Shown here: one piece after another, positions 1 through 64,000 of the stretch
Layout of the letters: each line of letters starts with the position of its first letter
Numbering within the stretch: position 1 is the stretch's first letter
NCBI GenBank assembly: GCA_913064945.1
Contig: CAJYAN010000005.1
Location: 124,001 to 188,000 of the forward strand
DNA from: an uncultured Gammaproteobacteria bacterium
GTDB taxonomy: Bacteria; Pseudomonadota; Gammaproteobacteria; UBA6429; Thiohalophilaceae
DNA: 64,000 nucleotides
Reading direction: 5' to 3'
Translations under genes and position numbers: made by a program
The notes under the pieces: generated by a model
The model's database searches: none
What the model was told of the DNA's origin: nothing
Seen by the model: the letters and a program-made list of their open reading frames with translations, nothing else

Positions 1-2
1 AT

Positions 3-338
3 TTCTTTGATAATGTTATAGCGGCATCTGTGCTTAATATTGTCGAGGATAAAGTCAAGGCAGTTAGTGAGATTTTCCGAACTTGCAAAAAAGGTGGCGT
101 GGTTTCCGTACTTGTACCATTGGCAGGTTTTAGTGATCTGCGTCTGGATTTATTACAAACTTCACTGAAGAACACAAAGTTTTCCTCTGCGGCAATGAAC
201 GCCTGGCACAGACTTGCGCCTAAAATGAATGTAAATGAAATCACCTCTTTATTTAAACAAACGGGGTTGATTCAAATCGCGACGAAACCTTATCTGCAGG
301 GTATGGTTATTGCCGTCTCTGCAACAAAACCGTTTTGA
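3..338 (+). CDS. SAM-dependent methyltransferase, C-terminal part
   Basis: The reading frame is open from the left edge of the window to a TGA at 336-338, so the gene begins outside. The visible 111 residues start with FDNVIAASVLNIV, followed by a helix and then CKKGGVVSVLVP. This is the usual motif IV to motif V stretch of class I SAM methyltransferases (FDxVxxxxVLxxV, then xxxPGGxxxxxxP). The substrate cannot be told because the SAM-binding motif I and the N-terminus are missing. The end, MVIAVSATKPF, is a typical last strand of the fold. It is followed by a gap of about 225 bases before the tRNA gene. Confidence 0.7.
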   Translation, partial: FFDNVIAASVLNIVEDKVKAVSEIFRTCKKGGVVSVLVPLAGFSDLRLDLLQTSLKNTKFSSAAMNAWHRLAPKMNVNEITSLFKQTGLIQIATKPYLQGMVIAVSATKPF

Positions 339-470
339 CACTACTAATAATATAGTAACTCTCGAATGTCAGGTAGCTCTCTCGGATTCCTTACGATCAG
401 ATTTATGATGTGACAGCGACAGTTTCGATAAAGTTTTAAGCATTATCAGGGTCAGAGAATACATCCATTA

Positions 471-488
471 CTTCGCCGTACGGCGAAG
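471..488. repeat. Perfect 18-bp palindrome
   Basis: CTTCGCCGTACGGCGAAG reads identically on both strands. It lies between the methyltransferase end and the 3' end of the tRNA gene. It could be a dimeric operator, a small dispersed palindrome or part of a terminator. No strong T-run follows directly, so its role is open. Confidence 0.6.
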
Positions 489-564
489 TTCAGTATGACA
501 ATGAATTTTTTATATTGGCTGAAATAGTTCTACCAGCTCAAGACGAGTGCGTAAAACGAACGAA

Positions 565-907
565 TGGTGGGCCCGGTAGGACTTGAACCTACGACCAAGG
601 GATTCACGTAGTCTTGATATTTCTATCAAGCGCGGACTATATCATCACCCACAACACCAAAATTTTCTGGCTTGTTTGGGCGCGGGACGCTCTAGCCTGT
701 GATTAAGGACATTTTGATTTAGTTAAAAATCAGTCCCCAGGTAGTCTCTGCACCTTTCGAAGGTATACCTTCGACTTGGCTCAGGATTGCCATCGGTTAA
801 TTAAAACCGGAAGGTTTCCCTGAGTTCATCCCGTTCATTTCATATCTTTCAATATGAACGCACCATTTTGATGAGTCCCCTGCTCTAACCAACTGAGCTA
901 CAGGCCC
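565..907 (-). tRNA. tRNA-Ile(CAU) interrupted by a group I intron
   Basis: Read on the minus strand, exon 1 is 907-871 and exon 2 is 604-565. Joined, they give a 77-nt cloverleaf: acceptor GGGCCTG/CGGGCCC, D arm GCTC...GAGC, anticodon stem GGGGA/TCCCT, loop CTCATAA with anticodon CAT, T arm GTAGG-TTCAAGT-CCTAC, discriminator A and an encoded CCA. The body, with CTTGGTCG after the anticodon arm, resembles bacterial tRNA-Ile2 (ileX) more than elongator tRNA-Met. That makes the CAU anticodon a substrate for TilS lysidine modification (known for the family). The interruption falls directly after the third anticodon base. Elongator tRNA-Met remains the alternative identity. Confidence 0.88.
605..870 (-). 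ncRNA. Group I intron (IC3-like) in the tRNA anticodon loop
   Basis: The 266-nt insert follows a T (the expected U at the 5' splice site) and ends in G (omega-G). On the minus strand these elements are visible in order: an internal guide GTG able to pair with the exon CAT; a P2 hairpin GTTCATAT...ATATGAAATGAAC; P4 strands CTCAGG/CCTGAG; a P5 hairpin CGGTT/AACCG; the conserved segment AATCCTGAGCCAAG; a P6-type hairpin TCGAAGG/CCTTCGA; P7 strands GACTA and TAGTC forming the guanosine site; a P8-type stem GATTT/AAATC; and a P9 hairpin CTTGATA-GAAA-TATCAAG. There is no room for a homing endonuclease. The closest known parallel is the 205-nt intron in tRNA-Ile(CAU) of Azoarcus. Self-splicing is inferred from these elements. 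Confidence 0.9.
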
Positions 908-921
908 TAAACTAAAAGCTT

Positions 922-946
922 CTAGTTACCAGGATCGAGTAACTAG
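922..946. repeat. Stem-loop CTAGTTAC/GTAACTAG, copy of a dispersed motif
   Basis: A perfect 8-bp inverted repeat with a 9-nt loop lies between the tRNA gene and the 3' end of rpoD. Its core, TTACCAGGATCGAGTAACT, recurs with one mismatch at 15060-15078, so it looks like a short dispersed repeat of this genome. Confidence 0.5.
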
Positions 947-957
947 GAAAACTAAGA

Positions 958-981
958 CGCAAAGCATATCGTTGCTTTGCG
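958..981 (-). terminator. Hairpin downstream of rpoD
   Basis: CGCAAAGCA and TGCTTTGCG pair across a 6-nt loop, about 20 bases after the rpoD stop codon. The T-run that follows on the minus strand is weak (TCTTAGTTTTCC), so termination efficiency is uncertain. Confidence 0.55.
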
Positions 982-998
982 CCTCTTGCAACTGATGG

Positions 999-2840
999 TT
1001 ATTCTATATCGAGAAAACTGCGTAATTGATCAGAACGACTTGGATGACGCAGCTTGCGCAGGGCCTTGGCTTCGATCTGACGAATACGCTCACGGGTGAC
1101 GTCGAACTGTTTGCCGACTTCTTCCAGGGTATGGTCGGTATTCATATCGATACCGAAACGCATGCGTAGTACCTTGGCTTCACGTGCAGTCAAACCTTCC
1201 AGCACATCCGTCGTGGCTTCTTTGAGACCGAAAATAGTCGCGGATTCGATTGGTGCGGTGACATTGGTATCTTCAATAAAGTCACCCAGGTGTGAGTCTT
1301 CATCGTCACCAATCGGCGTTTCCATGGAGATGGGTTCCTTGGCGATCTTCAGTACCTTGCGGATCTTGTCTTCGGGCATTTCCATGCGCTCGGCCAGTTC
1401 TTCCGGCGTGGCCTCGCGACCCATTTCCTGCAACATCTGCCGTGAAATACGGTTCAGCTTGTTGATGGTTTCGATCATGTGCACCGGGATACGGATGGTG
1501 CGGGCCTGATCGGCAATGGAGCGGGTAATGGCCTGACGAATCCACCACGTCGCATAGGTCGAGAATTTGTAACCACGACGGTATTCAAACTTGTCGACGG
1601 CCTTCATCAAACCGATATTGCCTTCCTGAATCAAATCCAGAAACTGCAGGCCACGGTTGGTGTATTTTTTGGCGATGGAAATGACCAGACGCAGATTGGC
1701 CTCGATCATTTCCTTTTTGGCACGACGTGCCTTGGCTTCACCGATGGACATCTTGCGATTGATATCTTTGATTTCACCAATGGACAGACCGCAGTCCTGG
1801 GTAATAATGTGCAGCTTTTGTTGTGCGCGCAGGATCTCTTCACGATGCTGTTCCAGCACTGCGGAATAGTTTTCACCCGCTTGAATATGTTTGTCCAGCC
1901 AGCTTAGATCGGTTTCATTATCCGGAAAGGAGGTAATGAAATCCTTACGTGGCATGTGTGCCTTGTTGACACAGAAATCCATAATAATACGCTCATAACT
2001 GCGGATCTTGGCGACCAGACGACGCATGTTGCTTTGCAGCATGTCGATCATTTTTGGCGTCATTTTCAGTTCCATGAACTGGCCAATGATGTCTTCCTGC
2101 AACTTAAAGGTCTTTTTGTCCACGGCACCATTTTTGGCAATCGCGGCAATCCATTTTTTATAGCTCTTACCCAGCTGAGTAAAACGTTCACGGGCTTCTT
2201 CTGGATCAGGTCCGGTATCGACTACGGCATCACTGCTATCGTCATCATCATCGTCGTCGTCATCATTTTTCTCATTCGATGCCGTGTTCTGTGCGGCAAT
2301 CTCTTCCGGTGTTGGAATAGTATCGGGGGCATTGGGGTCAATAAACGCACTGATCAGATCACTCAGCTTGGCTTCTTCGGCCTCAATCCGGGAATAGGTA
2401 TAGAGGACCTGTTCGATAGTCGCAGGATAGGTGGCCAGTGCCGATAGCATCTGGTTAAGGCCATCCTCGATTCGCTTGGCAATCTCGATCTCACCCTCAC
2501 GTGTGAGGAGTTCAACGGCCCCCATTTCACGCATATACATGCGTACAGGGTCTGTGGTGCGTCCGAACTCACTATCCACCGAGGCCAACGCCGCGGCGGC
2601 TTCTTCAGCGGCATCTTCATCCACTGAAGTGTCATTCATTAGCAGGGAATCGGCATCGGGTGCGGTTTCATGCACGGCGATACCCATGTCATTGATCATG
2701 GCAACAATATCTTCGATCTGTTCCGGATCGACGATGTCATTGGGGAGATGGTCATTAACCTCTGCATAGGTCAAGAAACCCTGTTCCTTACCCTTGGCGA
2801 TAAGGATCTTAAGTTGTGATTGTTGCTGGCTTTGATTCAT
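999..2840 (-). CDS. rpoD: RNA polymerase primary sigma factor RpoD (sigma-70)
   Basis: The 613-residue protein is the usual length for gammaproteobacterial RpoD and directs core RNA polymerase to housekeeping promoters. Region 1.1 lies at the N-terminus, and region 1.2 includes [11 protein letters not shown] (97-107). The non-conserved region holds a run of nine aspartates (193-201), encoded by a trinucleotide-type tract. Regions 2 to 3 contain [20 protein letters not shown] and the [12 protein letters not shown] recognition helix. Region 4 ends with the [19 protein letters not shown] helix-turn-helix. It is the last gene of the rpsU-yqeY-dnaG-rpoD block. The 271-bp gap before it probably carries its own promoters, including heat-responsive ones as known in E. 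coli; this was not resolved here. Confidence 0.98.
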
Positions 2841-3111
2841 CGTTTTGCTCTAAAAACCTTAAAAAACAATAAGTTGCAAAAATAAAAACACGAGAGCGTA
2901 AACCGCCGAATTCTACACGATTTTCGACTGCGCCGCCATGTAAATAGCCTGTGATCGTCATTTCGATAGTGATGCCATCACGGTTCGGGACAACCTGCTC
3001 ACGGACAACCGGATGAGAGGGGGCATTTGCTGCCGGATAGCGCGGGTTTCCATGGAACAAAAATAGGGGATTTTTTCTGAATTTCAAGTCTTTGGCGAAA
3101 TTGTTTAAGGC

Positions 3112-4899
3112 TCAACCGCGCTGGCGTGTCAGTTCCACGTATTCTTTTTTCTCTTCGGGGCTGAGTTGCTGACACCGATCCTGTAACTCTTTGAAGCGGG
3201 CTTCGATCGACTCCTGGGCCAGCTTTTTCATGATTCCCTCCAGCTCGGTGGCTAAATGCTCATGATTTGCCAGCAGGCGTTCCTTTTGTAACAGTCGAGG
3301 TAGATGCCGGGCATGACCACTCTGTTCGAGACGATTGACCAGCGAGGCGGCCGAGATCGCCGGATTTGCTGCAATAGTATGCAAAATTTCCGCGAGCATG
3401 GGCATGCCGGGTATTTTTTGTTGCTGCAAATGGGCGGGTACCTGATGTACCAGGCCAAGACCGGGTTCATTCAGCAGAATAAAGATGGCCTGCCCCACCA
3501 GGGATGGTGTGGATTTTCCCGCCGTTCGTGTCGGCCGGTGAGTTGTGACCGGCTCAGGGCGATGATCGGTTTGTGAGGCGGAGGTCTGGCGTGTCGGGGC
3601 TGCCATGAGGTGTTGTGCCAGGGTCTCGGCCGGCATTTGCGCCAGTTTACCCAGTTCATCGATCATCATTTGACGAAATACCCCCTCTGGTAGCTGGGTC
3701 AGGAGTGGTCGTGCCTTTTCCACCAGTAGCGCGCGCCCATCCAGGGTCGACACGTCGGCCTGTTGTTGCAGCTGCTGAAAGAAAAACCGGGAAAAGACGG
3801 CGGCCTCGGCCATTTGTGCCTCAAAGGCCTCGGCACCGATCTTGCGCACCTGGCTGTCGGGGTCTTCGCCGTCGGGGAGAAACATAAAACGCAGCTGGTA
3901 ACCGGCGCGCATAATGGGCAGGGCATTTTCCATGGCTCGCCAGGCGGCGTCGCGGCCGGCGCGATCACCATCAAAACAAAAAATGACCTCGCCGGTGAGT
4001 CGAAATAGGCGTTGCAGGTGTTCCCTGGTCGTCGCGGTGCCGAGGGTCGCCACGGCATAGTTGATGCCATACTGGGCCAGCGCCACCACATCCATATAGC
4101 CCTCGACGACCAGCAGACGTTCGATCTTGCGCAGGGCCTTTTTGGCCTCGTAGAGGCCATAGAGCTCCTGGCCCTTGTGGAACAGCGGGGTCTCGGGGGA
4201 GTTATAGTATTTCGGTGTGTCATCCGGGTTGATCACCCGGCCGCCAAAGCCGATGGTACGACCACGGCTGTCGCGAATAGGAAACATAATGCGATTGCGG
4301 AAGCGATCATAGAAATCGCCGTTGTCTTTCTTGACCAGCATACCGACGGTCAGCAGTTGTTCACGGCTTTTGTCATCCTTACCCAGCTCCTTGAGTAGAT
4401 TATCCCAGCCGGGCGGGGCATAGCCTATGCCATAACGCGCAGCGACCTCGCCATTCATGCCGCGACCTTTCAGGTAGTCCACCGCCTGCGTTGCCTGCGG
4501 GTGCTTGCGTAGCTGCTGGCGGTAGTAGCGGTCGCAAAGCTCGACCTGTTGATAGAGCTCGTCCTGCGGCTTTTTCGCCGCTGTGGGCCGGCTACCTTCC
4601 TCACGGGGAACCGTGAGGCCGGCCATGCGGGCCAGCTCCTCGACGGCCTCTGGAAAGCCCATGTGGTCGTATTCCATCAGAAAACCCACCACCGTACCGT
4701 GGGCACCACAGCCGAAGCAGTGGTAGAACTGCTTGCTCTGGCTGACGGTAAAGGACGGGGTTTTTTCGTTATGGAAGGGGCAGCAGGCCTTGTACTCGTG
4801 GCCGGCCTTTTTCAGCGGCACACGGGCATCGATGACCTCAACGATATCAATGCGGTTGAGGAGTTCGTCAATAAAGTGTGGTGGAATACGGCCTGCCAT
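3112..4899 (-). CDS. dnaG: DNA primase DnaG
   Basis: DnaG makes RNA primers for replication and binds DnaB helicase through its C-terminal domain. The start was set at the internal ATG giving MAGRIPPHFIDELL, which matches the conserved primase N-terminus; an ATG three codons upstream is possible. The CHC2 zinc-binding module is seen as CCPFHNEKTPSF followed by FYHCFGCG (around residues 37-65). The TOPRIM catalytic domain holds VVEGYMDVVAL and CFDGDRAGRDAAWR. The C-terminal 150 residues are the less conserved helicase-binding domain. Total length is 595 residues, normal for the family. It lies between yqeY and rpoD on the same strand. Confidence 0.97.
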   Translation of the reverse strand: MAGRIPPHFIDELLNRIDIVEVIDARVPLKKAGHEYKACCPFHNEKTPSFTVSQSKQFYHCFGCGAHGTVVGFLMEYDHMGFPEAVEELARMAGLTVPREEGSRPTAAKKPQDELYQQVELCDRYYRQQLRKHPQATQAVDYLKGRGMNGEVAARYGIGYAPPGWDNLLKELGKDDKSREQLLTVGMLVKKDNGDFYDRFRNRIMFPIRDSRGRTIGFGGRVINPDDTPKYYNSPETPLFHKGQELYGLYEAKKALRKIERLLVVEGYMDVVALAQYGINYAVATLGTATTREHLQRLFRLTGEVIFCFDGDRAGRDAAWRAMENALPIMRAGYQLRFMFLPDGEDPDSQVRKIGAEAFEAQMAEAAVFSRFFFQQLQQQADVSTLDGRALLVEKARPLLTQLPEGVFRQMMIDELGKLAQMPAETLAQHLMAAPTRQTSASQTDHRPEPVTTHRPTRTAGKSTPSLVGQAIFILLNEPGLGLVHQVPAHLQQQKIPGMPMLAEILHTIAANPAISAASLVNRLEQSGHARHLPRLLQKERLLANHEHLATELEGIMKKLAQESIEARFKELQDRCQQLSPEEKKEYVELTRQRG

Positions 4900-4934
4900 G
4901 CTGCGCATTGTAGCGCAGCATGGAGCTACTAGGG

Positions 4935-5064
4935 ACTAGCCTCTAGGTGAGAAGGAAAAAAGAAAATGTTAAATAGATTGTGGGTAGGTGTTGTACAACC
5001 AGACACCAGTAGGTTTTGTACGCAGTAAGCACTTTGCCCTAGAGCCTAGCTGCTAGAGGCTAGT
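4935..5064. repeat. Inverted repeat ACTAGCCTCTAG / CTAGAGGCTAGT between yqeY and dnaG
   Basis: A perfect 12-bp inverted pair (4935-4946 and 5053-5064) brackets 106 bases between the yqeY stop codon and the dnaG start. Additional CTAG-rich half-repeats (CTAGAGCCTAG at 5039-5049) flank the right arm. The arrangement resembles a small non-coding palindromic element inserted in the operon. No gene is seen inside. Confidence 0.6.
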
Positions 5065-5069
5065 TCCTG

Positions 5070-5525
5070 TCAGTTCGATAACCGCTTTTTGATGAGCGAA
5101 CTGACCAGCCCCATGTCGGCACGACCGGCAAGTTTGGGCTTGAGCATAGCCATGACCTTGCCCATGTCCTTCATTTCGCTGGCGCCGGTGGCGCTGACCG
5201 CTTCGGCGACCAGGGTTTCGATCTCGGTGGCGGAGAGCTGTGCGGGCATATAAGTCGCGATAATGGCCAGTTCGGCCTCTTCGACGGCCTTCAGGTCGTC
5301 ACGACCGGCTTTGGTGTACTGCTCGATGGAGTCTTTGCGCTGTTTGACCATTTTTTCCAGCACGGTCAGCACCTGGGTGTCGTCCAGCTCGATGCGTTCG
5401 TCGACCTCGCGCTGCTTGATGGCAGCCGTGATCAGGCGCAAGGTCCCTAATAGAACCTTGTCCTTGTTGCGCATCGCGGTTTTGACGTCTTCGTTTATGC
5501 GGGTTTTGAGTGCGGTATTACTCAT
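5070..5525 (-). CDS. yqeY: GatB/YqeY domain protein
   Basis: This 151-residue protein consists entirely of the YqeY domain, which is related to the tail of the GatB subunit of tRNA amidotransferase. Typical features are the N-terminal LKTRINEDVKTAMRNKDKV and the segment RKDSIEQYTKAGRDDL, followed by AIIATYMPAQLS and the final DMGLVSSLIKKRL helix. YqeY is widespread in this position between rpsU and dnaG in proteobacteria. Its exact biochemical role is not established; tRNA binding has been proposed for the family. It starts 35 bases after rpsU and is presumably cotranscribed with it. Confidence 0.92.
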   Translation of the reverse strand: MSNTALKTRINEDVKTAMRNKDKVLLGTLRLITAAIKQREVDERIELDDTQVLTVLEKMVKQRKDSIEQYTKAGRDDLKAVEEAELAIIATYMPAQLSATEIETLVAEAVSATGASEMKDMGKVMAMLKPKLAGRADMGLVSSLIKKRLSN

Positions 5526-5560
5526 GGGATACCCGTATCCTGACTGGTAGCGTGAGGAAT

Positions 5561-5776
5561 TTAGTACAGACGTTTGCGGTGAACACGCTCGCGTGAGACC
5601 TTTTTCTGGTGGCGCTTAACGGCAGCGGCCATTTTGCGCTTACGGATTGCCGTGGGTTTCTCGTAGAATTCGCGGCGGCGAACTTCGGATAAAACACCGG
5701 CTTTTTCGCAAGAGCGCTTGAAGCGGCGCATGGCGACTTCAAAAGGTTCGTTTTCACGTATACGAACTGTTGGCAT
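5561..5776 (-). CDS. rpsU: 30S ribosomal protein S21
   Basis: The 71-residue basic protein begins [27 protein letters not shown] and ends in the usual Arg/Lys-rich tail, matching bacterial S21 in length and sequence. S21 sits on the 30S platform and takes part in translation initiation. It is the first gene of the macromolecular synthesis block and is divergent from tsaD, the classical gammaproteobacterial order. The two genes share a 120-bp promoter region. Confidence 0.97.
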
Positions 5777-5896
5777 ATGATCGACCTACTTTTCAAAGTT
5801 GGATTGTAAAAGAGGCGCGATTCTACTGTGGGTGGCGCCAAAATGCAAAAATAGCGCCGACTATTTCCGGCAAAACGGGGTAAAATTTCACACATT

Positions 5897-6931
5897 ATGC
5901 GTATCCTAGGAATCGAAACCTCTTGCGACGAGACTGCCGCCGCCATTTATGACAGCGACCAGGGCCTGTTGAGCCATGCCCTGTACTCCCAGGTGGCGCT
6001 GCACGCCGAGTATGGCGGCGTGGTGCCGGAACTGGCCTCGCGGGACCATGTCCGCAAGCTGCTACCGCTTATCGAACAGGCCCTGCAACAGGCGGGCATC
6101 ACGCGCCAGGCGCTTGATGCCGTGGCCTATACCGCCGGGCCCGGTCTGATTGGGGCCTTATTAGTCGGCGCAGGGGTTGGTCGTAGCCTGGCCTATGCCC
6201 TGAAGATTCCGGCGGTACGGGTCCACCATATGGAAGGTCACCTGCTGGCGCCGATGCTGGAAGCGAATCCCCCAGATTTCCCCTTTGTCGCCCTGCTGGT
6301 CTCGGGTGGCCACACCCAGCTTTTTCGTGTGGATGGTATTGGCCAGTATGCAATGCTGGGTGACTCGCTGGACGATGCCGCCGGCGAGGCCTTTGATAAG
6401 ACCGCCAAGCTGCTGGGTCTGAGTTATCCCGGCGGGCCCGCGCTCGCCAAACTGGCAGAGCAGGGGCAAGCGGGACGATTCAAGTTCCCCCGCCCCATGA
6501 CCGATCGCCCTGGGCTGGATTTTAGTTTCAGTGGCTTGAAGACCTTTGCGCTGAATACCGTGCAGCGTGAAGGGGATGATGAGCAGACCAGGGCCGATAT
6601 CGCCCTGGCATTTGAAGTCGCTGTGGCCGAGACCATGGCCATCAAGTGTCGACGTGCGCTGCAGGAGACAGGGCTGAAACGCCTGATCATTGCCGGTGGG
6701 GTTAGCGCCAACCAGCGGCTGCGTCATCATCTGCATACGATGGCCAAAAAGGAACAGGCCGAGCTTTATTATCCCCGCCTGGAGTTCTGCACTGACAATG
6801 CCGCGATGATCGCCTTTGCCGGGAGTCAGCGATTACTTGGCGGCGATGTGCAGCAGGCACTGGCGCTGGATGCTACCGCACGCTGGTCGCTGGAAAATAT
6901 TGAGACACTCATTGCGGCGAAGGCTTTTTGA
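5897..6931 (+). CDS. tsaD: tRNA threonylcarbamoyltransferase TsaD
   Basis: TsaD transfers threonylcarbamoyl from TC-AMP to A37 of ANN-decoding tRNAs, working with TsaB and TsaE (family knowledge). The 344-residue protein opens [19 protein letters not shown], the diagnostic ASKHA-fold N-terminus. It carries the metal-binding motif [12 protein letters not shown] near residue 110, the segments SGGHTQL and [17 protein letters not shown], and the distal [13 protein letters not shown] and CTDNAAMIA. All key motifs are intact. It is divergent from rpsU, and its last 23 bases overlap the convergent plsY gene tail to tail. Confidence 0.98.
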
Positions 6932-7514
6932 TGCTGCCTTCATCGCCCTTGATGAGGCGAACGATGTTAGTACGATGTCGCCAGTACAGCACCATGGTCA
7001 TGAGTGTTGTGGTAATGAGCAGCGCCGGAATCATGCCCATGATCTTCCAGACATAGACCGGTGCCAGCAGGGTGGCGATGAGTGCCGACAGGGAGGAGAT
7101 CTTGAAGACCTTGGCCATCAGTAACCAGCTTAAGGCCGTTGCCAGACCGACCCCCCAGTGAAAGCCAAACAGTACACCGAGCATAGTGGCGACCCCTTTA
7201 CCGCCCTGAAAGCGGAAGAATACCGGGTACAAATGTCCGACGAAGGCCGCCGCGCCAACGGCGGCGATTACTGTGTCATTGACCATCAGTGCATGTGCGA
7301 GCAGGACCGGTAGCAGCCCTTTTAGCATGTCACCTAATAGCGTGATGGCAGCCGCTTTTTTTCCGCCAATCCGCAGTACATTGGTCGCGCCGGGGTTGCC
7401 CGAGCCTTCGTTGCGCGGGTCAGCTAAGCCCATCAGTTTGCAGACAATGATGGCAGAGGATAACGAACCCAACAGGTAGGCAAAAATAATCAGGCCAATA
7501 CTCATCCAGTGCAT
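6909..7514 (-). CDS. plsY: Glycerol-3-phosphate acyltransferase PlsY
   Basis: PlsY is an inner-membrane enzyme that moves an acyl group from acyl-phosphate to glycerol-3-phosphate, the first step of phospholipid synthesis. The 201-residue sequence has about five membrane segments and the family motifs [12 protein letters not shown] (around 37-48) and [12 protein letters not shown] (around 103-114). The first residues ([17 protein letters not shown]) allow starts at Met1 or Met4. The 3' end overlaps tsaD by 23 bases on the opposite strand, so both genes end within each other's last codons. Confidence 0.96.
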
Positions 7515-7617
7515 ATTGTTTGTTTCTCATCTCAGATATGTGAAAATCAAAGAATAACAGAACTCATAATCACGTGTCTTTGCAAATCGCAACGGCGCGA
7601 TAACCTCAGGGTATGAA

Positions 7618-7974
7618 ATGGATATTATTTTTTTAAGTGACTTACGTATTGAGACCGTTATAGGCGTGTTTGACTGGGAACGGGAGATCAAGCAGACCGT
7701 GGTATTTGACCTGCAAATGGGGGCCGATATTCGCAAGGCGGCGGCCAGTGATCAGCTCGAAGATACCCTGGATTATAAGTCCGTTGCCAAGCGTATTATT
7801 GACTTTGTCGGTGGCAGCGAATTTCAGCTGGTCGAGACGCTGGCGGAACGTGTCGCTGACATTATCCTGACTGAGTTCGAGGTCCCCTGGGTGCGTGTGC
7901 AACTCAACAAGCAGGGTGCGGTACGTGGCGCGCGTGACGTGGGTGTCATAATTGAACGTGGTACTAAGCACTAA
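7618..7974 (+). CDS. folB: Dihydroneopterin aldolase FolB
   Basis: FolB cleaves 7,8-dihydroneopterin to 6-hydroxymethyl-7,8-dihydropterin and glycolaldehyde in folate synthesis. The 118-residue protein begins MDIIFLSDLRIETVIGVFDWER, the conserved FolB start including the substrate-binding region. It has the family segments DTLDYKSVAKRI and ETLAERVADIIL, where the glutamate is the conserved pterin contact. The C-terminal strand is VRVQLNKQGAVRGARDVGV, containing the catalytic-region lysine. It is followed after 2 bases by folK, so the two are translationally coupled. Confidence 0.95.
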   Translation: MDIIFLSDLRIETVIGVFDWEREIKQTVVFDLQMGADIRKAAASDQLEDTLDYKSVAKRIIDFVGGSEFQLVETLAERVADIILTEFEVPWVRVQLNKQGAVRGARDVGVIIERGTKH

Positions 7975-7976
7975 AT

Positions 7977-8468
7977 ATGTCACATCGTGCTTATATTAGC
8001 ATTGGCAGCAATATTGAGCCGGCGGAAAATGTTCGACTTGCCGTTACTGCCCTGCAGACCGTTTTTGGCCAGCTGGACATTTCCCCTGTTTATGAAAGTG
8101 AGGCCGTCGGTTTCGATGGCGATAATTTTTTTAATCTGGTGGTGGCAGTGACAACCAATATGAGTGTTGGCGACGTCAACCAGTGTCTGCATGAGATCGA
8201 AGATCGCTACGGACGCAAACGTAATGGGCCACGTTTCTCATCACGTAGCATTGACCTTGATTTACTTTTGTATGATGAGCTTTGTGGTGAATATGACAGT
8301 GTTTTGTTACCCCGAGAAGAAATTCCCCATCATGCCCATGTCCTGTGTCCACTGGCAAATTTAATCCCAACAGCGATTCATCCGATCCTGAAGAAAACGT
8401 ATCAGCAGCTTTGGCAGGAATTTTCTGTGCCCACTGGGTTTCGGAAAATTGAGTTTGTGTTTGAATAG
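7977..8468 (+). CDS. folK: 6-hydroxymethyl-7,8-dihydropterin pyrophosphokinase FolK
   Basis: FolK phosphorylates the FolB product using ATP, preparing it for condensation with p-aminobenzoate. The 163-residue protein shows AYISIGSNIEPAENVRLA at the start, then the substrate loop FFNLVVAV. The signature RNGPRFSSRSIDLDLLLYD follows, with the two aspartates that bind magnesium (family RxxPR.xxRxIDLDLL). LPHPR is replaced by LPREEIPHHAHVLCPLA, a common variant. It starts directly after folB and ends before a 209-bp gap that contains an inverted repeat. Confidence 0.95.
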   Translation: MSHRAYISIGSNIEPAENVRLAVTALQTVFGQLDISPVYESEAVGFDGDNFFNLVVAVTTNMSVGDVNQCLHEIEDRYGRKRNGPRFSSRSIDLDLLLYDELCGEYDSVLLPREEIPHHAHVLCPLANLIPTAIHPILKKTYQQLWQEFSVPTGFRKIEFVFE

Positions 8469-8509
8469 TTGCATTTGTTTCAAGTTGTTCTTTATTTTTT
8501 AAGAAGTTG

Positions 8510-8664
8510 TTCACCGCAAAGACCCAAGAACGCAAAGTTTACAGAAAAGTAACACGCTTGATTGTAGCTTTTGAATAACAGATGTTACTGCTTTGCTCTA
8601 TACCCTTCTGGTCATACATACTTGGTTTTTAAACGAAAAGAACTTGGCGTCTTTGTGGTGAAAA
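8510..8664. repeat. Imperfect inverted repeat TTCACCGCAAAGAC... / ...GTCTTTGTGGTGAA
   Basis: The left arm (8510-8537) reads TTCACCGCAAAGACCCAAGA and continues into CGCAAAG. The right arm (8641-8664), reverse-complemented, reads TTTCACCACAAAGACGCCAAG. The arms face each other across about 100 AT-rich bases between folK and the convergent pteridine reductase gene. This resembles the intergenic CAAAGAC-type palindromic elements seen in many environmental proteobacteria. Confidence 0.5.
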
Positions 8665-8677
8665 AAATTTCAATTAT

Positions 8678-9412
8678 TCAGGAATGCAAAGACCGTCCAC
8701 CATCGACAGTGATGATCTGCCCACTGACATAACCCGCATCACGCGCTAAATACACAATGGCCTTGGCGATGTCATGTGGAGCCCCTTTACGTTTGAGAAA
8801 GGTGCGAGAAATGATGCGCTGCTTGGTGACCTCGTCGATATTCTCGGGCCACATAATGGCACCGGGGGCGACGCCGTTGACGCGCACCTCGGGTCCCAGT
8901 TCGCAGGCCAGTGATTTGGTGAGCATCACCAGGCCCGCCTTGGTCATACTATAAACAGGATAGTGTTTTAAAGGCCGGTCACCGTGGATATCGACAATAT
9001 TGATGATGCAGCCCTTTTGTTTCTGTAAATACGGCGCCGCCGCCTGTGACAAAAAGAAGGGGGCCTTGAGATTGCTCCCCATCAGGTCATTCCAGTCCTC
9101 TTCCGTGACCTTGCCCATATGGGTTTTGTAGAAGCTGGATGCATTATTGATCAAGACGTCCAGTTGACCCCAGGCGGTGATGGCCTCTTCAACCAGTTTG
9201 GGTAGGCCTTTAATTGCCAGCAGGTCGGCCTGTACCAGGATGACGGAGTCCGCACGTTTATCATTTAATTCTTTCTGTAATGACAAGGCGGCATCGCGCG
9301 AGGACCGATAATGTAGTACCAGGCGCATTCCTTCGGCGTGCAGGGTGCGGGCCGTTTCCGCACCGATGCGGTGGGCCGCACCCGTGATCAAGGCCACCTT
9401 GTCTGTGAGCAT
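8678..9412 (-). CDS. Pteridine reductase, short-chain dehydrogenase family
   Basis: The 244-residue protein has a Rossmann NADP-binding start TGAAHRIG (residues 11-18), the NNASSF segment around residue 90, and the catalytic pair in YSMTK with Ser/Asp supplied upstream by VDIHGDRPL. It ends in the usual SDR tail VSGQIITVDGGRSLHS. The RIG after the glycine motif and the D-x-H-x-x-RPL stretch are typical of pteridine reductases of the PTR1/FolM kind, which reduce dihydro- and quinonoid pterins. It is convergent with folB-folK, consistent with pterin metabolism. A general SDR oxidoreductase is the alternative. Confidence 0.85.
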   Translation of the reverse strand: MLTDKVALITGAAHRIGAETARTLHAEGMRLVLHYRSSRDAALSLQKELNDKRADSVILVQADLLAIKGLPKLVEEAITAWGQLDVLINNASSFYKTHMGKVTEEDWNDLMGSNLKAPFFLSQAAAPYLQKQKGCIINIVDIHGDRPLKHYPVYSMTKAGLVMLTKSLACELGPEVRVNGVAPGAIMWPENIDEVTKQRIISRTFLKRKGAPHDIAKAIVYLARDAGYVSGQIITVDGGRSLHS

Positions 9413-9509
9413 ATGTTATCCTTTGTCCGGTTTATAATAGTGAACGTGCACTGTATCTCAGTTTATTACTTCACCCAAGCCTAATCACAGTCAGGATTTT
9501 TTACTTGCG

Positions 9510-10679
9510 ATGAACCCGCCGTTACCCAGCCCCGATAGTGATGCGCAGGCGCATAGCAATGCCCTACGGGAATACATCCGCAGGCAGATCAGACAGCAGG
9601 GCGGTAGCATTTCCTTTAAACAGTTTATGGAATCAGCCTTGTATGCGCCGGGCCTGGGGTATTACTCGGCGGGCAGCCATAAGCTGGGAGACACGGGTGA
9701 TTTTATTACAGCCCCCGAACTGTCGCCACTCTTTGGTGCCACCCTTGCCCAGGCCATGACGCCGGTTTTACAGGCCCTGCCACAGGCCAATATTCTTGAG
9801 GTTGGTGCCGGTAGTGGCGCCCTGGCCATCTCCATACTGCAGGCGTTACAACCCCCGTCCTGTTCGCTTGGTCACTATTATATATTGGAAGTGAGCGCAG
9901 ATCTTCGAGCGCGTCAGCGTCAGGCACTGCAGCAGGCCGATTTGTTAGACAAGGTGACCTGGCTAGAATCGTTACCGGCAGCATTTATTGGTGTGGTATT
10001 GGCTAATGAGGTTCTGGATGCGATGCCGGTACATCTTGTGGAAGTTACGGCGAGTGGCGTCAAAGAACGCTTCGTTGCGGAGGTGGATGACGAGTTTGTC
10101 TGGCAACTCGGGCCCGTGAGTGATGCGCGACTTAGTCAGCGAGTGATCGATATGGAACCGCGACGACCGCCAGCGCTACCTGAAGGTTATGTCACAGAGA
10201 TCAATCTGGTTGCCGAAGACTGGCTGCAGGCGCTTGCCGAGGCCTGCCAACAGGCCTATGTCATCTTGATTGATTATGGTTTTCCTCAACATGAGTATTA
10301 CCACCCGCAACGGCGACAGGGAACGCTGCTGTGTCATTATCGACACCATAGTCATGATGACCCATTTCAGTATATTGGCTTACAGGATATTACGGCACAT
10401 GTCGACTTCACTGCCATGGCGGATGCGGCGCTGGCATCGGGCTGGGATGTGGCCGGTTATACGACGCAGGCACACTTTTTACTCGGCAGTGGTTTGATGG
10501 ATCTGATCCAGAATGACGCAGGTGTCTCCAGCGTAGAACAACTGCAGTTACAGCAGCAGGTAAAAAAGCTCACACTACCGCACGAAATGGGCGAGTTGTT
10601 CAAGGTGATAGGCTTGCAGAAAAATCTCGATATCGAACTGCCGGGGTTTTTGCTGCATGACATGCGCGGCCGATTATGA
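9510..10679 (+). CDS. MidA/NDUFAF7-type class I SAM methyltransferase
   Basis: The 389-residue protein belongs to the family formerly called DUF185, whose mitochondrial member NDUFAF7 methylates an arginine in respiratory complex I. Diagnostic stretches are FKQFMESALYAPGLGYY (around 37-53), GDFITAPELSPLFGATLAQA (64-83), the SAM-binding motif ILEVGAGSGALA (around 95-106), VVLANEVLDAMPV, and the distal LIDYGFP. Target and role in bacteria are not settled. It lies divergent from the pteridine reductase gene and is followed after a short gap by the VanZ-like gene. Confidence 0.9.
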   Translation: MNPPLPSPDSDAQAHSNALREYIRRQIRQQGGSISFKQFMESALYAPGLGYYSAGSHKLGDTGDFITAPELSPLFGATLAQAMTPVLQALPQANILEVGAGSGALAISILQALQPPSCSLGHYYILEVSADLRARQRQALQQADLLDKVTWLESLPAAFIGVVLANEVLDAMPVHLVEVTASGVKERFVAEVDDEFVWQLGPVSDARLSQRVIDMEPRRPPALPEGYVTEINLVAEDWLQALAEACQQAYVILIDYGFPQHEYYHPQRRQGTLLCHYRHHSHDDPFQYIGLQDITAHVDFTAMADAALASGWDVAGYTTQAHFLLGSGLMDLIQNDAGVSSVEQLQLQQQVKKLTLPHEMGELFKVIGLQKNLDIELPGFLLHDMRGRL

Positions 10680-10794
10680 CTTTGAGTAAAATTGTCCTGT
10701 GGGAGTTCGCGATAATAACGCTTTTTCGGACCCTGTTAGTGATTATTGCATCGAGACTATTTTGTTATTTTTTTTCATTCAGGAAAATTGTTTG

Positions 10795-11232
10795 GTGAAG
10801 CCGGTCGTTGATATGCATCATTTACGTTATCGTAAATTCTGGCTATTCATCGGTTGGGCCGGGCTAGTGGCTATCTGGTATCTGTCATTGACGGCGGAGC
10901 CGCCCTCACTGGATTTTGGAGTGACCTTTTCGGACAAGATACAGCATGCCGCCGCCTATGGCATGTTGATGGCCTGGTTTTTACAGTTATACCATCGACG
11001 TCATTCACGTATTGTCTGGGCGACTGCCTTTATCAGCATGGGGATCCTGCTGGAATATTTACAGCGGATGACCGCCTATCGAGATTTTGACTATCTCGAT
11101 ATGCTGGCAGATGCAATTGGTGTGCTGCTGGCTGTCGTTATTATCGGCGGCAAACTCTCACAGACGCTATGGCGGTTCGAACAGTCACGCGCGTGGTTAA
11201 GATTTGAGGCGTATTTTGTGCGAAAAAGCTAG
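10795..11232 (+). CDS. VanZ-like membrane protein
   Basis: The start was set at the GTG at 10795, because AGGAAA lies 8 bases upstream and the protein then begins near the conserved part; an ATG at 10813 is also possible. The 145-residue product has about four membrane helices. It carries the VanZ-like signature [18 protein letters not shown], then LLEYLQ and the short acidic [15 protein letters not shown]. VanZ-like proteins are widespread; VanZ itself gives low-level teicoplanin resistance, but function elsewhere is unknown. The last 4 bases overlap the end of cca on the opposite strand. Confidence 0.8.
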
Positions 11233-12443
11233 ACGCAGCGACGGATGGCAGCGAGGCGTTGCTGACGTAGTTGCCTGCCAATTTCCGGACCGGATAGTCC
11301 CTGTTGGACCAATGTGGCGGCATTGATGCCTTGGGCAGCGGCCAGGGCGCGGCGCAGAATATCCGGTTTTTCCAGAGTGCGATCTTCATAACCGGGGCGG
11401 CCACGCGAGTCCGCTTCGCAAGCCAGTAAAAACTGTTCAAAGCGTTCCGGGCGACGGAAGGCATCTAATGATTCAAACAATTTCAGTTTGGTTTCGGGGC
11501 GCAGTTCATGGGCCAGGTGCGGGTACAGATGATACCTGGTGACGAGTACCGCCAGTTCACGATAGTCGTTCGGTACGCGCAGGCGTTGACACATCGCCTT
11601 GACCAGCGGCACGCCCCGAGCTTCATGTTCGATATGTTGTGGTAGTTCTGCTTTCGGCGTGATGCCCTTGCCAAGGTCATGTACCAGTGCGGCGAAACGT
11701 ATGCGTGGGTCATCTGTCAAACGTGCGGCCTGCTGTAGTACCAGTAATACATGTATACCGGTGTCGATCTCAGGATGGTATTTTTCCGGTTGTGGTACGC
11801 CAAATAGACAATCAATCTCAGGTAATAGTTTTTGCAGGGCACCGCAGTCGCGCAGGACCTCAATAAAACGCGCCGGTGCTTCTTCGGACAGGGCCTTTTG
11901 CATTTCGGTCCAGACACGTTCAGGCACCAGGGCATCGACTTCACCCTGTTCGACCATATTTTGCATTAAGGCCATCGTGTCTTCCGCTATCGTAAACCCC
12001 AGTTCAGCAAAGCGAGCGGCAAAGCGTGCGACACGCAGTATACGTACCGGGTCTTCGGCGAAAGCAGGGGAGACATGGCGCAACAGGCGCGCCTTAATAT
12101 CTTGCTGGCCATGGTAGGGATCGATAATGTCACCGTTGTCTGATTCGGCAATGGCATTGATGGTCAGGTCACGGCGTTGCAGGTCTTCTTCCAGCGTCAC
12201 CTCCGGCGTGGCATGAAATTCAAAACCGGTATAGCCGGGCGCCGTCTTACGCTCGGTACGCGCCAGGGCATATTCTTCTTTGGTTTTCGGGTGTAAAAAC
12301 ACCGGGAAGTCTTTGCCGACAGGTTTGAAGCCCTGCTGCAACATTTCCGCTGGACTGGCGCCGACGACGACCCAGTCACGATCTTTTATCGGTTGCTTAA
12401 GGAGTTTATCCCGCACACAACCACCGACACGATAGGTCTTCAT
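11229..12443 (-). CDS. cca: Multifunctional CCA protein (tRNA nucleotidyltransferase)
   Basis: This enzyme adds or repairs the CCA end of tRNAs, and the bacterial form also has an HD phosphohydrolase domain. The 404-residue protein begins [15 protein letters not shown], the nucleotidyltransferase GGxVRD motif. [10 protein letters not shown] and [17 protein letters not shown] follow in the head and neck. The HD domain shows [14 protein letters not shown] with the metal-binding HD pair (around 253-254). Length fits the E. coli-type enzyme (412). It is transcribed after the NDUFA9-like gene, from which it is separated by 5 bases, so the two likely form an operon. Confidence 0.96.
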
Positions 12444-12448
12444 TGATT

Positions 12449-13411
12449 TTATAGATCCTCGCGGTGTGAATGCTGGCGTATGTCCATATAACGATCTCGA
12501 CTACGCTGGTGGGTGAGGTACTCGGGGACGATTGCTTCAATCGTCGCACGCTCAACATTAAATATTTCCGGCCAGTGTTTATCACAGATACTATCGATTT
12601 TCATGGAACGGTAATTGTCACGGGAAAAGGGTTTGCCAGGAAAATACTCCAGCAGATTGGCCTGCAGGGCAGAAGCAAGTTTACCGAGCGGCATGATCCA
12701 GCGTCGCTTGCCGATGACCTGTGCGGTGAATGTGACTAATTCAAATAGCGTATAGGTTTTGGGGCCACACAGGTCATACGCCTGGCCATAGGTCTGCGGC
12801 AGGTGAATACTCTGGCAGAAGGCACTGACTACATCACCAACATAGATTGGTGCAAAGCGCGCCTTGGCACAGGCCAATGGGAATGGCCCGATGGTCATTC
12901 GCAGGAGCTGTGCAAAGCGAATAAAGAAACTATCGCCAGGACCAAAAATAACGGAGGGACGAAAACAGGTGACGTGCATATCATCCTGGTTGAGTACAAA
13001 CCGTTCCGCCTGACCTTTACTGCGTAGGTAATGACTGGGGGCATCGGGGGCGGCGTGCAAGGCACTCATCTGCAGTAGGCGTTTGATACCGTGTTGGCGA
13101 CAGGCGGTGATGATTTTTTCGGTCAAGACGACATGCGCCTTGTGAAAACCCTGGCCGGTATCACCCTGTTCGTTAAGGATACCGACCAGATTAATGACAA
13201 TGTCGTGATCGACAAGATAACGTTGCAGGTGCTGGGGGTTATGTATATCAGCCTGAATGACGTTGGTGCCTGGCAGCACCAGCAGATGCCGATGCCGTTC
13301 GCGGTGTCGGGTGAGCACAGTAAGACGGTGGCCTTCTTTGGTCAGGCGCGATAACAGATGGGTGCCAATGAAACCACTGCCCCCCAAAACTGCAATACGA
13401 TAATGCTTCAT
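12449..13411 (-). CDS. NDUFA9-like atypical SDR / NAD-dependent epimerase family protein
   Basis: The 320-residue protein starts [16 protein letters not shown], a Rossmann NAD(P)-binding motif, followed by VLTRHRER and [12 protein letters not shown]. This is the layout of atypical SDRs related to the complex I subunit NDUFA9. The catalytic tyrosine site is [13 protein letters not shown] (YxxxK shape), and [12 protein letters not shown] follows. Such proteins are thought to bind NADPH for structural or regulatory roles; no specific reaction can be assigned. It is upstream of cca in the same direction. Confidence 0.82.
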
Positions 13412-13589
13412 GACTTACCTCGCTCAAGGTGGATACCCACCAGTTGCTGCATAATTGGCCAAAATCCAGCCTGTTATCAAGTGTAACTCAGGCAGGCCGA
13501 GAATAATGAACGAAAATATATAAAAGTATGTCTATACTACTAAATTATAAGTAGATTTTAATATTACTGCGTGGTCCTAAGGAGCGTAT

Positions 13590-14954
13590 ATGAGTTTTGC
13601 AGCTGTCAACCCGGTGAATGGTGAGATTATTTCCGAAATTCCGGCATGGGACGAAAAAGCGATTGAGCAGGCTCTGGCGCAAGTCGCGGAGGCGGGACAT
13701 CTCTGGGCCGCGACACCGATGGAAGAGCGATGTCAGCGAATGCGCCGCGCCGCCGAGATCCTGCTCGAAAATAAAGAACACTATGCCGAATTGGTAACGA
13801 GAGAAATGGGCAAGCTTATCGGTGAGGCGCGAGCCGAAGTGGAGAAATGCGCCTGGGTCTGTGAGTACTATGCCGAATATGGTCCGGGATTTTTACAAAA
13901 ACAGATGATCGATTCCGATGCCAGCCGGAGTTACGTGGCATTTCAGCCCATGGGCCCGGTGCTGGCAGTAATGCCGTGGAATTTTCCCCTCTGGCAGGTA
14001 TTTCGGTTTGCCGCCCCGGCGTTAATCGCCGGCAACGTCGGCATTTTAAAGCATGCCTCGAATGTACCACAGTCGGCACTGGCGATTGAGGAAGTCTTTC
14101 ATAAAGCCGGCTTTCCAGCGAACGTCTTTCGGACGTTTATGATTCGCGCTTCACAGGTCTCGGCCCTGCTCGAAGACCCGAGGGTCAAGGCCGTGACGCT
14201 GACCGGTAGTGAGCCCGCCGGACGCAAAGTGGCGGCGACGGCCGGTGCCAACATCAAAAAGTCATTGCTGGAACTGGGTGGCTCAGATGCCTTCATCGTC
14301 CTGGAAGATGCGGATCTGGATCTGGCCGTGCAACAGGCGATTGCCTCACGATTTTTAAATGCCGGTCAGAGTTGCATTGCGGCAAAACGTTTTATTGTGG
14401 TCGACGCTATCGCCGAGGACTTTCTCGCCCGTTTCAAGGCAGGTGTTGAAGCCCTGAAAGCGGGAGACCCTTTTGATCCGACGACCACGCTGGCACCGAT
14501 GGCGCGCGTTGATCTGCGTGATGAACTTCATCAACAGGTCCTGGATAGTATTGCTGCCGGTGCGGTTGCCGTCACGGGTTGCGAAGTTATCGCAGGAAAA
14601 GGTGCGTATTATAAAGCTTCGATTCTTGATCGTGTTGAACCGGGAATGCGTGCCTATAGCGAGGAATTTTTTGGTCCAGTGGCGATCGTGATACGGGCGC
14701 GAGACGAAGCCGAAGCCATACGCATTGCCAATGACACACCTTTTGGACTCGGTGGCAGTGTCTGGACACGGGATAGTCAGCGCGGTGAACGGGTCGCGTT
14801 ACAGGTAGAGTCGGGCGCGACATTTGTGAATGGTATGGTCAAGAGTGATCCTCGACTACCGTTTGGCGGTGCCAAGAACTCAGGTTATGGACGAGAGCTC
14901 TCTTTACTGGGGATTCGTGAATTCGTCAATGCCAAGACGATCTGGGTCAAATAA
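13590..14954 (+). CDS. NAD(P)-dependent aldehyde dehydrogenase, succinate-semialdehyde dehydrogenase family
   Basis: The 454-residue enzyme is typical of the short SSADH group. NPVNGEII is near the start, the cofactor-binding PMGPVLAVMPWNFPLWQ spans 120-136, TLTGSEPAGRKVA is around 204-215, catalytic Glu228 sits in LELGGSDAF, and nucleophile Cys262 sits in NAGQSCIAAKRF. It ends FGGAKNSGYGRELS. It would oxidise succinate semialdehyde to succinate; a related aldehyde is possible. GGAG-like AAGGAG lies a few bases before the ATG, and a strong terminator follows, so it is a single-gene unit. Confidence 0.9.
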   Translation: MSFAAVNPVNGEIISEIPAWDEKAIEQALAQVAEAGHLWAATPMEERCQRMRRAAEILLENKEHYAELVTREMGKLIGEARAEVEKCAWVCEYYAEYGPGFLQKQMIDSDASRSYVAFQPMGPVLAVMPWNFPLWQVFRFAAPALIAGNVGILKHASNVPQSALAIEEVFHKAGFPANVFRTFMIRASQVSALLEDPRVKAVTLTGSEPAGRKVAATAGANIKKSLLELGGSDAFIVLEDADLDLAVQQAIASRFLNAGQSCIAAKRFIVVDAIAEDFLARFKAGVEALKAGDPFDPTTTLAPMARVDLRDELHQQVLDSIAAGAVAVTGCEVIAGKGAYYKASILDRVEPGMRAYSEEFFGPVAIVIRARDEAEAIRIANDTPFGLGGSVWTRDSQRGERVALQVESGATFVNGMVKSDPRLPFGGAKNSGYGRELSLLGIREFVNAKTIWVK

Positions 14955-14983
14955 ACAAAAATAATATTTCTGCATGTTTTTGA

Positions 14984-15003
14984 AAAGGCGCCTCGGCGCC
15001 TTT
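14984..15003 (+). terminator. Rho-independent terminator after the aldehyde dehydrogenase gene
   Basis: AAAGGCGC and GCGCCTTT form an 8-bp stem with a CTCG loop, 29 bases after the stop codon, followed by TTATTGTTT. This is a convincing intrinsic terminator on the plus strand. Confidence 0.85.
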
Positions 15004-15059
15004 ATTGTTTATCTATATTATTTGCTATTATCAATGTCTGAGACGTTATAGCAAAGACA

Positions 15060-15078
15060 TTACCAGGATTGAGTAACT
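15060..15078. repeat. Second copy of the TTACCAGGAT-GAGTAACT motif
   Basis: The 19-mer differs by one base from the copy at 926-944. It lies in the gap between the aldehyde dehydrogenase terminator and the end of the Tad locus, an intergenic location like that of the first copy. Confidence 0.4.
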
Positions 15079-15155
15079 GGGACTCTCATCATATTGAAAA
15101 ATAGTAATGAGACTTTTCCTGATAACCGTCTTCGTTTTTATCGGCTGAGTACTGA

Positions 15156-15944
15156 TTAATACTGATAATTCCAGGCATCACTCTGCATACGCATTATGGA
15201 TGTGGCGACGATGGGGATTCGATATTCGCGATTGCCATCGGCATCGAGACTATTTAGGCAGCGATTGATAAAGCTATCACTCAGCGCACGTTCAGCGGGA
15301 GGGGTATCTGTAGTAAACATATTATTGTCATCGTGATAGACGAGCCGGTAGGCACTTTGTATAAAACGATTGGCGAAGGGAACGATAAGTTCTTTGCAAT
15401 AGGTCGTGTGGATTTTCAGCAGATTGGCGTCCTGTATATTGACACCCTGCTTGATACGTGTGGCATTTTGATAGAGTAAATTTTCGTTGGGAATGTACAG
15501 ACTGACAATACCGGAAAGGTTTTCCTGCCTGATTTTCCATTGAGGGATACTTTTGCCCCAGCCAGAATTTGTCGCGAACATGCGCGATGTCGGGTTGATT
15601 CGCTGTACTTTGACATAGCTATCAAATTCGAGACGGGCCTTTTTGATGGCGTTAACCAAAGCGAGGTTACGCTCAGTGTCGCTCGCGTTTGCTTCACTAC
15701 GTGACCCCGAGACTCGAACAAGAGAGGGGGCCAGTGCGCGAGTGAAACCGGCACGAACGGCGGTGGGAGAGGCATGATCCATCGCTGCCGCCCGCGCCGC
15801 CTCATAGGTGGCATAGTTCAGGTTAGTCTTGGCCTGATAGATAAAAACGATCTGTAACAGGCCGAGGGTGAAAAACAGGAGCAGCGTCATGATTATAACG
15901 AACTCGGTCATGGCCTGGCCGGCTTGTTTGGTGGTGTAAATCAA
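15156..15944 (-). CDS. TadE-like pseudopilin
   Basis: The 262-residue protein begins with a short basic stretch and then AGQAMTEFVIIMTLLLFF, the TadE/TadG-type prepilin signal with a glutamate at position +5-6 and a hydrophobic helix (about residues 12-33). TYEAARAAAMDHA follows, the usual TadE continuation. The rest is a periplasmic domain with no recognisable motif. TadE-like proteins are minor pseudopilins of the Flp pilus and are cleaved by a TadV-type peptidase. This is the last gene of the Tad block, 4 bases after tadD. Confidence 0.8.
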   Translation of the reverse strand: MIYTTKQAGQAMTEFVIIMTLLLFFTLGLLQIVFIYQAKTNLNYATYEAARAAAMDHASPTAVRAGFTRALAPSLVRVSGSRSEANASDTERNLALVNAIKKARLEFDSYVKVQRINPTSRMFATNSGWGKSIPQWKIRQENLSGIVSLYIPNENLLYQNATRIKQGVNIQDANLLKIHTTYCKELIVPFANRFIQSAYRLVYHDDNNMFTTDTPPAERALSDSFINRCLNSLDADGNREYRIPIVATSIMRMQSDAWNYQY

Positions 15945-15948
15945 CGGA

Positions 15949-16485
15949 CTACTTTTCGTCAGAAGGTTTGGCTTCTGGATGATTCGGGGACTTTTTCGGC
16001 GGGATAACCGTTTCCATTTTTTCTACCTCGCCGGCCTCATTATTGCCTTTGTTGTTATGTTGCATCAAATCGAGAAGTTGATCGCCGGTATTTTTTGCCT
16101 GCTGGAAGAGGGGATCATCCGCAGGGATATACTGCAGCATTTCGATATAAAGGTGTGTCGTGGCGCGTAGCGACATAATGCCCATGTTGTGCCATGCCTT
16201 GGCCATTCTAGGTTTGCGAATAACGGCCTCCTTGTAAGCGGCGATCGCCTTGCTGGCCTGATGGCTGTGTGCGTATATGTTACCTAGTCTAAACCATAAT
16301 TCAGCGTCGCCGGGTAAATCGCTGATCAGACGGGTATATTTCTTTTCCGCCAGCGGCCAGTCTTTATTCTGGTAGGCCTGTTCGGCATCACGCAAAGAGG
16401 TCGTCATATCAAGTTGTGGTTTTGTCGTTGCACAACCGCTGATGATCATCAGCAGCAACGCCCCCAATATCGATATTTTAATCAT
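15949..16485 (-). CDS. tadD: TadD-like TPR lipoprotein
   Basis: The 178-residue protein has a lipoprotein signal ending in the lipobox ISGC (lipid attachment at Cys18). Two or three TPR repeats follow (around 32-115; for example AEQAYQNKDWPLAEKKYTRL and AELWFRLGNIYAHSHQASKA), then a Lys/Glu-rich tail. TadD-like lipoproteins act as outer-membrane assembly factors (pilotins) of Tad secretins. It overlaps the DUF192 gene by 8 bases at its start, so translation is coupled. Confidence 0.8.
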   Translation of the reverse strand: MIKISILGALLLMIISGCATTKPQLDMTTSLRDAEQAYQNKDWPLAEKKYTRLISDLPGDAELWFRLGNIYAHSHQASKAIAAYKEAVIRKPRMAKAWHNMGIMSLRATTHLYIEMLQYIPADDPLFQQAKNTGDQLLDLMQHNNKGNNEAGEVEKMETVIPPKKSPNHPEAKPSDEK

Positions 16486-16837
16486 GCTGTTCAGTCCAGG
16501 TAAGTTGAAGTCCAGGTATCATCTGCATTTGTTTTGCGCGGCCGGCAGCAAGCTCAAGTACTGCCCAGGCGCCTGCACAGGCAGCGAAACGAAAAGGACG
16601 TAAGTTATGCGCCACTTTTTTAATATGGCCTTGTTTGCTAATAAAGACGACATCTATGGCCGCCGACATGCCGATGGTATGTACAGAAGGGCATGGGCTG
16701 ATCCACAGGCCTTGGTCACCGGTTAGCGGTTTTTTACCGATCAGGCCACGCATGCGTTCCCAGGCATTTGTGGTGAATAAGACCTGTGGAATATGGCGTG
16801 GTGGTGTGGTGTTGATATGGACCTGGCCAGACTTCAT
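16478..16837 (-). CDS. DUF192 family protein
   Basis: The 119-residue protein shows the DUF192 pattern: WERMRGLIGKKPL near residue 27, LWISPCPSVHTIGMSAAIDVVFIS, and ACAGAWAVLELAAGRAKQ near the end. The family forms a small beta-barrel of unknown biochemical role and is found in several Tad loci. Here it sits between tadC and tadD, with overlaps at both ends (4 and 8 bases), so it is tightly part of the operon. No signal peptide is visible. Confidence 0.85.
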   Translation of the reverse strand: MKSGQVHINTTPPRHIPQVLFTTNAWERMRGLIGKKPLTGDQGLWISPCPSVHTIGMSAAIDVVFISKQGHIKKVAHNLRPFRFAACAGAWAVLELAAGRAKQMQMIPGLQLTWTEQHD

Positions 16838-17715
16838 AGCAGTCCTTCACCAATAAATTTCATCACAATGGGAAAACCGAGCACAATAAATGTTACCGGG
16901 AAGATAAACATAATGAGCGGCGCAATAAGTTTGATCGGTGCTTCCATGGCAAGTTTCTCCGCGCGCAAAAATCGTTCGTTGCGGCGTTGTTCTGCCTGTA
17001 CTTGCAGGGTCTTTTTCATACTGGAGCCTAAACGCTCCGCCTGGATCACGGCCCTGACAAAGGTCGTGATGTCCTTGACGTCCAGCCGGTCTGACATGCG
17101 TTGCAGAGAATCGGCGCGGCTCATACCAGAGCGTATATCCCGCATGACAATGGCAAATTCATTGTGTAAGGCACCATGAGGCGCTTTTTCCATGGCCTGG
17201 GTCAAGGCGCCGGTAAAGTTAAGCCCGGCTTCAACCGCCATAGTGATGAAATCGAGATAAATAGGTAGTGCGCGGATGACTTCCTTCTCACGGCGTTTAC
17301 GTGTGTCCCGCAGCCAGATTTCCGGAAAGAAAAAACCAAGCGCCATAATAATGATGGGCCAAAGGACGCCGGGTTGTTCGATCAGATCCATCAGAATAAT
17401 ACCAAAGACCAACCAGACCAGGGCGCTGATGATGCGCAGGGCAACGAATTCCTCGGCAATGACTAAATAGCTAACGCCGGTTTGTTGCAGACGTGCCTCG
17501 ACCTTATTCAAATACTCCACTGACAGATTGCTGGTAATGTAATAATTGAAAATGCGTATTAGAGGCCAGAAGATCCTTATCCAGGGCGGCAGGGGATCCA
17601 TGTAGTCTCTATCGTCTGGCGGTACGGCCGCATTAAAGATATAGGCCGCGATTAATACCAGCAGCAGACTGGCACCGACTGAAAAGGCAGATGAATATAA
17701 TAGTATGTTATCCAT
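16834..17715 (-). CDS. tadC: Tad pilus inner-membrane platform protein TadC
   Basis: The 293-residue protein has an N-terminal membrane helix (about 5-28), a pair of helices near 107-150, and a last helix near 260-285. The T2SSF-domain cytosolic loop contains LPIYLDFITMAVEAGLNFTGAL and then RADSLQRMSDRLDVKDITTFVRAVIQAERLGSS-type sequence. It forms the assembly platform with TadB, on which the CpaF ATPase works. The final four bases overlap the DUF192 start. Order tadA-tadB-tadC is the classical one. Confidence 0.92.
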   Translation of the reverse strand: MDNILLYSSAFSVGASLLLVLIAAYIFNAAVPPDDRDYMDPLPPWIRIFWPLIRIFNYYITSNLSVEYLNKVEARLQQTGVSYLVIAEEFVALRIISALVWLVFGIILMDLIEQPGVLWPIIIMALGFFFPEIWLRDTRKRREKEVIRALPIYLDFITMAVEAGLNFTGALTQAMEKAPHGALHNEFAIVMRDIRSGMSRADSLQRMSDRLDVKDITTFVRAVIQAERLGSSMKKTLQVQAEQRRNERFLRAEKLAMEAPIKLIAPLIMFIFPVTFIVLGFPIVMKFIGEGLL

Positions 17716-17736
17716 AATATTTAATTTTCTTCATAG

Positions 17737-18597
17737 TTAAACATCAATGCTGGTGATTTTTTGTATGGCCACATAGCCAAGAAATTCCATGACCACAATG
17801 ACGCCAAGCGTTGCCCAGCCGATAGGGGTGGTAAATAGCTTACTCATGGCGACGGGTTCAATCTGAAACAGCACGACGCCCAGCAAAATCGGCAGACCCG
17901 TCATGACTTTTCCCTGTAGTCGTCCCTGTGAGGTCAGGCTGTCAATTTTACCCTCCATCGTGGCCTTGCGCCGCAGGGTGTCGGCCAGGGTTTCCATGAC
18001 TTCAATTAGATTGCCGCCAACCTCTCTGGCAATCTTAATCGCCGAGACCGCGACCTGAAAATCTGGTGCGGGCAGGCGCTTTTCCATATTCGTCAGACCC
18101 TGCTCAAGGTCAACACCAATGCGTTGTTGCCGAATCAGGAGACTGAATTCCTGGCTGAGGGGAGCGGGTTGCTCTTTCACCAGGCCCTCCAGTGCCATGG
18201 TCAGGCTGGCACCTGATTGCAGGCTACTGGAGATCATCATGAAGGCATCAGGCAGTTGAGATTCAAATTTCCTGAGACGGCGCTTGCGCATCACGCTGTA
18301 GACCCACCAGGGCAGGATGACCATACCAATGAGTGCCGCGACGGTAATAATATTGTCGCGAGAAATAAGCCAGGTGAGCAGGGGGATCAGGACAATAGCA
18401 ATGATGTTGATTAAAAACAGGCGTGCCGGGTCAACGAACATGAACATGTCTGAGAGATTGCTCATGGTGGATTCACTAAAGCTATTCTGGTATTCGGCCC
18501 AGAAGCGCCGAAAGGAATTGACCGCTAACCAGGCCAGTATCGCGGCGGTGGTAAAGACCAGACCCAGAATTATCCAGTAGAGAAGTGAGCTAAACAT
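17737..18597 (-). CDS. tadB: Tad pilus inner-membrane platform protein TadB
   Basis: The start was set at the ATG at 18597, giving [17 protein letters not shown] directly with a membrane helix and an 8-base overlap with the end of cpaF. A start 33 bases upstream would extend it into the cpaF reading region. The 286-residue protein carries helices near 10-30 and 65-105 and a T2SSF domain with SQLPDAFMMISSSLQSGASL. GGNLIEVMETLADTLR follows, and C-terminal helices end the protein. It pairs with TadC as the platform of the Flp pilus. Confidence 0.92.
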   Translation of the reverse strand: MFSSLLYWIILGLVFTTAAILAWLAVNSFRRFWAEYQNSFSESTMSNLSDMFMFVDPARLFLINIIAIVLIPLLTWLISRDNIITVAALIGMVILPWWVYSVMRKRRLRKFESQLPDAFMMISSSLQSGASLTMALEGLVKEQPAPLSQEFSLLIRQQRIGVDLEQGLTNMEKRLPAPDFQVAVSAIKIAREVGGNLIEVMETLADTLRRKATMEGKIDSLTSQGRLQGKVMTGLPILLGVVLFQIEPVAMSKLFTTPIGWATLGVIVVMEFLGYVAIQKITSIDV

Positions 18598-20245
18598 TGC
18601 GGAAGATCTCCATGTCGACGCCGATACCACGTTGTTTCAGGTTTTCATAAAACTCGGGAATTTGCCCGGTCGGCATATACTTACCCGTGACACGCCCCTC
18701 ACTATCAAAACCATCCTGCTGAAAACGAAAAATATCCTGCATTTGTACGACACCGGTTTCCATACCGGTAATCTCGCTGATGTGGGTGACTCGACGACTA
18801 CCATCAGGGAAACGGCTTTGTTGCACGACGATATTGATCGCAGAGGCAATTTGTTCACGGATCGCCTGGGCGGGTAGCTCCATACCGGCCATTAGTACCA
18901 TGACTTCGAGACGCGAAAGCATGTCACGTGGGGTATTGGCGTGAGCGGTAGTGAGCGAGCCATCATGACCGGTATTCATGGCCTGCAGCATATCCAGCGC
19001 CTCGGCACCACGGCACTCGCCGACGACTATCCTGTCAGGCCGCATACGCAGACAGTTTCGTACCAGATCACGAATCGTAATCTGACCCTTGCCTTCGATA
19101 TTCGGTGGACGTGATTCAAGCGAGACCAGATGGGGTTGGGCAAGTTGCAACTCAGCGGCGTCTTCAACAGTCACGACGCGCTCGCCCTTGGGAATATAAT
19201 TGGACAACACGTTAAGCAATGTGGTTTTACCGGAGCCGGTGCCGCCGGAAATAATGACGTTTTGCTTGTTGACGACAGTCATTTTCAGGAAGTCCATCAT
19301 CGCGGGGCTGATGGCACCATAGTTGACGAGGTCGCGATCGGTGAGTTTTTTCTTGGAGAATTTACGTATGGTAATGCATGGCCCTTTCAACGCCAGCGGT
19401 GGGATGATGGCGTTGACACGCGAACCATCCTTGAGTCGGGCATCGACCATGGGTGAGCTTTCGTCAATACGCCGACCCAGAGGTGAGATAATACGTTCAA
19501 TAGTCGACATGACGGCATCGTGGTCACTATACATGACGTCGGTTTTCTCAAGCTTACCGTTTCGTTCGATATAGATATCATCAAAGGAGTTAACCATGAC
19601 CTCTGTGATGGACTCATCATCAAGCAAGTCCTCCAGGCAGCCGAGGCCAATGGTTTCATTGAGGACATCTCTGGCCAGGATATCCCTGTTGATATGGTCA
19701 GGAAGTCCTTCACCTATGGCATCAAGGATTTCACTAATGAGTCCTTCGACGTTATTGCGTAGTTGCTTTTCATCCCAGTTGGCGATATCCGTGCGGCGCA
19801 AATCCATGTTGGATAGCAATTCCTGATGCACGTGATTACGCCACATTAGTACCTCACTCCTCAGGATGGAGTTGGCATTACGAATTTCCTGGGTGTTGAG
19901 GATTTCCTGGCTCTGTATGCGGCGTTTATTTTTTTCCTGTTCTTCGTATTTGCTGGCATCGATAGAAATAAGATAATTACCGACACTGACGGTATCATCG
20001 CCTGACAATGGTCCTGCCTTGCCTGATATTTTACTGCCATTTAGTAGTGTACCGGCACCATCACTTCTATCTTCAATGTAGATGCCATCATTTGTCTGGA
20101 GTATCTCCGCATGAACGGGGGCAATACTCCAGCCGCGTAACTGCACCAGGTTATCGCGTGACTTGCCTATGGTGCAGTGTGTTAGCACACAACGTAAATC
20201 AGAAACGGAAGAGTTGTTTTTTGTTTTAACGCTAATATCAAACAT
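18590..20245 (-). CDS. cpaF: FHA-domain CpaF/TadA secretion ATPase
   Basis: The 551-residue protein joins two modules. Residues about 20-97 are an FHA domain: the CTIGKSRDN glycine-arginine-type start, the conserved histidine in APVHAEI (His45), [13 protein letters not shown] and [14 protein letters not shown]. After a charged linker, residues about 160-545 are a CpaF-type hexameric ATPase with Walker [10 protein letters not shown] (334-342), the acidic VTVEDAAEL, Walker B RIVVGE (405-410) and the His-box TTAHAN (432-437). It powers Flp pilus assembly. Ordinary CpaF/TadA proteins lack FHA, a phosphothreonine-binding module, so phosphorylation-dependent control is inferred. Confidence 0.95.
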
Positions 20246-20254
20246 AACGATCGC

Positions 20255-21604
20255 CTATTCTAAAAGGTCGCGGTTACCGGAATCCTGGTGTATCCAGTCC
20301 TTAAATTCTGTAACAGTGCGAAATTTTTTGATCATTTTCTCGCGTTGCGAAATCATGTCTTTATTGTATTGAGAATCGGCATCAATGACCTGCGGGGTGA
20401 CAAAAATAACCAGCTCGGTCTTTTTGTCGGTGCGATCATTGTTCCTGAAAAGGGCGCCGAGGATAGGGATATCCATTAGATACTTAACACCATTGACATT
20501 TTTGCTAAGGTCAGAACTGAGCAGGCCTGAAATGACCATTGTCTGTCCTTCTTTCATACTGAGATCGGCATTGGAGCGGCGGGTAAAAAATCCCGGGATG
20601 CCATTAATGGGTTTAATGGATTGATCGGGCGCGCTGATCTCTGTTTCAAGGTGGGCAGTAATGTTGCCTTCACGATCGACGGTGGGCGCGATGTTAAGTT
20701 TCACACCGAACTCTTCAAACGTGACGTTGCTTTGTCCCTGGGCGTTGGTGGTCGGTAACGGAATTTTACCCCCGGCCAGAAATTCCGCCTTACCGCCGCT
20801 GCGTGTCGCCAGTGTCGGCGAGGCTAATACCAGGGCGTCACCATCACTTTCCATCAGGTTCAGGCGGGAGGTCATGGAGGTAACAATGCCGAAATAACCA
20901 AAGGAGGGACTTTGCACTGGTGCGGCAATGGTGGTGCCATCAATAGTGACAGAGACCGGACCGGATTGACGCGGTGCCCATACGCCACCTGTGGCAGGTC
21001 CATTTATACTGGTCTGCCAGTTAATACCCAATTGATCCAGATGGTTGCTGCTGAATTGCGTGATCTTCACTTTCATCACAATCATTTTGTCGTATGAAGC
21101 TTCAGTACGTTGCGCAATATCAAGAATGTTAGGATATACTTTTTTAATAGCGTCAACTTTAAGGCTGGCCTCTTTGCCCAGCATGCCGTCAATCACGGGT
21201 CGCCCACCAACAGAACGGATCTCGACACCACGTACCCCCGTCAGCAAGGCGCGCAATTCTTTTACTGCGGTACTGGGATTCGACTTTGAAATTTTGACAA
21301 GGTAGTCACGCTCCCAGTGTTTCTTCCCCCATAGGTGGATAATCGTCTCACCCGGGGCCTCTGCGAGGATAATGAGCTGGCCCGATTTGGTAATGGAAGT
21401 GCTGAGTAATTTTCCATTGCCCACTGCGACCCTGTCGATTTGTCCGATTTTAAGGACATGAACTTCGCCGGCATATAAATCCAGTATACGTTGCGGATTC
21501 CTGGCAAGTGCCTGCTGATTAAAGGTGAACAGACCGGCGACAATGAGGAGGAGCGGCATCGACATCAATCTAAAATTACTTTTGTGGTTATTTTTCATAG
21601 TCAT
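20255..21604 (-). CDS. cpaC: Flp pilus outer-membrane secretin CpaC/RcpA
   Basis: The 449-residue protein has a signal peptide (MKNNHKSNF... to ALA), with a possible start two codons in. An N-terminal CpaC/BON-like domain contains DLYAGEVHVLKIGQIDRVAVGNGKLLS (around 42-68), and RGVEIRSVGGRPVIDGML follows. The C-terminal secretin domain includes SPTLATRSGGKAEFLAGGKIPLP, IAPTVDREGNI, and GLLSSDLSKNVNGVKYLMDIPILGALF, the secretin signature. It forms the outer-membrane ring for the pilus. It lies between cpaB and the ATPase gene. Confidence 0.94.
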   Translation of the reverse strand: MTMKNNHKSNFRLMSMPLLLIVAGLFTFNQQALARNPQRILDLYAGEVHVLKIGQIDRVAVGNGKLLSTSITKSGQLIILAEAPGETIIHLWGKKHWERDYLVKISKSNPSTAVKELRALLTGVRGVEIRSVGGRPVIDGMLGKEASLKVDAIKKVYPNILDIAQRTEASYDKMIVMKVKITQFSSNHLDQLGINWQTSINGPATGGVWAPRQSGPVSVTIDGTTIAAPVQSPSFGYFGIVTSMTSRLNLMESDGDALVLASPTLATRSGGKAEFLAGGKIPLPTTNAQGQSNVTFEEFGVKLNIAPTVDREGNITAHLETEISAPDQSIKPINGIPGFFTRRSNADLSMKEGQTMVISGLLSSDLSKNVNGVKYLMDIPILGALFRNNDRTDKKTELVIFVTPQVIDADSQYNKDMISQREKMIKKFRTVTEFKDWIHQDSGNRDLLE

Positions 21605-21613
21605 CTCTCTTCG

Positions 21614-22906
21614 TTACTGCACGGTTATTTTTTCGACGGTGGCAACACCATTTTTACTGTTGCCGCCGGAGAGGAAATCGATAAAGCGCGTCCTGGAAGC
21701 AAAGTTTGCCTGACGTGCTTTTTTAGAAGGCAGGCCGAAGCTTTTCGCATCCTCATCACTAATAGGCTCATCGGCAACCTTACCGATGACTTCACCACTT
21801 TCACTGACAACAGTACCATCTGCCGTTTGCTTGCCAATGACCTTGCCGGTAGCATCAATTACCGAACCGTCTTCCTGTACCGTACCGATAACATTGCCGT
21901 TGGCATCGGTAACAACCTTATTGACGCTACCTAACTGGTTACCTTGTGCATCAACAATTTTGCCATCCGCCGTCTGTTGGCCAATAACGTTGCCGCGGTT
22001 ATCAACGACCTTTCCGTCGCTGCGCAGGACACCGACGATTTTTCCATTCTTATCCCTGACGACCTTTGGTGGTGGTGTCGCTTCTGCGGCAACCTGCTGT
22101 GCCAGCGAAAGAATATCTGAAGGCTGTACATGAGAAAAATTGGCGAGCTCGGCATCGGCACGATTACGCAAGACGGCGCTGAGTCGACCGGCTGATTTGG
22201 CGGCGAGCAGCAGGGCCGATTCTTTCGCGGTGAGATTAATCGTAATGTTGGAATAGCCCCTACCGTCACGCGCATAAGCGACGGACATGCTCGCCTGTAC
22301 TTTAGGTTCGAGACTGGTGCCTGTGGCGAGGACCTCCACATTTTGCAGGAGTGGAAAGACAACATCACCGCCGGTGCCGCCAACATATTTGGAAGACATC
22401 GTGACATACAGGTCTATTTTATTTCCCGGTTGCAACATACCGGCATTTGAACTCAGTTCATCGACCGTAATGGTGACGGCTCGACGCCCCTTATTCAGTA
22501 TGTCTGAGAAATCCTGACGGGCAATACCAGAGACATGTGTCCAGAGGAGCGCACGCCCCGCCTTGATGGGTTCGATAAGTCGGCGGCCTTCAATGCGAGA
22601 AAATTGCGAAGGTGAAATCGCCTGCGAGTGGACATAGCTTTCCGGGATGCTGCGTAAAGACATATTTGCCGAGTTGACAACAGCGCCGCTGGGTAAGTCT
22701 CTACTGGAGACAACCACCTTGACCATGCGTTTGCTGGGTTGCTGGTAGGCCATGCGGAGTTGTGCTTCACGCAATTCCAGGTACTTGATCGCCATGAAAG
22801 TTGCCAGGGCAGCCAGACCCAGGGCGATCAACAGGAGTCGCAATGGTTTATTGGCACGCAGAATTGCCATCGCAGCAGTGAGTTTATTTTGAGTGGTCAT
22901 AGGCAC
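21614..22906 (-). CDS. cpaB: Flp pilus assembly protein CpaB/RcpC with repeat insert
   Basis: The 430-residue protein has an N-terminal membrane helix (about 22-42), an SAF domain (about 62-125, VVVSSRDLPSGAVV), and the RcpC/CpaB domain with AVTITVDELSSNAGMLQPGNKIDLYVT (143-169). Residues 281-376 are made of about six short repeats of the form V-V/I-D-x-x-G-x-V-I-G-x-x-x-x-D-G. A short C-terminal region with FIDFLSGGNSKNGVATVEKITV follows. CpaB is a periplasmic component that stabilises or gates the secretin. The repeat block is not part of standard CpaB proteins. Confidence 0.92.
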   Translation of the reverse strand: MPMTTQNKLTAAMAILRANKPLRLLLIALGLAALATFMAIKYLELREAQLRMAYQQPSKRMVKVVVSSRDLPSGAVVNSANMSLRSIPESYVHSQAISPSQFSRIEGRRLIEPIKAGRALLWTHVSGIARQDFSDILNKGRRAVTITVDELSSNAGMLQPGNKIDLYVTMSSKYVGGTGGDVVFPLLQNVEVLATGTSLEPKVQASMSVAYARDGRGYSNITINLTAKESALLLAAKSAGRLSAVLRNRADAELANFSHVQPSDILSLAQQVAAEATPPPKVVRDKNGKIVGVLRSDGKVVDNRGNVIGQQTADGKIVDAQGNQLGSVNKVVTDANGNVIGTVQEDGSVIDATGKVIGKQTADGTVVSESGEVIGKVADEPISDEDAKSFGLPSKKARQANFASRTRFIDFLSGGNSKNGVATVEKITVQ

Positions 22907-22955
22907 GCTTCTTATCGTTGTATTAAGTAAGTTATCGGAAATTTTTTCTAGTACG

Positions 22956-23219
22956 TTAGTCAGGTATTTCAGCTACCGACATGGAATAGGAATACGCCTC
23001 ATAGTTTCGTTTCAGAACATTGATAAGATATTCAACCAGAGTCGGATTGCTGGTATGTGGCTGGGCGACCAGTTCAAATGCATTGTTGGAGTGTTCATTG
23101 TCACCAATGATCTGGTTTTCATTGAGTGGCAGTGGCACCGCAAAGGCAAAAAAAATCGCAACACAGACCACCAGATACTCCACAGATGCCTGGCCTTTTA
23201 CTTTTTTGATCAAGTTCAT
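22956..23219 (-). CDS. Small Flp/TadE-like pseudopilin
   Basis: The 87-residue protein begins MNLIKKVKGQASVEYLVVCVA, a prepilin-type signal: a basic leader, glycine at the cleavage site, glutamate and tyrosine at +5/+6, then a hydrophobic helix to about residue 28. The remaining 55 residues are polar and unlike the Gly-rich tail of major Flp pilins. It is probably a minor pilin or pseudopilin. It lies between cpaB and a gene for a secreted protein of unknown function, on the same strand. Confidence 0.75.
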   Translation of the reverse strand: MNLIKKVKGQASVEYLVVCVAIFFAFAVPLPLNENQIIGDNEHSNNAFELVAQPHTSNPTLVEYLINVLKRNYEAYSYSMSVAEIPD

Positions 23220-23227
23220 ACTGTCAC

Positions 23228-23908
23228 CTAGAATAGTGATTTTTTAGTGGTCTGGTTTAACTGGATATAGCTGGTATTGCCAATGGTTCGCAAGACGATG
23301 TCGATGGCCTTGTTGCCCTTCTGGAAGGCAAGCACGTGTCCGGCGCGCGAGACAACGTTATCCATAACAAGATTCCAGCCTTTGTGCTGATAATGGCCGA
23401 TATAGTAACGGCTGTTGAATTTGAGACTTTGCTTATTGTGTGCCAGCAGGACACGTGACTGGCCATTGGTATCACTGGAAAGGATATCGTCAATGACACT
23501 GCTGCCGGGTGGCAAAGGTACACCAAGGGCAACATAATCCTGTTTGACCGGTTGCTCAGGAATTTTCATGATGCTGATACGACCATAAGCATGCTCATTG
23601 GCATCTTGCTGTATTTGGATGGTAATGAAATCCTTATTGTGCTTATGACTGATTTGTTGCCAGGGTCCGTACTGGTTTTCAACATATTCGTCATGCCACT
23701 GGTTGCGATAGTATTCGAGTATGCGCTGCATGGAGAGATGGCTGCTAAAGACACGGATGTCCATGGGGATGCCATGGTAGCTAAAGGAATTCGCCAGATG
23801 GGTCACCTTGACGGTGGGAGGCAGCGGTACGTCAGGCCAGCCGGCTTTCGCGGACAGGCTGCACACTGACAGGAACAGGAGTATATAAATACGCAATCTT
23901 GTTGGCAT
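23228..23908 (-). CDS. Secreted protein of unknown function in the Tad locus
   Basis: The 226-residue protein has a clear Sec signal peptide (hydrophobic stretch 9-19, likely cleavage after SAKA). I do not recognise a family. Two halves look related: each begins D/G-VPLPP followed by V and a run of beta-strand-like sequence, then a motif with tyrosines and tryptophan (RILEYYRNQWH around 66-76; SRYYIGHYQHKGW around 172-184). That suggests a duplicated domain. It is 2 bases from the TadE-like gene upstream and 8 bases from the small pseudopilin downstream, so it is cotranscribed with pilus genes and may act in the periplasm with them. Confidence 0.75.
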   Translation of the reverse strand: MPTRLRIYILLFLSVCSLSAKAGWPDVPLPPTVKVTHLANSFSYHGIPMDIRVFSSHLSMQRILEYYRNQWHDEYVENQYGPWQQISHKHNKDFITIQIQQDANEHAYGRISIMKIPEQPVKQDYVALGVPLPPGSSVIDDILSSDTNGQSRVLLAHNKQSLKFNSRYYIGHYQHKGWNLVMDNVVSRAGHVLAFQKGNKAIDIVLRTIGNTSYIQLNQTTKKSLF

Positions 23909-23910
23909 GA

Positions 23911-25131
23911 TTAAAACATCCCCAACAAAGTATTGAGCAGACCCGAGTCATAGGCCTTGTTACTGCGGGCCTCTTTTTCCTTGTAACTACAGGTGCCAAA
24001 GCGACAATCCGGTGTCTCGCGATTACCACGAATCGTATTGGTGTCTACATAACCGGGGATAAACTTGTCGCTGGCCAGTTCCGGAGCGATGGAAAATTTT
24101 CGCAGCGTCATGGTGCTCTGTGTGCCCGAGGTGAGACAACCGGTGAGAAAGCATCTACTAACAATCCCCCCCTGGCTGATGGGCGGTAAAGGGTTCAGAT
24201 TGGCCGAGACCAACCACTGCACGGGTGCAAAAAACGGTCGCAGCCAGCTACTCGGGACACGTTTTTCAGTGCGACGTTGAAACATCTCAGCGCTCTGAGC
24301 AGACCACGTGTCAGCAAGAATACCGCCACGGGCGCTAATGTTGACTTCAGATAGTTTATCAAACGGCGCATTGAACGGTGTGTTACTTTCGGGGCCATAT
24401 CCCGGCGTCTTGCTGTTGTCCAGATTAGCAAGCTTGAATGAGACAGTATTTGAGTAAAGATTGTCCTTTTTGAATTCCTGGTCGGGCACGAAAGGTATCT
24501 CGCCTGTCAAATTGTTTAACGCAGATTCGTCAAAGATGGTCACGCCGCCGAGCTCAGACAGGTTGTTGGCCTGTTTGGCGAACCAACGGTCAACCGCAAG
24601 CTGTATCCTGAAGGGGGTCTGGATCAGTGAGGCAATCTGGTCAATGGTATCCAGAGCATTTGACTGTGCGATGCGATGGCCTTCTCGGTAGGCATCTTTA
24701 TTGTTCAGGCTGGCAGCACGTAGTAAGGGCTGGTCGCGGTAGTCATGCCAAAAGCTTCGCATATCTTTATCAGTGAGGATTTGTGGGCTTGGGCTGGTTT
24801 TAATTGGGTTGGTGCCCGCCTCAAATTCACGCAGTACCGTTTCGTTCTGTAATGCATCATAGCTTTTACGCGGTAAAGTCCCTTTATTGACGGTATCATT
24901 GGCCATGGCGTTATTGTCCGGGAAATAGACAGTCCTCTCCCAGGCCATGTAGCGTGCCGAAGCGACGGCAGTCTGTTTAATATCGATGACCTTGCCAACC
25001 AGGGGCACGAGGAGAAATATGGGTAAGAGTACAAACGCCGCCGCAATATTAAATTCAGTCATTGCCTGACCCCGCATCAGCCGGTGGCAAGGCGATAAGT
25101 CATTGATGCTGTTGGCGAGGACTGTTTGCAT
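23911..25131 (-). CDS. TadE/TadF-like pseudopilin, long form
   Basis: The 406-residue protein carries RGQAMTEFNIAAAFVLLPIFLLVPLVGKVIDI around residues 20-51, a TadE-type prepilin signal and helix, then SARYMAWERTV, common in long TadE-like proteins. A start at Met19, directly before RGQAM, would give a more ordinary leader. The large periplasmic part has no recognised motif; two cysteines sit in the RCFLTGCL segment, and there is another pair near the C-terminus (CRFGTCSY), which could form disulfides. It follows the TadG-like gene after 4 bases. Confidence 0.78.
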   Translation of the reverse strand: MQTVLANSINDLSPCHRLMRGQAMTEFNIAAAFVLLPIFLLVPLVGKVIDIKQTAVASARYMAWERTVYFPDNNAMANDTVNKGTLPRKSYDALQNETVLREFEAGTNPIKTSPSPQILTDKDMRSFWHDYRDQPLLRAASLNNKDAYREGHRIAQSNALDTIDQIASLIQTPFRIQLAVDRWFAKQANNLSELGGVTIFDESALNNLTGEIPFVPDQEFKKDNLYSNTVSFKLANLDNSKTPGYGPESNTPFNAPFDKLSEVNISARGGILADTWSAQSAEMFQRRTEKRVPSSWLRPFFAPVQWLVSANLNPLPPISQGGIVSRCFLTGCLTSGTQSTMTLRKFSIAPELASDKFIPGYVDTNTIRGNRETPDCRFGTCSYKEKEARSNKAYDSGLLNTLLGMF

Positions 25132-25135
25132 GGTC

Positions 25136-27361
25136 TTAATTATTAACAGGTTGCAAATTGGTGACGATGCCGATTTTTTTCAGATAGTTTTTCATCCCAT
25201 CCTTATCCATTTGTCGTGAATCTGGCGAGCGGCTGGCGAGTATGGCGTTTTGCAAATCCCTCACCAGTCTCGCATCTTGTGTATAGAGAGACCATTTTCG
25301 TAGTTCGTTGTCGACGGGCACCATATGCGCCTCCCAGTAGGGGCTGAAGGCGCTCCCCGGGTCGTTGTCATCATTCGGATTTTTATAAATAATGCGTGCC
25401 GTCGCCAGGGCATACATTGCCGGTTGATCGGAGCTGTCATCTTCGAGGAGTAAACGCATGGCATCTTCCACCAGCTTGCCAAAGACATCGCCCACACCGC
25501 CAGCGGCCGTCGTCACGGCTTTATTGAGGACGCCATTAAAACTGTCGACGACCCTCGTGATTTGGCCACGCATCGGTTCTGGTATGTAATTAAAACCGGT
25601 CGGTGTTGACAGTTTGTATTTGTTGGAAAATTTATCGAGTTCCTGTTTGGCGTAGTCACGGGCCTGCTTGTTGGCGTATTCACCGCCGCTTTCCGGCATT
25701 GAGTTCTCAATACCACCACTCCCCTGGGTTTGCAGGTTGAAGCGGTTTACGTCTGTGGCGTTGGTCTTGGTAATGACCTGTTCACTGGTGCGGAGCTTAT
25801 TGATGTTTTTTCGGACCCCAACAATAAATACGGGCCCCTTGAGAGCGTCGGCATTGAGTGTGCCGTGATCGAGCTCGGCGGCTCCGTAATAATGCGGGTC
25901 TACCGAGGTAAACGGCGCAATGCCGGCGTAGTTCGCCTTGGGGCGTTTCCCCAGGTTGCCTGTCGTGGCGGCTTCGAATGCGGCAACCGGTTGCAGAATA
26001 GGATTTAATGACCAGGCATCTCCATAGAGCTTGATCATGCCGGCATCCGCCCATTTATACCATTGGGTTCTACCAAGGCTTTTATTACCGGCGAGCTCTG
26101 CGGAGGCGCCGCCCAGCGGGATGCTCAGAAAGGTTCGTAAGTCGATGCCGAGATGATCGGTGACGGTTTTAAAATTAAAGCCGACACAACCAAAAAAACA
26201 GAGCTGGGCATTAAAGCCCCAGTCTTCCAGACCAAAGCGTGTCGTATCCATTGATGACCAACCAAGGGAACCTTTATGTTCAGCAGGTGCCGAGGTTAGA
26301 TCCTTTAGCATGTTGGCGGGTGCCACATCAAGATAACGCAGTGCCGTGCCGCCACGGGTGGCATAGCCTACCGACAGGTTGCCATTAATATCATAGCCAC
26401 CCCTGGCACCTGAGAGCTTTTCTCTAAGCATATTCACAGTACGAAAGTTAATATCGATACCAAAGTTGCCCTTGCTGGGGTCGTTCGGATTGACTGAACG
26501 CCGATCGCGCGTCCATGTGTCCCGTGAGTCGTTGACGATGGCGACATAACGCTGCTTTGCCTTTTCCTCGCCAGAACAGAAGCGGGTACCAATACCGGTG
26601 TTTTTTACTTTTTGAATTTCGGGGTCATAAGTTCCATAGTTATCCGGTTCGCAGGCAGCGCTGGCGCTACTACTATAATCGCCGAGGGCGACGGTATAGC
26701 GACTGAAGCTGAGGAATTGTTCGATCTGGCTAAAAATGGCGGCAAGGGCACCAAAGTTCGAGACGGTGGCATCCGTGGCATTGAGTTTTACCACCTTGGG
26801 GATGGTTTTCCATTGCTGTTCGAGGGTGGCGACACGCATGAGTTGTTGTGAGGCACCGAGGATATGGTTCAAGGCATAGTTAGAATAGGTCAGAATAGTA
26901 CCGAATAACTCGGTCATGGCTCGACCGGAGGTTTCATAGACGGCATTGAGGCCACGCGAAATATTTTGCAGGATGGTGGCCATTATATTTCCGACGACCG
27001 GTACCAGCCGTAGTCCTTGCAGACCGAGTGATCGGCCTTCCCCCGCCAGCTTAAAGCGTGCCCCCCATGAGCTAAAGGCAGAAAACTGGCCAATGGCCAC
27101 TTCATTGGCAATCATGGCGCGATTGGTGTAGGCCGCATAATTCATATAGCGCGCCGAAAGTGTGGCCGCACTATAGGCAGCCGCATCGGCGGCATTCTGC
27201 AGCTCCATCTTCTGCCGGGTGAGTTGTCCGGTATTGAACATGATCAGAATGCCAACAATGACGACCGCAATGAAAAAGTACACAAAGATCATAGACTGAC
27301 CCGTTTGGTACTTGTGTGTATTGAAAGATCGCATGGTCGTGGGTTGCGTGACGCAAGCCAA
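25136..27361 (-). CDS. TadG-like pilus assembly protein
   Basis: The 741-residue protein has the Tad-domain N-terminus: GQSMIFVYFFIAVVIVGILIMFN (membrane helix about 22-43), then the hallmark LQNAADAAAYSAATLSARYMNYAAYTNRAMIANE. TadG-like proteins are large pseudopilin-like components anchored in the inner membrane. The chosen start is a TTG with GAGG 6 bases upstream; an ATG nine codons in (27334) is possible. The long periplasmic region has cysteines in pairs (for example LCFFGCVGF) and no other domain I recognise. It is the first large gene after the pilin. Confidence 0.82.
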   Translation of the reverse strand: MACVTQPTTMRSFNTHKYQTGQSMIFVYFFIAVVIVGILIMFNTGQLTRQKMELQNAADAAAYSAATLSARYMNYAAYTNRAMIANEVAIGQFSAFSSWGARFKLAGEGRSLGLQGLRLVPVVGNIMATILQNISRGLNAVYETSGRAMTELFGTILTYSNYALNHILGASQQLMRVATLEQQWKTIPKVVKLNATDATVSNFGALAAIFSQIEQFLSFSRYTVALGDYSSSASAACEPDNYGTYDPEIQKVKNTGIGTRFCSGEEKAKQRYVAIVNDSRDTWTRDRRSVNPNDPSKGNFGIDINFRTVNMLREKLSGARGGYDINGNLSVGYATRGGTALRYLDVAPANMLKDLTSAPAEHKGSLGWSSMDTTRFGLEDWGFNAQLCFFGCVGFNFKTVTDHLGIDLRTFLSIPLGGASAELAGNKSLGRTQWYKWADAGMIKLYGDAWSLNPILQPVAAFEAATTGNLGKRPKANYAGIAPFTSVDPHYYGAAELDHGTLNADALKGPVFIVGVRKNINKLRTSEQVITKTNATDVNRFNLQTQGSGGIENSMPESGGEYANKQARDYAKQELDKFSNKYKLSTPTGFNYIPEPMRGQITRVVDSFNGVLNKAVTTAAGGVGDVFGKLVEDAMRLLLEDDSSDQPAMYALATARIIYKNPNDDNDPGSAFSPYWEAHMVPVDNELRKWSLYTQDARLVRDLQNAILASRSPDSRQMDKDGMKNYLKKIGIVTNLQPVNN

Positions 27362-27442
27362 ACACTGCCTCTTCCCTAAGGCATATATAATCGTGCTACT
27401 AAAATGATTAAGCTGGTGTTAGGACGCCATTCGCACAGACGA

Positions 27443-27700
27443 TTAGTTGCCACCGCCGGCATTCCCGCCAAAATCTTTGAGACCGGATTTGCCGCTGCCG
27501 ACGGCGCTGTTAATCGCGCTGCTATCAACTTTGTCAGTGCCCTTGTCGCCCGCAAGCTCCTTAGTCATGTTGCCGACCTGCGTGCGTACGGTTTTGCCGA
27601 AAATGGTGTAGACGGCGATGGCGGCAATGGCGATAAGCGCGACAATAATAATGTACTCGGTCATGCCCTGGCCGGTAATTTTTCTAGGCAGTTTTTGCAT
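27443..27700 (-). CDS. flp: Flp family type IVb major pilin
   Basis: The start was set at the ATG at 27700, because GGGGAA lies 7 bases upstream. Upstream frame extensions give an implausible N-terminus. The 85-residue prepilin has a 10-residue leader MQKLPRKITG, then QGMTEYIIIVALIAIAAIAV: glycine before the cut, glutamate at +5, tyrosine at +6, then the hydrophobic helix. This is the classical Flp signature. The rest is a polar tail rich in Lys, Asp and Gly ending GGNAGGGN. It forms the pilus fibre. An 81-base gap separates it from the TadG-like gene, so it may be expressed at a higher level. Confidence 0.93.
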   Translation of the reverse strand: MQKLPRKITGQGMTEYIIIVALIAIAAIAVYTIFGKTVRTQVGNMTKELAGDKGTDKVDSSAINSAVGSGKSGLKDFGGNAGGGN

Positions 27701-27842
27701 CTCTAGTTTCCCCATGGCTTTAAGTCCGTATATAGTTGTTTGTTCCCCTAGTGTCTTTACGATATTACCTGATGATACCGTTAATGGCATCATTCTAAAG
27801 TATGAAATTGGCCAGTTGTGGCTGATAAATACCATTATCTTA

Positions 27843-27872
27843 ATTAATGGTAAGCTGGAAGTATCTCGTCAA
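27843..27872 (-). promoter_or_regulatory. Possible sigma-70 promoter for flp
   Basis: On the minus strand, TTGACG (27872-27867) and ATTAAT (27848-27843) are separated by 18 bases. Transcription would begin near 27836 and give a 5' UTR of about 135 bases before the pilin start. The -35 box lies just upstream of the ribosome-binding site of the divergent response-regulator gene, so binding at one promoter would affect the other. Confidence 0.3.
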
Positions 27873-27885
27873 AGTGGAGGCCGGG

Positions 27886-28542
27886 TTGAGAATTTGCGTA
27901 ATTGACAAGTATCCGCTATCTGTCGAGGGTATGTCATTGATCCTGAGACAGATGGAGGGCGTGACCGATATTCAGACCCTGACCGAGCCGTTGGCGGCAC
28001 TTGAATTTCTGCACTACCATCCGGATATTGACCTGGTGATTGTCGACCTCTTCATGCCGGATATGGATGGTGAACAGTTTGTACGCAGTCTACAGCAGTC
28101 CGAGCTGGATATTGCGGTCATCACGATGTCGGCAACACAGGATATGGTGAGACTTAAAAGCGTTCTGGACCTGGGTGTTATGGGCGTTATACCCAAGTGG
28201 TCTGAGCGTGATCAGTTGTTTGATGCCCTGAAACAGGTGATGGCAGGTGAAATATATATTCCGGAAGTCATGCGTCCGCAATTGCGTCGCCTGACAAGGA
28301 ATCCACTGAGACCACTGGATTCCAATATTAATGCCCTGGGAGTGACACGCCGACAGCGTGATGTCCTGAAACTAGTGGCGAAGGGACATTCTAACAGGGA
28401 GATCTCGTTGATGCTGAATCTCACCGAGCACACGATTAAATCACACCTGTCTGCGATCTATACATTGATCGGCGCCAAGAACAGGGCGGATTGCCTGCAA
28501 AAGGCTTACCGCCTGGGGCTGCTTAAGTTACCCGTGACCTGA
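27886..28542 (+). CDS. LuxR/NarL-type response regulator
   Basis: The start was set at a TTG with GGAGG 5 bases upstream, which places the protein at LRICVIDKYPLSVEGM. The 218-residue protein has a receiver domain (about 1-120). The phosphoacceptor aspartate lies in LVIVDLFMPDMDG, with TMSAT and the Lys-containing GVMGVIPKWS. The GerE/LuxR helix-turn-helix follows (about 155-210: VTRRQRDVLKLVAKGHSNREIS and TEHTIKSHLSAIYTLIGAKNR). It is divergent from the Flp pilin gene and convergent with the heme-sensor gene. No histidine kinase sits next to it. Control of the pilus promoter is inferred from position. Confidence 0.92.
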   Translation: MRICVIDKYPLSVEGMSLILRQMEGVTDIQTLTEPLAALEFLHYHPDIDLVIVDLFMPDMDGEQFVRSLQQSELDIAVITMSATQDMVRLKSVLDLGVMGVIPKWSERDQLFDALKQVMAGEIYIPEVMRPQLRRLTRNPLRPLDSNINALGVTRRQRDVLKLVAKGHSNREISLMLNLTEHTIKSHLSAIYTLIGAKNRADCLQKAYRLGLLKLPVT

Positions 28543-29418
28543 CTATTCTTTCCCCAGCATTTTCATCGAGTTAACCAGACTACGGCGCAGACGATTGACA
28601 GAGGTAATTAGCACGCCAACTTCATCGTGACTTTTCACTTTCAGTTCTGGCGTCTCGAGCTTACCCAGACTGATCACTTCCGCATGGCTGGAAATTTTAC
28701 GGATGGGGTTAAGCACAATTATGCTGAGCAGGATATTGAGAATAAGAATAATCAGACCAAAGATGATGGCGGTTGACAGCATAAAGGTCCGAAAGGCGGT
28801 ATCGGCGCGACTTAGCGCCAGTTTCATGGGTACGCTGACGATCTGTGCGCCGACGGTTTCGCCCATTTTCCAGCCAAAGCCGTGAGAAGTACCATATCGG
28901 GCGAGCATACTGGGAGGTGCGGCCTCAACGGTACTATGGCAGGCCAGACAACTTTGTTTCTTAATGGTGATAGGGCGCGCCATATAAAGATTGTTACCGG
29001 TGGCAGACTCATGGGTGCCAATCAATTCATGCTTTTGTTTGTTATTGCGGAACGTCTCGACAATCTCCGTTTCCCATTCGGTGGCGCGTGAGGCCGGGTT
29101 CGTGGGATTGAGTGTCGCCTCTTTGTATTTATAGTCGGGATAATGTTGACGCAGGCGCTTGATATTCTGGTGGGCAGCATAGGCAGGCACCATTTGTGGG
29201 ACAAAGGTATTGGCGATGTCGGTAATCAGCAGGGGGCGAATTTCTTCAATGGTATAGCCGCGCACGGCCAGGGCGCTTTCCATGATCAGTCCGGCCATTT
29301 GCAGGACCTCCTCTCTTGCATTCTGATGCAGGATGCGTTGAGAAACATAACCGGATAAGGCCATCCCCAGTATGGCGACGGAAATCAGAATCATATTGAA
29401 TTTGACGCGCAGGCCCAT
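28543..29418 (-). CDS. Tll0287-like (DUF3365) membrane heme sensor with HAMP domain
   Basis: The 291-residue protein has membrane helices at about 6-24 and 212-235, enclosing a periplasmic domain with a single c-type heme motif CLACH (157-161), NNLYMARPI just before it, and ATEWETEIVETFR. This is the DUF3365/Tll0287-like domain, a heme-based or PAS-like sensor. After the second helix a HAMP segment continues (NPIRKISSHAEVISLGKL and SHDEVGVLITSVNRLRRSL). There is no kinase, cyclase or methyl-accepting domain, so the output must be passed to a partner. It is directly convergent with the response regulator, with stop codons adjacent. Confidence 0.85.
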   Translation of the reverse strand: MGLRVKFNMILISVAILGMALSGYVSQRILHQNAREEVLQMAGLIMESALAVRGYTIEEIRPLLITDIANTFVPQMVPAYAAHQNIKRLRQHYPDYKYKEATLNPTNPASRATEWETEIVETFRNNKQKHELIGTHESATGNNLYMARPITIKKQSCLACHSTVEAAPPSMLARYGTSHGFGWKMGETVGAQIVSVPMKLALSRADTAFRTFMLSTAIIFGLIILILNILLSIIVLNPIRKISSHAEVISLGKLETPELKVKSHDEVGVLITSVNRLRRSLVNSMKMLGKE

Positions 29419-29460
29419 TGTGTAAATCCCCGAAAGTATGATGTTGTCGTTATTATTTTA

Positions 29461-30972
29461 TCAGAAGCAGGATTTGGACTGTTGGATAAAGTCGTTTTTT
29501 TCCTGTTCATCTTCAATGTGTTGACTGAGCATATCACAAAGAACATCCTCGCTGGACGCCTGCCTTGCATAGCGTTTAACAATTTCAGTAGCGATTGGAC
29601 CGATGAGATTGATGAGCATACTGCCAAGACAGAGTAGTTGCGCTTCCGTGAAGGCGGGCTTATCGGGTACGGCGACCTGAGGGAGGCTTGTCACGGTGTT
29701 GATGCTCGACATTTCTGAGGCATAACGATTTTTGAATGCCCTGCGACTTTCACTGTCGGGCAGGTAATCATACAGGCGCAGGCATAAGGTAGAGAGATCC
29801 GGTGATGTATTGGCAAACTTTGGCACCAGAATACTGGCGATAGGTCCAACATGAAGGGTCATTTCGGTGACGATTTCGGTCAGCTGTTGTTGACTTATCG
29901 CGGCTGGCGTTTGTCGCGCAGAGACCGGCTGTGGTGTCGTTGGCGTTGAGTGAATGTAGTTGGGCATATCGCCCCCGGCGGATAAGGTGCTCAGATCCAG
30001 GATAAATTCCTGTGCCGTTTGATATCGGTCATCCACGTCCCGGGCGAGCAATTTGCCGAGAATACGACTCAGTTCTGCCGGGAAATCTGCCGGTAGTGTC
30101 AGGTCTGGTGGATCGGCATAAAGCACGGAATGGATAATCGTCGCCGCCTGATCGCCGTGAAAGGGGCGCTTGCCCATGATCATTTCATAGATGATGTTGC
30201 CCAGAGCCCAGAGATCACTGCTGGCAACGACCTGCTTACCGGCGAGTTGCTCAGGCGACATGTAGGCGACTGTCCCCAGGCCGACACCCGTTGAGGTCAT
30301 ACTGATGCCGCTGACCTTGGCCACACCAAAATCCAGTAGTTTGACGACATTATTCTGATCCAGCATCACATTGGCGGGTTTGATGTCGCGGTGAATGATT
30401 CCCTGCGCGTGTGCCGCCTGTAGTCCTGAGGCGATCTGTAGCGTGATATTCATGATTTCAGGCCACGCTAAAGTGCCACCGGCGAGAAGCCTTTCCAGGG
30501 TCTGTCCTTTATAATAAGGCATGGCGATATAGAGCTGTTTGTCGTCAGTCTCGCCGATATCAAACAGGCTGCAAACGTTGGGATGTTCCAGCTGGGAGAC
30601 AGCCCTGGCTTCATTAAAGAAACGCTGCCGGTAATTCTCTTCATTACTCAGGTGTGAAGGCAGGCACTTGATGGCGATATTGCGTTGCAGGCGTGGATCT
30701 TTTGCTTCATAGATAAGCCCCATACCACCAACACCTATCTGACCGACGATTTCATAGGGACCGATTTTCTTACCCAGCATGCTGGTTTGAGCCTGCTGTG
30801 GCTTGCCGCTGGGTGATTCAATCTGCTCTGCCTGAGAGAGGTGTGTATTGACCAGTTCTCGAAGCTCAGCATCATCCGCGCAGGCCTGGTTAAGATAGCC
30901 CTCACGCTGCGGAACCGGCAGGTTCAGGCAGGTCTTGAAAATATTCTGTGCAGTCTGGTTTTTCGTCATCAT
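29461..30972 (-). CDS. Hanks-type Ser/Thr protein kinase
   Basis: The 503-residue protein starts with a short helical region (8-50) of the type seen before many bacterial kinases. A complete kinase domain follows (73-330): glycine loop QIGVGGMG (78-85), Lys102 in AIKCL, HRDIKPAN (194-201), DFG (214-216) and GTVAYMSPEQ (233-242). No membrane helix follows, so it is cytosolic. Residues about 362-416 and 442-497 contain two related copies of a helical module (VGPIASILVPKFA and IGPIATEIVKRYA). It lies beyond the pilin of the Tad locus, whose ATPase carries an FHA domain. It is followed by the heme sensor gene on the same strand. Confidence 0.95.
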   Translation of the reverse strand: MMTKNQTAQNIFKTCLNLPVPQREGYLNQACADDAELRELVNTHLSQAEQIESPSGKPQQAQTSMLGKKIGPYEIVGQIGVGGMGLIYEAKDPRLQRNIAIKCLPSHLSNEENYRQRFFNEARAVSQLEHPNVCSLFDIGETDDKQLYIAMPYYKGQTLERLLAGGTLAWPEIMNITLQIASGLQAAHAQGIIHRDIKPANVMLDQNNVVKLLDFGVAKVSGISMTSTGVGLGTVAYMSPEQLAGKQVVASSDLWALGNIIYEMIMGKRPFHGDQAATIIHSVLYADPPDLTLPADFPAELSRILGKLLARDVDDRYQTAQEFILDLSTLSAGGDMPNYIHSTPTTPQPVSARQTPAAISQQQLTEIVTEMTLHVGPIASILVPKFANTSPDLSTLCLRLYDYLPDSESRRAFKNRYASEMSSINTVTSLPQVAVPDKPAFTEAQLLCLGSMLINLIGPIATEIVKRYARQASSEDVLCDMLSQHIEDEQEKNDFIQQSKSCF

Positions 30973-31191
30973 AAACAGGTAACCTTGACGTCAGGAGCAA
31001 TGCCGAAGAAATGTTTATTCTATCTTAATTTATCGGGTTTTGATCAGGTTACGGCAGATTATCTGGAAAATGTCAGGCTTTGATGAAGTGAAAATTTGCT
31101 AACAAAGCTAGACAACCAGGGCGGTGTCACCGCCATGAGTGAGTTTCGCTAATGGCATCAGGGCGCGTTACTTTTATTTTTGAGGTTATCA

Positions 31192-32859
31192 ATGAAAAAT
31201 GCTATCCGCACATCATTTCTGATTTTAATCGTCTTTAGCCAATCGCTTTACGCGCAATCACCACCGCATGCCGCCATCGCCTCGGCCCATCCTATGGCGA
31301 CAGAGGCAGGCCTGGAGATCCTGCGTCAGGGCGGTAATGCCTTCGATGCAGCAATTGCGGTGAGTGCAACACTGGCCGTGGTGGAGCCCTATAGTTCCGG
31401 GATCGGTGGAGGCGGATTCTGGCTGTTACATCGTGAGCGGGATGGAAAAGAGGTCATGGTTGATGGTCGTGAACGGGCCCCTCTAAAAGCGTCCCGTGAC
31501 ATGTACCTCGACAAAAGCGGAAATGTGATTCCGGGGTTGTCTGTGGATGGTCCGCTGGCAGCAGGTATACCCGGAGAGCCGGCAGCATTGGTGCATATCG
31601 CAAAACACTATGCACGGTTGTCACTGGCAATAGACCTGGCACCCGCCATTCGGGCGGCACGTGAGGGATTTAAAGTCACACCACACTATCGAAATATGGC
31701 CGCCTTCCGCCTGAAGGTACTGCGTGCTTCACCCGCCGCTGCAGGAGTCTTCCTGCATAATAATGAGGTACCCGCCCTCGGTTATGTTATTAAACAACCC
31801 GAGCTTGCCGCTACGCTGACGTTGTTGGCGCAAAAAGGTCGGCGGGGATTCTATCATGGTACTGTCGCCAGGCAGTTAGTTGATGGCGTGCAACGAGCCG
31901 GTGGCATCTGGACGCATCAGGATCTAAAAATGTATACGGTCGTGGAACGTCAACCGATTATTGGCGAGTACCGAGGTTATCGTATTGTCTCGGCACCACC
32001 CCCCTCATCAGGCGGGGTAGTCATTATGCAAATTCTGAATCAATTGACCGCCCTACAGGCGGCCTCAAAATCAGATATACAAAAACAACATTTGCTCATC
32101 GAAGCCATGCGACGCGCCTATCGGGATCGTTCGATCTATCTTGGCGATCCGGATAGTGTGAAAATGCCAATTAAAAAATTGCTAAGTCCCGCGTATGCCC
32201 GACAACTGATTCGTAATATTGATCCAACAAAGGCAACACCGAGTAAGGACTTACCCGGAGGGTCGCCGCCAGGGAATGGCTTTCACACGACCCACTTTTC
32301 GATCTTGGATAAAGCGGGGAATCGGGTCTCGGCGACACTGAGTGTCAATTACCCGTTTGGTTCAGGATTTATGGCACCGGGAACGGGTGTTTTATTGAAT
32401 GATGAAATGGATGACTTTTCTGCCAAGCCAGGGACACCGAATGTTTATGGTCTGGTCGGGGCAGAGGCCAATGCGATTGCACCAGGGAAACGTATGCTTT
32501 CCAGTATGTCTCCGACCTTTGTCGAGGGCAGGGATAGAGTCGCTATTATAGGCTCACCGGGCGGGAGCCGCATTATTACCATGGTGCTGCGGGGCATTCA
32601 GGCTTTTATTAATAATAACGATGCTCAAACCATCGTGGCCATGCCACGTTTCCATCACCAGTATTTACCCGATCAGGTGCAGTATGAAACGGCTGCCTTT
32701 AGTGACCAGCAGATTCAGGCATTACAGGGAATGGGATACGTCTTAAAGCAAATACCAGATGGCTTCGGCAACATGCAGCTTGTTATCTGGGATCAGGCGG
32801 CAGAGAAGGTGAGTGCGGCCAGTGACCCGCGTGGCGAAGGCCTGGCGCAGATTCAATAG
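31192..32859 (+). CDS. ggt: Gamma-glutamyltranspeptidase
   Basis: The start was set at the ATG with GAGG 6 bases upstream, giving a signal peptide MKNAIRTSFLILIVFSQSLYA and a periplasmic enzyme. The 555-residue precursor is cleaved autocatalytically before the nucleophile threonine in GFHTTHFSILD (family knowledge). Typical segments are GGNAFDAAIAVSATLAVVEPYSSGIGGGGFWLL near the start, DGRERAPL, and after the cut DFSAKPG, then SSMSPT and GSPGGSRI. It degrades glutathione and other gamma-glutamyl compounds. It stands alone, divergent from the kinase. Confidence 0.95.
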   Translation: MKNAIRTSFLILIVFSQSLYAQSPPHAAIASAHPMATEAGLEILRQGGNAFDAAIAVSATLAVVEPYSSGIGGGGFWLLHRERDGKEVMVDGRERAPLKASRDMYLDKSGNVIPGLSVDGPLAAGIPGEPAALVHIAKHYARLSLAIDLAPAIRAAREGFKVTPHYRNMAAFRLKVLRASPAAAGVFLHNNEVPALGYVIKQPELAATLTLLAQKGRRGFYHGTVARQLVDGVQRAGGIWTHQDLKMYTVVERQPIIGEYRGYRIVSAPPPSSGGVVIMQILNQLTALQAASKSDIQKQHLLIEAMRRAYRDRSIYLGDPDSVKMPIKKLLSPAYARQLIRNIDPTKATPSKDLPGGSPPGNGFHTTHFSILDKAGNRVSATLSVNYPFGSGFMAPGTGVLLNDEMDDFSAKPGTPNVYGLVGAEANAIAPGKRMLSSMSPTFVEGRDRVAIIGSPGGSRIITMVLRGIQAFINNNDAQTIVAMPRFHHQYLPDQVQYETAAFSDQQIQALQGMGYVLKQIPDGFGNMQLVIWDQAAEKVSAASDPRGEGLAQIQ

Positions 32860-32961
32860 ATGCTTGTGCATCGAGGCCTTAGGCGATAAAACTGCGAAAT
32901 CATTCGCATATTTTTACTATCGTTGTGATAGATTTCGCATTTAAACGCAAAGGAGTTGAGT

Positions 32962-33231
32962 GTGGATAGACGGCAGCACCAGCGCATTCAATTTGGTCGA
33001 CATGCAGAGGTTAGCTCTTCACTACATGAGAAACTGGCTGTCGACGTTCTGGATTATTCCATGGGGGGTATTTGTCTGGTCAGCACCGTACCTTTGAGCC
33101 TGGGTGAAAAGCTTCGATTTCACTGCATCGAAACACTCGATGGTGATACCCGAACCCTGGCACTGATTGGCGAAGTTCGACATATTCATGAGCAATTGGG
33201 TGAATATTCTATCGGCGTTTGCTTCACCTGA
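32962..33231 (+). CDS. PilZ domain protein
   Basis: The start was set at the GTG at 32962 with AAAGGAG 7 bases upstream. The 89-residue protein is a stand-alone PilZ domain, a c-di-GMP receptor. Its N-terminus MDRRQHQRIQFG holds a DRRxxxR-like arginine motif, and the second motif is seen as LDYSMGGICLVS (D-x-S-x-x-G). Both c-di-GMP contact motifs are therefore present. It would bind the second messenger and act through a partner. Another PilZ gene follows after 24 bases. Confidence 0.85.
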   Translation: MDRRQHQRIQFGRHAEVSSSLHEKLAVDVLDYSMGGICLVSTVPLSLGEKLRFHCIETLDGDTRTLALIGEVRHIHEQLGEYSIGVCFT

Positions 33232-33255
33232 GACTCGCGTAAAACATCATGAAAA

Positions 33256-33627
33256 TTGCTAACTGCCTTGAATATCTCTAGAAGCGAAGACCAACGTCAA
33301 TACCTGCGCCGCTCCGTAGTGAGTCACGTTCAGCTTGAACATGACATCCTCGGCAAAACCGTAGGGTCAACGGTGAACATTTCTGATGGCGGCATGTTGG
33401 TACTGGTGGATGCACAGGTCCAGCAGGCCTTTCCTGAAGCCGCTTCAATCAAGCTATGTCTACTCGATTCTATTAACCCGGAAATTGTTTTTGCCGGGCG
33501 AGTGGCCCGGAATGACGATCAGGGGCTGGGGGTGCGGCTTCTCGACTATGAATTCCGCGGTGCGCGCTACCCGCTGAGTGAATTGCGTCGTCAATGGTTT
33601 ATGAGTCAGGCTGATTTTGTTTCATAG
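33256..33627 (+). CDS. PilZ domain protein, second copy
   Basis: The 123-residue protein again has the PilZ motifs: RQYLRRSVV near residue 14 and VNISDGGMLVLV (around 41-52, N-x-S-x-x-G). A C-terminal extension DYEFRGARYPLSELRRQWF follows. The start is uncertain: the TTG at 33256 was kept, and another TTG at 33268 also fits, neither with a clear ribosome-binding site. It directly follows the first PilZ gene in the same direction, so they are probably cotranscribed. Confidence 0.75.
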   Translation: MLTALNISRSEDQRQYLRRSVVSHVQLEHDILGKTVGSTVNISDGGMLVLVDAQVQQAFPEAASIKLCLLDSINPEIVFAGRVARNDDQGLGVRLLDYEFRGARYPLSELRRQWFMSQADFVS

Positions 33628-33722
33628 TCATCAGTCTTAGACGGTTATCCGTGAACGGAAGGACGCGTTTAGCCGTAATCAGAATCACTCGTGCGCGATG
33701 GAACAGAACTGGGCTCAACACG

Positions 33723-34733
33723 ATGTTATTCTATCTCTTCAGAAGTTTACTCGCCTTATGGATGGTTTGTTCAATGGTAGCGTGTCAGGTGATGCCTGCA
33801 ACAGACAGTGAGCCATCTATCGAGTCCCCTAAAGCCAGGGTGACCGCAGCCAAGCTCACCTCAGCCAAGACCACTTCGACCACGGAGATTTACCGACGAT
33901 TACGTTCAGATAGTGCACGGGACCGCATTGCGGCATTGCAGCGTTTAAGCAGGCAACCCCAGCTGGCACAGTCGGCAATCAGTCTGGTGCTGGCCCTGCT
34001 AGCGGATAATCGGCAAGTCGACCTTGCGCGTTACATCGGTTCCGGTGGGTTTAGTACAACAACAACGTCACCGGCGGCAATGGCTGCCAGTCTGCTGGCA
34101 AAACTGGAACGGTGGTCAGCTATACCACTGAGCTTGCGCCTGGATGATGCCAATCCCGTTGTCAGGCAATATACCATTCGTGCGCTGGGTATTATGGCGA
34201 ACCCTGAACAGGCGACATGGCTATTGTCCGCTCTTGCAGACCGTAATACCGCAGTCAATAAAGAGGCTTACCTCGCCCTGCGAAAGCAAGAGGCTCAGGT
34301 CTATATCGGGTTAATTAATAAACTGGATATGCAGAAGTTTTCGCTGCAGCAACAGTGCTTGCTAATTCAGCTTCTGGGGAATAGTCGTGACGCTGCAGCG
34401 CTTCCTGTTCTACGCAGATTTTCTAATGCGCACAATCCTGTGTTACGTCGCGCAAGTTTTGCTGCTCTGGAAAATTTCCCCCATGCGAATTTGCAAGAGC
34501 TTATTCTGCGAGGTATCAATGATAGTGATAGTCAGGTTAAGTCAAATGCACTCATGTTGACACCGCAGCATAATAGTAGAGAGGTCATGGCGGCGACTTT
34601 TTCGCAGCTGACAACGGAGAATGACAATGTACGCCGTACTTTGCTTAAGGTCCTACCACGTCTAACAAATGACAAACAAGCATCGATTAAAGACTGGCAA
34701 CTGTGGTGGCAGGCTTATCGGTCAACACAATAA
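33723..34733 (+). CDS. HEAT-repeat lipoprotein
   Basis: The start was set at the ATG giving MLFYLFRSLLALWMVCSMVACQ, a lipoprotein signal with a lipobox ending at the cysteine in MVAC (about residue 21). The rest of the 336-residue protein is a series of about five HEAT-like helical repeats, for example DDANPVVRQYTIRALGIM, LADRNTAVNKEAYLALRKQ and AHNPVLRRASFAALENF. Such repeats form a solenoid for protein binding. The function is unknown. It lies downstream of the two PilZ genes and upstream of the convergent Rrf2 regulator gene. Confidence 0.75.
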   Translation: MLFYLFRSLLALWMVCSMVACQVMPATDSEPSIESPKARVTAAKLTSAKTTSTTEIYRRLRSDSARDRIAALQRLSRQPQLAQSAISLVLALLADNRQVDLARYIGSGGFSTTTTSPAAMAASLLAKLERWSAIPLSLRLDDANPVVRQYTIRALGIMANPEQATWLLSALADRNTAVNKEAYLALRKQEAQVYIGLINKLDMQKFSLQQQCLLIQLLGNSRDAAALPVLRRFSNAHNPVLRRASFAALENFPHANLQELILRGINDSDSQVKSNALMLTPQHNSREVMAATFSQLTTENDNVRRTLLKVLPRLTNDKQASIKDWQLWWQAYRSTQ

Positions 34734-34752
34734 GCTTGCCCACCACAATTAC

Positions 34753-35166
34753 TCAGGCCGCTTCTACTCGCTGCTGGTCTTTGCTGTCATCCTTAAGGCG
34801 TTCCAGGGTGATCGTACCAAGATGATTGAAAAATTCCTGATTTAAAACGGCCCAGGCATGGTCAAGCTTATCAGTACCGGTTTTCGACTCGCAATTGGCG
34901 GTTTGTCTGCTGCGGTGTTCAATCGCTGCAACGATATCGGCCACGGAGATTTCTTCAGGTGATTTACCAAGTCGATAGCCACCACCTGGTCCGCGCGTAC
35001 TTTTTGCCAGACCTGCCTTGCGTAAGACCGCAAAGATTTGCTCCAGATAAGAAAGCGAAATATTCTGTGTGCGTGATAACTCTGGTAACGAGATGGGGTT
35101 CTCGTCTTTGAAAGTTAATTCAAGCATCGATTTGATTGCAAAGACCGAACGTGATGAAAGTTTCAT
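34753..35166 (-). CDS. Rrf2 family transcriptional regulator
   Basis: The start was set at the second ATG (AAAGGA lies 7 bases upstream), giving MKLSSRSVFAIKSMLEL. The 137-residue protein has the Rrf2 winged helix with ISLPELSRTQNISLSYLEQIFAVLRKAGLAKSTRGPGGGYRL (27-68), close to IscR. IscR has three cysteines in its cluster-binding loop; here only one remains (in QTANCESKTGTDKLD), so an ordinary [2Fe-2S] cluster is unlikely. No iron-sulfur assembly genes are nearby. It could regulate by another route or be an apo-form regulator. Confidence 0.85.
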   Translation of the reverse strand: MKLSSRSVFAIKSMLELTFKDENPISLPELSRTQNISLSYLEQIFAVLRKAGLAKSTRGPGGGYRLGKSPEEISVADIVAAIEHRSRQTANCESKTGTDKLDHAWAVLNQEFFNHLGTITLERLKDDSKDQQRVEAA

Positions 35167-35439
35167 ATACATATCCTTTGTTTAAGTCGTTGAGAACGTA
35201 ACAAGCCTTATTTGCCGTCGGGGCTAAAATCGTAGGCGTATTGTTTATTGGGTTTAATGTAGAAATTTAGCGGGCTGGTAACAAGTCGATTTTGTAAAAG
35301 AAGGTTAATGAATTGTAAAATTTTGTTACAACGTCTCGAAAGATATGTACAACTACCTACGTTTTCGAGTAATCGTAAACGCGTCGCTGAAAAATGTAGG
35401 GCATGCCTGCTGTAGATCGTTGGCTCGTCGGAGACCACG

Positions 35440-35690
35440 GAATTGCTAGACGTTAGCCAGAAAGTACCGGGGAACGGGCGTTTAACGGGTAATAAAATAT
35501 GCAGCTAACGAAAAGGCCCCCCTCGCTTGGCGACTGAGGTTTTGCCCCCAACAGGCGGGTTTCCAGGGTGAACCCGGCACGGAAGTTTATGCTTGATGAC
35601 GGCGACCAGTGGTGGGACAAGGCTTGCGATTAAACACGCCGAAATGACGATGAGCGCCCAACATGGCTGGCGGACGTAATTTAGTCATTT
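35440..35690. ncRNA. Candidate structured RNA, family unknown
   Basis: The roughly 250-nt segment is GC-rich against AT-rich flanks and has self-complementary parts, for example CGGGTT/AACCCG around 35556-35577, CCTC/GAGG flanking 35521-35539, and runs of C facing runs of G. On the minus strand it could also encode a 34-residue peptide beginning MTKLRPP. No ribosome-binding site supports that peptide. It does not match 6S, RNase P, tmRNA, SRP or riboswitch consensus that I can recognise. Confidence 0.3.
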
Positions 35691-35908
35691 TGGTGCAGAT
35701 CATTGTGCGAAAATCTGCTTGTGTAAATCATATAGATAGACGGATTAGCGTATGTTTTAGATTAACTAAAATATATAACTATTTGTTTTTATAAAAAAAT
35801 AATAATAATCAACTAAGCCGCAATTTGGAAAAGATATTTCGGTCAGGGGCTGGGGTAGGTGAGAAAATTTGCTATGCTTGAACTCTTTCCGGACAAATTT
35901 TTGCCATC

Positions 35909-35952
35909 AGCCCTCCCACGTTGAACACTGAGTTTTCGGGAGGCTTTTTTTT
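35909..35952 (+). terminator. Strong Rho-independent terminator
   Basis: AGCCCTCCC and GGGAGGCT pair with one bulge across a 20-base loop and are followed by eight Ts. An extended -10 box TGCTATGCT lies at 35870-35878, so the region 35885-35952 may be a small RNA of about 70 nt that uses this terminator. Confidence 0.65.
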
Positions 35953-36285
35953 GTCCCATGCCCTTGTTGTCGTATCCACCTCTCCTGAATTGTCGCCGCG
36001 ATGTATCGGTGTCTGTCAAATAATCTGGCGGCGTCCTTTTATTGCCCTCTGAGCGTAATGAAATTCGATGTAAGGTTTTGTCCTACAGGCGAGACAGGAG
36101 GGACTCGATATTGTCAACAGGAGGGGGGATGAAGACACGGCGTGAGCTGCGCGCTGAAGAGACACGGCGCTCAAAATTGCATCATGCAGCTGAAGACGAT
36201 CAGTGAACATTTTTTTGTGGCAATGATGATAATTTAAACCTTGAGGCAGTCGACCTTTCGGTATTTTTGACTTACTCTGCGCATC

Positions 36286-37695
36286 ATGGAACACCTGTTT
36301 TGTCGATATCACCCTGATGTGTCCGCACGCTGGCAATGTCCGTCCTGCAACCTGAATCTTTGTCAGGAGTGTATTGCGACAGAGTCTAAAGTACCGACCT
36401 GCGCGTTATGCCAGCAACCGATGCAGCGTATGAAGATCCATAATACCACCGCCCCCTTCTGGCAGTGTCTAGCATCGTTTTTTATGTTCCCGGCAAGTTT
36501 TCCCACGGTAATATACCTTGCGGCATTTGCTGCCATCAGTAGCCTAATGAGCATGGAGCCTGCAGGTTTGCTTATCGGAGCTTTTGTCTATTATTTTTTT
36601 GTCAGTTTCGCCTACACGGTACTCGAATATTCTGCGCGAGGTGAATTGCAAAGACTGCATGTTGGTAAGTCGGGATATTTTTTTCGGGCGGAAAATATTA
36701 TTAAGCAGTTGTTTATATTTTTCTTTCTGGTGGGGATTAATTTTCTGGTATATGGGCTGTCCAGCACAAGCATTTTTCAACTAAGTGTGAGCCTGACACT
36801 CTGTAGCTTTCCGGTAATTGCAGTGCAACTGGTAAAGCATAATAATCCTGTAAAGATGGTCTCGCCAGCAGAAGTCGTCGCAAGCTTTAAAATTATGGGT
36901 AAAACCTATTGGCTACTTAGCCTGTTCAGCATTATGTTATTTTTAAGTGCGCAACTAGCACTTCAGATAGTACCTGTTTCTCCGAATAGTTATATGAATC
37001 TGGCAATAAATCATTTCATTGTATTTTATTTCTCGTTAGTTTTTTTCAGTATGCTTGGCTATAGTTTTTATCAGTTTTATGATCAACTGGGTCTGGAGCC
37101 CGATTCGATGGATACTGATCGACACTTGCCCGAGACGAACGCAATGGGTGGGCTGATAAAACAGGTTAATATTTTGATCAAAGAAGGTGATCTTGAGAAA
37201 GCGGGTAAGGAACTATTGAAAGTTATTGAAACGAACCCGGGTGATTTGAATTCGTGGCAGCGTTATTTCAAGATTCTTTTACTGGCAAGTAATGCAGATG
37301 AGTTGTATCGCTTTGCCCAGGAATATATTAATTATTTGCTGGGCCATGGAAAGGATCTTGAAGCAATGGATATCTATCTGGAAGTTCAACGTAGTATAGG
37401 TGACTTCCGGCCTAAAACCGGGGTGCAGGCCTTTGCCCTGGCTAATCGTTTGCGTGCCCACGGCCATGCAGGTCTGGCCCTGAATTTATTAAATAATATG
37501 CATAAGCATTATCGTGGATATGAGGGGATTGCCAAGGCTTACATGTTGGCAGCACAGATACTATGTGAGCAATTCGGCGAGGATATAAAAGCCAGAAAAA
37601 TCCTGAATTTTATAATCAAAAAATACCCGCAGAGTATTTTTGCCAATGAGGCAACCGATTATCTAAAGGTGGTTGATCGTTTAGCGGTTCGTTAA
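36286..37695 (+). CDS. Zinc-ribbon/B-box-like membrane protein with TPR-like tail
   Basis: The 469-residue protein starts with a cysteine-rich module (C6, H9, C19, C22, C27, C30, C38, C41), resembling a B-box or zinc ribbon. About five membrane helices follow (50-250), with YIP1-like or DUF4013-like spacing. The C-terminal third (285-469) is helical with TPR-type repeats, for example GDLEKAGKELLKVIETNPGDLNSWQRYFKIL. I do not recognise the family, so the function is unknown. It overlaps the rhomboid gene by 4 bases at the convergent ends. That neighbour is also membrane-bound with a TPR-like tail, so a shared role is possible. Confidence 0.7.
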   Translation: MEHLFCRYHPDVSARWQCPSCNLNLCQECIATESKVPTCALCQQPMQRMKIHNTTAPFWQCLASFFMFPASFPTVIYLAAFAAISSLMSMEPAGLLIGAFVYYFFVSFAYTVLEYSARGELQRLHVGKSGYFFRAENIIKQLFIFFFLVGINFLVYGLSSTSIFQLSVSLTLCSFPVIAVQLVKHNNPVKMVSPAEVVASFKIMGKTYWLLSLFSIMLFLSAQLALQIVPVSPNSYMNLAINHFIVFYFSLVFFSMLGYSFYQFYDQLGLEPDSMDTDRHLPETNAMGGLIKQVNILIKEGDLEKAGKELLKVIETNPGDLNSWQRYFKILLLASNADELYRFAQEYINYLLGHGKDLEAMDIYLEVQRSIGDFRPKTGVQAFALANRLRAHGHAGLALNLLNNMHKHYRGYEGIAKAYMLAAQILCEQFGEDIKARKILNFIIKKYPQSIFANEATDYLKVVDRLAVR

Positions 37696-39128
37696 CTTTC
37701 TGCCGGGACGATTGATGGCAGGTGATTACGAAACTGCTTTGCCAGGGCTTCTTTGCCACGGCTTTGAAGGCTATTGATGATCATAGCAATAGTGTCGTAT
37801 TGATAGCCTGAATCTATTTTGTTACTGCCAAGTGAAAGTAATTCACCCAGGTGTTCATCTTCATCCCATTGCACGAATAATAAGCCAAATTTACGAATGC
37901 TGGCCTGATCAATATACTTGCAGAGTTCCGGTCTGTTTTGCAAGTCGGTAAACAGTGTATTGATAATACGTTGAGTTGATATATCGAGTTTATCAAGGGC
38001 GAGAATTTTATTAATATATTCCGCCTGCCTTTGCGGTTTATGTTCATACTTGGCGATAGTATAACGTGCGTACAACCAGTCAATATTGGTTTGCTGCTGG
38101 TTTAATCCATCTAAAATGCTTTTCGCCTGCGGTAGGTGAAGGTCGGCAAGCAATGCCATCGCCTGAGCATATTTTTTGGAATTTTCCAATGATGTGGTGG
38201 TGGTATCTTCGGTTGTATTTGTCAGGATATGAGGAAGGTGACGTTTTATCAGCCAGGCCATTAGCGCGCCAAAAACCAGCCCACTGATATGAATCAGATT
38301 ATTAATGTTATCGACAAGTGAAAATTGACTATAGATTTCATAACCTAGCCAGACAGGTAGCAGTAGATACGCGGGTGCTCTTATATAATCAAAATAAAAA
38401 AGCAGGGTATAGAAAAACTGAATTTTCCGACGACCATAAAGAACGGCATACATACCGACAAGGCCAGCGATAGCGCCGGAGGCACCCATATTCCATGCAC
38501 CGCTGTCAGGTGAAACAAGCACAAATGTCAAGCTCGAAATAAGCCCCGAGAGCATGTAGACAGCAATAAAACTGAGGTGGCCGATGCTTGCTTCAACAAT
38601 AAAGCCAAAAATAAAAAGAAAAAACATATTCCAGAGGAGATGCGGCAGGTCTGCGTGCAGAAAAAGGTGACTTAGAAATGCGGCGGCATCGTAGTGATAC
38701 GCCTTAAGTGAAAATCGGTAGCTGGCAACCAAATTGAGTTTACGCATGAATTTTTCATGTTGAGCCTGCCAGACGGAGTAATTCGTCTGTAGCGGTGTAA
38801 TGATATGTCCCTGCTGTAGCTGGCGCTGAAATCCGCCATCAACCAACATGAGTTGCAGGGCATATGACTTTGTCATATCTGGGTTGTGTTGGTATGCCGC
38901 AGTTAATTTTTTGGCTAGAGTTTGTTTTTGTCCCGAGTCGAGATATTTTATATAAGCAGGTATTTCAATGCCTGGAAGTGCTGAGCGGAGATAATAGTCA
39001 AAAGCCGAAATCTTGTTCGTATTATCGGTGGCCAGCAATGTGAAGCAAAAGATATTTATCACGATTAGAACAAGCGTGATGATGGGCGGATTATGCCAGT
39101 CAGGTTTTTTATCTATCGGTATGAACAT
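37692..39128 (-). CDS. Rhomboid family intramembrane serine protease with TPR-like tail
   Basis: The 478-residue protein has a long luminal insertion after the first helix, then the rhomboid core. The core shows LPHLLWNMFFLFIFGFIVEA (around 170-190), catalytic serine in GASGAIAGLVGMY (around 215-228) and catalytic histidine in LIHISGLVFGALMAWL (around 282-297). The tail (about 320-478) looks like TPR repeats (AQAMALLADLHLPQAKSILDGL). Rhomboids cut membrane proteins in their helices. It is 15 bases from the HDOD gene upstream and likely cotranscribed with it. Confidence 0.9.
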   Translation of the reverse strand: MFIPIDKKPDWHNPPIITLVLIVINIFCFTLLATDNTNKISAFDYYLRSALPGIEIPAYIKYLDSGQKQTLAKKLTAAYQHNPDMTKSYALQLMLVDGGFQRQLQQGHIITPLQTNYSVWQAQHEKFMRKLNLVASYRFSLKAYHYDAAAFLSHLFLHADLPHLLWNMFFLFIFGFIVEASIGHLSFIAVYMLSGLISSLTFVLVSPDSGAWNMGASGAIAGLVGMYAVLYGRRKIQFFYTLLFYFDYIRAPAYLLLPVWLGYEIYSQFSLVDNINNLIHISGLVFGALMAWLIKRHLPHILTNTTEDTTTTSLENSKKYAQAMALLADLHLPQAKSILDGLNQQQTNIDWLYARYTIAKYEHKPQRQAEYINKILALDKLDISTQRIINTLFTDLQNRPELCKYIDQASIRKFGLLFVQWDEDEHLGELLSLGSNKIDSGYQYDTIAMIINSLQSRGKEALAKQFRNHLPSIVPAES

Positions 39129-39143
39129 AGTTCGCCCCGCCGT

Positions 39144-39983
39144 TTACATGCTGACCTGAAAAATATAACGCGCTTCCTGGATCGCAGGCTGTATCGCGGC
39201 AAGGTCACTGTCGAGAGATGTTTCGTTGAGATTGAGTCGTTGCATGGCCGGGATATGCGAATAACCGGGTAGTGCCCTGGCGGGCGATGGAAAGAGCGGG
39301 CCATTAATAACATTAGCGGCAATGATAATATCGAGATAATCAACTCGATTAGAGTGTGTTCGGTAGAAGTGATTCTGTTTTTGCTGGACCGCAATGAGCG
39401 ACTCCGGAAACTGCCAGTGCCTGAGAAGGTGGCTGCCGACAGAAATATGTTGTTCATTAAGCATGGTGATCATGGTGTCATGATCTGCGAGGAGCTCCCG
39501 CGGCAGTTTGTGATATCCCAGTATGGCAATATAACCGATGTTTTGTAGTATGGCGGCGATATAACCTTCAAAATGATTAAGATGACTATGGAAATGGCAG
39601 AGACCATAGGCCAGTGCAGCCGTGGCCATACTGTGTTGTCTTATTTGTATATTGATATCGTGCTGACGATTCTGAGAAAAGGCGAAGGCGGGCATAATGG
39701 CCAGGCCATTGACCAGATTACCGATTAAGCTATTGCCCAGTCGCTGGATGGCGGTTGACAGGTCATTGGCAGGCTGTTGACGGGCATACATGGCGCTATT
39801 GGCAATTTTCATGATGCGCGCACTGAGGGCGGCATCGGCTGCAATGGTGTTGGCCAGCTGCCTGGATGAGCAGTTATCATCCTGTAATAGTTTGCGGATT
39901 TTCAGGCAAGTTTCTGGTAATGGCGGTAGATTGAGGCGGTTGTCACTAATGGCCTGACAAATATCCTGTACAAGTATTTCCAT
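39144..39983 (-). CDS. HDOD domain protein
   Basis: The 279-residue protein is a stand-alone HDOD domain: LPPLPETCLKIRKLLQDDN near the start, then IAADAALSARIMKIANSAMYA (about 50-70) and IQRLGNSLIGNLVNGLA. The catalytic HD pair of true HD hydrolases is absent, as is usual in HDOD; the family acts as a signalling or scaffold domain. It is one of three HDOD proteins in 7 kb. It lies upstream of the rhomboid gene and divergent from a cyclic-nucleotide-binding protein gene. Confidence 0.9.
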   Translation of the reverse strand: MEILVQDICQAISDNRLNLPPLPETCLKIRKLLQDDNCSSRQLANTIAADAALSARIMKIANSAMYARQQPANDLSTAIQRLGNSLIGNLVNGLAIMPAFAFSQNRQHDINIQIRQHSMATAALAYGLCHFHSHLNHFEGYIAAILQNIGYIAILGYHKLPRELLADHDTMITMLNEQHISVGSHLLRHWQFPESLIAVQQKQNHFYRTHSNRVDYLDIIIAANVINGPLFPSPARALPGYSHIPAMQRLNLNETSLDSDLAAIQPAIQEARYIFQVSM

Positions 39984-40120
39984 GATGTATTTGAACCGTT
40001 ATTTTTATTGAAATACTCCAGACCACAGAGGTGCTGGGATTGCTGAAATGTGAAGCAATTCCTGTTGTCCCCATCCAGGACTGCCGATGATGGAGACTAT
40101 CAAATAGTAAAGCAATTTCA

Positions 40121-40975
40121 ATGGCAACAGCAAAGTTTCAGCAGACGAAAGTTAATGAGATTCTGACACAGCAAGAGGTGTTTGGGGAATTGCTATTGCC
40201 TGAGGAAAGACAATATTTGATGGATCATAGTCAGGTCAGAGAGGTGGGTGCAGAGGAAGTGATCTGTCAGCAGCAGGAAAAGGACAGTCGGGTCTTTGTC
40301 CTTTTATTGGGCGAAGTCGAAGTTACCGAGGCACAGGCAGGCGAGCCTATCGCCCTGGCGAGATTAAAACGTGGTGAAATTTTTGGAGAGATTGCCGCCC
40401 TGTTTCATCTGCCACGGATGTCGACGGTGACAACGGTGCGTCCTTCCGTTGTACTGGTTGTTCCGGGTGAAGTTTTTGAAACCGTCATTACAAGGCGTGA
40501 CGCCTTACGCGACGCTGTCTGGCAACGATATCACCAGCGCCTGTGTATTACCGTATTGCGCATGGTCAAGCAATTTCGTCCGCTGCCGGAAGCGGCACTG
40601 TCTCCGTTGTTAGCAAGGTTATCATTATCGAGTTACGCAAAGGGCAGTCAGATTGTACAGGCGGGTAGCCCCGGTGATGCCTTGTCAATCATTATTCAGG
40701 GTGAGGTGTTTGTTAGCCAAAGTAATGCGAACGGCGAAGACAGGCGGGTTGCCAGGCTCAAATCGGGGGAGTATTTTGGTGAATGGTCTATCATCACAGG
40801 GGCCCCCTGTTCCGCGACGATCACGGCCGTCACGCCGGTTTCCCTGCTTTCGATAGACCGAACTGATTTTTTACGTTTTATCCAGGACTATCCCTCTGTG
40901 CGAAATGGTATTGATCTGGTCGCACATAACCGACAGGCACAGCAGATATCTAATGACAGGGACCTCTATCTCTAA
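40121..40975 (+). CDS. Protein with two cyclic-nucleotide-binding domains
   Basis: The 284-residue protein is made of two CNB domains (about 20-125 and 150-270). The phosphate-binding cassette of the first reads GEIFGEIAALFHLPRMSTV, with the arginine that contacts the cyclic phosphate. The second reads GEYFGEWSIITGAPCSATI, without that arginine, so it may not bind cAMP. No DNA-binding or enzyme domain is attached, so it probably acts through protein contacts. It is followed by an HDOD gene after a gap that contains ten consecutive Gs. Confidence 0.88.
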   Translation: MATAKFQQTKVNEILTQQEVFGELLLPEERQYLMDHSQVREVGAEEVICQQQEKDSRVFVLLLGEVEVTEAQAGEPIALARLKRGEIFGEIAALFHLPRMSTVTTVRPSVVLVVPGEVFETVITRRDALRDAVWQRYHQRLCITVLRMVKQFRPLPEAALSPLLARLSLSSYAKGSQIVQAGSPGDALSIIIQGEVFVSQSNANGEDRRVARLKSGEYFGEWSIITGAPCSATITAVTPVSLLSIDRTDFLRFIQDYPSVRNGIDLVAHNRQAQQISNDRDLYL

Positions 40976-41002
40976 TAGATAGCTCGTCATACTGGCCAGA
41001 TC

Positions 41003-41012
41003 GGGGGGGGGG
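41003..41012. repeat. Tract of ten G
   Basis: The gap between the CNB protein gene (stop 40973-40975) and the HDOD gene (start 41106) contains a run of ten Gs. Such a homopolymer is prone to slipped-strand changes and to sequencing errors. Confidence 0.85.
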
Positions 41013-41105
41013 CGTCGCCATAATCGATCCCTGGCAGGTGGCTTCACGCTGGGTGGATTGTTGTCTAGACTATTGTGCGGTAGCTCAATTTTTCCAGAGA
41101 CGTAA

Positions 41106-41963
41106 ATGGCACATCCAGCGACGGCGATGCTTGCGCAAATCAGCCAGGCTTATAAAAACAACCAAATTATGCTGCCGGACTTACCCGAGGTGGCAATACG
41201 AATCCGCCAGGCAATCCGCAATGAAAACGTAAACTTGCATGAGGTTTCCAAGCTCATTCAAATGGATCCTGCGATTACTAGTCGGCTAGTGCAGATTGCC
41301 AACTCCCCGTTATATCGTGGTAATTCACCGATTGAAGATTGTCGCTCAGTAATTTCCAGACTAGGCCTGAAAACGACTCAGTCGATCGTCTCCTGTCTGG
41401 TCATGCAGAATGTTTTTGCCTGTGCCGATCAGCAAATTCGACAACAGGTACGTAAGATCTGGTTGCATAGCTGCCGGGTTGCTGCTTTTAGTTACGTCCT
41501 TGCCCGGGTAACTCCAGGGGTCAATGAGGATAAGGCAATGCTCGCAGGCTTGATCCATGATATCGGTGTTTTGCCGATCCTTTATTATGCAGCACAGCAC
41601 CCTCAGTTATTAAACCAGCCAAAGCTATTACAGGCCATCATTGATAAGATGCGTGGTTTATTAGGTAAGGCAATTCTAAAAAAATGGAAATTTGAAGAGG
41701 CCTTAACTTCAATTCCGGAGGACGCCGAGAACTGGCTACGTCAACATGAAGGAAGTTTTGATTACAGTGATATCGTGATCCTGGCTCAGCGACACAGCTT
41801 TTTTGGTGAAGCCGCTTCAGCAAAAGACCTGCCAGCACTAGCTGAAATTCCCGCATTTCAGCGCCATGCTTTATTTCAATTAGGTCCAGATGCCAGCCTT
41901 GAGATTATTGATGAGGCAGCAGAGGAAATTGCTGCCATTATGCGTCTGTTATACGCCGCCTGA
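41106..41963 (+). CDS. HDOD domain protein
   Basis: The 285-residue protein is a second stand-alone HDOD domain: IMLPDLPEVAIRIRQAIRNEN near the start, then IQMDPAITSRLVQIANSPLYRG (around 55-76) and VISRLGLKTTQSIV. Here an HD pair is kept in AGLIHDIGVLPILYYA. It may form an operon with the CNB protein gene; the 130-base gap and the G-tract would then lie within the transcript or at its own promoter. Confidence 0.9.
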   Translation: MAHPATAMLAQISQAYKNNQIMLPDLPEVAIRIRQAIRNENVNLHEVSKLIQMDPAITSRLVQIANSPLYRGNSPIEDCRSVISRLGLKTTQSIVSCLVMQNVFACADQQIRQQVRKIWLHSCRVAAFSYVLARVTPGVNEDKAMLAGLIHDIGVLPILYYAAQHPQLLNQPKLLQAIIDKMRGLLGKAILKKWKFEEALTSIPEDAENWLRQHEGSFDYSDIVILAQRHSFFGEAASAKDLPALAEIPAFQRHALFQLGPDASLEIIDEAAEEIAAIMRLLYAA

Positions 41964-42075
41964 TACTGCCGGCTCAGAGACAGACTATTTCATCGGGGAT
42001 CATTACAAGGTATAGTATTGCTTCAGGTTGCTTTTTTACTAAATGTTGCGACAAATTATTTATGGGGGACAAGGC

Positions 42076-42657
42076 ATGAAAAAGGCTATTTTACTGGCGT
42101 CTTGGTTGTTGCTGCCTGTATCGTTTGCCTCTGCCCAGGGGCTGGCTATTCAGATCAATAATGACAGCGCGCGCTTCACCTATTCGACCGAGGCCTGGGG
42201 ACAGCAGTATGGGCAGCTGGATCTGGAAGGTGGCTTTCTCTATACCCAGAATAATGATTATATGTTCAACCTGGGATTAATGGTGCGCAATGATAGCCTG
42301 GACACCCCTATCGTTGTCTCTATTGGCTCTCGCTTATATTACGCACGTGTTACCGGACCCGCTCCGGCACTGACAACATACTCGGTCGCTGCCGTGACCA
42401 TTGGTATTGATGCCTTGATAATTCCTGATAATCTTGGCGGCGTAGGTTTCGGGGCACACTATTTTACCGGTCCGAGTGTCGTGTCCTTCGGCGATGCAGA
42501 AGGATTCACAGAGTATGGCGTTAGAGTGAGTTACCAGATTACACCACAGGCGAATGTCTATCTCGGCTATCAAAACATCGAAACAAAGATCAAAAATCAG
42601 GGCATCGATGTCACCGTCTCGAAAGGGACCCTGTTCGGAATCGATATGCGATTTTAG
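42076..42657 (+). CDS. YfaZ family outer membrane protein
   Basis: The start was set at the ATG at 42076, because GGGGG lies a few bases upstream and the protein then begins with a signal peptide MKKAILLASWLLLPVSFASA. The 193-residue product is rich in alternating hydrophobic and aromatic residues, as in a small beta-barrel, and ends in phenylalanine (GIDMRF), the outer-membrane targeting signal. YfaZ proteins are of unknown function, probably small porin-like barrels. A terminator follows directly. Confidence 0.78.
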   Translation: MKKAILLASWLLLPVSFASAQGLAIQINNDSARFTYSTEAWGQQYGQLDLEGGFLYTQNNDYMFNLGLMVRNDSLDTPIVVSIGSRLYYARVTGPAPALTTYSVAAVTIGIDALIIPDNLGGVGFGAHYFTGPSVVSFGDAEGFTEYGVRVSYQITPQANVYLGYQNIETKIKNQGIDVTVSKGTLFGIDMRF

Positions 42658-42689
42658 GTTGTACGGTCCCTGCAGTATCGCTATACATA

Positions 42690-42711
42690 CCGATGACCTG
42701 TCATCGGTTTT
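42690..42711 (+). terminator. Terminator after the YfaZ-like gene
   Basis: CCGATGAC and GTCATCGG pair into a tight stem followed by TTTTGTCTTT, 33 bases after the stop codon. Confidence 0.75.
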
Positions 42712-42884
42712 GTCTTTATGGCCACAGGCGGATAAGGATATTTAGCCTGATACGGTGAAAGCTATACCATGGTATTTGCCGTTTTTACCTGAGAGTGCGG
42801 TAATTACCAGTGTGATAGCAATCCGACGCCGCAAATCCTGACTGGGCTGCTTACTGTGTAGCTGTGAGTGGATATTAAAGAATT

Positions 42885-42913
42885 GCCCAATCGACACAGA
42901 TTGTCGATCGGGC
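42885..42913 (-). terminator. Hairpin after the HU-like gene
   Basis: GCCC/GGGC and the inner ATCGACA/TGTCGAT form a hairpin just downstream of the stop codon on the minus strand. The following AATTCTTTAATA is only weakly T-rich, so efficiency is uncertain. Confidence 0.5.
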
Positions 42914-42922
42914 ACGTCTGGC

Positions 42923-43303
42923 TTAGATAGCCATATCTTTCAGGTTTTTCAACGGCTGGGCCTTGACAACATTACGTGCTGGTTTGGCTTTAAATACAGT
43001 CGGTTCACCTGTAAAGGGGTTGATGCCTTTACGTGCCTTGGTGGCAGGTTTACGAACGACTTTGATCTTTAGCAGGCCGGGAAGTGTAAATACACCTGCA
43101 GCATTACGTTTGACGTGACCATTGATGATCGTTGCCAGTTCATCAAAAACGGCTACAACATCTTTTTTCTTAAGTTCAGTGCGTTCTGCAATAGTGGTGT
43201 AGAGCGTGGATTTGGTGAAGGGTTCTTTAATCCCCTTAACGGTTGGTGTGACAGCGGCCTTTTTCTTGACGGCTTTCTTTTTGGCTTTTTTCTTAGTTGC
43301 CAT
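42923..43303 (-). CDS. HU/IHF-like DNA-binding protein with Lys-rich N-terminus
   Basis: The 126-residue protein has an N-terminal tail of about 20 residues nearly all Lys and Ala, then an HU fold (25-118). The fold shows FTKSTLYTTIAERTELKKKDVVAVFDEL, AAGVFTLPGLLKIKVVRKPATKARKG and NPFTGEPTVF, where the proline of the DNA-intercalating arm is kept. Such fusions with a histone-H1-like tail are known in several proteobacteria. It should compact DNA. GGAG lies 6 bases before the ATG. It is divergent from yjbQ. Confidence 0.88.
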   Translation of the reverse strand: MATKKKAKKKAVKKKAAVTPTVKGIKEPFTKSTLYTTIAERTELKKKDVVAVFDELATIINGHVKRNAAGVFTLPGLLKIKVVRKPATKARKGINPFTGEPTVFKAKPARNVVKAQPLKNLKDMAI

Positions 43304-43538
43304 ATGCGCTCCTGAAAAGAATGTTAATTGGTTTTAAATCGATTAAATATAGCATATCAATATGCTCTTTGAGCGTACTATACTCATTTTTACCCGTAAA
43401 AAAAGCATTTTTTTACTTATTTTTAAAAAATTATACGCCCTCATTTACATATTAGGATCTTGTTATGAGGGTGACATTTTTGTATGTAACGATCATGCGC
43501 CCGCTGTAAAAAAGCTTGGCAAAGATGGATGGTAGACA

Positions 43539-43946
43539 ATGATAAAAAAACTTTCAGTGACTGTTAAGGGTCAGGGCTTATATGATTTTACCGCAAAAGT
43601 GGAGCGAATAGTGCAATCTCATGCACAGCAGGAAGGTTTATGCACTTTGTTTGTGCGACATACCTCGGCCAGTCTCCTTATTCAGGAAAATGCTGACCCC
43701 AGTGTTCGGTATGATCTTGAGGCCTGGATGAACCGTCTGGTCGTTGAACAGGATCCGCTATATACCCATACATTGGAGGGGGCCGACGACATGCCGGCAC
43801 ATATTAAATCGATGTTGACGGCCAGCTGTTTATCAATCCCCATCATTGATGGTCAGTTGGCACTGGGCACGTGGCAGGGACTCTATTTGTGGGAGCATCG
43901 CCATGCTGGCGGACAGCGTGCCATCGTCGTTCATATAAGTGAGTAA
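43539..43946 (+). CDS. yjbQ: YjbQ family protein
   Basis: The 135-residue protein has the YjbQ (UPF0047) features: LCTLFVRHTSASLLIQENADPSV (34-56), DMPAHIKSMLTASCLSIPI (89-107), GTWQGLYLWEHRH (112-124) and a histidine-rich metal site. Proteins of this family have weak thiamine-phosphate synthase activity in vitro; their true role is uncertain. The last bases overlap an upstream extension of the Rieske gene, so the two are likely cotranscribed. Confidence 0.92.
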   Translation: MIKKLSVTVKGQGLYDFTAKVERIVQSHAQQEGLCTLFVRHTSASLLIQENADPSVRYDLEAWMNRLVVEQDPLYTHTLEGADDMPAHIKSMLTASCLSIPIIDGQLALGTWQGLYLWEHRHAGGQRAIVVHISE

Positions 43947-43965
43947 TTGCAGGGGCTTGATAATA

Positions 43966-44334
43966 ATGTCAGAATCAGTTTGCCTGCCCTTCGTCGTCAC
44001 CGATATCGCCGACCCGGGTAGTCAGGCGTTTATCCTGGAGCTAGAAACCGGCACGCTTGAGGGCTTTGCGGTTCGAAAGGGGCGACACATTGTGGCCTAT
44101 CTCAACCGCTGTCCACATATGGGCGTTTGTCTTAACTGGGGAGAGAATGGATTCCTGAATTATGATGAAACGTTAATACAATGCTCGATGCATGGTGCGC
44201 TATTTACAATAGAAGAGGGACGCTGTTTATGGGGCCCCTGTCGAGGCGAGGTGTTAGACCGACTTGTGCTTGAAACCAATGCTATCGGGCAGATTATTGT
44301 CGGGTTGAAAGATGATGGTGCCATGCAAGGCTGA
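43966..44334 (+). CDS. Rieske-type [2Fe-2S] protein
   Basis: The start was set at the ATG at 43966, with AGGGG about 10 bases upstream; a GTG at 43939 would add nine residues. The 122-residue protein has both Rieske motifs: CPHMG (C-x-H) and CSMHGALF (C-x-x-H), spaced as usual. It is a small soluble ferredoxin-like protein of the kind found beside dioxygenases or nitrite reductases. No oxygenase is nearby, so the partner is unknown. It follows yjbQ. Confidence 0.88.
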   Translation: MSESVCLPFVVTDIADPGSQAFILELETGTLEGFAVRKGRHIVAYLNRCPHMGVCLNWGENGFLNYDETLIQCSMHGALFTIEEGRCLWGPCRGEVLDRLVLETNAIGQIIVGLKDDGAMQG

Positions 44335-44423
44335 ATCTCGAACAAGTTAGCACTAAAGGCAAAGACCGATATGCCGATATAAGCCTTAATACACAGTATT
44401 TCAGGTATTGGATATCGGTTTTT

Positions 44424-45008
44424 ATGTCTATTACGCGTCAACACATTCTGCTTTTGCTGGTTTTTTGCCTGCCGTTGTGGGCGGCCGCAGAACAGGTCTA
44501 TATTAACGACACTTTACGTGTGGGCGTTCGTCCATCTCCCTCCAGCAGCGTTGCGCCTATTGCGGTTGTCACTACCGGTATGCGACTGCAAGTCGTGGAC
44601 AGGCTTGATGGCTATTTGAAAATCCGCGGGGATGATGGCATCGAAGGCTGGATAAAAGAGATTTATGTGGTCGCTGACGCGCCGTCGATTATCAGGCTGC
44701 GTGAACTGCAAAAAAAATATGCCGTCGCGATGGATAAGGTAAATCATCTGCAGACGGATTTACAAGTAGCTGGCGAAGCAACCCGAATGCTGAGTGAACA
44801 ACTTGAATCGCAAAGGATGGATAAGTCCAGGCTTGAATTGGAACTTGCACATAAAATGGGGCTACAACGTCTTGAAGAGGCACAGCATTCACTGATGTGG
44901 TGGATAGGACTATTTGTTATTCCGATTCTCGGTTTTGTCGGCTTCTATGGTGGTATTGTCTGGTACCGTAATCAGGCGATGAAGCGGCTGGGAGGCCTGC
45001 GAGTTTAA
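44424..45008 (+). CDS. SH3-domain protein with coiled coil and C-terminal anchor (TIGR04211-like)
   Basis: The 194-residue protein has a signal peptide (about 1-22), a bacterial SH3 domain (23-85; VYINDTLRVGVRPSPSSS, GWIKEIYV), a coiled coil (90-150) and a membrane helix near 158-178, followed by a short basic tail. This is the layout of the family typified by E. coli YgiM, likely a cell-envelope protein. It stands in a plus-strand series after the Rieske gene and is convergent with the HDOD gene. Confidence 0.85.
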   Translation: MSITRQHILLLLVFCLPLWAAAEQVYINDTLRVGVRPSPSSSVAPIAVVTTGMRLQVVDRLDGYLKIRGDDGIEGWIKEIYVVADAPSIIRLRELQKKYAVAMDKVNHLQTDLQVAGEATRMLSEQLESQRMDKSRLELELAHKMGLQRLEEAQHSLMWWIGLFVIPILGFVGFYGGIVWYRNQAMKRLGGLRV

Positions 45009-45020
45009 ATTTCTCCTGTT

Positions 45021-46370
45021 TCAGGTGCTCAAGGTCGTCACCATTGAGTCGAGGATAGCGCTGCCCTGTACGACCTGATCGATCGCCTCATAGACTTCAC
45101 CCTCGTCGAGCCCGAGTTGCTCAAACAGCCGCAGCGGGACCTCTTCACTGTCGGCATCCGACATGCCATGAGTTTTCAGGAGGCGATCCACCAGGCTAAT
45201 TAATTGCACGTAGTGTTCCGCCGCCCCGGTATAATTCAGATTATGGTGCTGTGCGGTGACGGTGGATAATTCCTCTGGCAGGCCCCAATACGTTATCAAC
45301 CAATCGCCTAATTGCATGTGGGTAGTACCGAATAAACGTTCTTCGATCAACCTAATGGGCTCCTGTGGATGGTCGCAGGCCATTTTATTTAGCCAGCAAA
45401 ACTCCTCTTTAAACAGAGTTGCCATCACCAGCGTGCCTATGTCGTGTAGTAGTCCTGCCAGATAAGCGATGCCGGGTTGTACCTGTTGTGATTTCGGCAT
45501 CAGGTTGGCCAGTGTATGGCTCAGGGCCGCACTATAGGTGGCATGCTGCCAGAATAATTTACAACCCAATGGGCCTTTATCGGCTTGTTTAAAACCACGA
45601 CTCAAACCGATGCCCAGTGACAGGTATAGTGTTGTTTCATACCCCAGGACACGAAAAATGGCGTCGTGAAGCGTATTGATGCTGCCGTGCAGACCGAAGA
45701 GTGGTGAATTGGCGTAGCGGGTAATTTGCGCGGCCAGAGAGAGGTCCTTTTCAATGATCGACACCAGCTGGGTAACGGTTCCCTTTGTGTCTTCCTTTAA
45801 GAGCAGTAACTGCTGGGCGGACTCAGGCAGTATTGGCAGTTTGTCGATCTCTTTGATGCGCTCCAGCAAGGAGCAGTTGCTTATTTCATCTGCCTGCCGG
45901 GAGGGCGTCGTTGCCGCTGGGCTAGGGTCTGAAAAGGTGCTGCCCAGGAGTACGGCATTATGTAATTGACTGAGTTGCTCAGAGTCCAGTGCCAGTAACT
46001 GTAACTCATTATTGCCCCGTAGATAGGTGGTGTCATGATTACTGAGGCTTTCATCAATAATAACCTCGGCGAAGGCAGAGCCTATTCCCGAGATTAGCTG
46101 TGCCAGTCGAACCTCCTGATTGGCGGGTTCCAGGCTCTCCAGGGGGCGTCGCAGGAGATGTTTGAGAGCCTCTATGTTGAGTACGTGCCCGGCTGGAAAA
46201 AGACATAAAACGATACCGGAACGGTCTTGCAGAATCTGTACCTGACCAATCTGCTCAGGAGGCACGGTCTTGAAGATCCAGTCTTCCGTAAAGGCAAGCT
46301 GGTCCGGGGTCCGGATAATCTTATAGGCCAGCCGTTTTTTATCCAGCAGCGGCTGTAGATTGAGGGTCAT
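45021..46370 (-). CDS. HDOD protein with YbaK-like N-terminal domain
   Basis: The 449-residue protein has an N-terminal domain of about 140 residues that resembles the YbaK/aminoacyl-tRNA deacylase fold (LAYKIIRTPDQLAFTE, then VLCLFPAGHVLNIEALKHLL and GIGSAFAEVIIDESL). The HDOD domain (about 170-380) follows: LPILPESAQQLLLLKEDTKG, IEKDLSLAAQITRYANSPLFGL, and LAGLLHDIGTLVM with an HD pair retained. The tail (385-449) may be a regulatory helix bundle. It is the third HDOD protein in the region and is divergent from the CNB-rhodanese gene. Confidence 0.85.
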   Translation of the reverse strand: MTLNLQPLLDKKRLAYKIIRTPDQLAFTEDWIFKTVPPEQIGQVQILQDRSGIVLCLFPAGHVLNIEALKHLLRRPLESLEPANQEVRLAQLISGIGSAFAEVIIDESLSNHDTTYLRGNNELQLLALDSEQLSQLHNAVLLGSTFSDPSPAATTPSRQADEISNCSLLERIKEIDKLPILPESAQQLLLLKEDTKGTVTQLVSIIEKDLSLAAQITRYANSPLFGLHGSINTLHDAIFRVLGYETTLYLSLGIGLSRGFKQADKGPLGCKLFWQHATYSAALSHTLANLMPKSQQVQPGIAYLAGLLHDIGTLVMATLFKEEFCWLNKMACDHPQEPIRLIEERLFGTTHMQLGDWLITYWGLPEELSTVTAQHHNLNYTGAAEHYVQLISLVDRLLKTHGMSDADSEEVPLRLFEQLGLDEGEVYEAIDQVVQGSAILDSMVTTLST

Positions 46371-46538
46371 ATCCGGAACCTTTTATTCTTATTCAGATTG
46401 GGTCTATTCCTATCCATTGATGAATCGACCATTGCGAGAAAAACTTTAGGCCTTAACTCTGCTGTCGAATGAGATAGGGTTCACATTAACGGTGACTGTG
46501 AGTGGAAACCGATCGGGACTTATTGGCATTATCGGATT

Positions 46539-47780
46539 ATGAGCAAAAAGACACAGGTCAGCGTTGACCGCCTGAAACAATTCGAACCCATTTCCGCCTT
46601 ATCTGATGCCCGTCTGGAAGAGCTGGTAAGCCTCTCTTATGTTGATCGTGTGGGCCTCGGCGTCAGTCTGTTCCGTGAAGGCGATGTGGACAATCAGACG
46701 GTCTATCTACTGGATGGTGACGTTCATATGACCTCATCGGATGGGCGTATCGATAAGGTGGTCAGCAGTAAGTCACAGGAGGCCCGTTTTGCCCTTGATG
46801 ACAGCCAGCCGCGTCAGGTATCGGCGACGGCCATGAGCCTGACCGAGATTGTGCGTATTGACAATAGTGTGCTCGATTACATGATGATGTGGGATCAAAT
46901 GGCCATGTCAGAGGAACCTGAGACTCAAGCAGCCGTCGAAGCGGAGGCGGTCATTTCCACGACCATTAAGACGGCGATGGTAGCAGAGGATGACGAGGAC
47001 GAGGACGAGGATGAAGCTAGTGAGAATACCGAAGCGATTGCGGTGGCCAGGTCCAGGCACGCCGGGACGCGCCCTGAAACCGAAGTCATCGATGCTGGTG
47101 CGAAGGCCAACGTCTCCGCCGTCATAGAAGAAAAAGAACCGGAGGACCGGAGCTGGATCCGCAAAATGCGCCATATTATGGCCTTCAAGAATATGCCACC
47201 TGCCAATATCAAGTTATTACTGGAGCGCATGGAGAGCCTGCCGGTAAAACGCGGTGAGGTCGTCATCGAACAGGGGAGTGAAGGTGATTACTACTATGTG
47301 TTGACGGATGGACAGGCCAGAGTGACTCGGACAGTCGAGCTGGCCGAGCTCCAGCCGGGTGCCAGTTTTGGTGAGGAGGCGCTTGTCTCCGGCGGGGCGC
47401 GTAATGCCTCCATTACCATGACAAGTGACGGAATTGTCATGCGTCTGTCAAAGGGGGATTTTAACGAGCTGTTAAAAGAGCCCTTACTCAATCGCGTCTC
47501 TCCCGATGAGGCACGTGTGCGTGTCGCTAAGGGTGCCAAGTGGCTGGATGTACGTCATGCCAAAGAATTTTCCTATAGCCACCTGCCCAGGGCCATTAAT
47601 ATTCCGCTGCATGAACTTCGAATGCGTATTAGTGAGCTGGACAAGAACAATCATTACATCTGCTATTGTGGAACCGGACGCCGGAGTTCCGCTGCGGCCT
47701 TTTTATTGATCCAGCAGGGTTATGAGGTCAGCGTTCTCAACGGCGGCGTCCAGGTCATTCCGCAGGATTTGCAGCGATAG
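46539..47780 (+). CDS. Cyclic-nucleotide-binding domain and rhodanese fusion protein
   Basis: The 413-residue protein has a degenerate first CNB domain (about 15-110), an acidic linker of Asp/Glu residues (about 147-165), a second CNB domain (about 215-315; GEVVIEQGSEGDYYYVLTDG, GASFGEEALVSGGARNASI) and a rhodanese domain (320-410). The active-site cysteine of the rhodanese is Cys377 in CGTGRRSS. It should link nucleotide sensing to sulfur transfer or phosphatase-like chemistry; the exact role is unknown. It is divergent from the HDOD gene. Confidence 0.9.
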   Translation: MSKKTQVSVDRLKQFEPISALSDARLEELVSLSYVDRVGLGVSLFREGDVDNQTVYLLDGDVHMTSSDGRIDKVVSSKSQEARFALDDSQPRQVSATAMSLTEIVRIDNSVLDYMMMWDQMAMSEEPETQAAVEAEAVISTTIKTAMVAEDDEDEDEDEASENTEAIAVARSRHAGTRPETEVIDAGAKANVSAVIEEKEPEDRSWIRKMRHIMAFKNMPPANIKLLLERMESLPVKRGEVVIEQGSEGDYYYVLTDGQARVTRTVELAELQPGASFGEEALVSGGARNASITMTSDGIVMRLSKGDFNELLKEPLLNRVSPDEARVRVAKGAKWLDVRHAKEFSYSHLPRAINIPLHELRMRISELDKNNHYICYCGTGRRSSAAAFLLIQQGYEVSVLNGGVQVIPQDLQR

Positions 47781-47846
47781 GGAAAAGGGAAGAGTTTCGA
47801 GTAACCAGCTTACGAGGGTTCTGTCCCTCGCTACTTGATACAGTTT

Positions 47847-48194
47847 CTAACCCGGCGGCCAATGCAGTGGCCGGCCCGCCAGAAAGTGCAAGTGCAGATG
47901 AAACACACTCTGGCCGGCGTCACGATTACAGTTCATGACGACACGATAGCCGTTTTAAGACACACCGAGTTGCTGGGCAATATTTTTTGCCGCCAGAAAC
48001 AGATTCCCTAGTAAGGTGGTGTCTTCGACATCAATATCATTAATGGTGGCGATATGCCGGCGCGGAATAATTAATATGTGATGCGGTGCCTGGGGATGGA
48101 GGTCGTTAAAGGCGACGACATGCCCATCTTCATAAACGATGTCGCTGTCGATTTCTTTATCGGCGATTTTGCAAAAGAGGCAGTTACTTTTCAT
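47847..48194 (-). pseudogene. hinT: HIT-family protein HinT with an internal stop codon
   Basis: The frame from 48194 encodes a typical HinT N-terminus (CLFCKIADKEIDSDIVYED, then PQAPHHILIIPRRHI) and ends at a TAA at 47955-47957. The same frame then continues for 35 more codons: [16 protein letters not shown], the histidine triad HLHLH, and [11 protein letters not shown] before a TAG at 47847. HinT normally reads GVxE-NGYRVV, so GAA has become TAA. The catalytic triad lies after the stop, so the truncated 79-residue product would be inactive. It is either a recent nonsense mutation or a sequence error. The N-terminus and start are otherwise intact. Confidence 0.9.
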
Positions 48195-48379
48195 TATCGT
48201 CCTGATTGACTTGTTTGAGCGGTTTGATGTTCGTTATGTGTAACCGGATGATAGGAGATGTTTTTCAAACAGTAAATAAAAGTCAGCATATCGCCTGTAC
48301 GGCAATTTAGCAGCTTATCGGCGTATTCTGTGACGCATGAAAAACAGCCGCCACCTATTCGTAGATCTGGCCGGTTACG

Positions 48380-49420
48380 CTAAGGACTCGGATTGGAAAT
48401 CTCGGCATGAATTGACTCGATCCCATCGAGGACCTCATTACTCAATCGTACTTCTTCACTGGCGATATTCATTTTCAATTGTTCCATGTTGGTCGCGCCA
48501 ATAATGGTGCTGGTCAAAAATGGCCGGCTGTTGACATAGGCCAGTGCCATTTGCGCCGGGTCCAGGCCATTGGCCTTGGCAAGCAGGACATATTGTTCGG
48601 TGGCGCGGATGGAGGATTCACTGCTATAGCGTGCATAGTCTGGCCACAGCGTTAGACGGGCCCCGGTCGGCAGTTGTCCATTGATGTATTTACCGGATAA
48701 TACGCCAAACCCGAGTGGCGAGTAGGCTAACAGGCCGCAGTGTTCTTGCCAGGAGGCTTCTGCCAGGCCGATCTCGTAACTGCGATTTAACAGGTTATAA
48801 GGATTTTGCACGCTAACCACGCGGGGTAATTTGAGTCGTTCCGAGGCATTGATAAATTGCATCAGGCCCCAGGCGGTTTCATTGGATAAACCAATGTGTC
48901 GAATCTTACCTGCCTGAATCTGTTTTTCTAATGCCTGCAGGGTTTCTGCAAAGTCGGTGAAGGCCTCAGTGTTCGCTGTATAACCGAGCTTACCGAAAAA
49001 ATTGGTCTGGCGTTCAGGCCAGTGTAACTGGTACAGGTCAATATAATCGGTTTGCAGACGTTTGAGACTGGCATTGACAGCCCTCTCAATATAGTCAGCA
49101 TTATATTTTGTCTTGCCGCCACGAATATGCGGTATCCAGCCTTCGCCCGGACCGGCAATTTTGGAGGCCAGGATAATCTCATTGCGTTTACCGGTTTTCT
49201 TAAGCCAGTTACCGATAATAGTTTCGGTACTGCCGTAGGTGGCGGCATTGGGAGGGATGGAATATAACTCGGCGGTATCAAAAAAATTAACCCCCTGACG
49301 GATGGCGTAGTCCATTTGTGCAAAGGCTTCTTCCTGGGAATTTTGCTGTCCCCAGGTCATGCTTCCAAGACAAATGACACTGACTTCAATATTGGTAGAA
49401 CCGAGGCGTCGATATTCCAT
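48380..49420 (-). CDS. Aldo/keto reductase, Tas-like
   Basis: The 346-residue protein is a complete aldo/keto reductase: MEYRRLGSTNIEVSVICLGSMTWG, the catalytic Asp-Tyr pair in FFDTAELYS (around 47-55), LASKIAG with the active-site lysine, and LYQLHWPERQTNFFGKLGY. That last segment, typical of Tas proteins (NADP(H)-dependent), carries the active-site histidine. It reduces a carbonyl substrate that cannot be named. The gene is downstream of the FIST gene, 24 bases apart, in the same direction. Confidence 0.92.
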   Translation of the reverse strand: MEYRRLGSTNIEVSVICLGSMTWGQQNSQEEAFAQMDYAIRQGVNFFDTAELYSIPPNAATYGSTETIIGNWLKKTGKRNEIILASKIAGPGEGWIPHIRGGKTKYNADYIERAVNASLKRLQTDYIDLYQLHWPERQTNFFGKLGYTANTEAFTDFAETLQALEKQIQAGKIRHIGLSNETAWGLMQFINASERLKLPRVVSVQNPYNLLNRSYEIGLAEASWQEHCGLLAYSPLGFGVLSGKYINGQLPTGARLTLWPDYARYSSESSIRATEQYVLLAKANGLDPAQMALAYVNSRPFLTSTIIGATNMEQLKMNIASEEVRLSNEVLDGIESIHAEISNPSP

Positions 49421-49444
49421 AGTTTTTGTTTTCCGTAAATGTTT

Positions 49445-50539
49445 TTAATAAAAAAGGCTAAGCACGCCAGTATAACCATACAGCCGTTGGCCGGCGATTT
49501 CACCATTGGCATAAAAGCCCACCAGGGGGATATCCCCGAGCAGTTCTGCAATCAGTTTCATTTCCTGTGACTGGTCGCCGAACAGGTTTCTGCCTCGACC
49601 CAGACAGGAAAAATACAGGCCGCCCCTGGCAGGTGCCGGTAGACGTCGTTGTATATTGGTGAGCATTCGCCTGAGATCCTCTATCGCCGTTTGGCCATCT
49701 CGGCGACAAAACATCATTCGTTGCCCATGTTGCAGGTATTCACCAATACCGATGTACTGCTGTTGTAGATCAATGCCAATGAGATTGCGTACCAGATAAT
49801 CCTCCGTATCGCTTTGCGCCACCGGGAAGCCGGCAAAGATATAACCGCCTATTCGATTCAGGTCACGGGACAGGACTTCACCAATATCTTGTTTCATGAC
49901 TTCCAGCGCCGGGCGATGGTCGAGCGCCTGCACCAGGTGACCTTCACAGTCAGTAATCGTATGGGCTGGGCCGATGGGGGAACAGCCCTGGCTTAAGCCG
50001 CTGACGACCTTTAGGGAAGGTTTGAATGCCACTCCACTGAGTCGTCCCTCGGTAATATTATCTGCCAGCTGGTAATAATATTGGCTGGCAGATGTCAGGC
50101 CACCAACGAGGTAACCATTCCCCATGTGTTCAGGTAACTGCTCGATCAAACGGGGTAGCTGGCCATTGCGTGGATCACCGTGAATGACACCAAAACGCAG
50201 GCCGTCGAGTACGGGGGCATCAATCAGGTCCTGTGTGTCCGTGAAGACATCAAACTGATCTTCGGCAAAGTCAGTGACCATTACGGCGACGGCTGGCTCG
50301 TCATAAAATTCATGGCCAGTACAACAAATGCCGAGCCCGATACTACCGACCCAGTGCGGAATACCGGTATGCAGGCGCAGGCCATCGACAATCGCCTTCA
50401 GGTGCGTGGCGTTGACATCGGTCGCATAAATAAAGGCCAGTGCGGCGTCTTGCTGTCTTCCAAGCCCTTTGCATAGTTCGTCGATAATGTCCTGCGGATG
50501 TCGGGCACGACTGTAGACCAGGGGAAACGTTGGCGGCAT
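49445..50539 (-). CDS. FIST domain protein
   Basis: The 364-residue protein has the FIST N and C domains (about 30-215 and 225-340): AALAFIYATDVNATHLKAIVDGL, LVGGLTSASQYYYQLADN near the domain junction, then SGVAFKPSLKVVSGLSQGCSPIGPAHTITDCEGH in the middle, and GLYFSCLGRGRNLFGDQSQEMKLI late. FIST domains are thought to be small-molecule sensors, often with signalling output domains; here it stands alone. It is upstream of the tas-like gene in the same direction. Confidence 0.9.
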   Translation of the reverse strand: MPPTFPLVYSRARHPQDIIDELCKGLGRQQDAALAFIYATDVNATHLKAIVDGLRLHTGIPHWVGSIGLGICCTGHEFYDEPAVAVMVTDFAEDQFDVFTDTQDLIDAPVLDGLRFGVIHGDPRNGQLPRLIEQLPEHMGNGYLVGGLTSASQYYYQLADNITEGRLSGVAFKPSLKVVSGLSQGCSPIGPAHTITDCEGHLVQALDHRPALEVMKQDIGEVLSRDLNRIGGYIFAGFPVAQSDTEDYLVRNLIGIDLQQQYIGIGEYLQHGQRMMFCRRDGQTAIEDLRRMLTNIQRRLPAPARGGLYFSCLGRGRNLFGDQSQEMKLIAELLGDIPLVGFYANGEIAGQRLYGYTGVLSLFY

Positions 50540-50600
50540 AAGATTCTCCTTCGTCTTAATGCTAACATGTCAATGTCGAAGGGCTACATTTCAGTAGCAT

Positions 50601-50624
50601 AAAAAAAGCCGGACATTGTCCGGC
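50601..50624 (-). terminator. Rho-independent terminator after prk
   Basis: On the minus strand GCCGGACA and TGTCCGGC form a stem followed by seven Ts (the A-run 50601-50607 on the plus strand). It lies 25 bases after the prk stop codon, so prk is transcribed separately from the FIST gene. Confidence 0.85.
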
Positions 50625-50648
50625 TCTTTCAACTGGCGGAAAAAAAAT

Positions 50649-51542
50649 CTAACCGCGCTTTTGTTCCAGCAGGAGTTCGATCTTGGGTCCCAGGATCAGC
50701 TCCATAGCAAAGCCCATTTTACCACCAGGGACGACCAGGGTATTCGGGCGTGACATAAAGGAATCACTGATCATATTCAGCAGATGTGGGAAATCGACCT
50801 CAAATTTCTTTGGATCGCGAAAGCGAATGACAATAAAGCTTTCATCCGGTGTGGGGATGTCGCGGGCGATGAAGGGATTTGAGGTGTCTACTGTAGAGAC
50901 GCGCTGGAAATTCACATCGGTCCGTGAAAACTGTGGCGTGATGTAATGTACATAGTCAGGCATACGGCGCAAAATGGTATCGACAATCACGTCAGCCGAA
51001 TAACCGCGTTCGGCGGCATCACGGTGGATTTTCTGGATCCACTCCAGGTTGACGATCGGCACGACACCAACACCCAGGTCGACATGTTGCGCGACGTCAG
51101 CGTTGTCGGTCTTGACCAGGCCATGCAGGCCTTCGTAAAACAACAGGTCCGTCGTTTCGTTAATATCTTCCCATGGCGTAAATTGACCCGGCGTCAGTTC
51201 TGTACTGAGACGGGCATTGTGTTCGGCGGCCTCTTCATCGCTGTGCAGGTAATAACGACGCTGGCATTTGCCTGTCGCTGCATAGCTCTTAAAGGTGTCT
51301 TCCAGCTTACCAAACAGGTTGGCATTTTCACCGAAATGGCTGAAGTGCTTATTGCCCTGTGACTCTTCTGCCGTCATCTGGACCTTCATGGAGGCGCGGT
51401 CATAGCTATGGTAGCTATCACCTTCGATAATCAGCGGGTTAATTTTTTCACGATAGAAAATGTGCTCAAAGGCCCGCTTTACTGTCGTGGTCCCGGCCCC
51501 TGATGAGCCCGTTACCGCGATCACTGGATGTTTCGCAGACAT
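50649..51542 (-). CDS. prk: Phosphoribulokinase, class I
   Basis: Phosphoribulokinase makes ribulose-1,5-bisphosphate from ribulose-5-phosphate and ATP, the step before Rubisco in the Calvin cycle. The 297-residue protein has the P-loop AVTGSSGAGTTTVKRAF (about 9-25), EGDSYHSYDR, HFSHFGENANLF, and the catalytic stretch LLFYEGLHGL with the conserved Asp/Glu pair. Length and sequence are those of the bacterial class I enzyme (about 290 residues), usually activated by NADH and inhibited by AMP. GGAGT lies just before the ATG. No Rubisco gene is nearby. Confidence 0.96.
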   Translation of the reverse strand: MSAKHPVIAVTGSSGAGTTTVKRAFEHIFYREKINPLIIEGDSYHSYDRASMKVQMTAEESQGNKHFSHFGENANLFGKLEDTFKSYAATGKCQRRYYLHSDEEAAEHNARLSTELTPGQFTPWEDINETTDLLFYEGLHGLVKTDNADVAQHVDLGVGVVPIVNLEWIQKIHRDAAERGYSADVIVDTILRRMPDYVHYITPQFSRTDVNFQRVSTVDTSNPFIARDIPTPDESFIVIRFRDPKKFEVDFPHLLNMISDSFMSRPNTLVVPGGKMGFAMELILGPKIELLLEQKRG

Positions 51543-51744
51543 GGATACTCCTTAAATTTTTAGTAAGAAACTGGTTGCGCAGGGCCATGATGATTGTCAC
51601 GCGCCTTATATATCGGTCTTCCCCCACGAGCGAGCGGCATATTGTATAGAAATGATCCGCCAAAGTCTCGCCTCGAAAGCGACACTTTAACGACATTTAC
51701 AGGCGTGTTAGCGACATTAGTCGCCGCTGAGGTGAAATCGATGA

Positions 51745-53034
51745 CTAGGCTTGCTCACGGGCGATGGCACGGTAGCCAATATCTCCACGGTAAAATACCC
51801 CTTGCCAGTGAATTTTGCTGACGACCTGGTAGGCCTTTTGCCGGGCCTCGGTGACGGTCTTGCCCAGGGCAGTGGCGCAGAGGACACGACCACCAGCGGT
51901 GATGACCTGGTTATTCTGCTCTGCCGTACCGGCATGAAAGACCTTGCTGTCTGAAATTTCTGCGGCGGCCTCAAGGCCAGAGATGACATCGCCCTGTGGA
52001 TAGTCACCAGGATAGCCGGCCGCTGCCAGTACGACACCAATCGCGGCGCGCTCGTCCCACTCGGCCGAGATCGTATCGAGCTTGCCGTCCAGAGCGGTAT
52101 TACAGAGTGCCACCAGATCCGATTTCAGGCGTAGCATAATGGGCTGGGTCTCCGGGTCGCCAAAGCGGCAGTTATATTCGATGACCCTGGGGCTACCATT
52201 ATGGCTGATCATCAGACCCGCATACAGAAAGCCGGTATAGGGATTACCCTCGGCGGCCATGCCCTTGACGGTCGGCTCGATGACTTCGCGCATAATACGT
52301 TGGTGGATCGCGGCGGTGACCACGGGGGCCGGAGAGTAGGCCCCCATGCCGCCGGTGTTGGGACCGCTATCGCCCTCACCAACCCGCTTATGGTCCTGAC
52401 TGGTCGCCATCGGCAGAATATGTTCGCCATCGACCATACAAATGAAGCTGGCCTCTTCACCATCGAGAAATTCCTCAATCACGACGCGGTGACCGGCCTC
52501 ACCAAAGGCGTTGCCGGCCAGCATGTCCCTGACGGCGGCAATCGCCTCGGCCTCGTTCATGGCCACAATCACCCCCTTGCCTGCAGCGAGGCCGTCGGCC
52601 TTGATGACAATGGGTGTGCCCTGTGACTTGATATAAGCAATGGCAGGGTCGATGGCAGTGAAATTCTGGTAGGCCCCGGTAGGGATATGGTGTCGCGCCA
52701 GGAAGTCCTTGGTAAAGGCCTTGGAACCCTCCAGCTGGGCGGCGGCGGCACTGGGGCCAAAGCAGCGCAGACCGGCAGCGGTAAAACGGTCTACCACGCC
52801 GATGACCAGCGGGGCCTCGGGGCCGACAATGGTCAGGCCAATCTGATGTTCCGTCGCAAAGCGTAAAAGCGCATCAATGTCATTGGCTGCAATACGAACA
52901 TTTTCGATACCGGTCTCGTGCGCGGTACCGGCATTACCCGGGGCGACATAGACCTTGTCGACCTGGCTGGATTGCGCGGCCTTCCAGGCCAGGGCGTGCT
53001 CGCGGCCACCGCCGCCAATGACTAATACGTTCAT
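51745..53034 (-). CDS. purD: Phosphoribosylamine-glycine ligase PurD
   Basis: PurD joins glycine to phosphoribosylamine in purine synthesis. The 429-residue protein begins [22 protein letters not shown] and has [14 protein letters not shown], the ATP-grasp stretch [24 protein letters not shown] (about 138-161), [34 protein letters not shown] and [11 protein letters not shown] (about 292-302). All key residues are present and the length is normal. It is followed by a 200-bp gap before prk and preceded by the LTA-synthase-like gene after 18 bases. Confidence 0.97.
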
Positions 53035-53052
53035 GAAATACCTTGAAGCCTG

Positions 53053-55065
53053 TTATTGTGTGATGTGCAGGAATTTATTGCCGTTGTGATAACGCATGTA
53101 TTTTGCCGTCTCAAACAGATTGCGGCAAAGGTGTTGCATGCGCCTGGCGACCTGCGGATACTTGGCGCTCATATCGTTACGCGTATCCTCCAGGCTCAGG
53201 TCCTGCAATCGTTTCTTGGTGCCATCGGCATTCATGCGGAAGTAGAATTTTTCGCCAACCACACCGATCTCCGCGACACTGCCATGGGTAATCGTAAAGG
53301 CATAGCGCTGGGTATCAAACTCGGGATTAAACAGATTGCGCCCCAGGGTAGTGTTGATATAAGAGGGAGCGGCCAGGCCGGCAACGGTTGGCAAGACATC
53401 CAGTTCACTCGCCACTTTGGTATAGACCTTCGGCTTGGGTATAAGCTTCGGTGAGTAGATCAAAAACGGTACTAGCATTCCGTTCAGGCCGGTCTGATTG
53501 AGATACGCTGGCATATGTTGACCCGGGTATCCGCCAAGCCCATGGTCGCCCCAAAAGACAAAAATGGTGTTGTCAAAGTAACCCTCTTTTTTCGCCTGCT
53601 GGATAAAGTAGCCCAGGCTGTGATCCATAAAGCGAAAGGAATTAAATTCTTTTTCCGAAATGAAGCCGTCGCGCTTCAGAGTGGCGCTGTCGACCTTGCG
53701 GTGTTTGAAGCCGTGGTTGTCTTCAGGGACGTTATAGGGGCGATGATTGCCTGAGGTCTGGATGATAGCGATGAAAGGTTTGTGCTGTTTCTTCAGAACC
53801 TTGTTGGCCTCTTTAAACAGATCAATATCGGAAATCCCCCAGACATCCATGCGCGGTGACTGGTACATGCTTTCTTCATACAGGTGTAAGCCGGGAATAT
53901 TGTGCGACAGAATGCCGCGAATATTGCCCCAGGAGGCCGAACCGCCAATGAAGTAGTATTTCTCGTAGCCCTTGAAGGCATTTAAAATCGTATGTTGATT
54001 GATGATTAGTGGATTACGTGTTGAGGTTTCATGCGTCTCCACATCTGGGAGCCCGGTAATGCCGGCAAACACCGAACGCGCCGTGCCGACATGCGGGGTA
54101 TAAAAGCGGTTAAAAAACAGCCCCTGTTTCGCCAGGGCATCAAAGTTCGGTGTGGGGTCTAGTGGGTTACCAAAACTGCCAACTTTATAGGCTGCAAATG
54201 ATTCCATATAGACAAGCACAATATTCGGTTGCTTGACGTGCAGGCTGTCCCCCTTTTCATAGCGGACAAAATTCAGATGTTTGGCATCCGGGGCGTTAAC
54301 CCCCAGGTACCTGGCCATTTGCGGGTAGGCATGGCGGACCTTGTTCACGTCAAATTTAAGATCTTTGTTTTTCAGAGTATTGATAAAATGCAGCACCGGG
54401 TTCATGGCGACGGCGGAGGCGAAGGCGCGGGTGCTGAAAAAGGCATCGCTCCAGCGCAAGGGGTACCATGACCATTTGCCATAGAGGCCAAATAAGACCA
54501 GAAAGGTCGTTACCGTTAACGTAGCCGTTTTACGCCAGCGGCTTAGAGGGACGGGGGTCTGTGCCGCAAAGCGGGCAAACAGGTAACGCAACAACAGGCC
54601 ATAACCGGCGGTGATCAACAGCAGCAGTAATGACCAGCTAATGACGGAATAGGTCTCCCAGACCATTTCCATGGAAATACCAAAGTTGGGCAGGAAGCGC
54701 AAAATGGTGGAATCGATCCGTTTATTCAAATAGGCGTAGTAGCCGAAATCACCCAGGTAGAAAACCAGAAGCAGCAAAAAGGCGAGCACAAAATAGCCCT
54801 GCCAGAGTTTGCGACCCAGGCGTGCATCGAACAGGCGCAGCCAGGGCAGCCAGCCCAAGAGCAACGGGGGGAGGAGGATCGTCAGTATCAGGCGGATATC
54901 AAATTTGAAGCCGAGGAAAAAGGCCTCGTATAGCTCATTGGCGGGGATGGGGTCTATCGGGGTGTTGAAGTAGCCCCAAAAGCCCAGGCGCAGAGCCGAG
55001 AGTAACAGCAGTTGTATAACGAAAATAGTAAAGAGGAGGCGAATGCTACGGGGGAGATTAGTCAT
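53053..55065 (-). CDS. LTA synthase-like sulfatase-family membrane enzyme
   Basis: The 670-residue protein has about five membrane helices in the first 200 residues. A large extracytoplasmic sulfatase-type domain follows: NIVLVYMESFAAYKVGSFG, the nucleophile threonine in HVGTARSVFAGITGLP, KYYFIGGSASWGNI, and metal-binding FWGDHGLGGYPGQHMPAYL. This is the LtaS/phosphoglycerol transferase family; in gram-negative bacteria such proteins modify periplasmic glycans or lipids. The substrate here is unknown. It is transcribed before purD on the minus strand and is divergent from the phosphatase gene. Confidence 0.9.
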   Translation of the reverse strand: MTNLPRSIRLLFTIFVIQLLLLSALRLGFWGYFNTPIDPIPANELYEAFFLGFKFDIRLILTILLPPLLLGWLPWLRLFDARLGRKLWQGYFVLAFLLLLVFYLGDFGYYAYLNKRIDSTILRFLPNFGISMEMVWETYSVISWSLLLLLITAGYGLLLRYLFARFAAQTPVPLSRWRKTATLTVTTFLVLFGLYGKWSWYPLRWSDAFFSTRAFASAVAMNPVLHFINTLKNKDLKFDVNKVRHAYPQMARYLGVNAPDAKHLNFVRYEKGDSLHVKQPNIVLVYMESFAAYKVGSFGNPLDPTPNFDALAKQGLFFNRFYTPHVGTARSVFAGITGLPDVETHETSTRNPLIINQHTILNAFKGYEKYYFIGGSASWGNIRGILSHNIPGLHLYEESMYQSPRMDVWGISDIDLFKEANKVLKKQHKPFIAIIQTSGNHRPYNVPEDNHGFKHRKVDSATLKRDGFISEKEFNSFRFMDHSLGYFIQQAKKEGYFDNTIFVFWGDHGLGGYPGQHMPAYLNQTGLNGMLVPFLIYSPKLIPKPKVYTKVASELDVLPTVAGLAAPSYINTTLGRNLFNPEFDTQRYAFTITHGSVAEIGVVGEKFYFRMNADGTKKRLQDLSLEDTRNDMSAKYPQVARRMQHLCRNLFETAKYMRYHNGNKFLHITQ

Positions 55066-55160
55066 GCTGTTGAACGGGTCCGTTAGTATAATGCGGAAAA
55101 TAGTTTATCTCAGGCGCGCTGCATTATAGCATAGCGTACCGACGATATAAGGTTGCTCAA

Positions 55161-56513
55161 TTGAATCAGACAAGCCCCCCCTCCCTTTTGTTCCATCGCC
55201 TGTGGCGACTGCTGCGATTCAGCCTGCTGGCGCTTTTGACGTTGATTGTCCTGTACGGTGTGGCCCGCATTATCGATGTCAGCCTCGGTAGTGTGTATTC
55301 CGGCACAAGGGGCCCTTATTTGCAAATGCCAAGCGATAGCGCCATTACGGTTCGCTGGCAGACGCTGGAAAAAACCCCGGGCACGGTGCGCTATGGCCGC
55401 GACAGGGACAGGCTGGAAATGCAGGCAACGGAGCGTATGGCGGCGATTGAGCACCGGGTGCGAATCAAGGGTCTGTTGCCATTAACAAAATATTATTACC
55501 GGATCGTGACCAGGAACCCGGTGCTGAACAAGACCTACAGTTTTGTGACCGCCGCCAGCACAGGCAGTAATGCCGGGTTGCGTTTTTGGGTCACCGGCGA
55601 TGAGGGCTATCGCAACCCGGTTCAGACCGAGGTCAAACAGACCGCCTGGCAATGGCTGGAGAGACATCCGCGGCCGGGTCGCGGTCTGATCGATTTCTGG
55701 TTGACCACCGGTGATAATGCCTATCCTGCGGGCACGAACAAACAGTTTCAGCAAAATTTCTTTTTACCCTACGCCGATGTGTTGAGCCGGTATGTCGTCT
55801 GGCCAACCTATGGTAATCACGATGCGCGGCGCAGCCCGTTTTTTGATATTTTTTCTCCGCCGACCAGAGCCGAGTCCGGTGGTACGGCCTCGCATACGAA
55901 ACATTATTACAGTTTTGATGATGGCGAGTTACACGTGGTCATGATGGACTCGGAAGGTAGCAGCCTGGCAAAGGGTAGCAAGATGCTGCGATGGATGGAG
56001 GCCGACCTCAAGGCGACCCGTCAGCCCTGGCGGATTGTGGTGATGCATCACCCGCCGTATACCCACGGTGGTCACAACTCCGATCATCGGCGTGATAGTC
56101 ACGGACGCATGTTTAAGATTCGAGAGAATTTCGTTCCGGTATTTGAGCGTCTGGGCGTGGACATGGTGCTCAGCGGTCATAGCCATGACTATGAACGTAG
56201 CTATGCGATTGCCTGTCACTATGGTGATTCGAGTACCTGGAAGGAAAGTTATATCCAGGATAAGACCTCGCCTTATCGTAAGGGGGCAGGGACTATCTAT
56301 ATGGTCATCGGATCTTCGTCAAAACTGGATGATGGTCCTCTCGATCACCCGGCGCTACCGGTATCCCTGAAGCAATCGGGTTCGGTGATTATCGATATCA
56401 AACAGAATATGCTGACGTCGCGTTTCATCAATAAGCAGGGTGAGATTGCGGATGAATTTCAGATCGTCAAAGATCATAACAGCAGACCACCCGGTGCCAG
56501 ACACTGTGAGTGA
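55161..56513 (+). CDS. Membrane-anchored metallophosphoesterase (purple acid phosphatase-like)
   Basis: The 450-residue protein starts at a TTG with a membrane helix near 16-38. A fibronectin-like domain (RGPYLQMPSDSAITVRWQ) follows. The phosphoesterase domain carries the metal motifs: WVTGDEGYRN, TTGDNAYPAGT, YGNHDARRS, VMHHPPYTHGG and LSGHSHDYERS. This is the purple acid phosphatase layout, acting on phosphomonoesters in the periplasm. Its last 62 bases overlap the mtnB start region, so it may be cotranscribed with the methionine salvage genes. The substrate is not known. Confidence 0.9.
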   Translation: MNQTSPPSLLFHRLWRLLRFSLLALLTLIVLYGVARIIDVSLGSVYSGTRGPYLQMPSDSAITVRWQTLEKTPGTVRYGRDRDRLEMQATERMAAIEHRVRIKGLLPLTKYYYRIVTRNPVLNKTYSFVTAASTGSNAGLRFWVTGDEGYRNPVQTEVKQTAWQWLERHPRPGRGLIDFWLTTGDNAYPAGTNKQFQQNFFLPYADVLSRYVVWPTYGNHDARRSPFFDIFSPPTRAESGGTASHTKHYYSFDDGELHVVMMDSEGSSLAKGSKMLRWMEADLKATRQPWRIVVMHHPPYTHGGHNSDHRRDSHGRMFKIRENFVPVFERLGVDMVLSGHSHDYERSYAIACHYGDSSTWKESYIQDKTSPYRKGAGTIYMVIGSSSKLDDGPLDHPALPVSLKQSGSVIIDIKQNMLTSRFINKQGEIADEFQIVKDHNSRPPGARHCE

Positions 56514-57114
56514 TTTTCAGCAACAGGCACAGGTACTGGTCGAGGCTGGCAGGGAGCTGTATCGTTTAGGCATGGTGCCGGCCACCAGCGGTAATTTTTC
56601 GGCGCGCCTCGACGACGGTACTATTGCCATTACCGTTTCCGGTCGACACAAGGGACGTCTGACCATTGACGACATTATGTTGATCGATGCTAACGGCAAG
56701 CCATTGGAAGACCGGCGTCCCTCTGCCGAGACGTTATTACATGTGCAGATCTATCAACGCTTTCCGGAAGCTAATGTCATTCTGCATCCACACTCGGTGA
56801 ATGCGACCTTGCTATCTCGCCTGCAAAAGAGTCACCTGCTGTTACAGGATTACGAGTTACTCAAGGCCTTTCCCGGCATCGATAGTCACGACTGCAAAGT
56901 GACGGTACCGGTATTTGCCAACGACCAGAATATCGAACGGCTGGCGGCAAAGGTCGACGACCATATGCAGCATGCCAATGTTATTCACGGCTATTTAATT
57001 GCTGGCCATGGTTTTTACACCTGGGGTAAAAGCGCCGACGATGTGATGCGTCACGTCGAGGCCTTTGAATTTTTATTTGATTGTGAACTGCGTATGCGGA
57101 GGATGACATCATGA
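56452..57114 (+). CDS. mtnB: Methylthioribulose-1-phosphate dehydratase MtnB
   Basis: MtnB dehydrates 5-methylthioribulose-1-phosphate in methionine salvage. The start at 56452 is supported by AGGGTGAG 7 bases upstream; a GTG at 56506 would give a more usual 202-residue protein, so the choice is open. Conserved parts of the class II aldolase fold are GMVPATSGNFSARLDDG, the metal-binding histidines in ILHPHSVNATLL, and VIHGYLIAGHGFYTWGKSADD. It overlaps mtnD by the 4-base ATGA. Confidence 0.93.
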   Translation: MNFRSSKIITADHPVPDTVSDFQQQAQVLVEAGRELYRLGMVPATSGNFSARLDDGTIAITVSGRHKGRLTIDDIMLIDANGKPLEDRRPSAETLLHVQIYQRFPEANVILHPHSVNATLLSRLQKSHLLLQDYELLKAFPGIDSHDCKVTVPVFANDQNIERLAAKVDDHMQHANVIHGYLIAGHGFYTWGKSADDVMRHVEAFEFLFDCELRMRRMTS

Positions 57115-57671
57115 GTCTGTTAGCCATTTATCCGGAGTCGGCCGCAGGCCAGCCTGAAGTGATCAAGGATCATGCGGCGATAGCAACACAGCTGAAAAAT
57201 ATAGGCGTGCAGTTTGAGCAATGGCAGGCCACCCAGCCATTAGCGGCGGGCGCAGATCAGGCGGCCGTGACAGCGGCCTATCAGGCGTCAATTGACGACC
57301 TAAATGCACAGTATGGTTTTCAATTGGTGGATGTCGTGGCGCTAAGACCCGACCACCCGGACAAGGCCAGCTTTCGGCAAAAATTTCTCGCCGAACATAC
57401 CCACGCCGATTTTGAGGTACGCTTTTTTGTTGAGGGTAGCGGTCTGTTTTATCTACACGTCGATGACAAGGTCTACCTGGTCTTATGCGAAAAGGGTGAC
57501 CTCATTAGTGTGCCCGCCAATACCACACACTGGTTTGATATGGGAGAAAATCCTGACTTTAAATGTATTCGCCTGTTTACCACGCAGGATGGTTGGGTCG
57601 GTGAGTTTACTGGTAGTGATATTGCCACGCGCTTCCCGGACTTTGATCAGCTCGTAGCGCAATACCAATGA
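57111..57671 (+). CDS. mtnD: Acireductone dioxygenase MtnD
   Basis: MtnD oxidises the acireductone of the methionine salvage pathway to the keto-acid precursor of methionine. The 186-residue cupin has the metal ligands in EHTHADFEVRFFVEGSG (two histidines and a glutamate, around 95-101) and the third histidine in PANTTHWFDMG. Fe(II) gives the on-pathway reaction and Ni(II) an off-pathway one (family knowledge). It starts within the last codon of mtnB and overlaps mtnC by ATGA. Confidence 0.94.
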   Translation: MSLLAIYPESAAGQPEVIKDHAAIATQLKNIGVQFEQWQATQPLAAGADQAAVTAAYQASIDDLNAQYGFQLVDVVALRPDHPDKASFRQKFLAEHTHADFEVRFFVEGSGLFYLHVDDKVYLVLCEKGDLISVPANTTHWFDMGENPDFKCIRLFTTQDGWVGEFTGSDIATRFPDFDQLVAQYQ

Positions 57672-58348
57672 TCAAAGCGGTCGTCACTGATATTGAGGGT
57701 ACGACCTCGTCGTTGTCGTTTGTTAAAGACATTCTCTTTCCCTATGCCAGAATTAATCTACCGGACTTTGTGCGGCAGCACGGGCATGAGCCAGAAGTAA
57801 AGACTCAGCTGGATGCAGTGCGTGCCGAGTTTGGTCATGCCGCGAGTGACGAGGCCGTCATTATACGGTTGCTACAGTGGATCAGCGAAGATAAGAAAGC
57901 CACACCGCTTAAGGCGCTACAGGGACTGCTTTGGAAACAGGGTTATGCCGATGGTGACTTTCATGGACATATCTATGCAGATGCCTATGCACAACTCAAG
58001 TCCTGGCAGGCACAGGGTATCAAGCTCTATGTATATTCATCCGGTTCGGTATTCGCGCAAACGTTATTATACGCGCATACTAAATACGGAGATTTGACGT
58101 CGTTGTTCAGTGATTATTTCGATACCAGGATTGGCGCCAAGGTTGAAATGGGCTCATATCAGGCAATTGTTAAGGCCTTAGGTCTCCCGGCTGCGGATAT
58201 CATATTCTTATCGGATACCGAAGCCGAGCTGGATGCCGCACAACAGGCAGGCATGCAGACCTGCTGGCTGGTGCGTGAGGGTAGCCTGGCGACGAAGGCG
58301 AATCACCGGCAGGTAACGGACTTTAAGCAGATTGAATTTGCACAGTAA
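57668..58348 (+). CDS. mtnC: Enolase-phosphatase E1 MtnC
   Basis: MtnC converts 2,3-diketo-5-methylthiopentyl-1-phosphate to acireductone by enolisation and dephosphorylation. The 226-residue HAD protein starts IKAVVTDIEGTTSSLSFVKDILFPYA, with the nucleophile aspartate in TDIEGTT. It has VYSSGSVFAQTLLYAHTKYGDLTSLFSDYFDT and the HAD motif IIFLSDTEAELDAA. It starts in the last codon of mtnD. The other salvage genes (mtnA, mtnP) are not in the window. Confidence 0.96.
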   Translation: MIKAVVTDIEGTTSSLSFVKDILFPYARINLPDFVRQHGHEPEVKTQLDAVRAEFGHAASDEAVIIRLLQWISEDKKATPLKALQGLLWKQGYADGDFHGHIYADAYAQLKSWQAQGIKLYVYSSGSVFAQTLLYAHTKYGDLTSLFSDYFDTRIGAKVEMGSYQAIVKALGLPAADIIFLSDTEAELDAAQQAGMQTCWLVREGSLATKANHRQVTDFKQIEFAQ

Positions 58349-58619
58349 TCAAAATGCGGCGCGGGCGAAATGGCGACAGTCCCCGTGGTGCTGGTAAATA
58401 AATGATATCTGTTTGTCGGTTTATATACTTACAAAAAATAACACTTCAGTATGCCAGGACAGCGTGCGATCACCTACGTTAAAGTGCTGGCTTTATACGT
58501 GTTTTGCCGCGCCGGTTTAAGTCTTCAATAGAGTAGTCGATAAGTAGATAGGCCTGGTGCGTTGAACTGGCCAGTCAGAAAAATTTTAGAGATGGTACCT
58601 ATTGAGTGAGGCCGACGGT

Positions 58620-59462
58620 ATGCGAACAAGGTACGTCGTTATCGTTTTCTTTTGCTTGCTGCTTTGTTGTCGGGCGTCTGCGTTGGAGGTGCCTCGCCAT
58701 TCACCTGCATCTACCTACACTGTGGGTATTGTGCCGCAATATGAGGCGCGGAGGATTTATAAAATCTGGCGACCTATTCTCGATAAACTGGAAGCCGCCA
58801 CAGGCCTGCATTTTACCCTGCGTGGCTCGCCAAGCATCCCCGCATTCGAGAGTGAGTTTATCGCGGGAGCCTTTGATTTTGCCTATATGAATCCCTATCA
58901 CATTTCACCGGCACGCAATCGGCAGGGTTACATCCCGCTGGTCCGCGATGTGGGTCGCCGCCTGCAGGGGATACTGGTCGTACGCAAGGACAGCCCGATA
59001 CGCTCGGTACAGCAACTTGCCGGACGGGTCGTCGCATTTCCCTCGCCGAATGCCCTGGGGGCAAGTATGCTAATAAGGGCGGAACTGCTGGATAAATTTC
59101 AGCTTCAGGTCATACCACGATATGTGCTCAGTCACAGTTCAGTTTATCTGAATGTGATTCTCGAACAGACCGTCGCGGGGGGCGGTGTGCAGAGTACCCT
59201 GCAACAACAGCCTGACAATATCAAAAATAAGCTGCGGGTACTGTATCGTACTCAATCAATTGCACCGCATCCCTTTGCGGCACACCCCCGGGTGGCGCCA
59301 AAGATTCGTGCGCAGGTGCGTCAGGCCTTTCTCGCTCTGGGCCAGTCAAAGGAGGGCCGGCAATTGCTGGCAAGAGTACCTATTCGACGGATTGGTCCGT
59401 CCAGGATGATGGACTACGAGCCCCTGTCGAAATTGAAGCTGCAACGTTTTTACCAGCAGTAG
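58620..59462 (+). CDS. PhnD-like phosphate/phosphonate-type periplasmic binding protein
   Basis: The start was set at the ATG at 58620 with GTGAGG 8 bases upstream; a TTG upstream is possible. The 280-residue protein has a signal peptide (cleavage after ASA). PhnD-type features follow: YTVGIVPQYEARRIYKIWRPILDKLEAATG, DFAYMNPYHISPARNRQGY, LQGILVVRKDSPI and VVAFPSPNALGASML. No permease or ATPase gene is next to it. Instead a hybrid histidine kinase gene follows after 12 bases, so it probably delivers a ligand to that sensor. Confidence 0.88.
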   Translation: MRTRYVVIVFFCLLLCCRASALEVPRHSPASTYTVGIVPQYEARRIYKIWRPILDKLEAATGLHFTLRGSPSIPAFESEFIAGAFDFAYMNPYHISPARNRQGYIPLVRDVGRRLQGILVVRKDSPIRSVQQLAGRVVAFPSPNALGASMLIRAELLDKFQLQVIPRYVLSHSSVYLNVILEQTVAGGGVQSTLQQQPDNIKNKLRVLYRTQSIAPHPFAAHPRVAPKIRAQVRQAFLALGQSKEGRQLLARVPIRRIGPSRMMDYEPLSKLKLQRFYQQ

Positions 59463-59474
59463 GAGAGATACGTC

Positions 59475-61331
59475 ATGGGGATACGTGCCAAGCTGGGGTT
59501 ACCGATGTTGCTGGCCTTTGTCCTGTTTGCCTGTCAGTTGCATTTTTTCTGGGTCAAGGATTATATCGCAGAGGCCCGCCAGCTTCGCCTGCGACAGGAA
59601 CAGAGTGTACTGGCTGCACTGAGCCCCGGCCTGATACGTGCATTATTGGCAAATGATCTGGCCTCATTACATGCAACACTGGATTATATTATGGAAGTCA
59701 ATGCCAACGAGTGGAAGGAACTGCAACTGATAAATAATAATGGCCGTCGCCTGTATCCTTTAAGTCACGCAGCGGTTAAACCCAGCGAATACCTTACCAC
59801 GATCACTTACCCACTGTTCTGGGAGGGTGAGCGAGTTGGCGCGCTGCAGCTTTCGATTAATATGGAGTATCAAATCACGGAAATAACCCGACGCATTACC
59901 GAGCTGGAAATACTGGCCCTGCTCATTTTTGGCGGGATATCGGTGCTGGCGGTATTCTGGCAAAATCGATGGATACGCAAACCGCTACTCGAATTACAGA
60001 AGGCCGCTGGTAATCTCGCCAGAGGTAACTTTGATGTCCGTTTACCCAAGGCGCGGCGGGATGAAGTGGGGCAGTTGAGCCAGGCCTTTGAAAGTATGCG
60101 CGACCAGATACGCCTGGCACGGGAGGGTCTGGAGGTACGTGTTGAAGCACGTACCCATGAACTGGTGTTGGCGAGAGATGAGGCCGACCGTGCTAATAAG
60201 AGTAAATCCGAATTTCTGGCTCGCATGAGCCATGAGCTGCGTACGCCGTTGAATGCGATTCTTGGTTTTGGTCAACTCCTGCAAATGGACGATGACAATC
60301 TGGAGGACGAACAAAAAATTGCGATTAAACACATTATGATCGGCGGACGACATCTCTTACAGCTGATTAATGAGGTGCTGGATATTGTCCAGGTTGATGC
60401 CGGCAAGATGTCATTAGACATAAAAAGTGTTTCGTTAAATGAGGCCGTGGAAATGACCATAAACTTAATTAAACCGCTGGCTGTAAACCATCAGATTGTG
60501 ATTAAACCCGTGACAATCCCGGCAGAGTGTGTCGTGCGGGCCGACCTGCAACGGCTTAAGCAGGTGCTGGTCAATTTGCTCTCAAATGCCGTGAAGTATA
60601 ATCGCCGGGGTGGTGAAGTGAGGGTCGATTGCCGAATTGTTGCCGCTACCGCTGGTGAGAGTGGCGGGCGCATGGCCAATCTTGCGGTTACCGATACCGG
60701 TATTGGTATTCAGGAGCAGGACTTCGATAAGGTCTTTGAACCTTTTCAGCGCGTCATCCTGCGTGGTGAGAATATCGAAGGTACCGGGGTAGGTTTGAGT
60801 ATCACCAAAAAAATGATTGAATTAATGCGTGGCCGCCTCGGCTTTGACAGTAAATTTGGCAAAGGCAGTACCTTTTGGGTGGAACTGCCGCTGGCTGAGA
60901 CAGGTGAGGTCGAGGCGATGAAACCGGCAGAGAAATTGCCAGCGAGACATCGATTGCCCGGGACCGGTACACTTCTCTATGTTGAGGACAAGGTTGATAA
61001 TGTGATTGTCATTCAACGCCTGATCGAGACCACGACGAACTGGAAATTTCTCAGTGCCAGCACTGCAGAGCAGGGAATTGAAATCGCAAGACGGCAGTTA
61101 CCTGATATTATCCTGATGGACATTAACCTGCCGGGTATGCACGGCACTGAGGCACTTGCCATACTCCGGATTGATGAACAGACGGCGGGCATACCGGTGA
61201 TTGCGGTAAGTGCACATAAACTGGACCGACCCCTGGCGTCTGGGTCTGACTTTGATGATTTCATCTTGAAGCCCGTTGAGTTTGACACGCTGTTACAGGT
61301 AATCGATCGGCAGCTAACGAAACCGGTCTAA
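59475..61331 (+). CDS. Hybrid sensor histidine kinase
   Basis: The 618-residue protein has two membrane helices (about 8-26 and 146-163) enclosing a periplasmic domain of 115 residues. A HAMP domain (about 165-215) and coiled coil come next, then HisKA with phosphoacceptor His253 in MSHELRTPLN. The HATPase domain follows (NLLSNAVKYN, DTGIGI, GTGVGLSI, FGKGSTFWVELPL). A receiver domain (500-615) has phosphoacceptor Asp549 in LMDINLPG and the Lys-containing ILKPV. It forms an operon with the PhnD-like gene. It lacks an Hpt domain, so the final relay partner is elsewhere. Confidence 0.96.
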   Translation: MGIRAKLGLPMLLAFVLFACQLHFFWVKDYIAEARQLRLRQEQSVLAALSPGLIRALLANDLASLHATLDYIMEVNANEWKELQLINNNGRRLYPLSHAAVKPSEYLTTITYPLFWEGERVGALQLSINMEYQITEITRRITELEILALLIFGGISVLAVFWQNRWIRKPLLELQKAAGNLARGNFDVRLPKARRDEVGQLSQAFESMRDQIRLAREGLEVRVEARTHELVLARDEADRANKSKSEFLARMSHELRTPLNAILGFGQLLQMDDDNLEDEQKIAIKHIMIGGRHLLQLINEVLDIVQVDAGKMSLDIKSVSLNEAVEMTINLIKPLAVNHQIVIKPVTIPAECVVRADLQRLKQVLVNLLSNAVKYNRRGGEVRVDCRIVAATAGESGGRMANLAVTDTGIGIQEQDFDKVFEPFQRVILRGENIEGTGVGLSITKKMIELMRGRLGFDSKFGKGSTFWVELPLAETGEVEAMKPAEKLPARHRLPGTGTLLYVEDKVDNVIVIQRLIETTTNWKFLSASTAEQGIEIARRQLPDIILMDINLPGMHGTEALAILRIDEQTAGIPVIAVSAHKLDRPLASGSDFDDFILKPVEFDTLLQVIDRQLTKPV

Positions 61332-61395
61332 TTCATGGGCGGTGTTCGGCGGACTCTATGCGAAGGTCGAGTAAAATATCGGCTCGTAAGCGGAG

Positions 61396-61860
61396 TCAGC
61401 GTTTTTCCCCGGTGCGGGCATGCTGGGCAAGGAACTTGTCCAGCTGATTGGCAAAGGCCTGGCGATCGCTATGATTGAGTGCCGCCGGTCCACCTGTCTG
61501 GATACCGCTGGAGCGCATGGTGTCCAAGAAATCGCGCATGTTAAGACGTTCGCGAATATTCTCTTTGCTAAAAAACTCGCCGCGCGGACTCAGCGCAAAG
61601 GCCCCCTTGTCGATGGCCTCGGCGGCCAGGGGAATATCGCTGGTGATCACCAGGTCATCGGCCTCGCACAGACGCACGATTTCATTGTCGGCCACATCAA
61701 AGCCTGCAGCGACACGCAGGGTCTTGATAAAAGGTGACGGCGGGGTGTTCAAGGATTGATTGGCGACCAGGGTGGTCAACGTCTGGGTGCGTTTGGCGGC
61801 GCGATAGAGAATATCCTTAATCACCACGGGGCAGGCATCGGCATCGACCCAGATTTTCAT
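61396..61860 (-). CDS. yaiI: YaiI/YqxD family (DUF188) protein
   Basis: The 154-residue protein has the DUF188 features: [57 protein letters not shown] and [40 protein letters not shown]. The family has a PIN-like fold with conserved aspartates and is thought to be a nuclease; function is unproven. It is read after the cold-shock gene, separated by a strong hairpin. Confidence 0.93.
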
Positions 61861-61879
61861 ATTAGAAGCTCCTTAAATG

Positions 61880-61912
61880 CAAAAACCCCCACAGCAGGCT
61901 GTGGGGGTTTTT
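61880..61912. terminator. Bidirectional terminator between csp and yaiI
   Basis: AAAAACCCCCACAGC and GCTGTGGGGGTTTTT form a near-perfect 15-bp hairpin with flanking A and T runs. It would stop cold-shock transcripts on the minus strand, and it would also work on the plus strand. It lies 20 bases before the yaiI start. Confidence 0.88.
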
Positions 61913-61934
61913 GGCAGCAACTAAGGACAAATGC

Positions 61935-62138
61935 TTAGGCAGTTGTCACGTTTGAAGCCTGAGGACCCTTGGGGCCATTTTCGACTTCGTAGTTGACGGT
62001 GGCACCTTCTGCCAGGGTACGGAAGCCATCGCTGGCGATTGCAGAGAAGTGTACGAATACGTCTGCACTGCCGTCTGCTGGAGAAATAAAGCCAAAACCT
62101 TTTGATTCGTTAAACCATTTTACTGTGCCAGTAGCCAT
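61935..62138 (-). CDS. Cold-shock protein, CspA family
   Basis: The 67-residue protein is a single cold-shock domain: [23 protein letters not shown] (RNP1 KGFGFI), then DVFVHFSAI (RNP2), and [21 protein letters not shown]. It binds single-stranded RNA and DNA and acts as an RNA chaperone. Which paralogue it is cannot be told. It ends in a strong terminator and is divergent from nothing larger than a possible small open frame. Confidence 0.95.
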
Positions 62139-62216
62139 GTAAATTACCTCTAATTATTCATATTTAAAAGACCATGTTGAAATGCAAAACATGAAGGGCA
62201 ACTTACAGGAGAAAAC

Positions 62217-62363
62217 ATGATGGTACTTCTGACAAGTGCTGATGGTATTGCAAATAACATTCAGAATAATTATACGCACATCCCGTCGCGCTTGTCGCTA
62301 CCTGAGGCAAAACTTTTTTATTGCTGGTGCCTGCGGCTTAAGCACAGAACAGGCCAATTTTAG
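62217..62363 (+). CDS. Possible 48-residue small protein
   Basis: The frame starts at ATG 62217, with AGGAG 5 bases upstream, and ends at a TAG at 62361-62363, overlapping the dbpA stop on the other strand. The predicted peptide begins MMVLLTSADGIANNI and contains CWC near the end. No family is recognised, and the region also serves as the upstream region of the cold-shock gene. The ribosome-binding site is the only positive sign. Confidence 0.25.
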   Translation: MMVLLTSADGIANNIQNNYTHIPSRLSLPEAKLFYCWCLRLKHRTGQF

Positions 62364-63742
62364 TTGATTTTGCGGGCACGGAATTTTCGTCCCTTGATCT
62401 TGCCTTCGCTGAGATGCTCCAGCGCGGCGCGGGCGACCGAGCGATCCACGGCGACATAGGTGATCGTATCAAAGATATTGATCTTGCCGATTTGCTTGCC
62501 CGGGATGCCGGCATCCTTGGTAAGGGCGCCGAGAATATCACCGGGGCGCAGCTTGTCCTTGCGTCCGGCCGATATAGCCAACGTGACCATGGACGGTTTG
62601 AGGCTGGCGATCTTCTTTTCGACCAGCGTCGAGACGGGTTGAATTGTTACCGGCTGGCTCTGATAGTCTTCAATGGCCGTGACCTTGCGGACCTCGGCGG
62701 GCATATACAAGCTGACTGCCAGACCCTGTTGTCCGGCGCGGCCAGTACGTCCGACACGATGGACATGGATGTCCGGGTCGTGGGCCAGTTCGTAATTAAT
62801 GACCATGTCGAGGTCCTTGATATCCAGGCCACGGGCGGCGACATCGGTGGCGATGAGTATGGCGGTGCTCTTGTTGGTGAATTGTACCAGTACCCGATCA
62901 CGATCCTTCTGCTCCAGGTCGCCGTGCAGGGCGCGGGCGTAATAGCCCTGCTCACGCAGGTCAGCGGCCAGTTCGTCGCACTGATTCTTCATGTTGCAAA
63001 AGATTAGGCAGGATTCGGGCCGGTAATGATTCAGCACCGCCTTCAGGGTCTTGCTGCGTTCCCCCTTATCGAATTCGTAAAAGACCTGCTTGATGTCGGT
63101 ATGGGGTTCATCCTCTGAGACGCTCACCTCAGTCGGCTGACGCTGGAATTCGGTGCTCATTTGTTGAATGGTATCGGGATAGGTGGCGGAGAATAACAGC
63201 GTCTGTCGCTGCGGTGGGGTCATGGCAATAATGGCCGCCATGTCATCATAAAAGCCCATGTCCAGCATGCGGTCGGCTTCATCCAGTACCAGCATCCTGA
63301 CGGTCGCCAGTTGCAGCGTGCCCTTGTTGAGGTGTTTCAATATACGTCCCGGTGTGCCCACTACGATATGGGCATGATGCTGTAGCGAGGTCACCTGTGG
63401 TCCGTAAGGGGCACCGCCACATAGGGTGACCAGCTTGATGTTCGGCGTGGTGCGTGCCAGGCGGCGTAGTTCCTTGCCCACCTGATCGGCCAGTTCTCTC
63501 GTCGGGCACAGCACCAGCGCCTGTACCCTGTTGTCCTGCAGGTCCAGTCGTGTCAACAGGCCAATGCCAAAGGCAGCGGTCTTGCCACTGCCGGTCCGGG
63601 CCTTGGCGATCAGGTCCTTGCCATCGAGCACGATGGGGAGTGCCTCCGCCTGGATCGGCGTCATTTCGGTATAACCCAGCGACTCGAGATTGGTGAGCAT
63701 TTCAGGGGACAGTTCGAGGGAGGAGAATTGGGAGTTAGTCAC
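62360..63742 (-). CDS. dbpA: DEAD-box ATP-dependent RNA helicase DbpA
   Basis: The 460-residue protein has all helicase motifs: the Q motif (YTEMTPIQAEALP), ARTGSGKT, PTRELADQV, TPGR, DEAD, SAT, and in the second domain HGDLEQKDRD, TDVAARGLDI and HRVGRTGRAG. The C-terminal domain (about 385-460) contains RKDKLRPGDILGALTKDAGI and FDTITYVAVDR, the DbpA RNA-binding domain that recognises hairpin 92 of 23S rRNA. The role is 50S subunit assembly. It is convergent with the possible small frame and read after the gene at the right edge. Confidence 0.96.
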   Translation of the reverse strand: MTNSQFSSLELSPEMLTNLESLGYTEMTPIQAEALPIVLDGKDLIAKARTGSGKTAAFGIGLLTRLDLQDNRVQALVLCPTRELADQVGKELRRLARTTPNIKLVTLCGGAPYGPQVTSLQHHAHIVVGTPGRILKHLNKGTLQLATVRMLVLDEADRMLDMGFYDDMAAIIAMTPPQRQTLLFSATYPDTIQQMSTEFQRQPTEVSVSEDEPHTDIKQVFYEFDKGERSKTLKAVLNHYRPESCLIFCNMKNQCDELAADLREQGYYARALHGDLEQKDRDRVLVQFTNKSTAILIATDVAARGLDIKDLDMVINYELAHDPDIHVHRVGRTGRAGQQGLAVSLYMPAEVRKVTAIEDYQSQPVTIQPVSTLVEKKIASLKPSMVTLAISAGRKDKLRPGDILGALTKDAGIPGKQIGKINIFDTITYVAVDRSVARAALEHLSEGKIKGRKFRARKIN

Positions 63743-63814
63743 AGGCCGTCTTTATGTTACGCGATGAGGGTCGGTGCATGTTAGCAGATTCACTCTGCAA
63801 AGAGGTGATAATAC

Positions 63815-63839
63815 AAAGGCCGGCATGGTGCCGACCTTT
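63815..63839. terminator. Hairpin between dbpA and the right-edge gene
   Basis: AAAGG-C-CGGCA and TGCCG-A-CCTTT pair with one mismatch. It lies between the stop of the right-edge gene and the dbpA start on the minus strand. The following sequence has no strong T-run, so termination is only suggested. Confidence 0.45.
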
Positions 63840-63866
63840 GTGAACACTAAATCGTGTCATATTGTT

Positions 63867-64000
63867 TTAGTAGCGTACACCATCCTGCGGGTTCAGGTGA
63901 CGCTCGGCCAGCTCCTGTGCATTTTTTTGCCGAAAGCGTGCCCAGTAGGTCTTATAAATTTCCTGGTATTCGGCTTTTTTGCCAGCAAACCATGCGGCTG
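63867..64000 (-). CDS. C-terminal end of an unidentified protein
   Basis: On the minus strand an open frame runs from the right edge to a TAA at 63867-63869. The last 44 residues include WFAGKKAEYQEIYKTYWARF and end HLNPQDGVRY. The segment is highly charged and aromatic and helical in character. No family can be named from this fragment. Confidence 0.6.
   Translation of the reverse strand, partial: AAWFAGKKAEYQEIYKTYWARFRQKNAQELAERHLNPQDGVRY

Follow-up and report, generated by a model that had tools for sequence, protein, structure and literature searches.

The window, a 64,000-nucleotide stretch of DNA from an uncultured gammaproteobacterium of the family Thiohalophilaceae, belongs to a genome of 3.2 Mb in 22 contigs and carries a Tad pilus locus on its minus strand (positions 15156-27835; Table 1). 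The secretin gene stands immediately upstream of cpaF, in the slot that tadZ occupies in TadZ-type loci. Past the pilin gene, 9.2 kb from cpaF, lies the gene of a Hanks-type Ser/Thr kinase, with a response regulator gene and the gene of a Tll0287-HAMP protein, in which Pfam recognised no output domain, in between. The kinase is not in the tad operon, because the intervening regulator gene runs in the opposite direction, which rules out kinase and tad genes as a single operon.

Table 1. Features of the FHA-type Tad locus and its head (positions are those of the window; residue numbers are those of each protein)
Feature	Position	Strand	Basis
TadE-like minor pilin	15156..15944	minus	PF07811, 42.2 bits
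TadD-like TPR lipoprotein	15949..16485	minus	TPR families
DUF192 protein, 119 aa, signature gene of FHA-type loci	16478..16837	minus	PF02643, 58.8 bits
Platform protein TadC/CpaH	16834..17715	minus	PF00482
Platform protein TadB/CpaG	17737..18630	minus	PF00482
FHA-CpaF, 551 aa, class III Tad motor ATPase	18590..20245	minus	Pfam FHA 24-89 and T2SSE 201-476; model and fold matches
FHA domain of CpaF, residues 1-97	19955..20245	minus	Alignments to 30 relatives and to the Rv1747 FHA; clade counts
Secretin RcpA/CpaC	20255..21604	minus	PF00263, 136 bits
RcpC/CpaB	21614..22906	minus	PF16976, 75.4 bits
Exported protein of unknown family, characteristic of FHA-type loci	23228..23908	minus	Signal peptide judged by eye; locus counts
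TadE-like protein, characteristic of FHA-type loci	23911..25131	minus	Locus counts; no Pfam match
TadG-like pilus assembly protein	25136..27361	minus	PF13400, 40.2 bits
Flp-like prepilin	27443..27835	minus	Flp_Fap E 0.016, below cut-off; position; 38-70% identity with relatives
NarL/LuxR-type response regulator, divergent to the pilin gene	27847..28542	plus	PF00072 and PF00196; several relatives have one
Tll0287-like sensor with HAMP, CLACH motif, kinase partner	28543..29418	minus	PF11845, 141.6 bits; HAMP, 32.6 bits
Hanks-type Ser/Thr kinase, 503 aa, N- and C-terminal helical regions	29461..30972	minus	PF00069 73-320, 175 bits

A preliminary description of this DNA, made from the sequence by eye, had placed an FHA domain on the pilus ATPase, and Pfam, an AlphaFold model and fold matches all show this to be correct, with the given coordinates and on the minus strand. 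The FHA domain matches PF00498 with 38.6 bits (cut-off 20.7, E 1.5e-9) and the motor matches T2SSE with 210 bits, while the NCBIfam TadA model TIGR03819 scores 344.8 bits, under its cut-off of 373.15. In the AlphaFold model, residues 1-98 take up an FHA fold (Ki67 FHA, Z 16.6, rmsd 1.6 over 97 residues; EmbR, Z 15.9) and residues 130-551 the CpaF motor fold (9e24, Z 39.0); between them are a disordered linker (residues 102-122, pLDDT <50) and, before the motor, a helical bundle (helices 118-149, 159-180 and 187-199). The motors of 111 non-duplicate loci carry the domain, nine duplicate loci having been excluded from counts and tree, and the fusion is therefore no chance reading. In one member (L195) the FHA is badly shortened and weakly detected (E 0.024).

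FHA-CpaF itself is already known, as class III CpaF and as KilF. Class III CpaF (Achromobacter type, mostly betaproteobacterial) has the domain order FHA, flexible linker, helical bundle and motor, which is the order in the window (PMC12019362). KilF of the Myxococcus Kil system is likewise a Tad-like ATPase with an N-terminal FHA domain, described as a single ATPase (PMC8460266).

FHA domains contact the phosphothreonine peptide through an Arg, a Ser and an Asn. The preliminary description had treated these residues as decisive for its view of the domain as a reader of phosphorylation, and in the window's FHA all three are replaced: aligned to the Rv1747 FHA, Lys28 stands at the Arg position, Ala42 at the Ser position and Ala64 at the Asn position, and an alignment with 30 relatives gives the same placement. 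We tallied these positions by clade in 104 of the 111 FHA motors, with L181 and L192-L197 outside the alignment. In the main proteobacterial clade, to which the window belongs (n=76), the Arg position holds Arg in 7, Lys in 57, Ser in 10 and another residue in 2; the Ser is present in 7/76, the Asn in 0/76 and Ser plus Asn together in 0/76. Gly38 (61/76), Trp39 (60/76), Gly78 (72/76) and Pro79 (75/76) are conserved in the same clade, so the domain looks otherwise constrained rather than decaying. Judged from these residues, the main-clade FHA appears to be a retained and constrained domain, yet no ordinary phosphothreonine reader, even if the Lys that stands in for Arg may retain some weak affinity for phosphate. 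The paper on class III CpaF says that the FHA domain binds phosphothreonine peptides (PMC12019362), whereas the window's clade lacks the contacts for this.

Contacts are kept elsewhere on the tree. All three are present in 8 of 18 motors of a PVC-type group, and Ser plus Asn in 13 of 18, this group being one that takes in records titled only 'bacterium' as well as L151, which is placed elsewhere on the tree. Both Myxococcota motors counted have Arg, Ser and Asn, unlike the window's (KilF itself is outside the alignment), and one of the two is followed by two further FHA genes. Among the 11 FHA domains of the window's own genome, 9 have all three contacts; that of CpaF and one other have none.

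The preliminary description had also proposed a complete Hanks-type kinase beyond the pilin gene, which is borne out at the given position, on the minus strand, by the PF00069 match, the catalytic residues and the fold. Lys102, HRD (194-196) and DFG (214-216) are invariant among 11 aligned sequences and the fold is PknB-like (Z 34.4); a Pfam search assigned the C-terminal region to no named family, and the fold matches do not extend over it. A Tll0287 protein adjoins kinases of this type in all 13 loci examined, five of which have no tad genes in the stretch examined. Four contigs with the two genes and no tad gene found (L220-L223) have lengths of 6 to 13 kb, and the window's genome has another copy of the pair (L226) beside an ECF sigma factor gene, again without tad genes. 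Kinase and Tll0287-HAMP sensor are thus a regular unit that is also found apart from pilus genes.

All five family genomes in which the head of the tad locus is readable (G000, G029, G033, G036 and G009), which span four genera, have a kinase orthologue there that possesses both extensions; three further family genomes (G030, G031 and G034) have a motor match and end short of the locus head. For G009 the linkage is inferred, because motor and kinase are on two contigs: the final 60 bases of the motor contig are found again in the kinase contig (L218), its final 100 are not. Related kinases lie at the head of tad loci in two other lineages outside the family (G275, L096). A NarL-type regulator is at the locus head in G029, G033, G036, G225 and G278 and on the same contig in G009; none was detected beside flp in G275 or L096.

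It is improbable that the kinase-sensor pair lies beside the locus by chance and plays no part in the pilus. Such a reading would fit the occurrence of the pair without tad genes in the window's genome and elsewhere, and the orientation of the pair, which in the window is inverted relative to relatives. Against it, a kinase within 12 kb is expected by chance in about 3-7% of such genomes (about 5-7% for a genome of the family), and the linkage persists, despite the inversion, across the five readable genomes and the two other lineages. The kinase is genuinely linked to tad beyond chance expectation.

This linkage is a local one. The preliminary description expected kinase and FHA-CpaF to occur together in relatives, and the expectation held within the family and in the two outside lineages; across the rest of the clade the kinase is uncommon. 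A kinase is present in 6 of the 57 main-clade loci that extend 9 kb or more upstream and in 5 of the 19 that extend 12 kb or more, counts from which some may be missing because most named loci end about 10 kb upstream, near the distance of the window's kinase. Eleven PVC-type loci extend 9 kb or more upstream, all of them less than 12 kb; none showed a kinase, which counts against a fixed nearby kinase partner in that group. We therefore reject the rule that a kinase is present wherever FHA-CpaF is. No kinase was found in any of the 28 non-FHA loci that extend 9 kb or more upstream; TadZ is present in 27 of them. The absence of a kinase there, with a linkage above chance, leaves room for a direct kinase role in the machine.

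In control loci whose motor has no FHA domain, the gene immediately before cpaF, in the same direction, is tadZ, with gene centres 0.9 to 1.6 kb apart. A profile search for TadZ/CpaE found the gene at 33 of 38 non-FHA loci and at none of the 111 FHA loci (nor at any of the 97 of these with at least 3 kb upstream), although a diverged TadZ in PVC or Myxococcota loci could escape, because the profile was made from 15 TadZ genes of sampled loci that are all of the window's class. Matches in those 15 source loci follow from how the profile was made; of the 33 adjacent genes, 18 are independent of it, and the weakest of them scores 137 bits. The five non-FHA loci without TadZ are truncated (L139 and L171 begin inside cpaF, and L184 ends 1.2 kb upstream) or have partial motors (L190 and L191, excluded from the tree).

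An unlinked TadZ in genomes with FHA-type loci only is rejected within the reach of the profile, since a full TadZ is present in 0/36 of them and the best match (112 bits) covers the MinD-like part only. The window's genome has none, its best match (61 bits) covering positions 134-303 only. A full TadZ is present in 14 of 17 non-FHA genomes, most of which supplied the profile. Some genomes have both kinds of locus: in G082 and G123 TadZ stands beside the non-FHA motor, and 13 of the 43 named FHA genomes also carry TadZ. The search of named genomes gave 21 TadZ genes above 180 bits (in 14 genomes), 20 of which adjoin another cpaF; three of these neighbouring motors were checked by the FHA profile and had no FHA, and the others were judged by where the match starts. 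The TadZ gene of G721:C3 has no motor within its 20 kb stretch. An apparent exception in G709, with TadZ beside what was taken for an FHA motor, disappeared when the motor proved to be non-FHA.

Two Bdellovibrionales loci (L167 and L170) have motors with a MinD/TadZ-type ATPase domain fused to the N terminus. The fused domains match the TadZ profile over its ATPase half, with 132 bits (L167) and 123 bits (L170). MinD-like proteins reach up to 112 bits, a score so close that the name TadZ for the fused domains rests partly on their place. Both motors fall in one clade with the FHA motors (support 100/99); in the best tree they lie outside the FHA motors, with support of 79/81 for the FHA-alone branch, which is not decisive. 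A quick tree of 149 motors requires two changes between the TadZ and FHA states and a careful tree of 48 motors requires one. The large FHA and TadZ counts are not independent, because their exclusion is nearly a single evolutionary event. The exchange is essentially one ancient swap rather than many parallel ones, kept even where the cell has TadZ.

Other genes separate the two kinds of locus. The DUF192 gene is found in 55 of 66 FHA loci and 1 of 31 TadZ loci, the gene of the exported protein in 54/66 and 0/31, and that of the TadE-like protein (23911..25131) in 56/66 and 0/31, and the most suitable view of the FHA-type locus is that of a Tad subtype. Any of these genes, at least three in number, could carry the role of TadZ, which speaks against a tethering role for the FHA domain. 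It is conceivable, if unlikely, that the FHA survives as a structural relic or gives minor stabilisation, with the role of TadZ taken by another subtype gene such as DUF192 or no longer needed. The near-exclusive presence of DUF192 in FHA loci, the clade-level nature of the FHA/TadZ exclusion and the shortened domain of L195 are what such a relic would predict. It would not predict the domain-specific conserved residues, the retention of the FHA across 111 loci or the MinD/TadZ-type domain in the place of the FHA in two relatives, and DUF192 is itself absent from 11 of the 66 FHA loci, nine of them PVC-type and likewise without detected TadZ.

Earlier work presents TadZ as a recruiting hub for other Tad parts (PMC6668835), and in Caulobacter six CpaE dimers are modelled as a ring round the CpaF hexamer in a 2026 structural paper that terms CpaE ubiquitous in the Tad machine (PMC13170226). 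The TadZ-type Cpa system of Caulobacter and the window share the secretin, CpaB, CpaF, two platform proteins and Flp pilin; they differ in that the former has a CpaE ring on its motor (PMC13170226) and no TadZ was found in the window's genome. Neither CpaE nor TadZ occurs in the main text of the class III CpaF paper (PMC12019362), and searches of open-licence papers gave no report of Tad loci without TadZ, nor any earlier statement that the FHA-CpaF class has lost it.

The reading that we prefer, with a probability just under one half (about 0.48), is a Tad pilus without TadZ in which the FHA domain tethers the motor independently of phosphate and the kinase and its sensor form a separate module that times pilus making. 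The six FHA domains of the motor hexamer would take over the task of TadZ and tether the motor to a part of the machine in the inner membrane, through a protein contact of the FHA that needs no phosphate. That the FHA does the tethering of TadZ is suggested by the number of six FHA per hexamer, by the lack of any TadZ found and by the MinD/TadZ-type domain in the same place in the Bdellovibrionales motors. Degenerate FHA domains on a secretion ATPase have a precedent in EssC of type VII secretion, whose FHA domains lack the phosphothreonine site and are reported to make contact with EssB (PMC11217815, PMC4925161). EssC and the window's CpaF are alike in this, and differ in that EssC is a membrane-bound ATPase of the FtsK type with tandem FHA domains. 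A split between intact and degenerate FHA domains is also reported for type VII secretion (PMC4925161, PMC11217815).

As for the kinase, it would write no mark for the FHA to read; with the Tll0287-HAMP sensor it may form a signalling module of its own, placed beside the locus, that governs the timing of pilus production, in the simplest case by way of the neighbouring NarL-type regulator. Control through the neighbouring regulator is the simplest guess because Hanks kinases that act on transcription factors are known, an example being PknS, which acts on EcfK, a controller of type VI genes (PMC13147305). Such control is at least as likely as reading by the FHA.

Type VI secretion has, in PpkA, PppA and Fha, a kinase and an FHA protein at one machine locus, and the window is similar in this respect. 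On this model the preliminary description proposed that the kinase adds phosphate to a threonine of some Tad component, to which the FHA of CpaF then binds, and that this binding recruits or switches the motor. At the window's locus the proposal finds no support, with the contacts replaced and the kinase paired with a sensor, and we regard it as quite improbable. The linkage to FHA-CpaF in the family and in two lineages outside it, the absence of the kinase from the 28 non-FHA loci, and a sister group whose FHA domains have Ser and Asn and which has a compact kinase at 5/5 readable loci are what such a switch would lead one to expect. It sits poorly with the replacement of all three expected contacts in the window, with the lack of a kinase at 51 of 57 same-clade motors (at least 9 kb upstream, most stretches ending near 10 kb) and 14 of 19 (at least 12 kb), and with the sensor as the regular partner of the kinase, also apart from tad genes. 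Unlike the type VI system, the window has its reader residues replaced and no phosphatase found by motif: no PP2C-like gene was found in this way at eight loci, the window's included, and the same motifs recognise a PP2C (L227) in the window's genome. The FHA more probably holds the motor in place than reads the signals of the neighbouring kinase, because the FHA of this motor has lost the usual phosphate-reading residues and FHA motors stand without TadZ.

The sister group is a separate gammaproteobacterial branch with a compact kinase gene, divergent at the locus head, in all five loci with enough sequence (open frames of 271-308 residues); L181 is a sixth such locus, with a kinase frame of 358 residues. 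Its FHA domains have Lys at the Arg position in 8/8 and both Ser and Asn in 8/8. One genome of this kind (G049) has a single PF00069 match above threshold, and its sole match to the window's kinase is the compact-kinase gene at the tad locus. From these residues, a kinase with a phosphothreonine-reading FHA is plausible in this clade. If a switch of the proposed kind is valid in any Tad pili, it would be in this branch, and perhaps in Myxococcota.

A wider reading, which we offer tentatively and at less than even odds, is that Tad pili come in two architectures, one with a TadZ ring around the motor and one in which an N-terminal FHA on each motor subunit has taken the place of TadZ, perhaps through an intermediate with TadZ and motor fused. 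The FHA would then mostly be a dock that is independent of phosphate, with one gammaproteobacterial branch in which it retains most reader residues and has acquired a compact kinase of its own.

A large clade without detected CpaE amounts to a natural experiment in the anchoring of a pilus motor, and several genomes carry FHA-type and TadZ-type Tad loci side by side. Annotation as 'FHA' does not by itself imply control by phosphorylation.

Besides the FHA-bearing motor, the window encodes a CpaB protein with near-repeats in its C-terminal stretch, where the beta-flower families (5-fold and 4-fold) match, and a DUF192 protein of a kind that is common in FHA-type Tad loci and almost missing from those of the TadZ type. 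Features of other loci are listed in the table below; the Myxococcota arrangement on L147, in which the FHA motor is accompanied by two FHA genes, is similar to the Kil system.

Features of the window and of other loci, with coordinates
Feature	Location	Source
DUF192 protein	16478-16837	window
CpaB protein	21614-22906	window
Two unlike kinases near each other, beside Tll0287 sensor, at locus head	L016:866-4960	G029
Two unlike kinases near each other, beside Tll0287 sensor	L219:17-6540	contig of G074
CpaF with N-terminally fused MinD/TadZ-type ATPase domain	L167:9083-11344	
CpaF with N-terminally fused MinD/TadZ-type ATPase domain	L170:9146-11305	
FHA motor, then directly two further FHA-containing genes	L147:322-4736	Myxococcota
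HEAT-repeat Hanks kinase, PilT-like and PilU-like motors, FHA protein in one row	L229:1711-7022	own genome, C6
Kinase, PP2C phosphatase, two FHA proteins, consecutive	L227:2935-7386	own genome, C9

The compact kinase gene overlaps the end of a gene for a 671-718 residue membrane protein in genomes G082 and G094 (loci L080 and L085/L086); judged by eye, this protein resembles an apolipoprotein N-acyltransferase extended by a C-terminal part.

Kinases accompanied by intact FHA proteins are encoded elsewhere in the window's own genome. On C6, type IVa retraction motors, named PilT-like and PilU-like by eye, adjoin a kinase and an FHA protein in which the contact residues Arg, Ser and Asn are all intact. 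On C9, the contact residues are intact in both FHA proteins, and the row is a full set of writer, eraser and readers.
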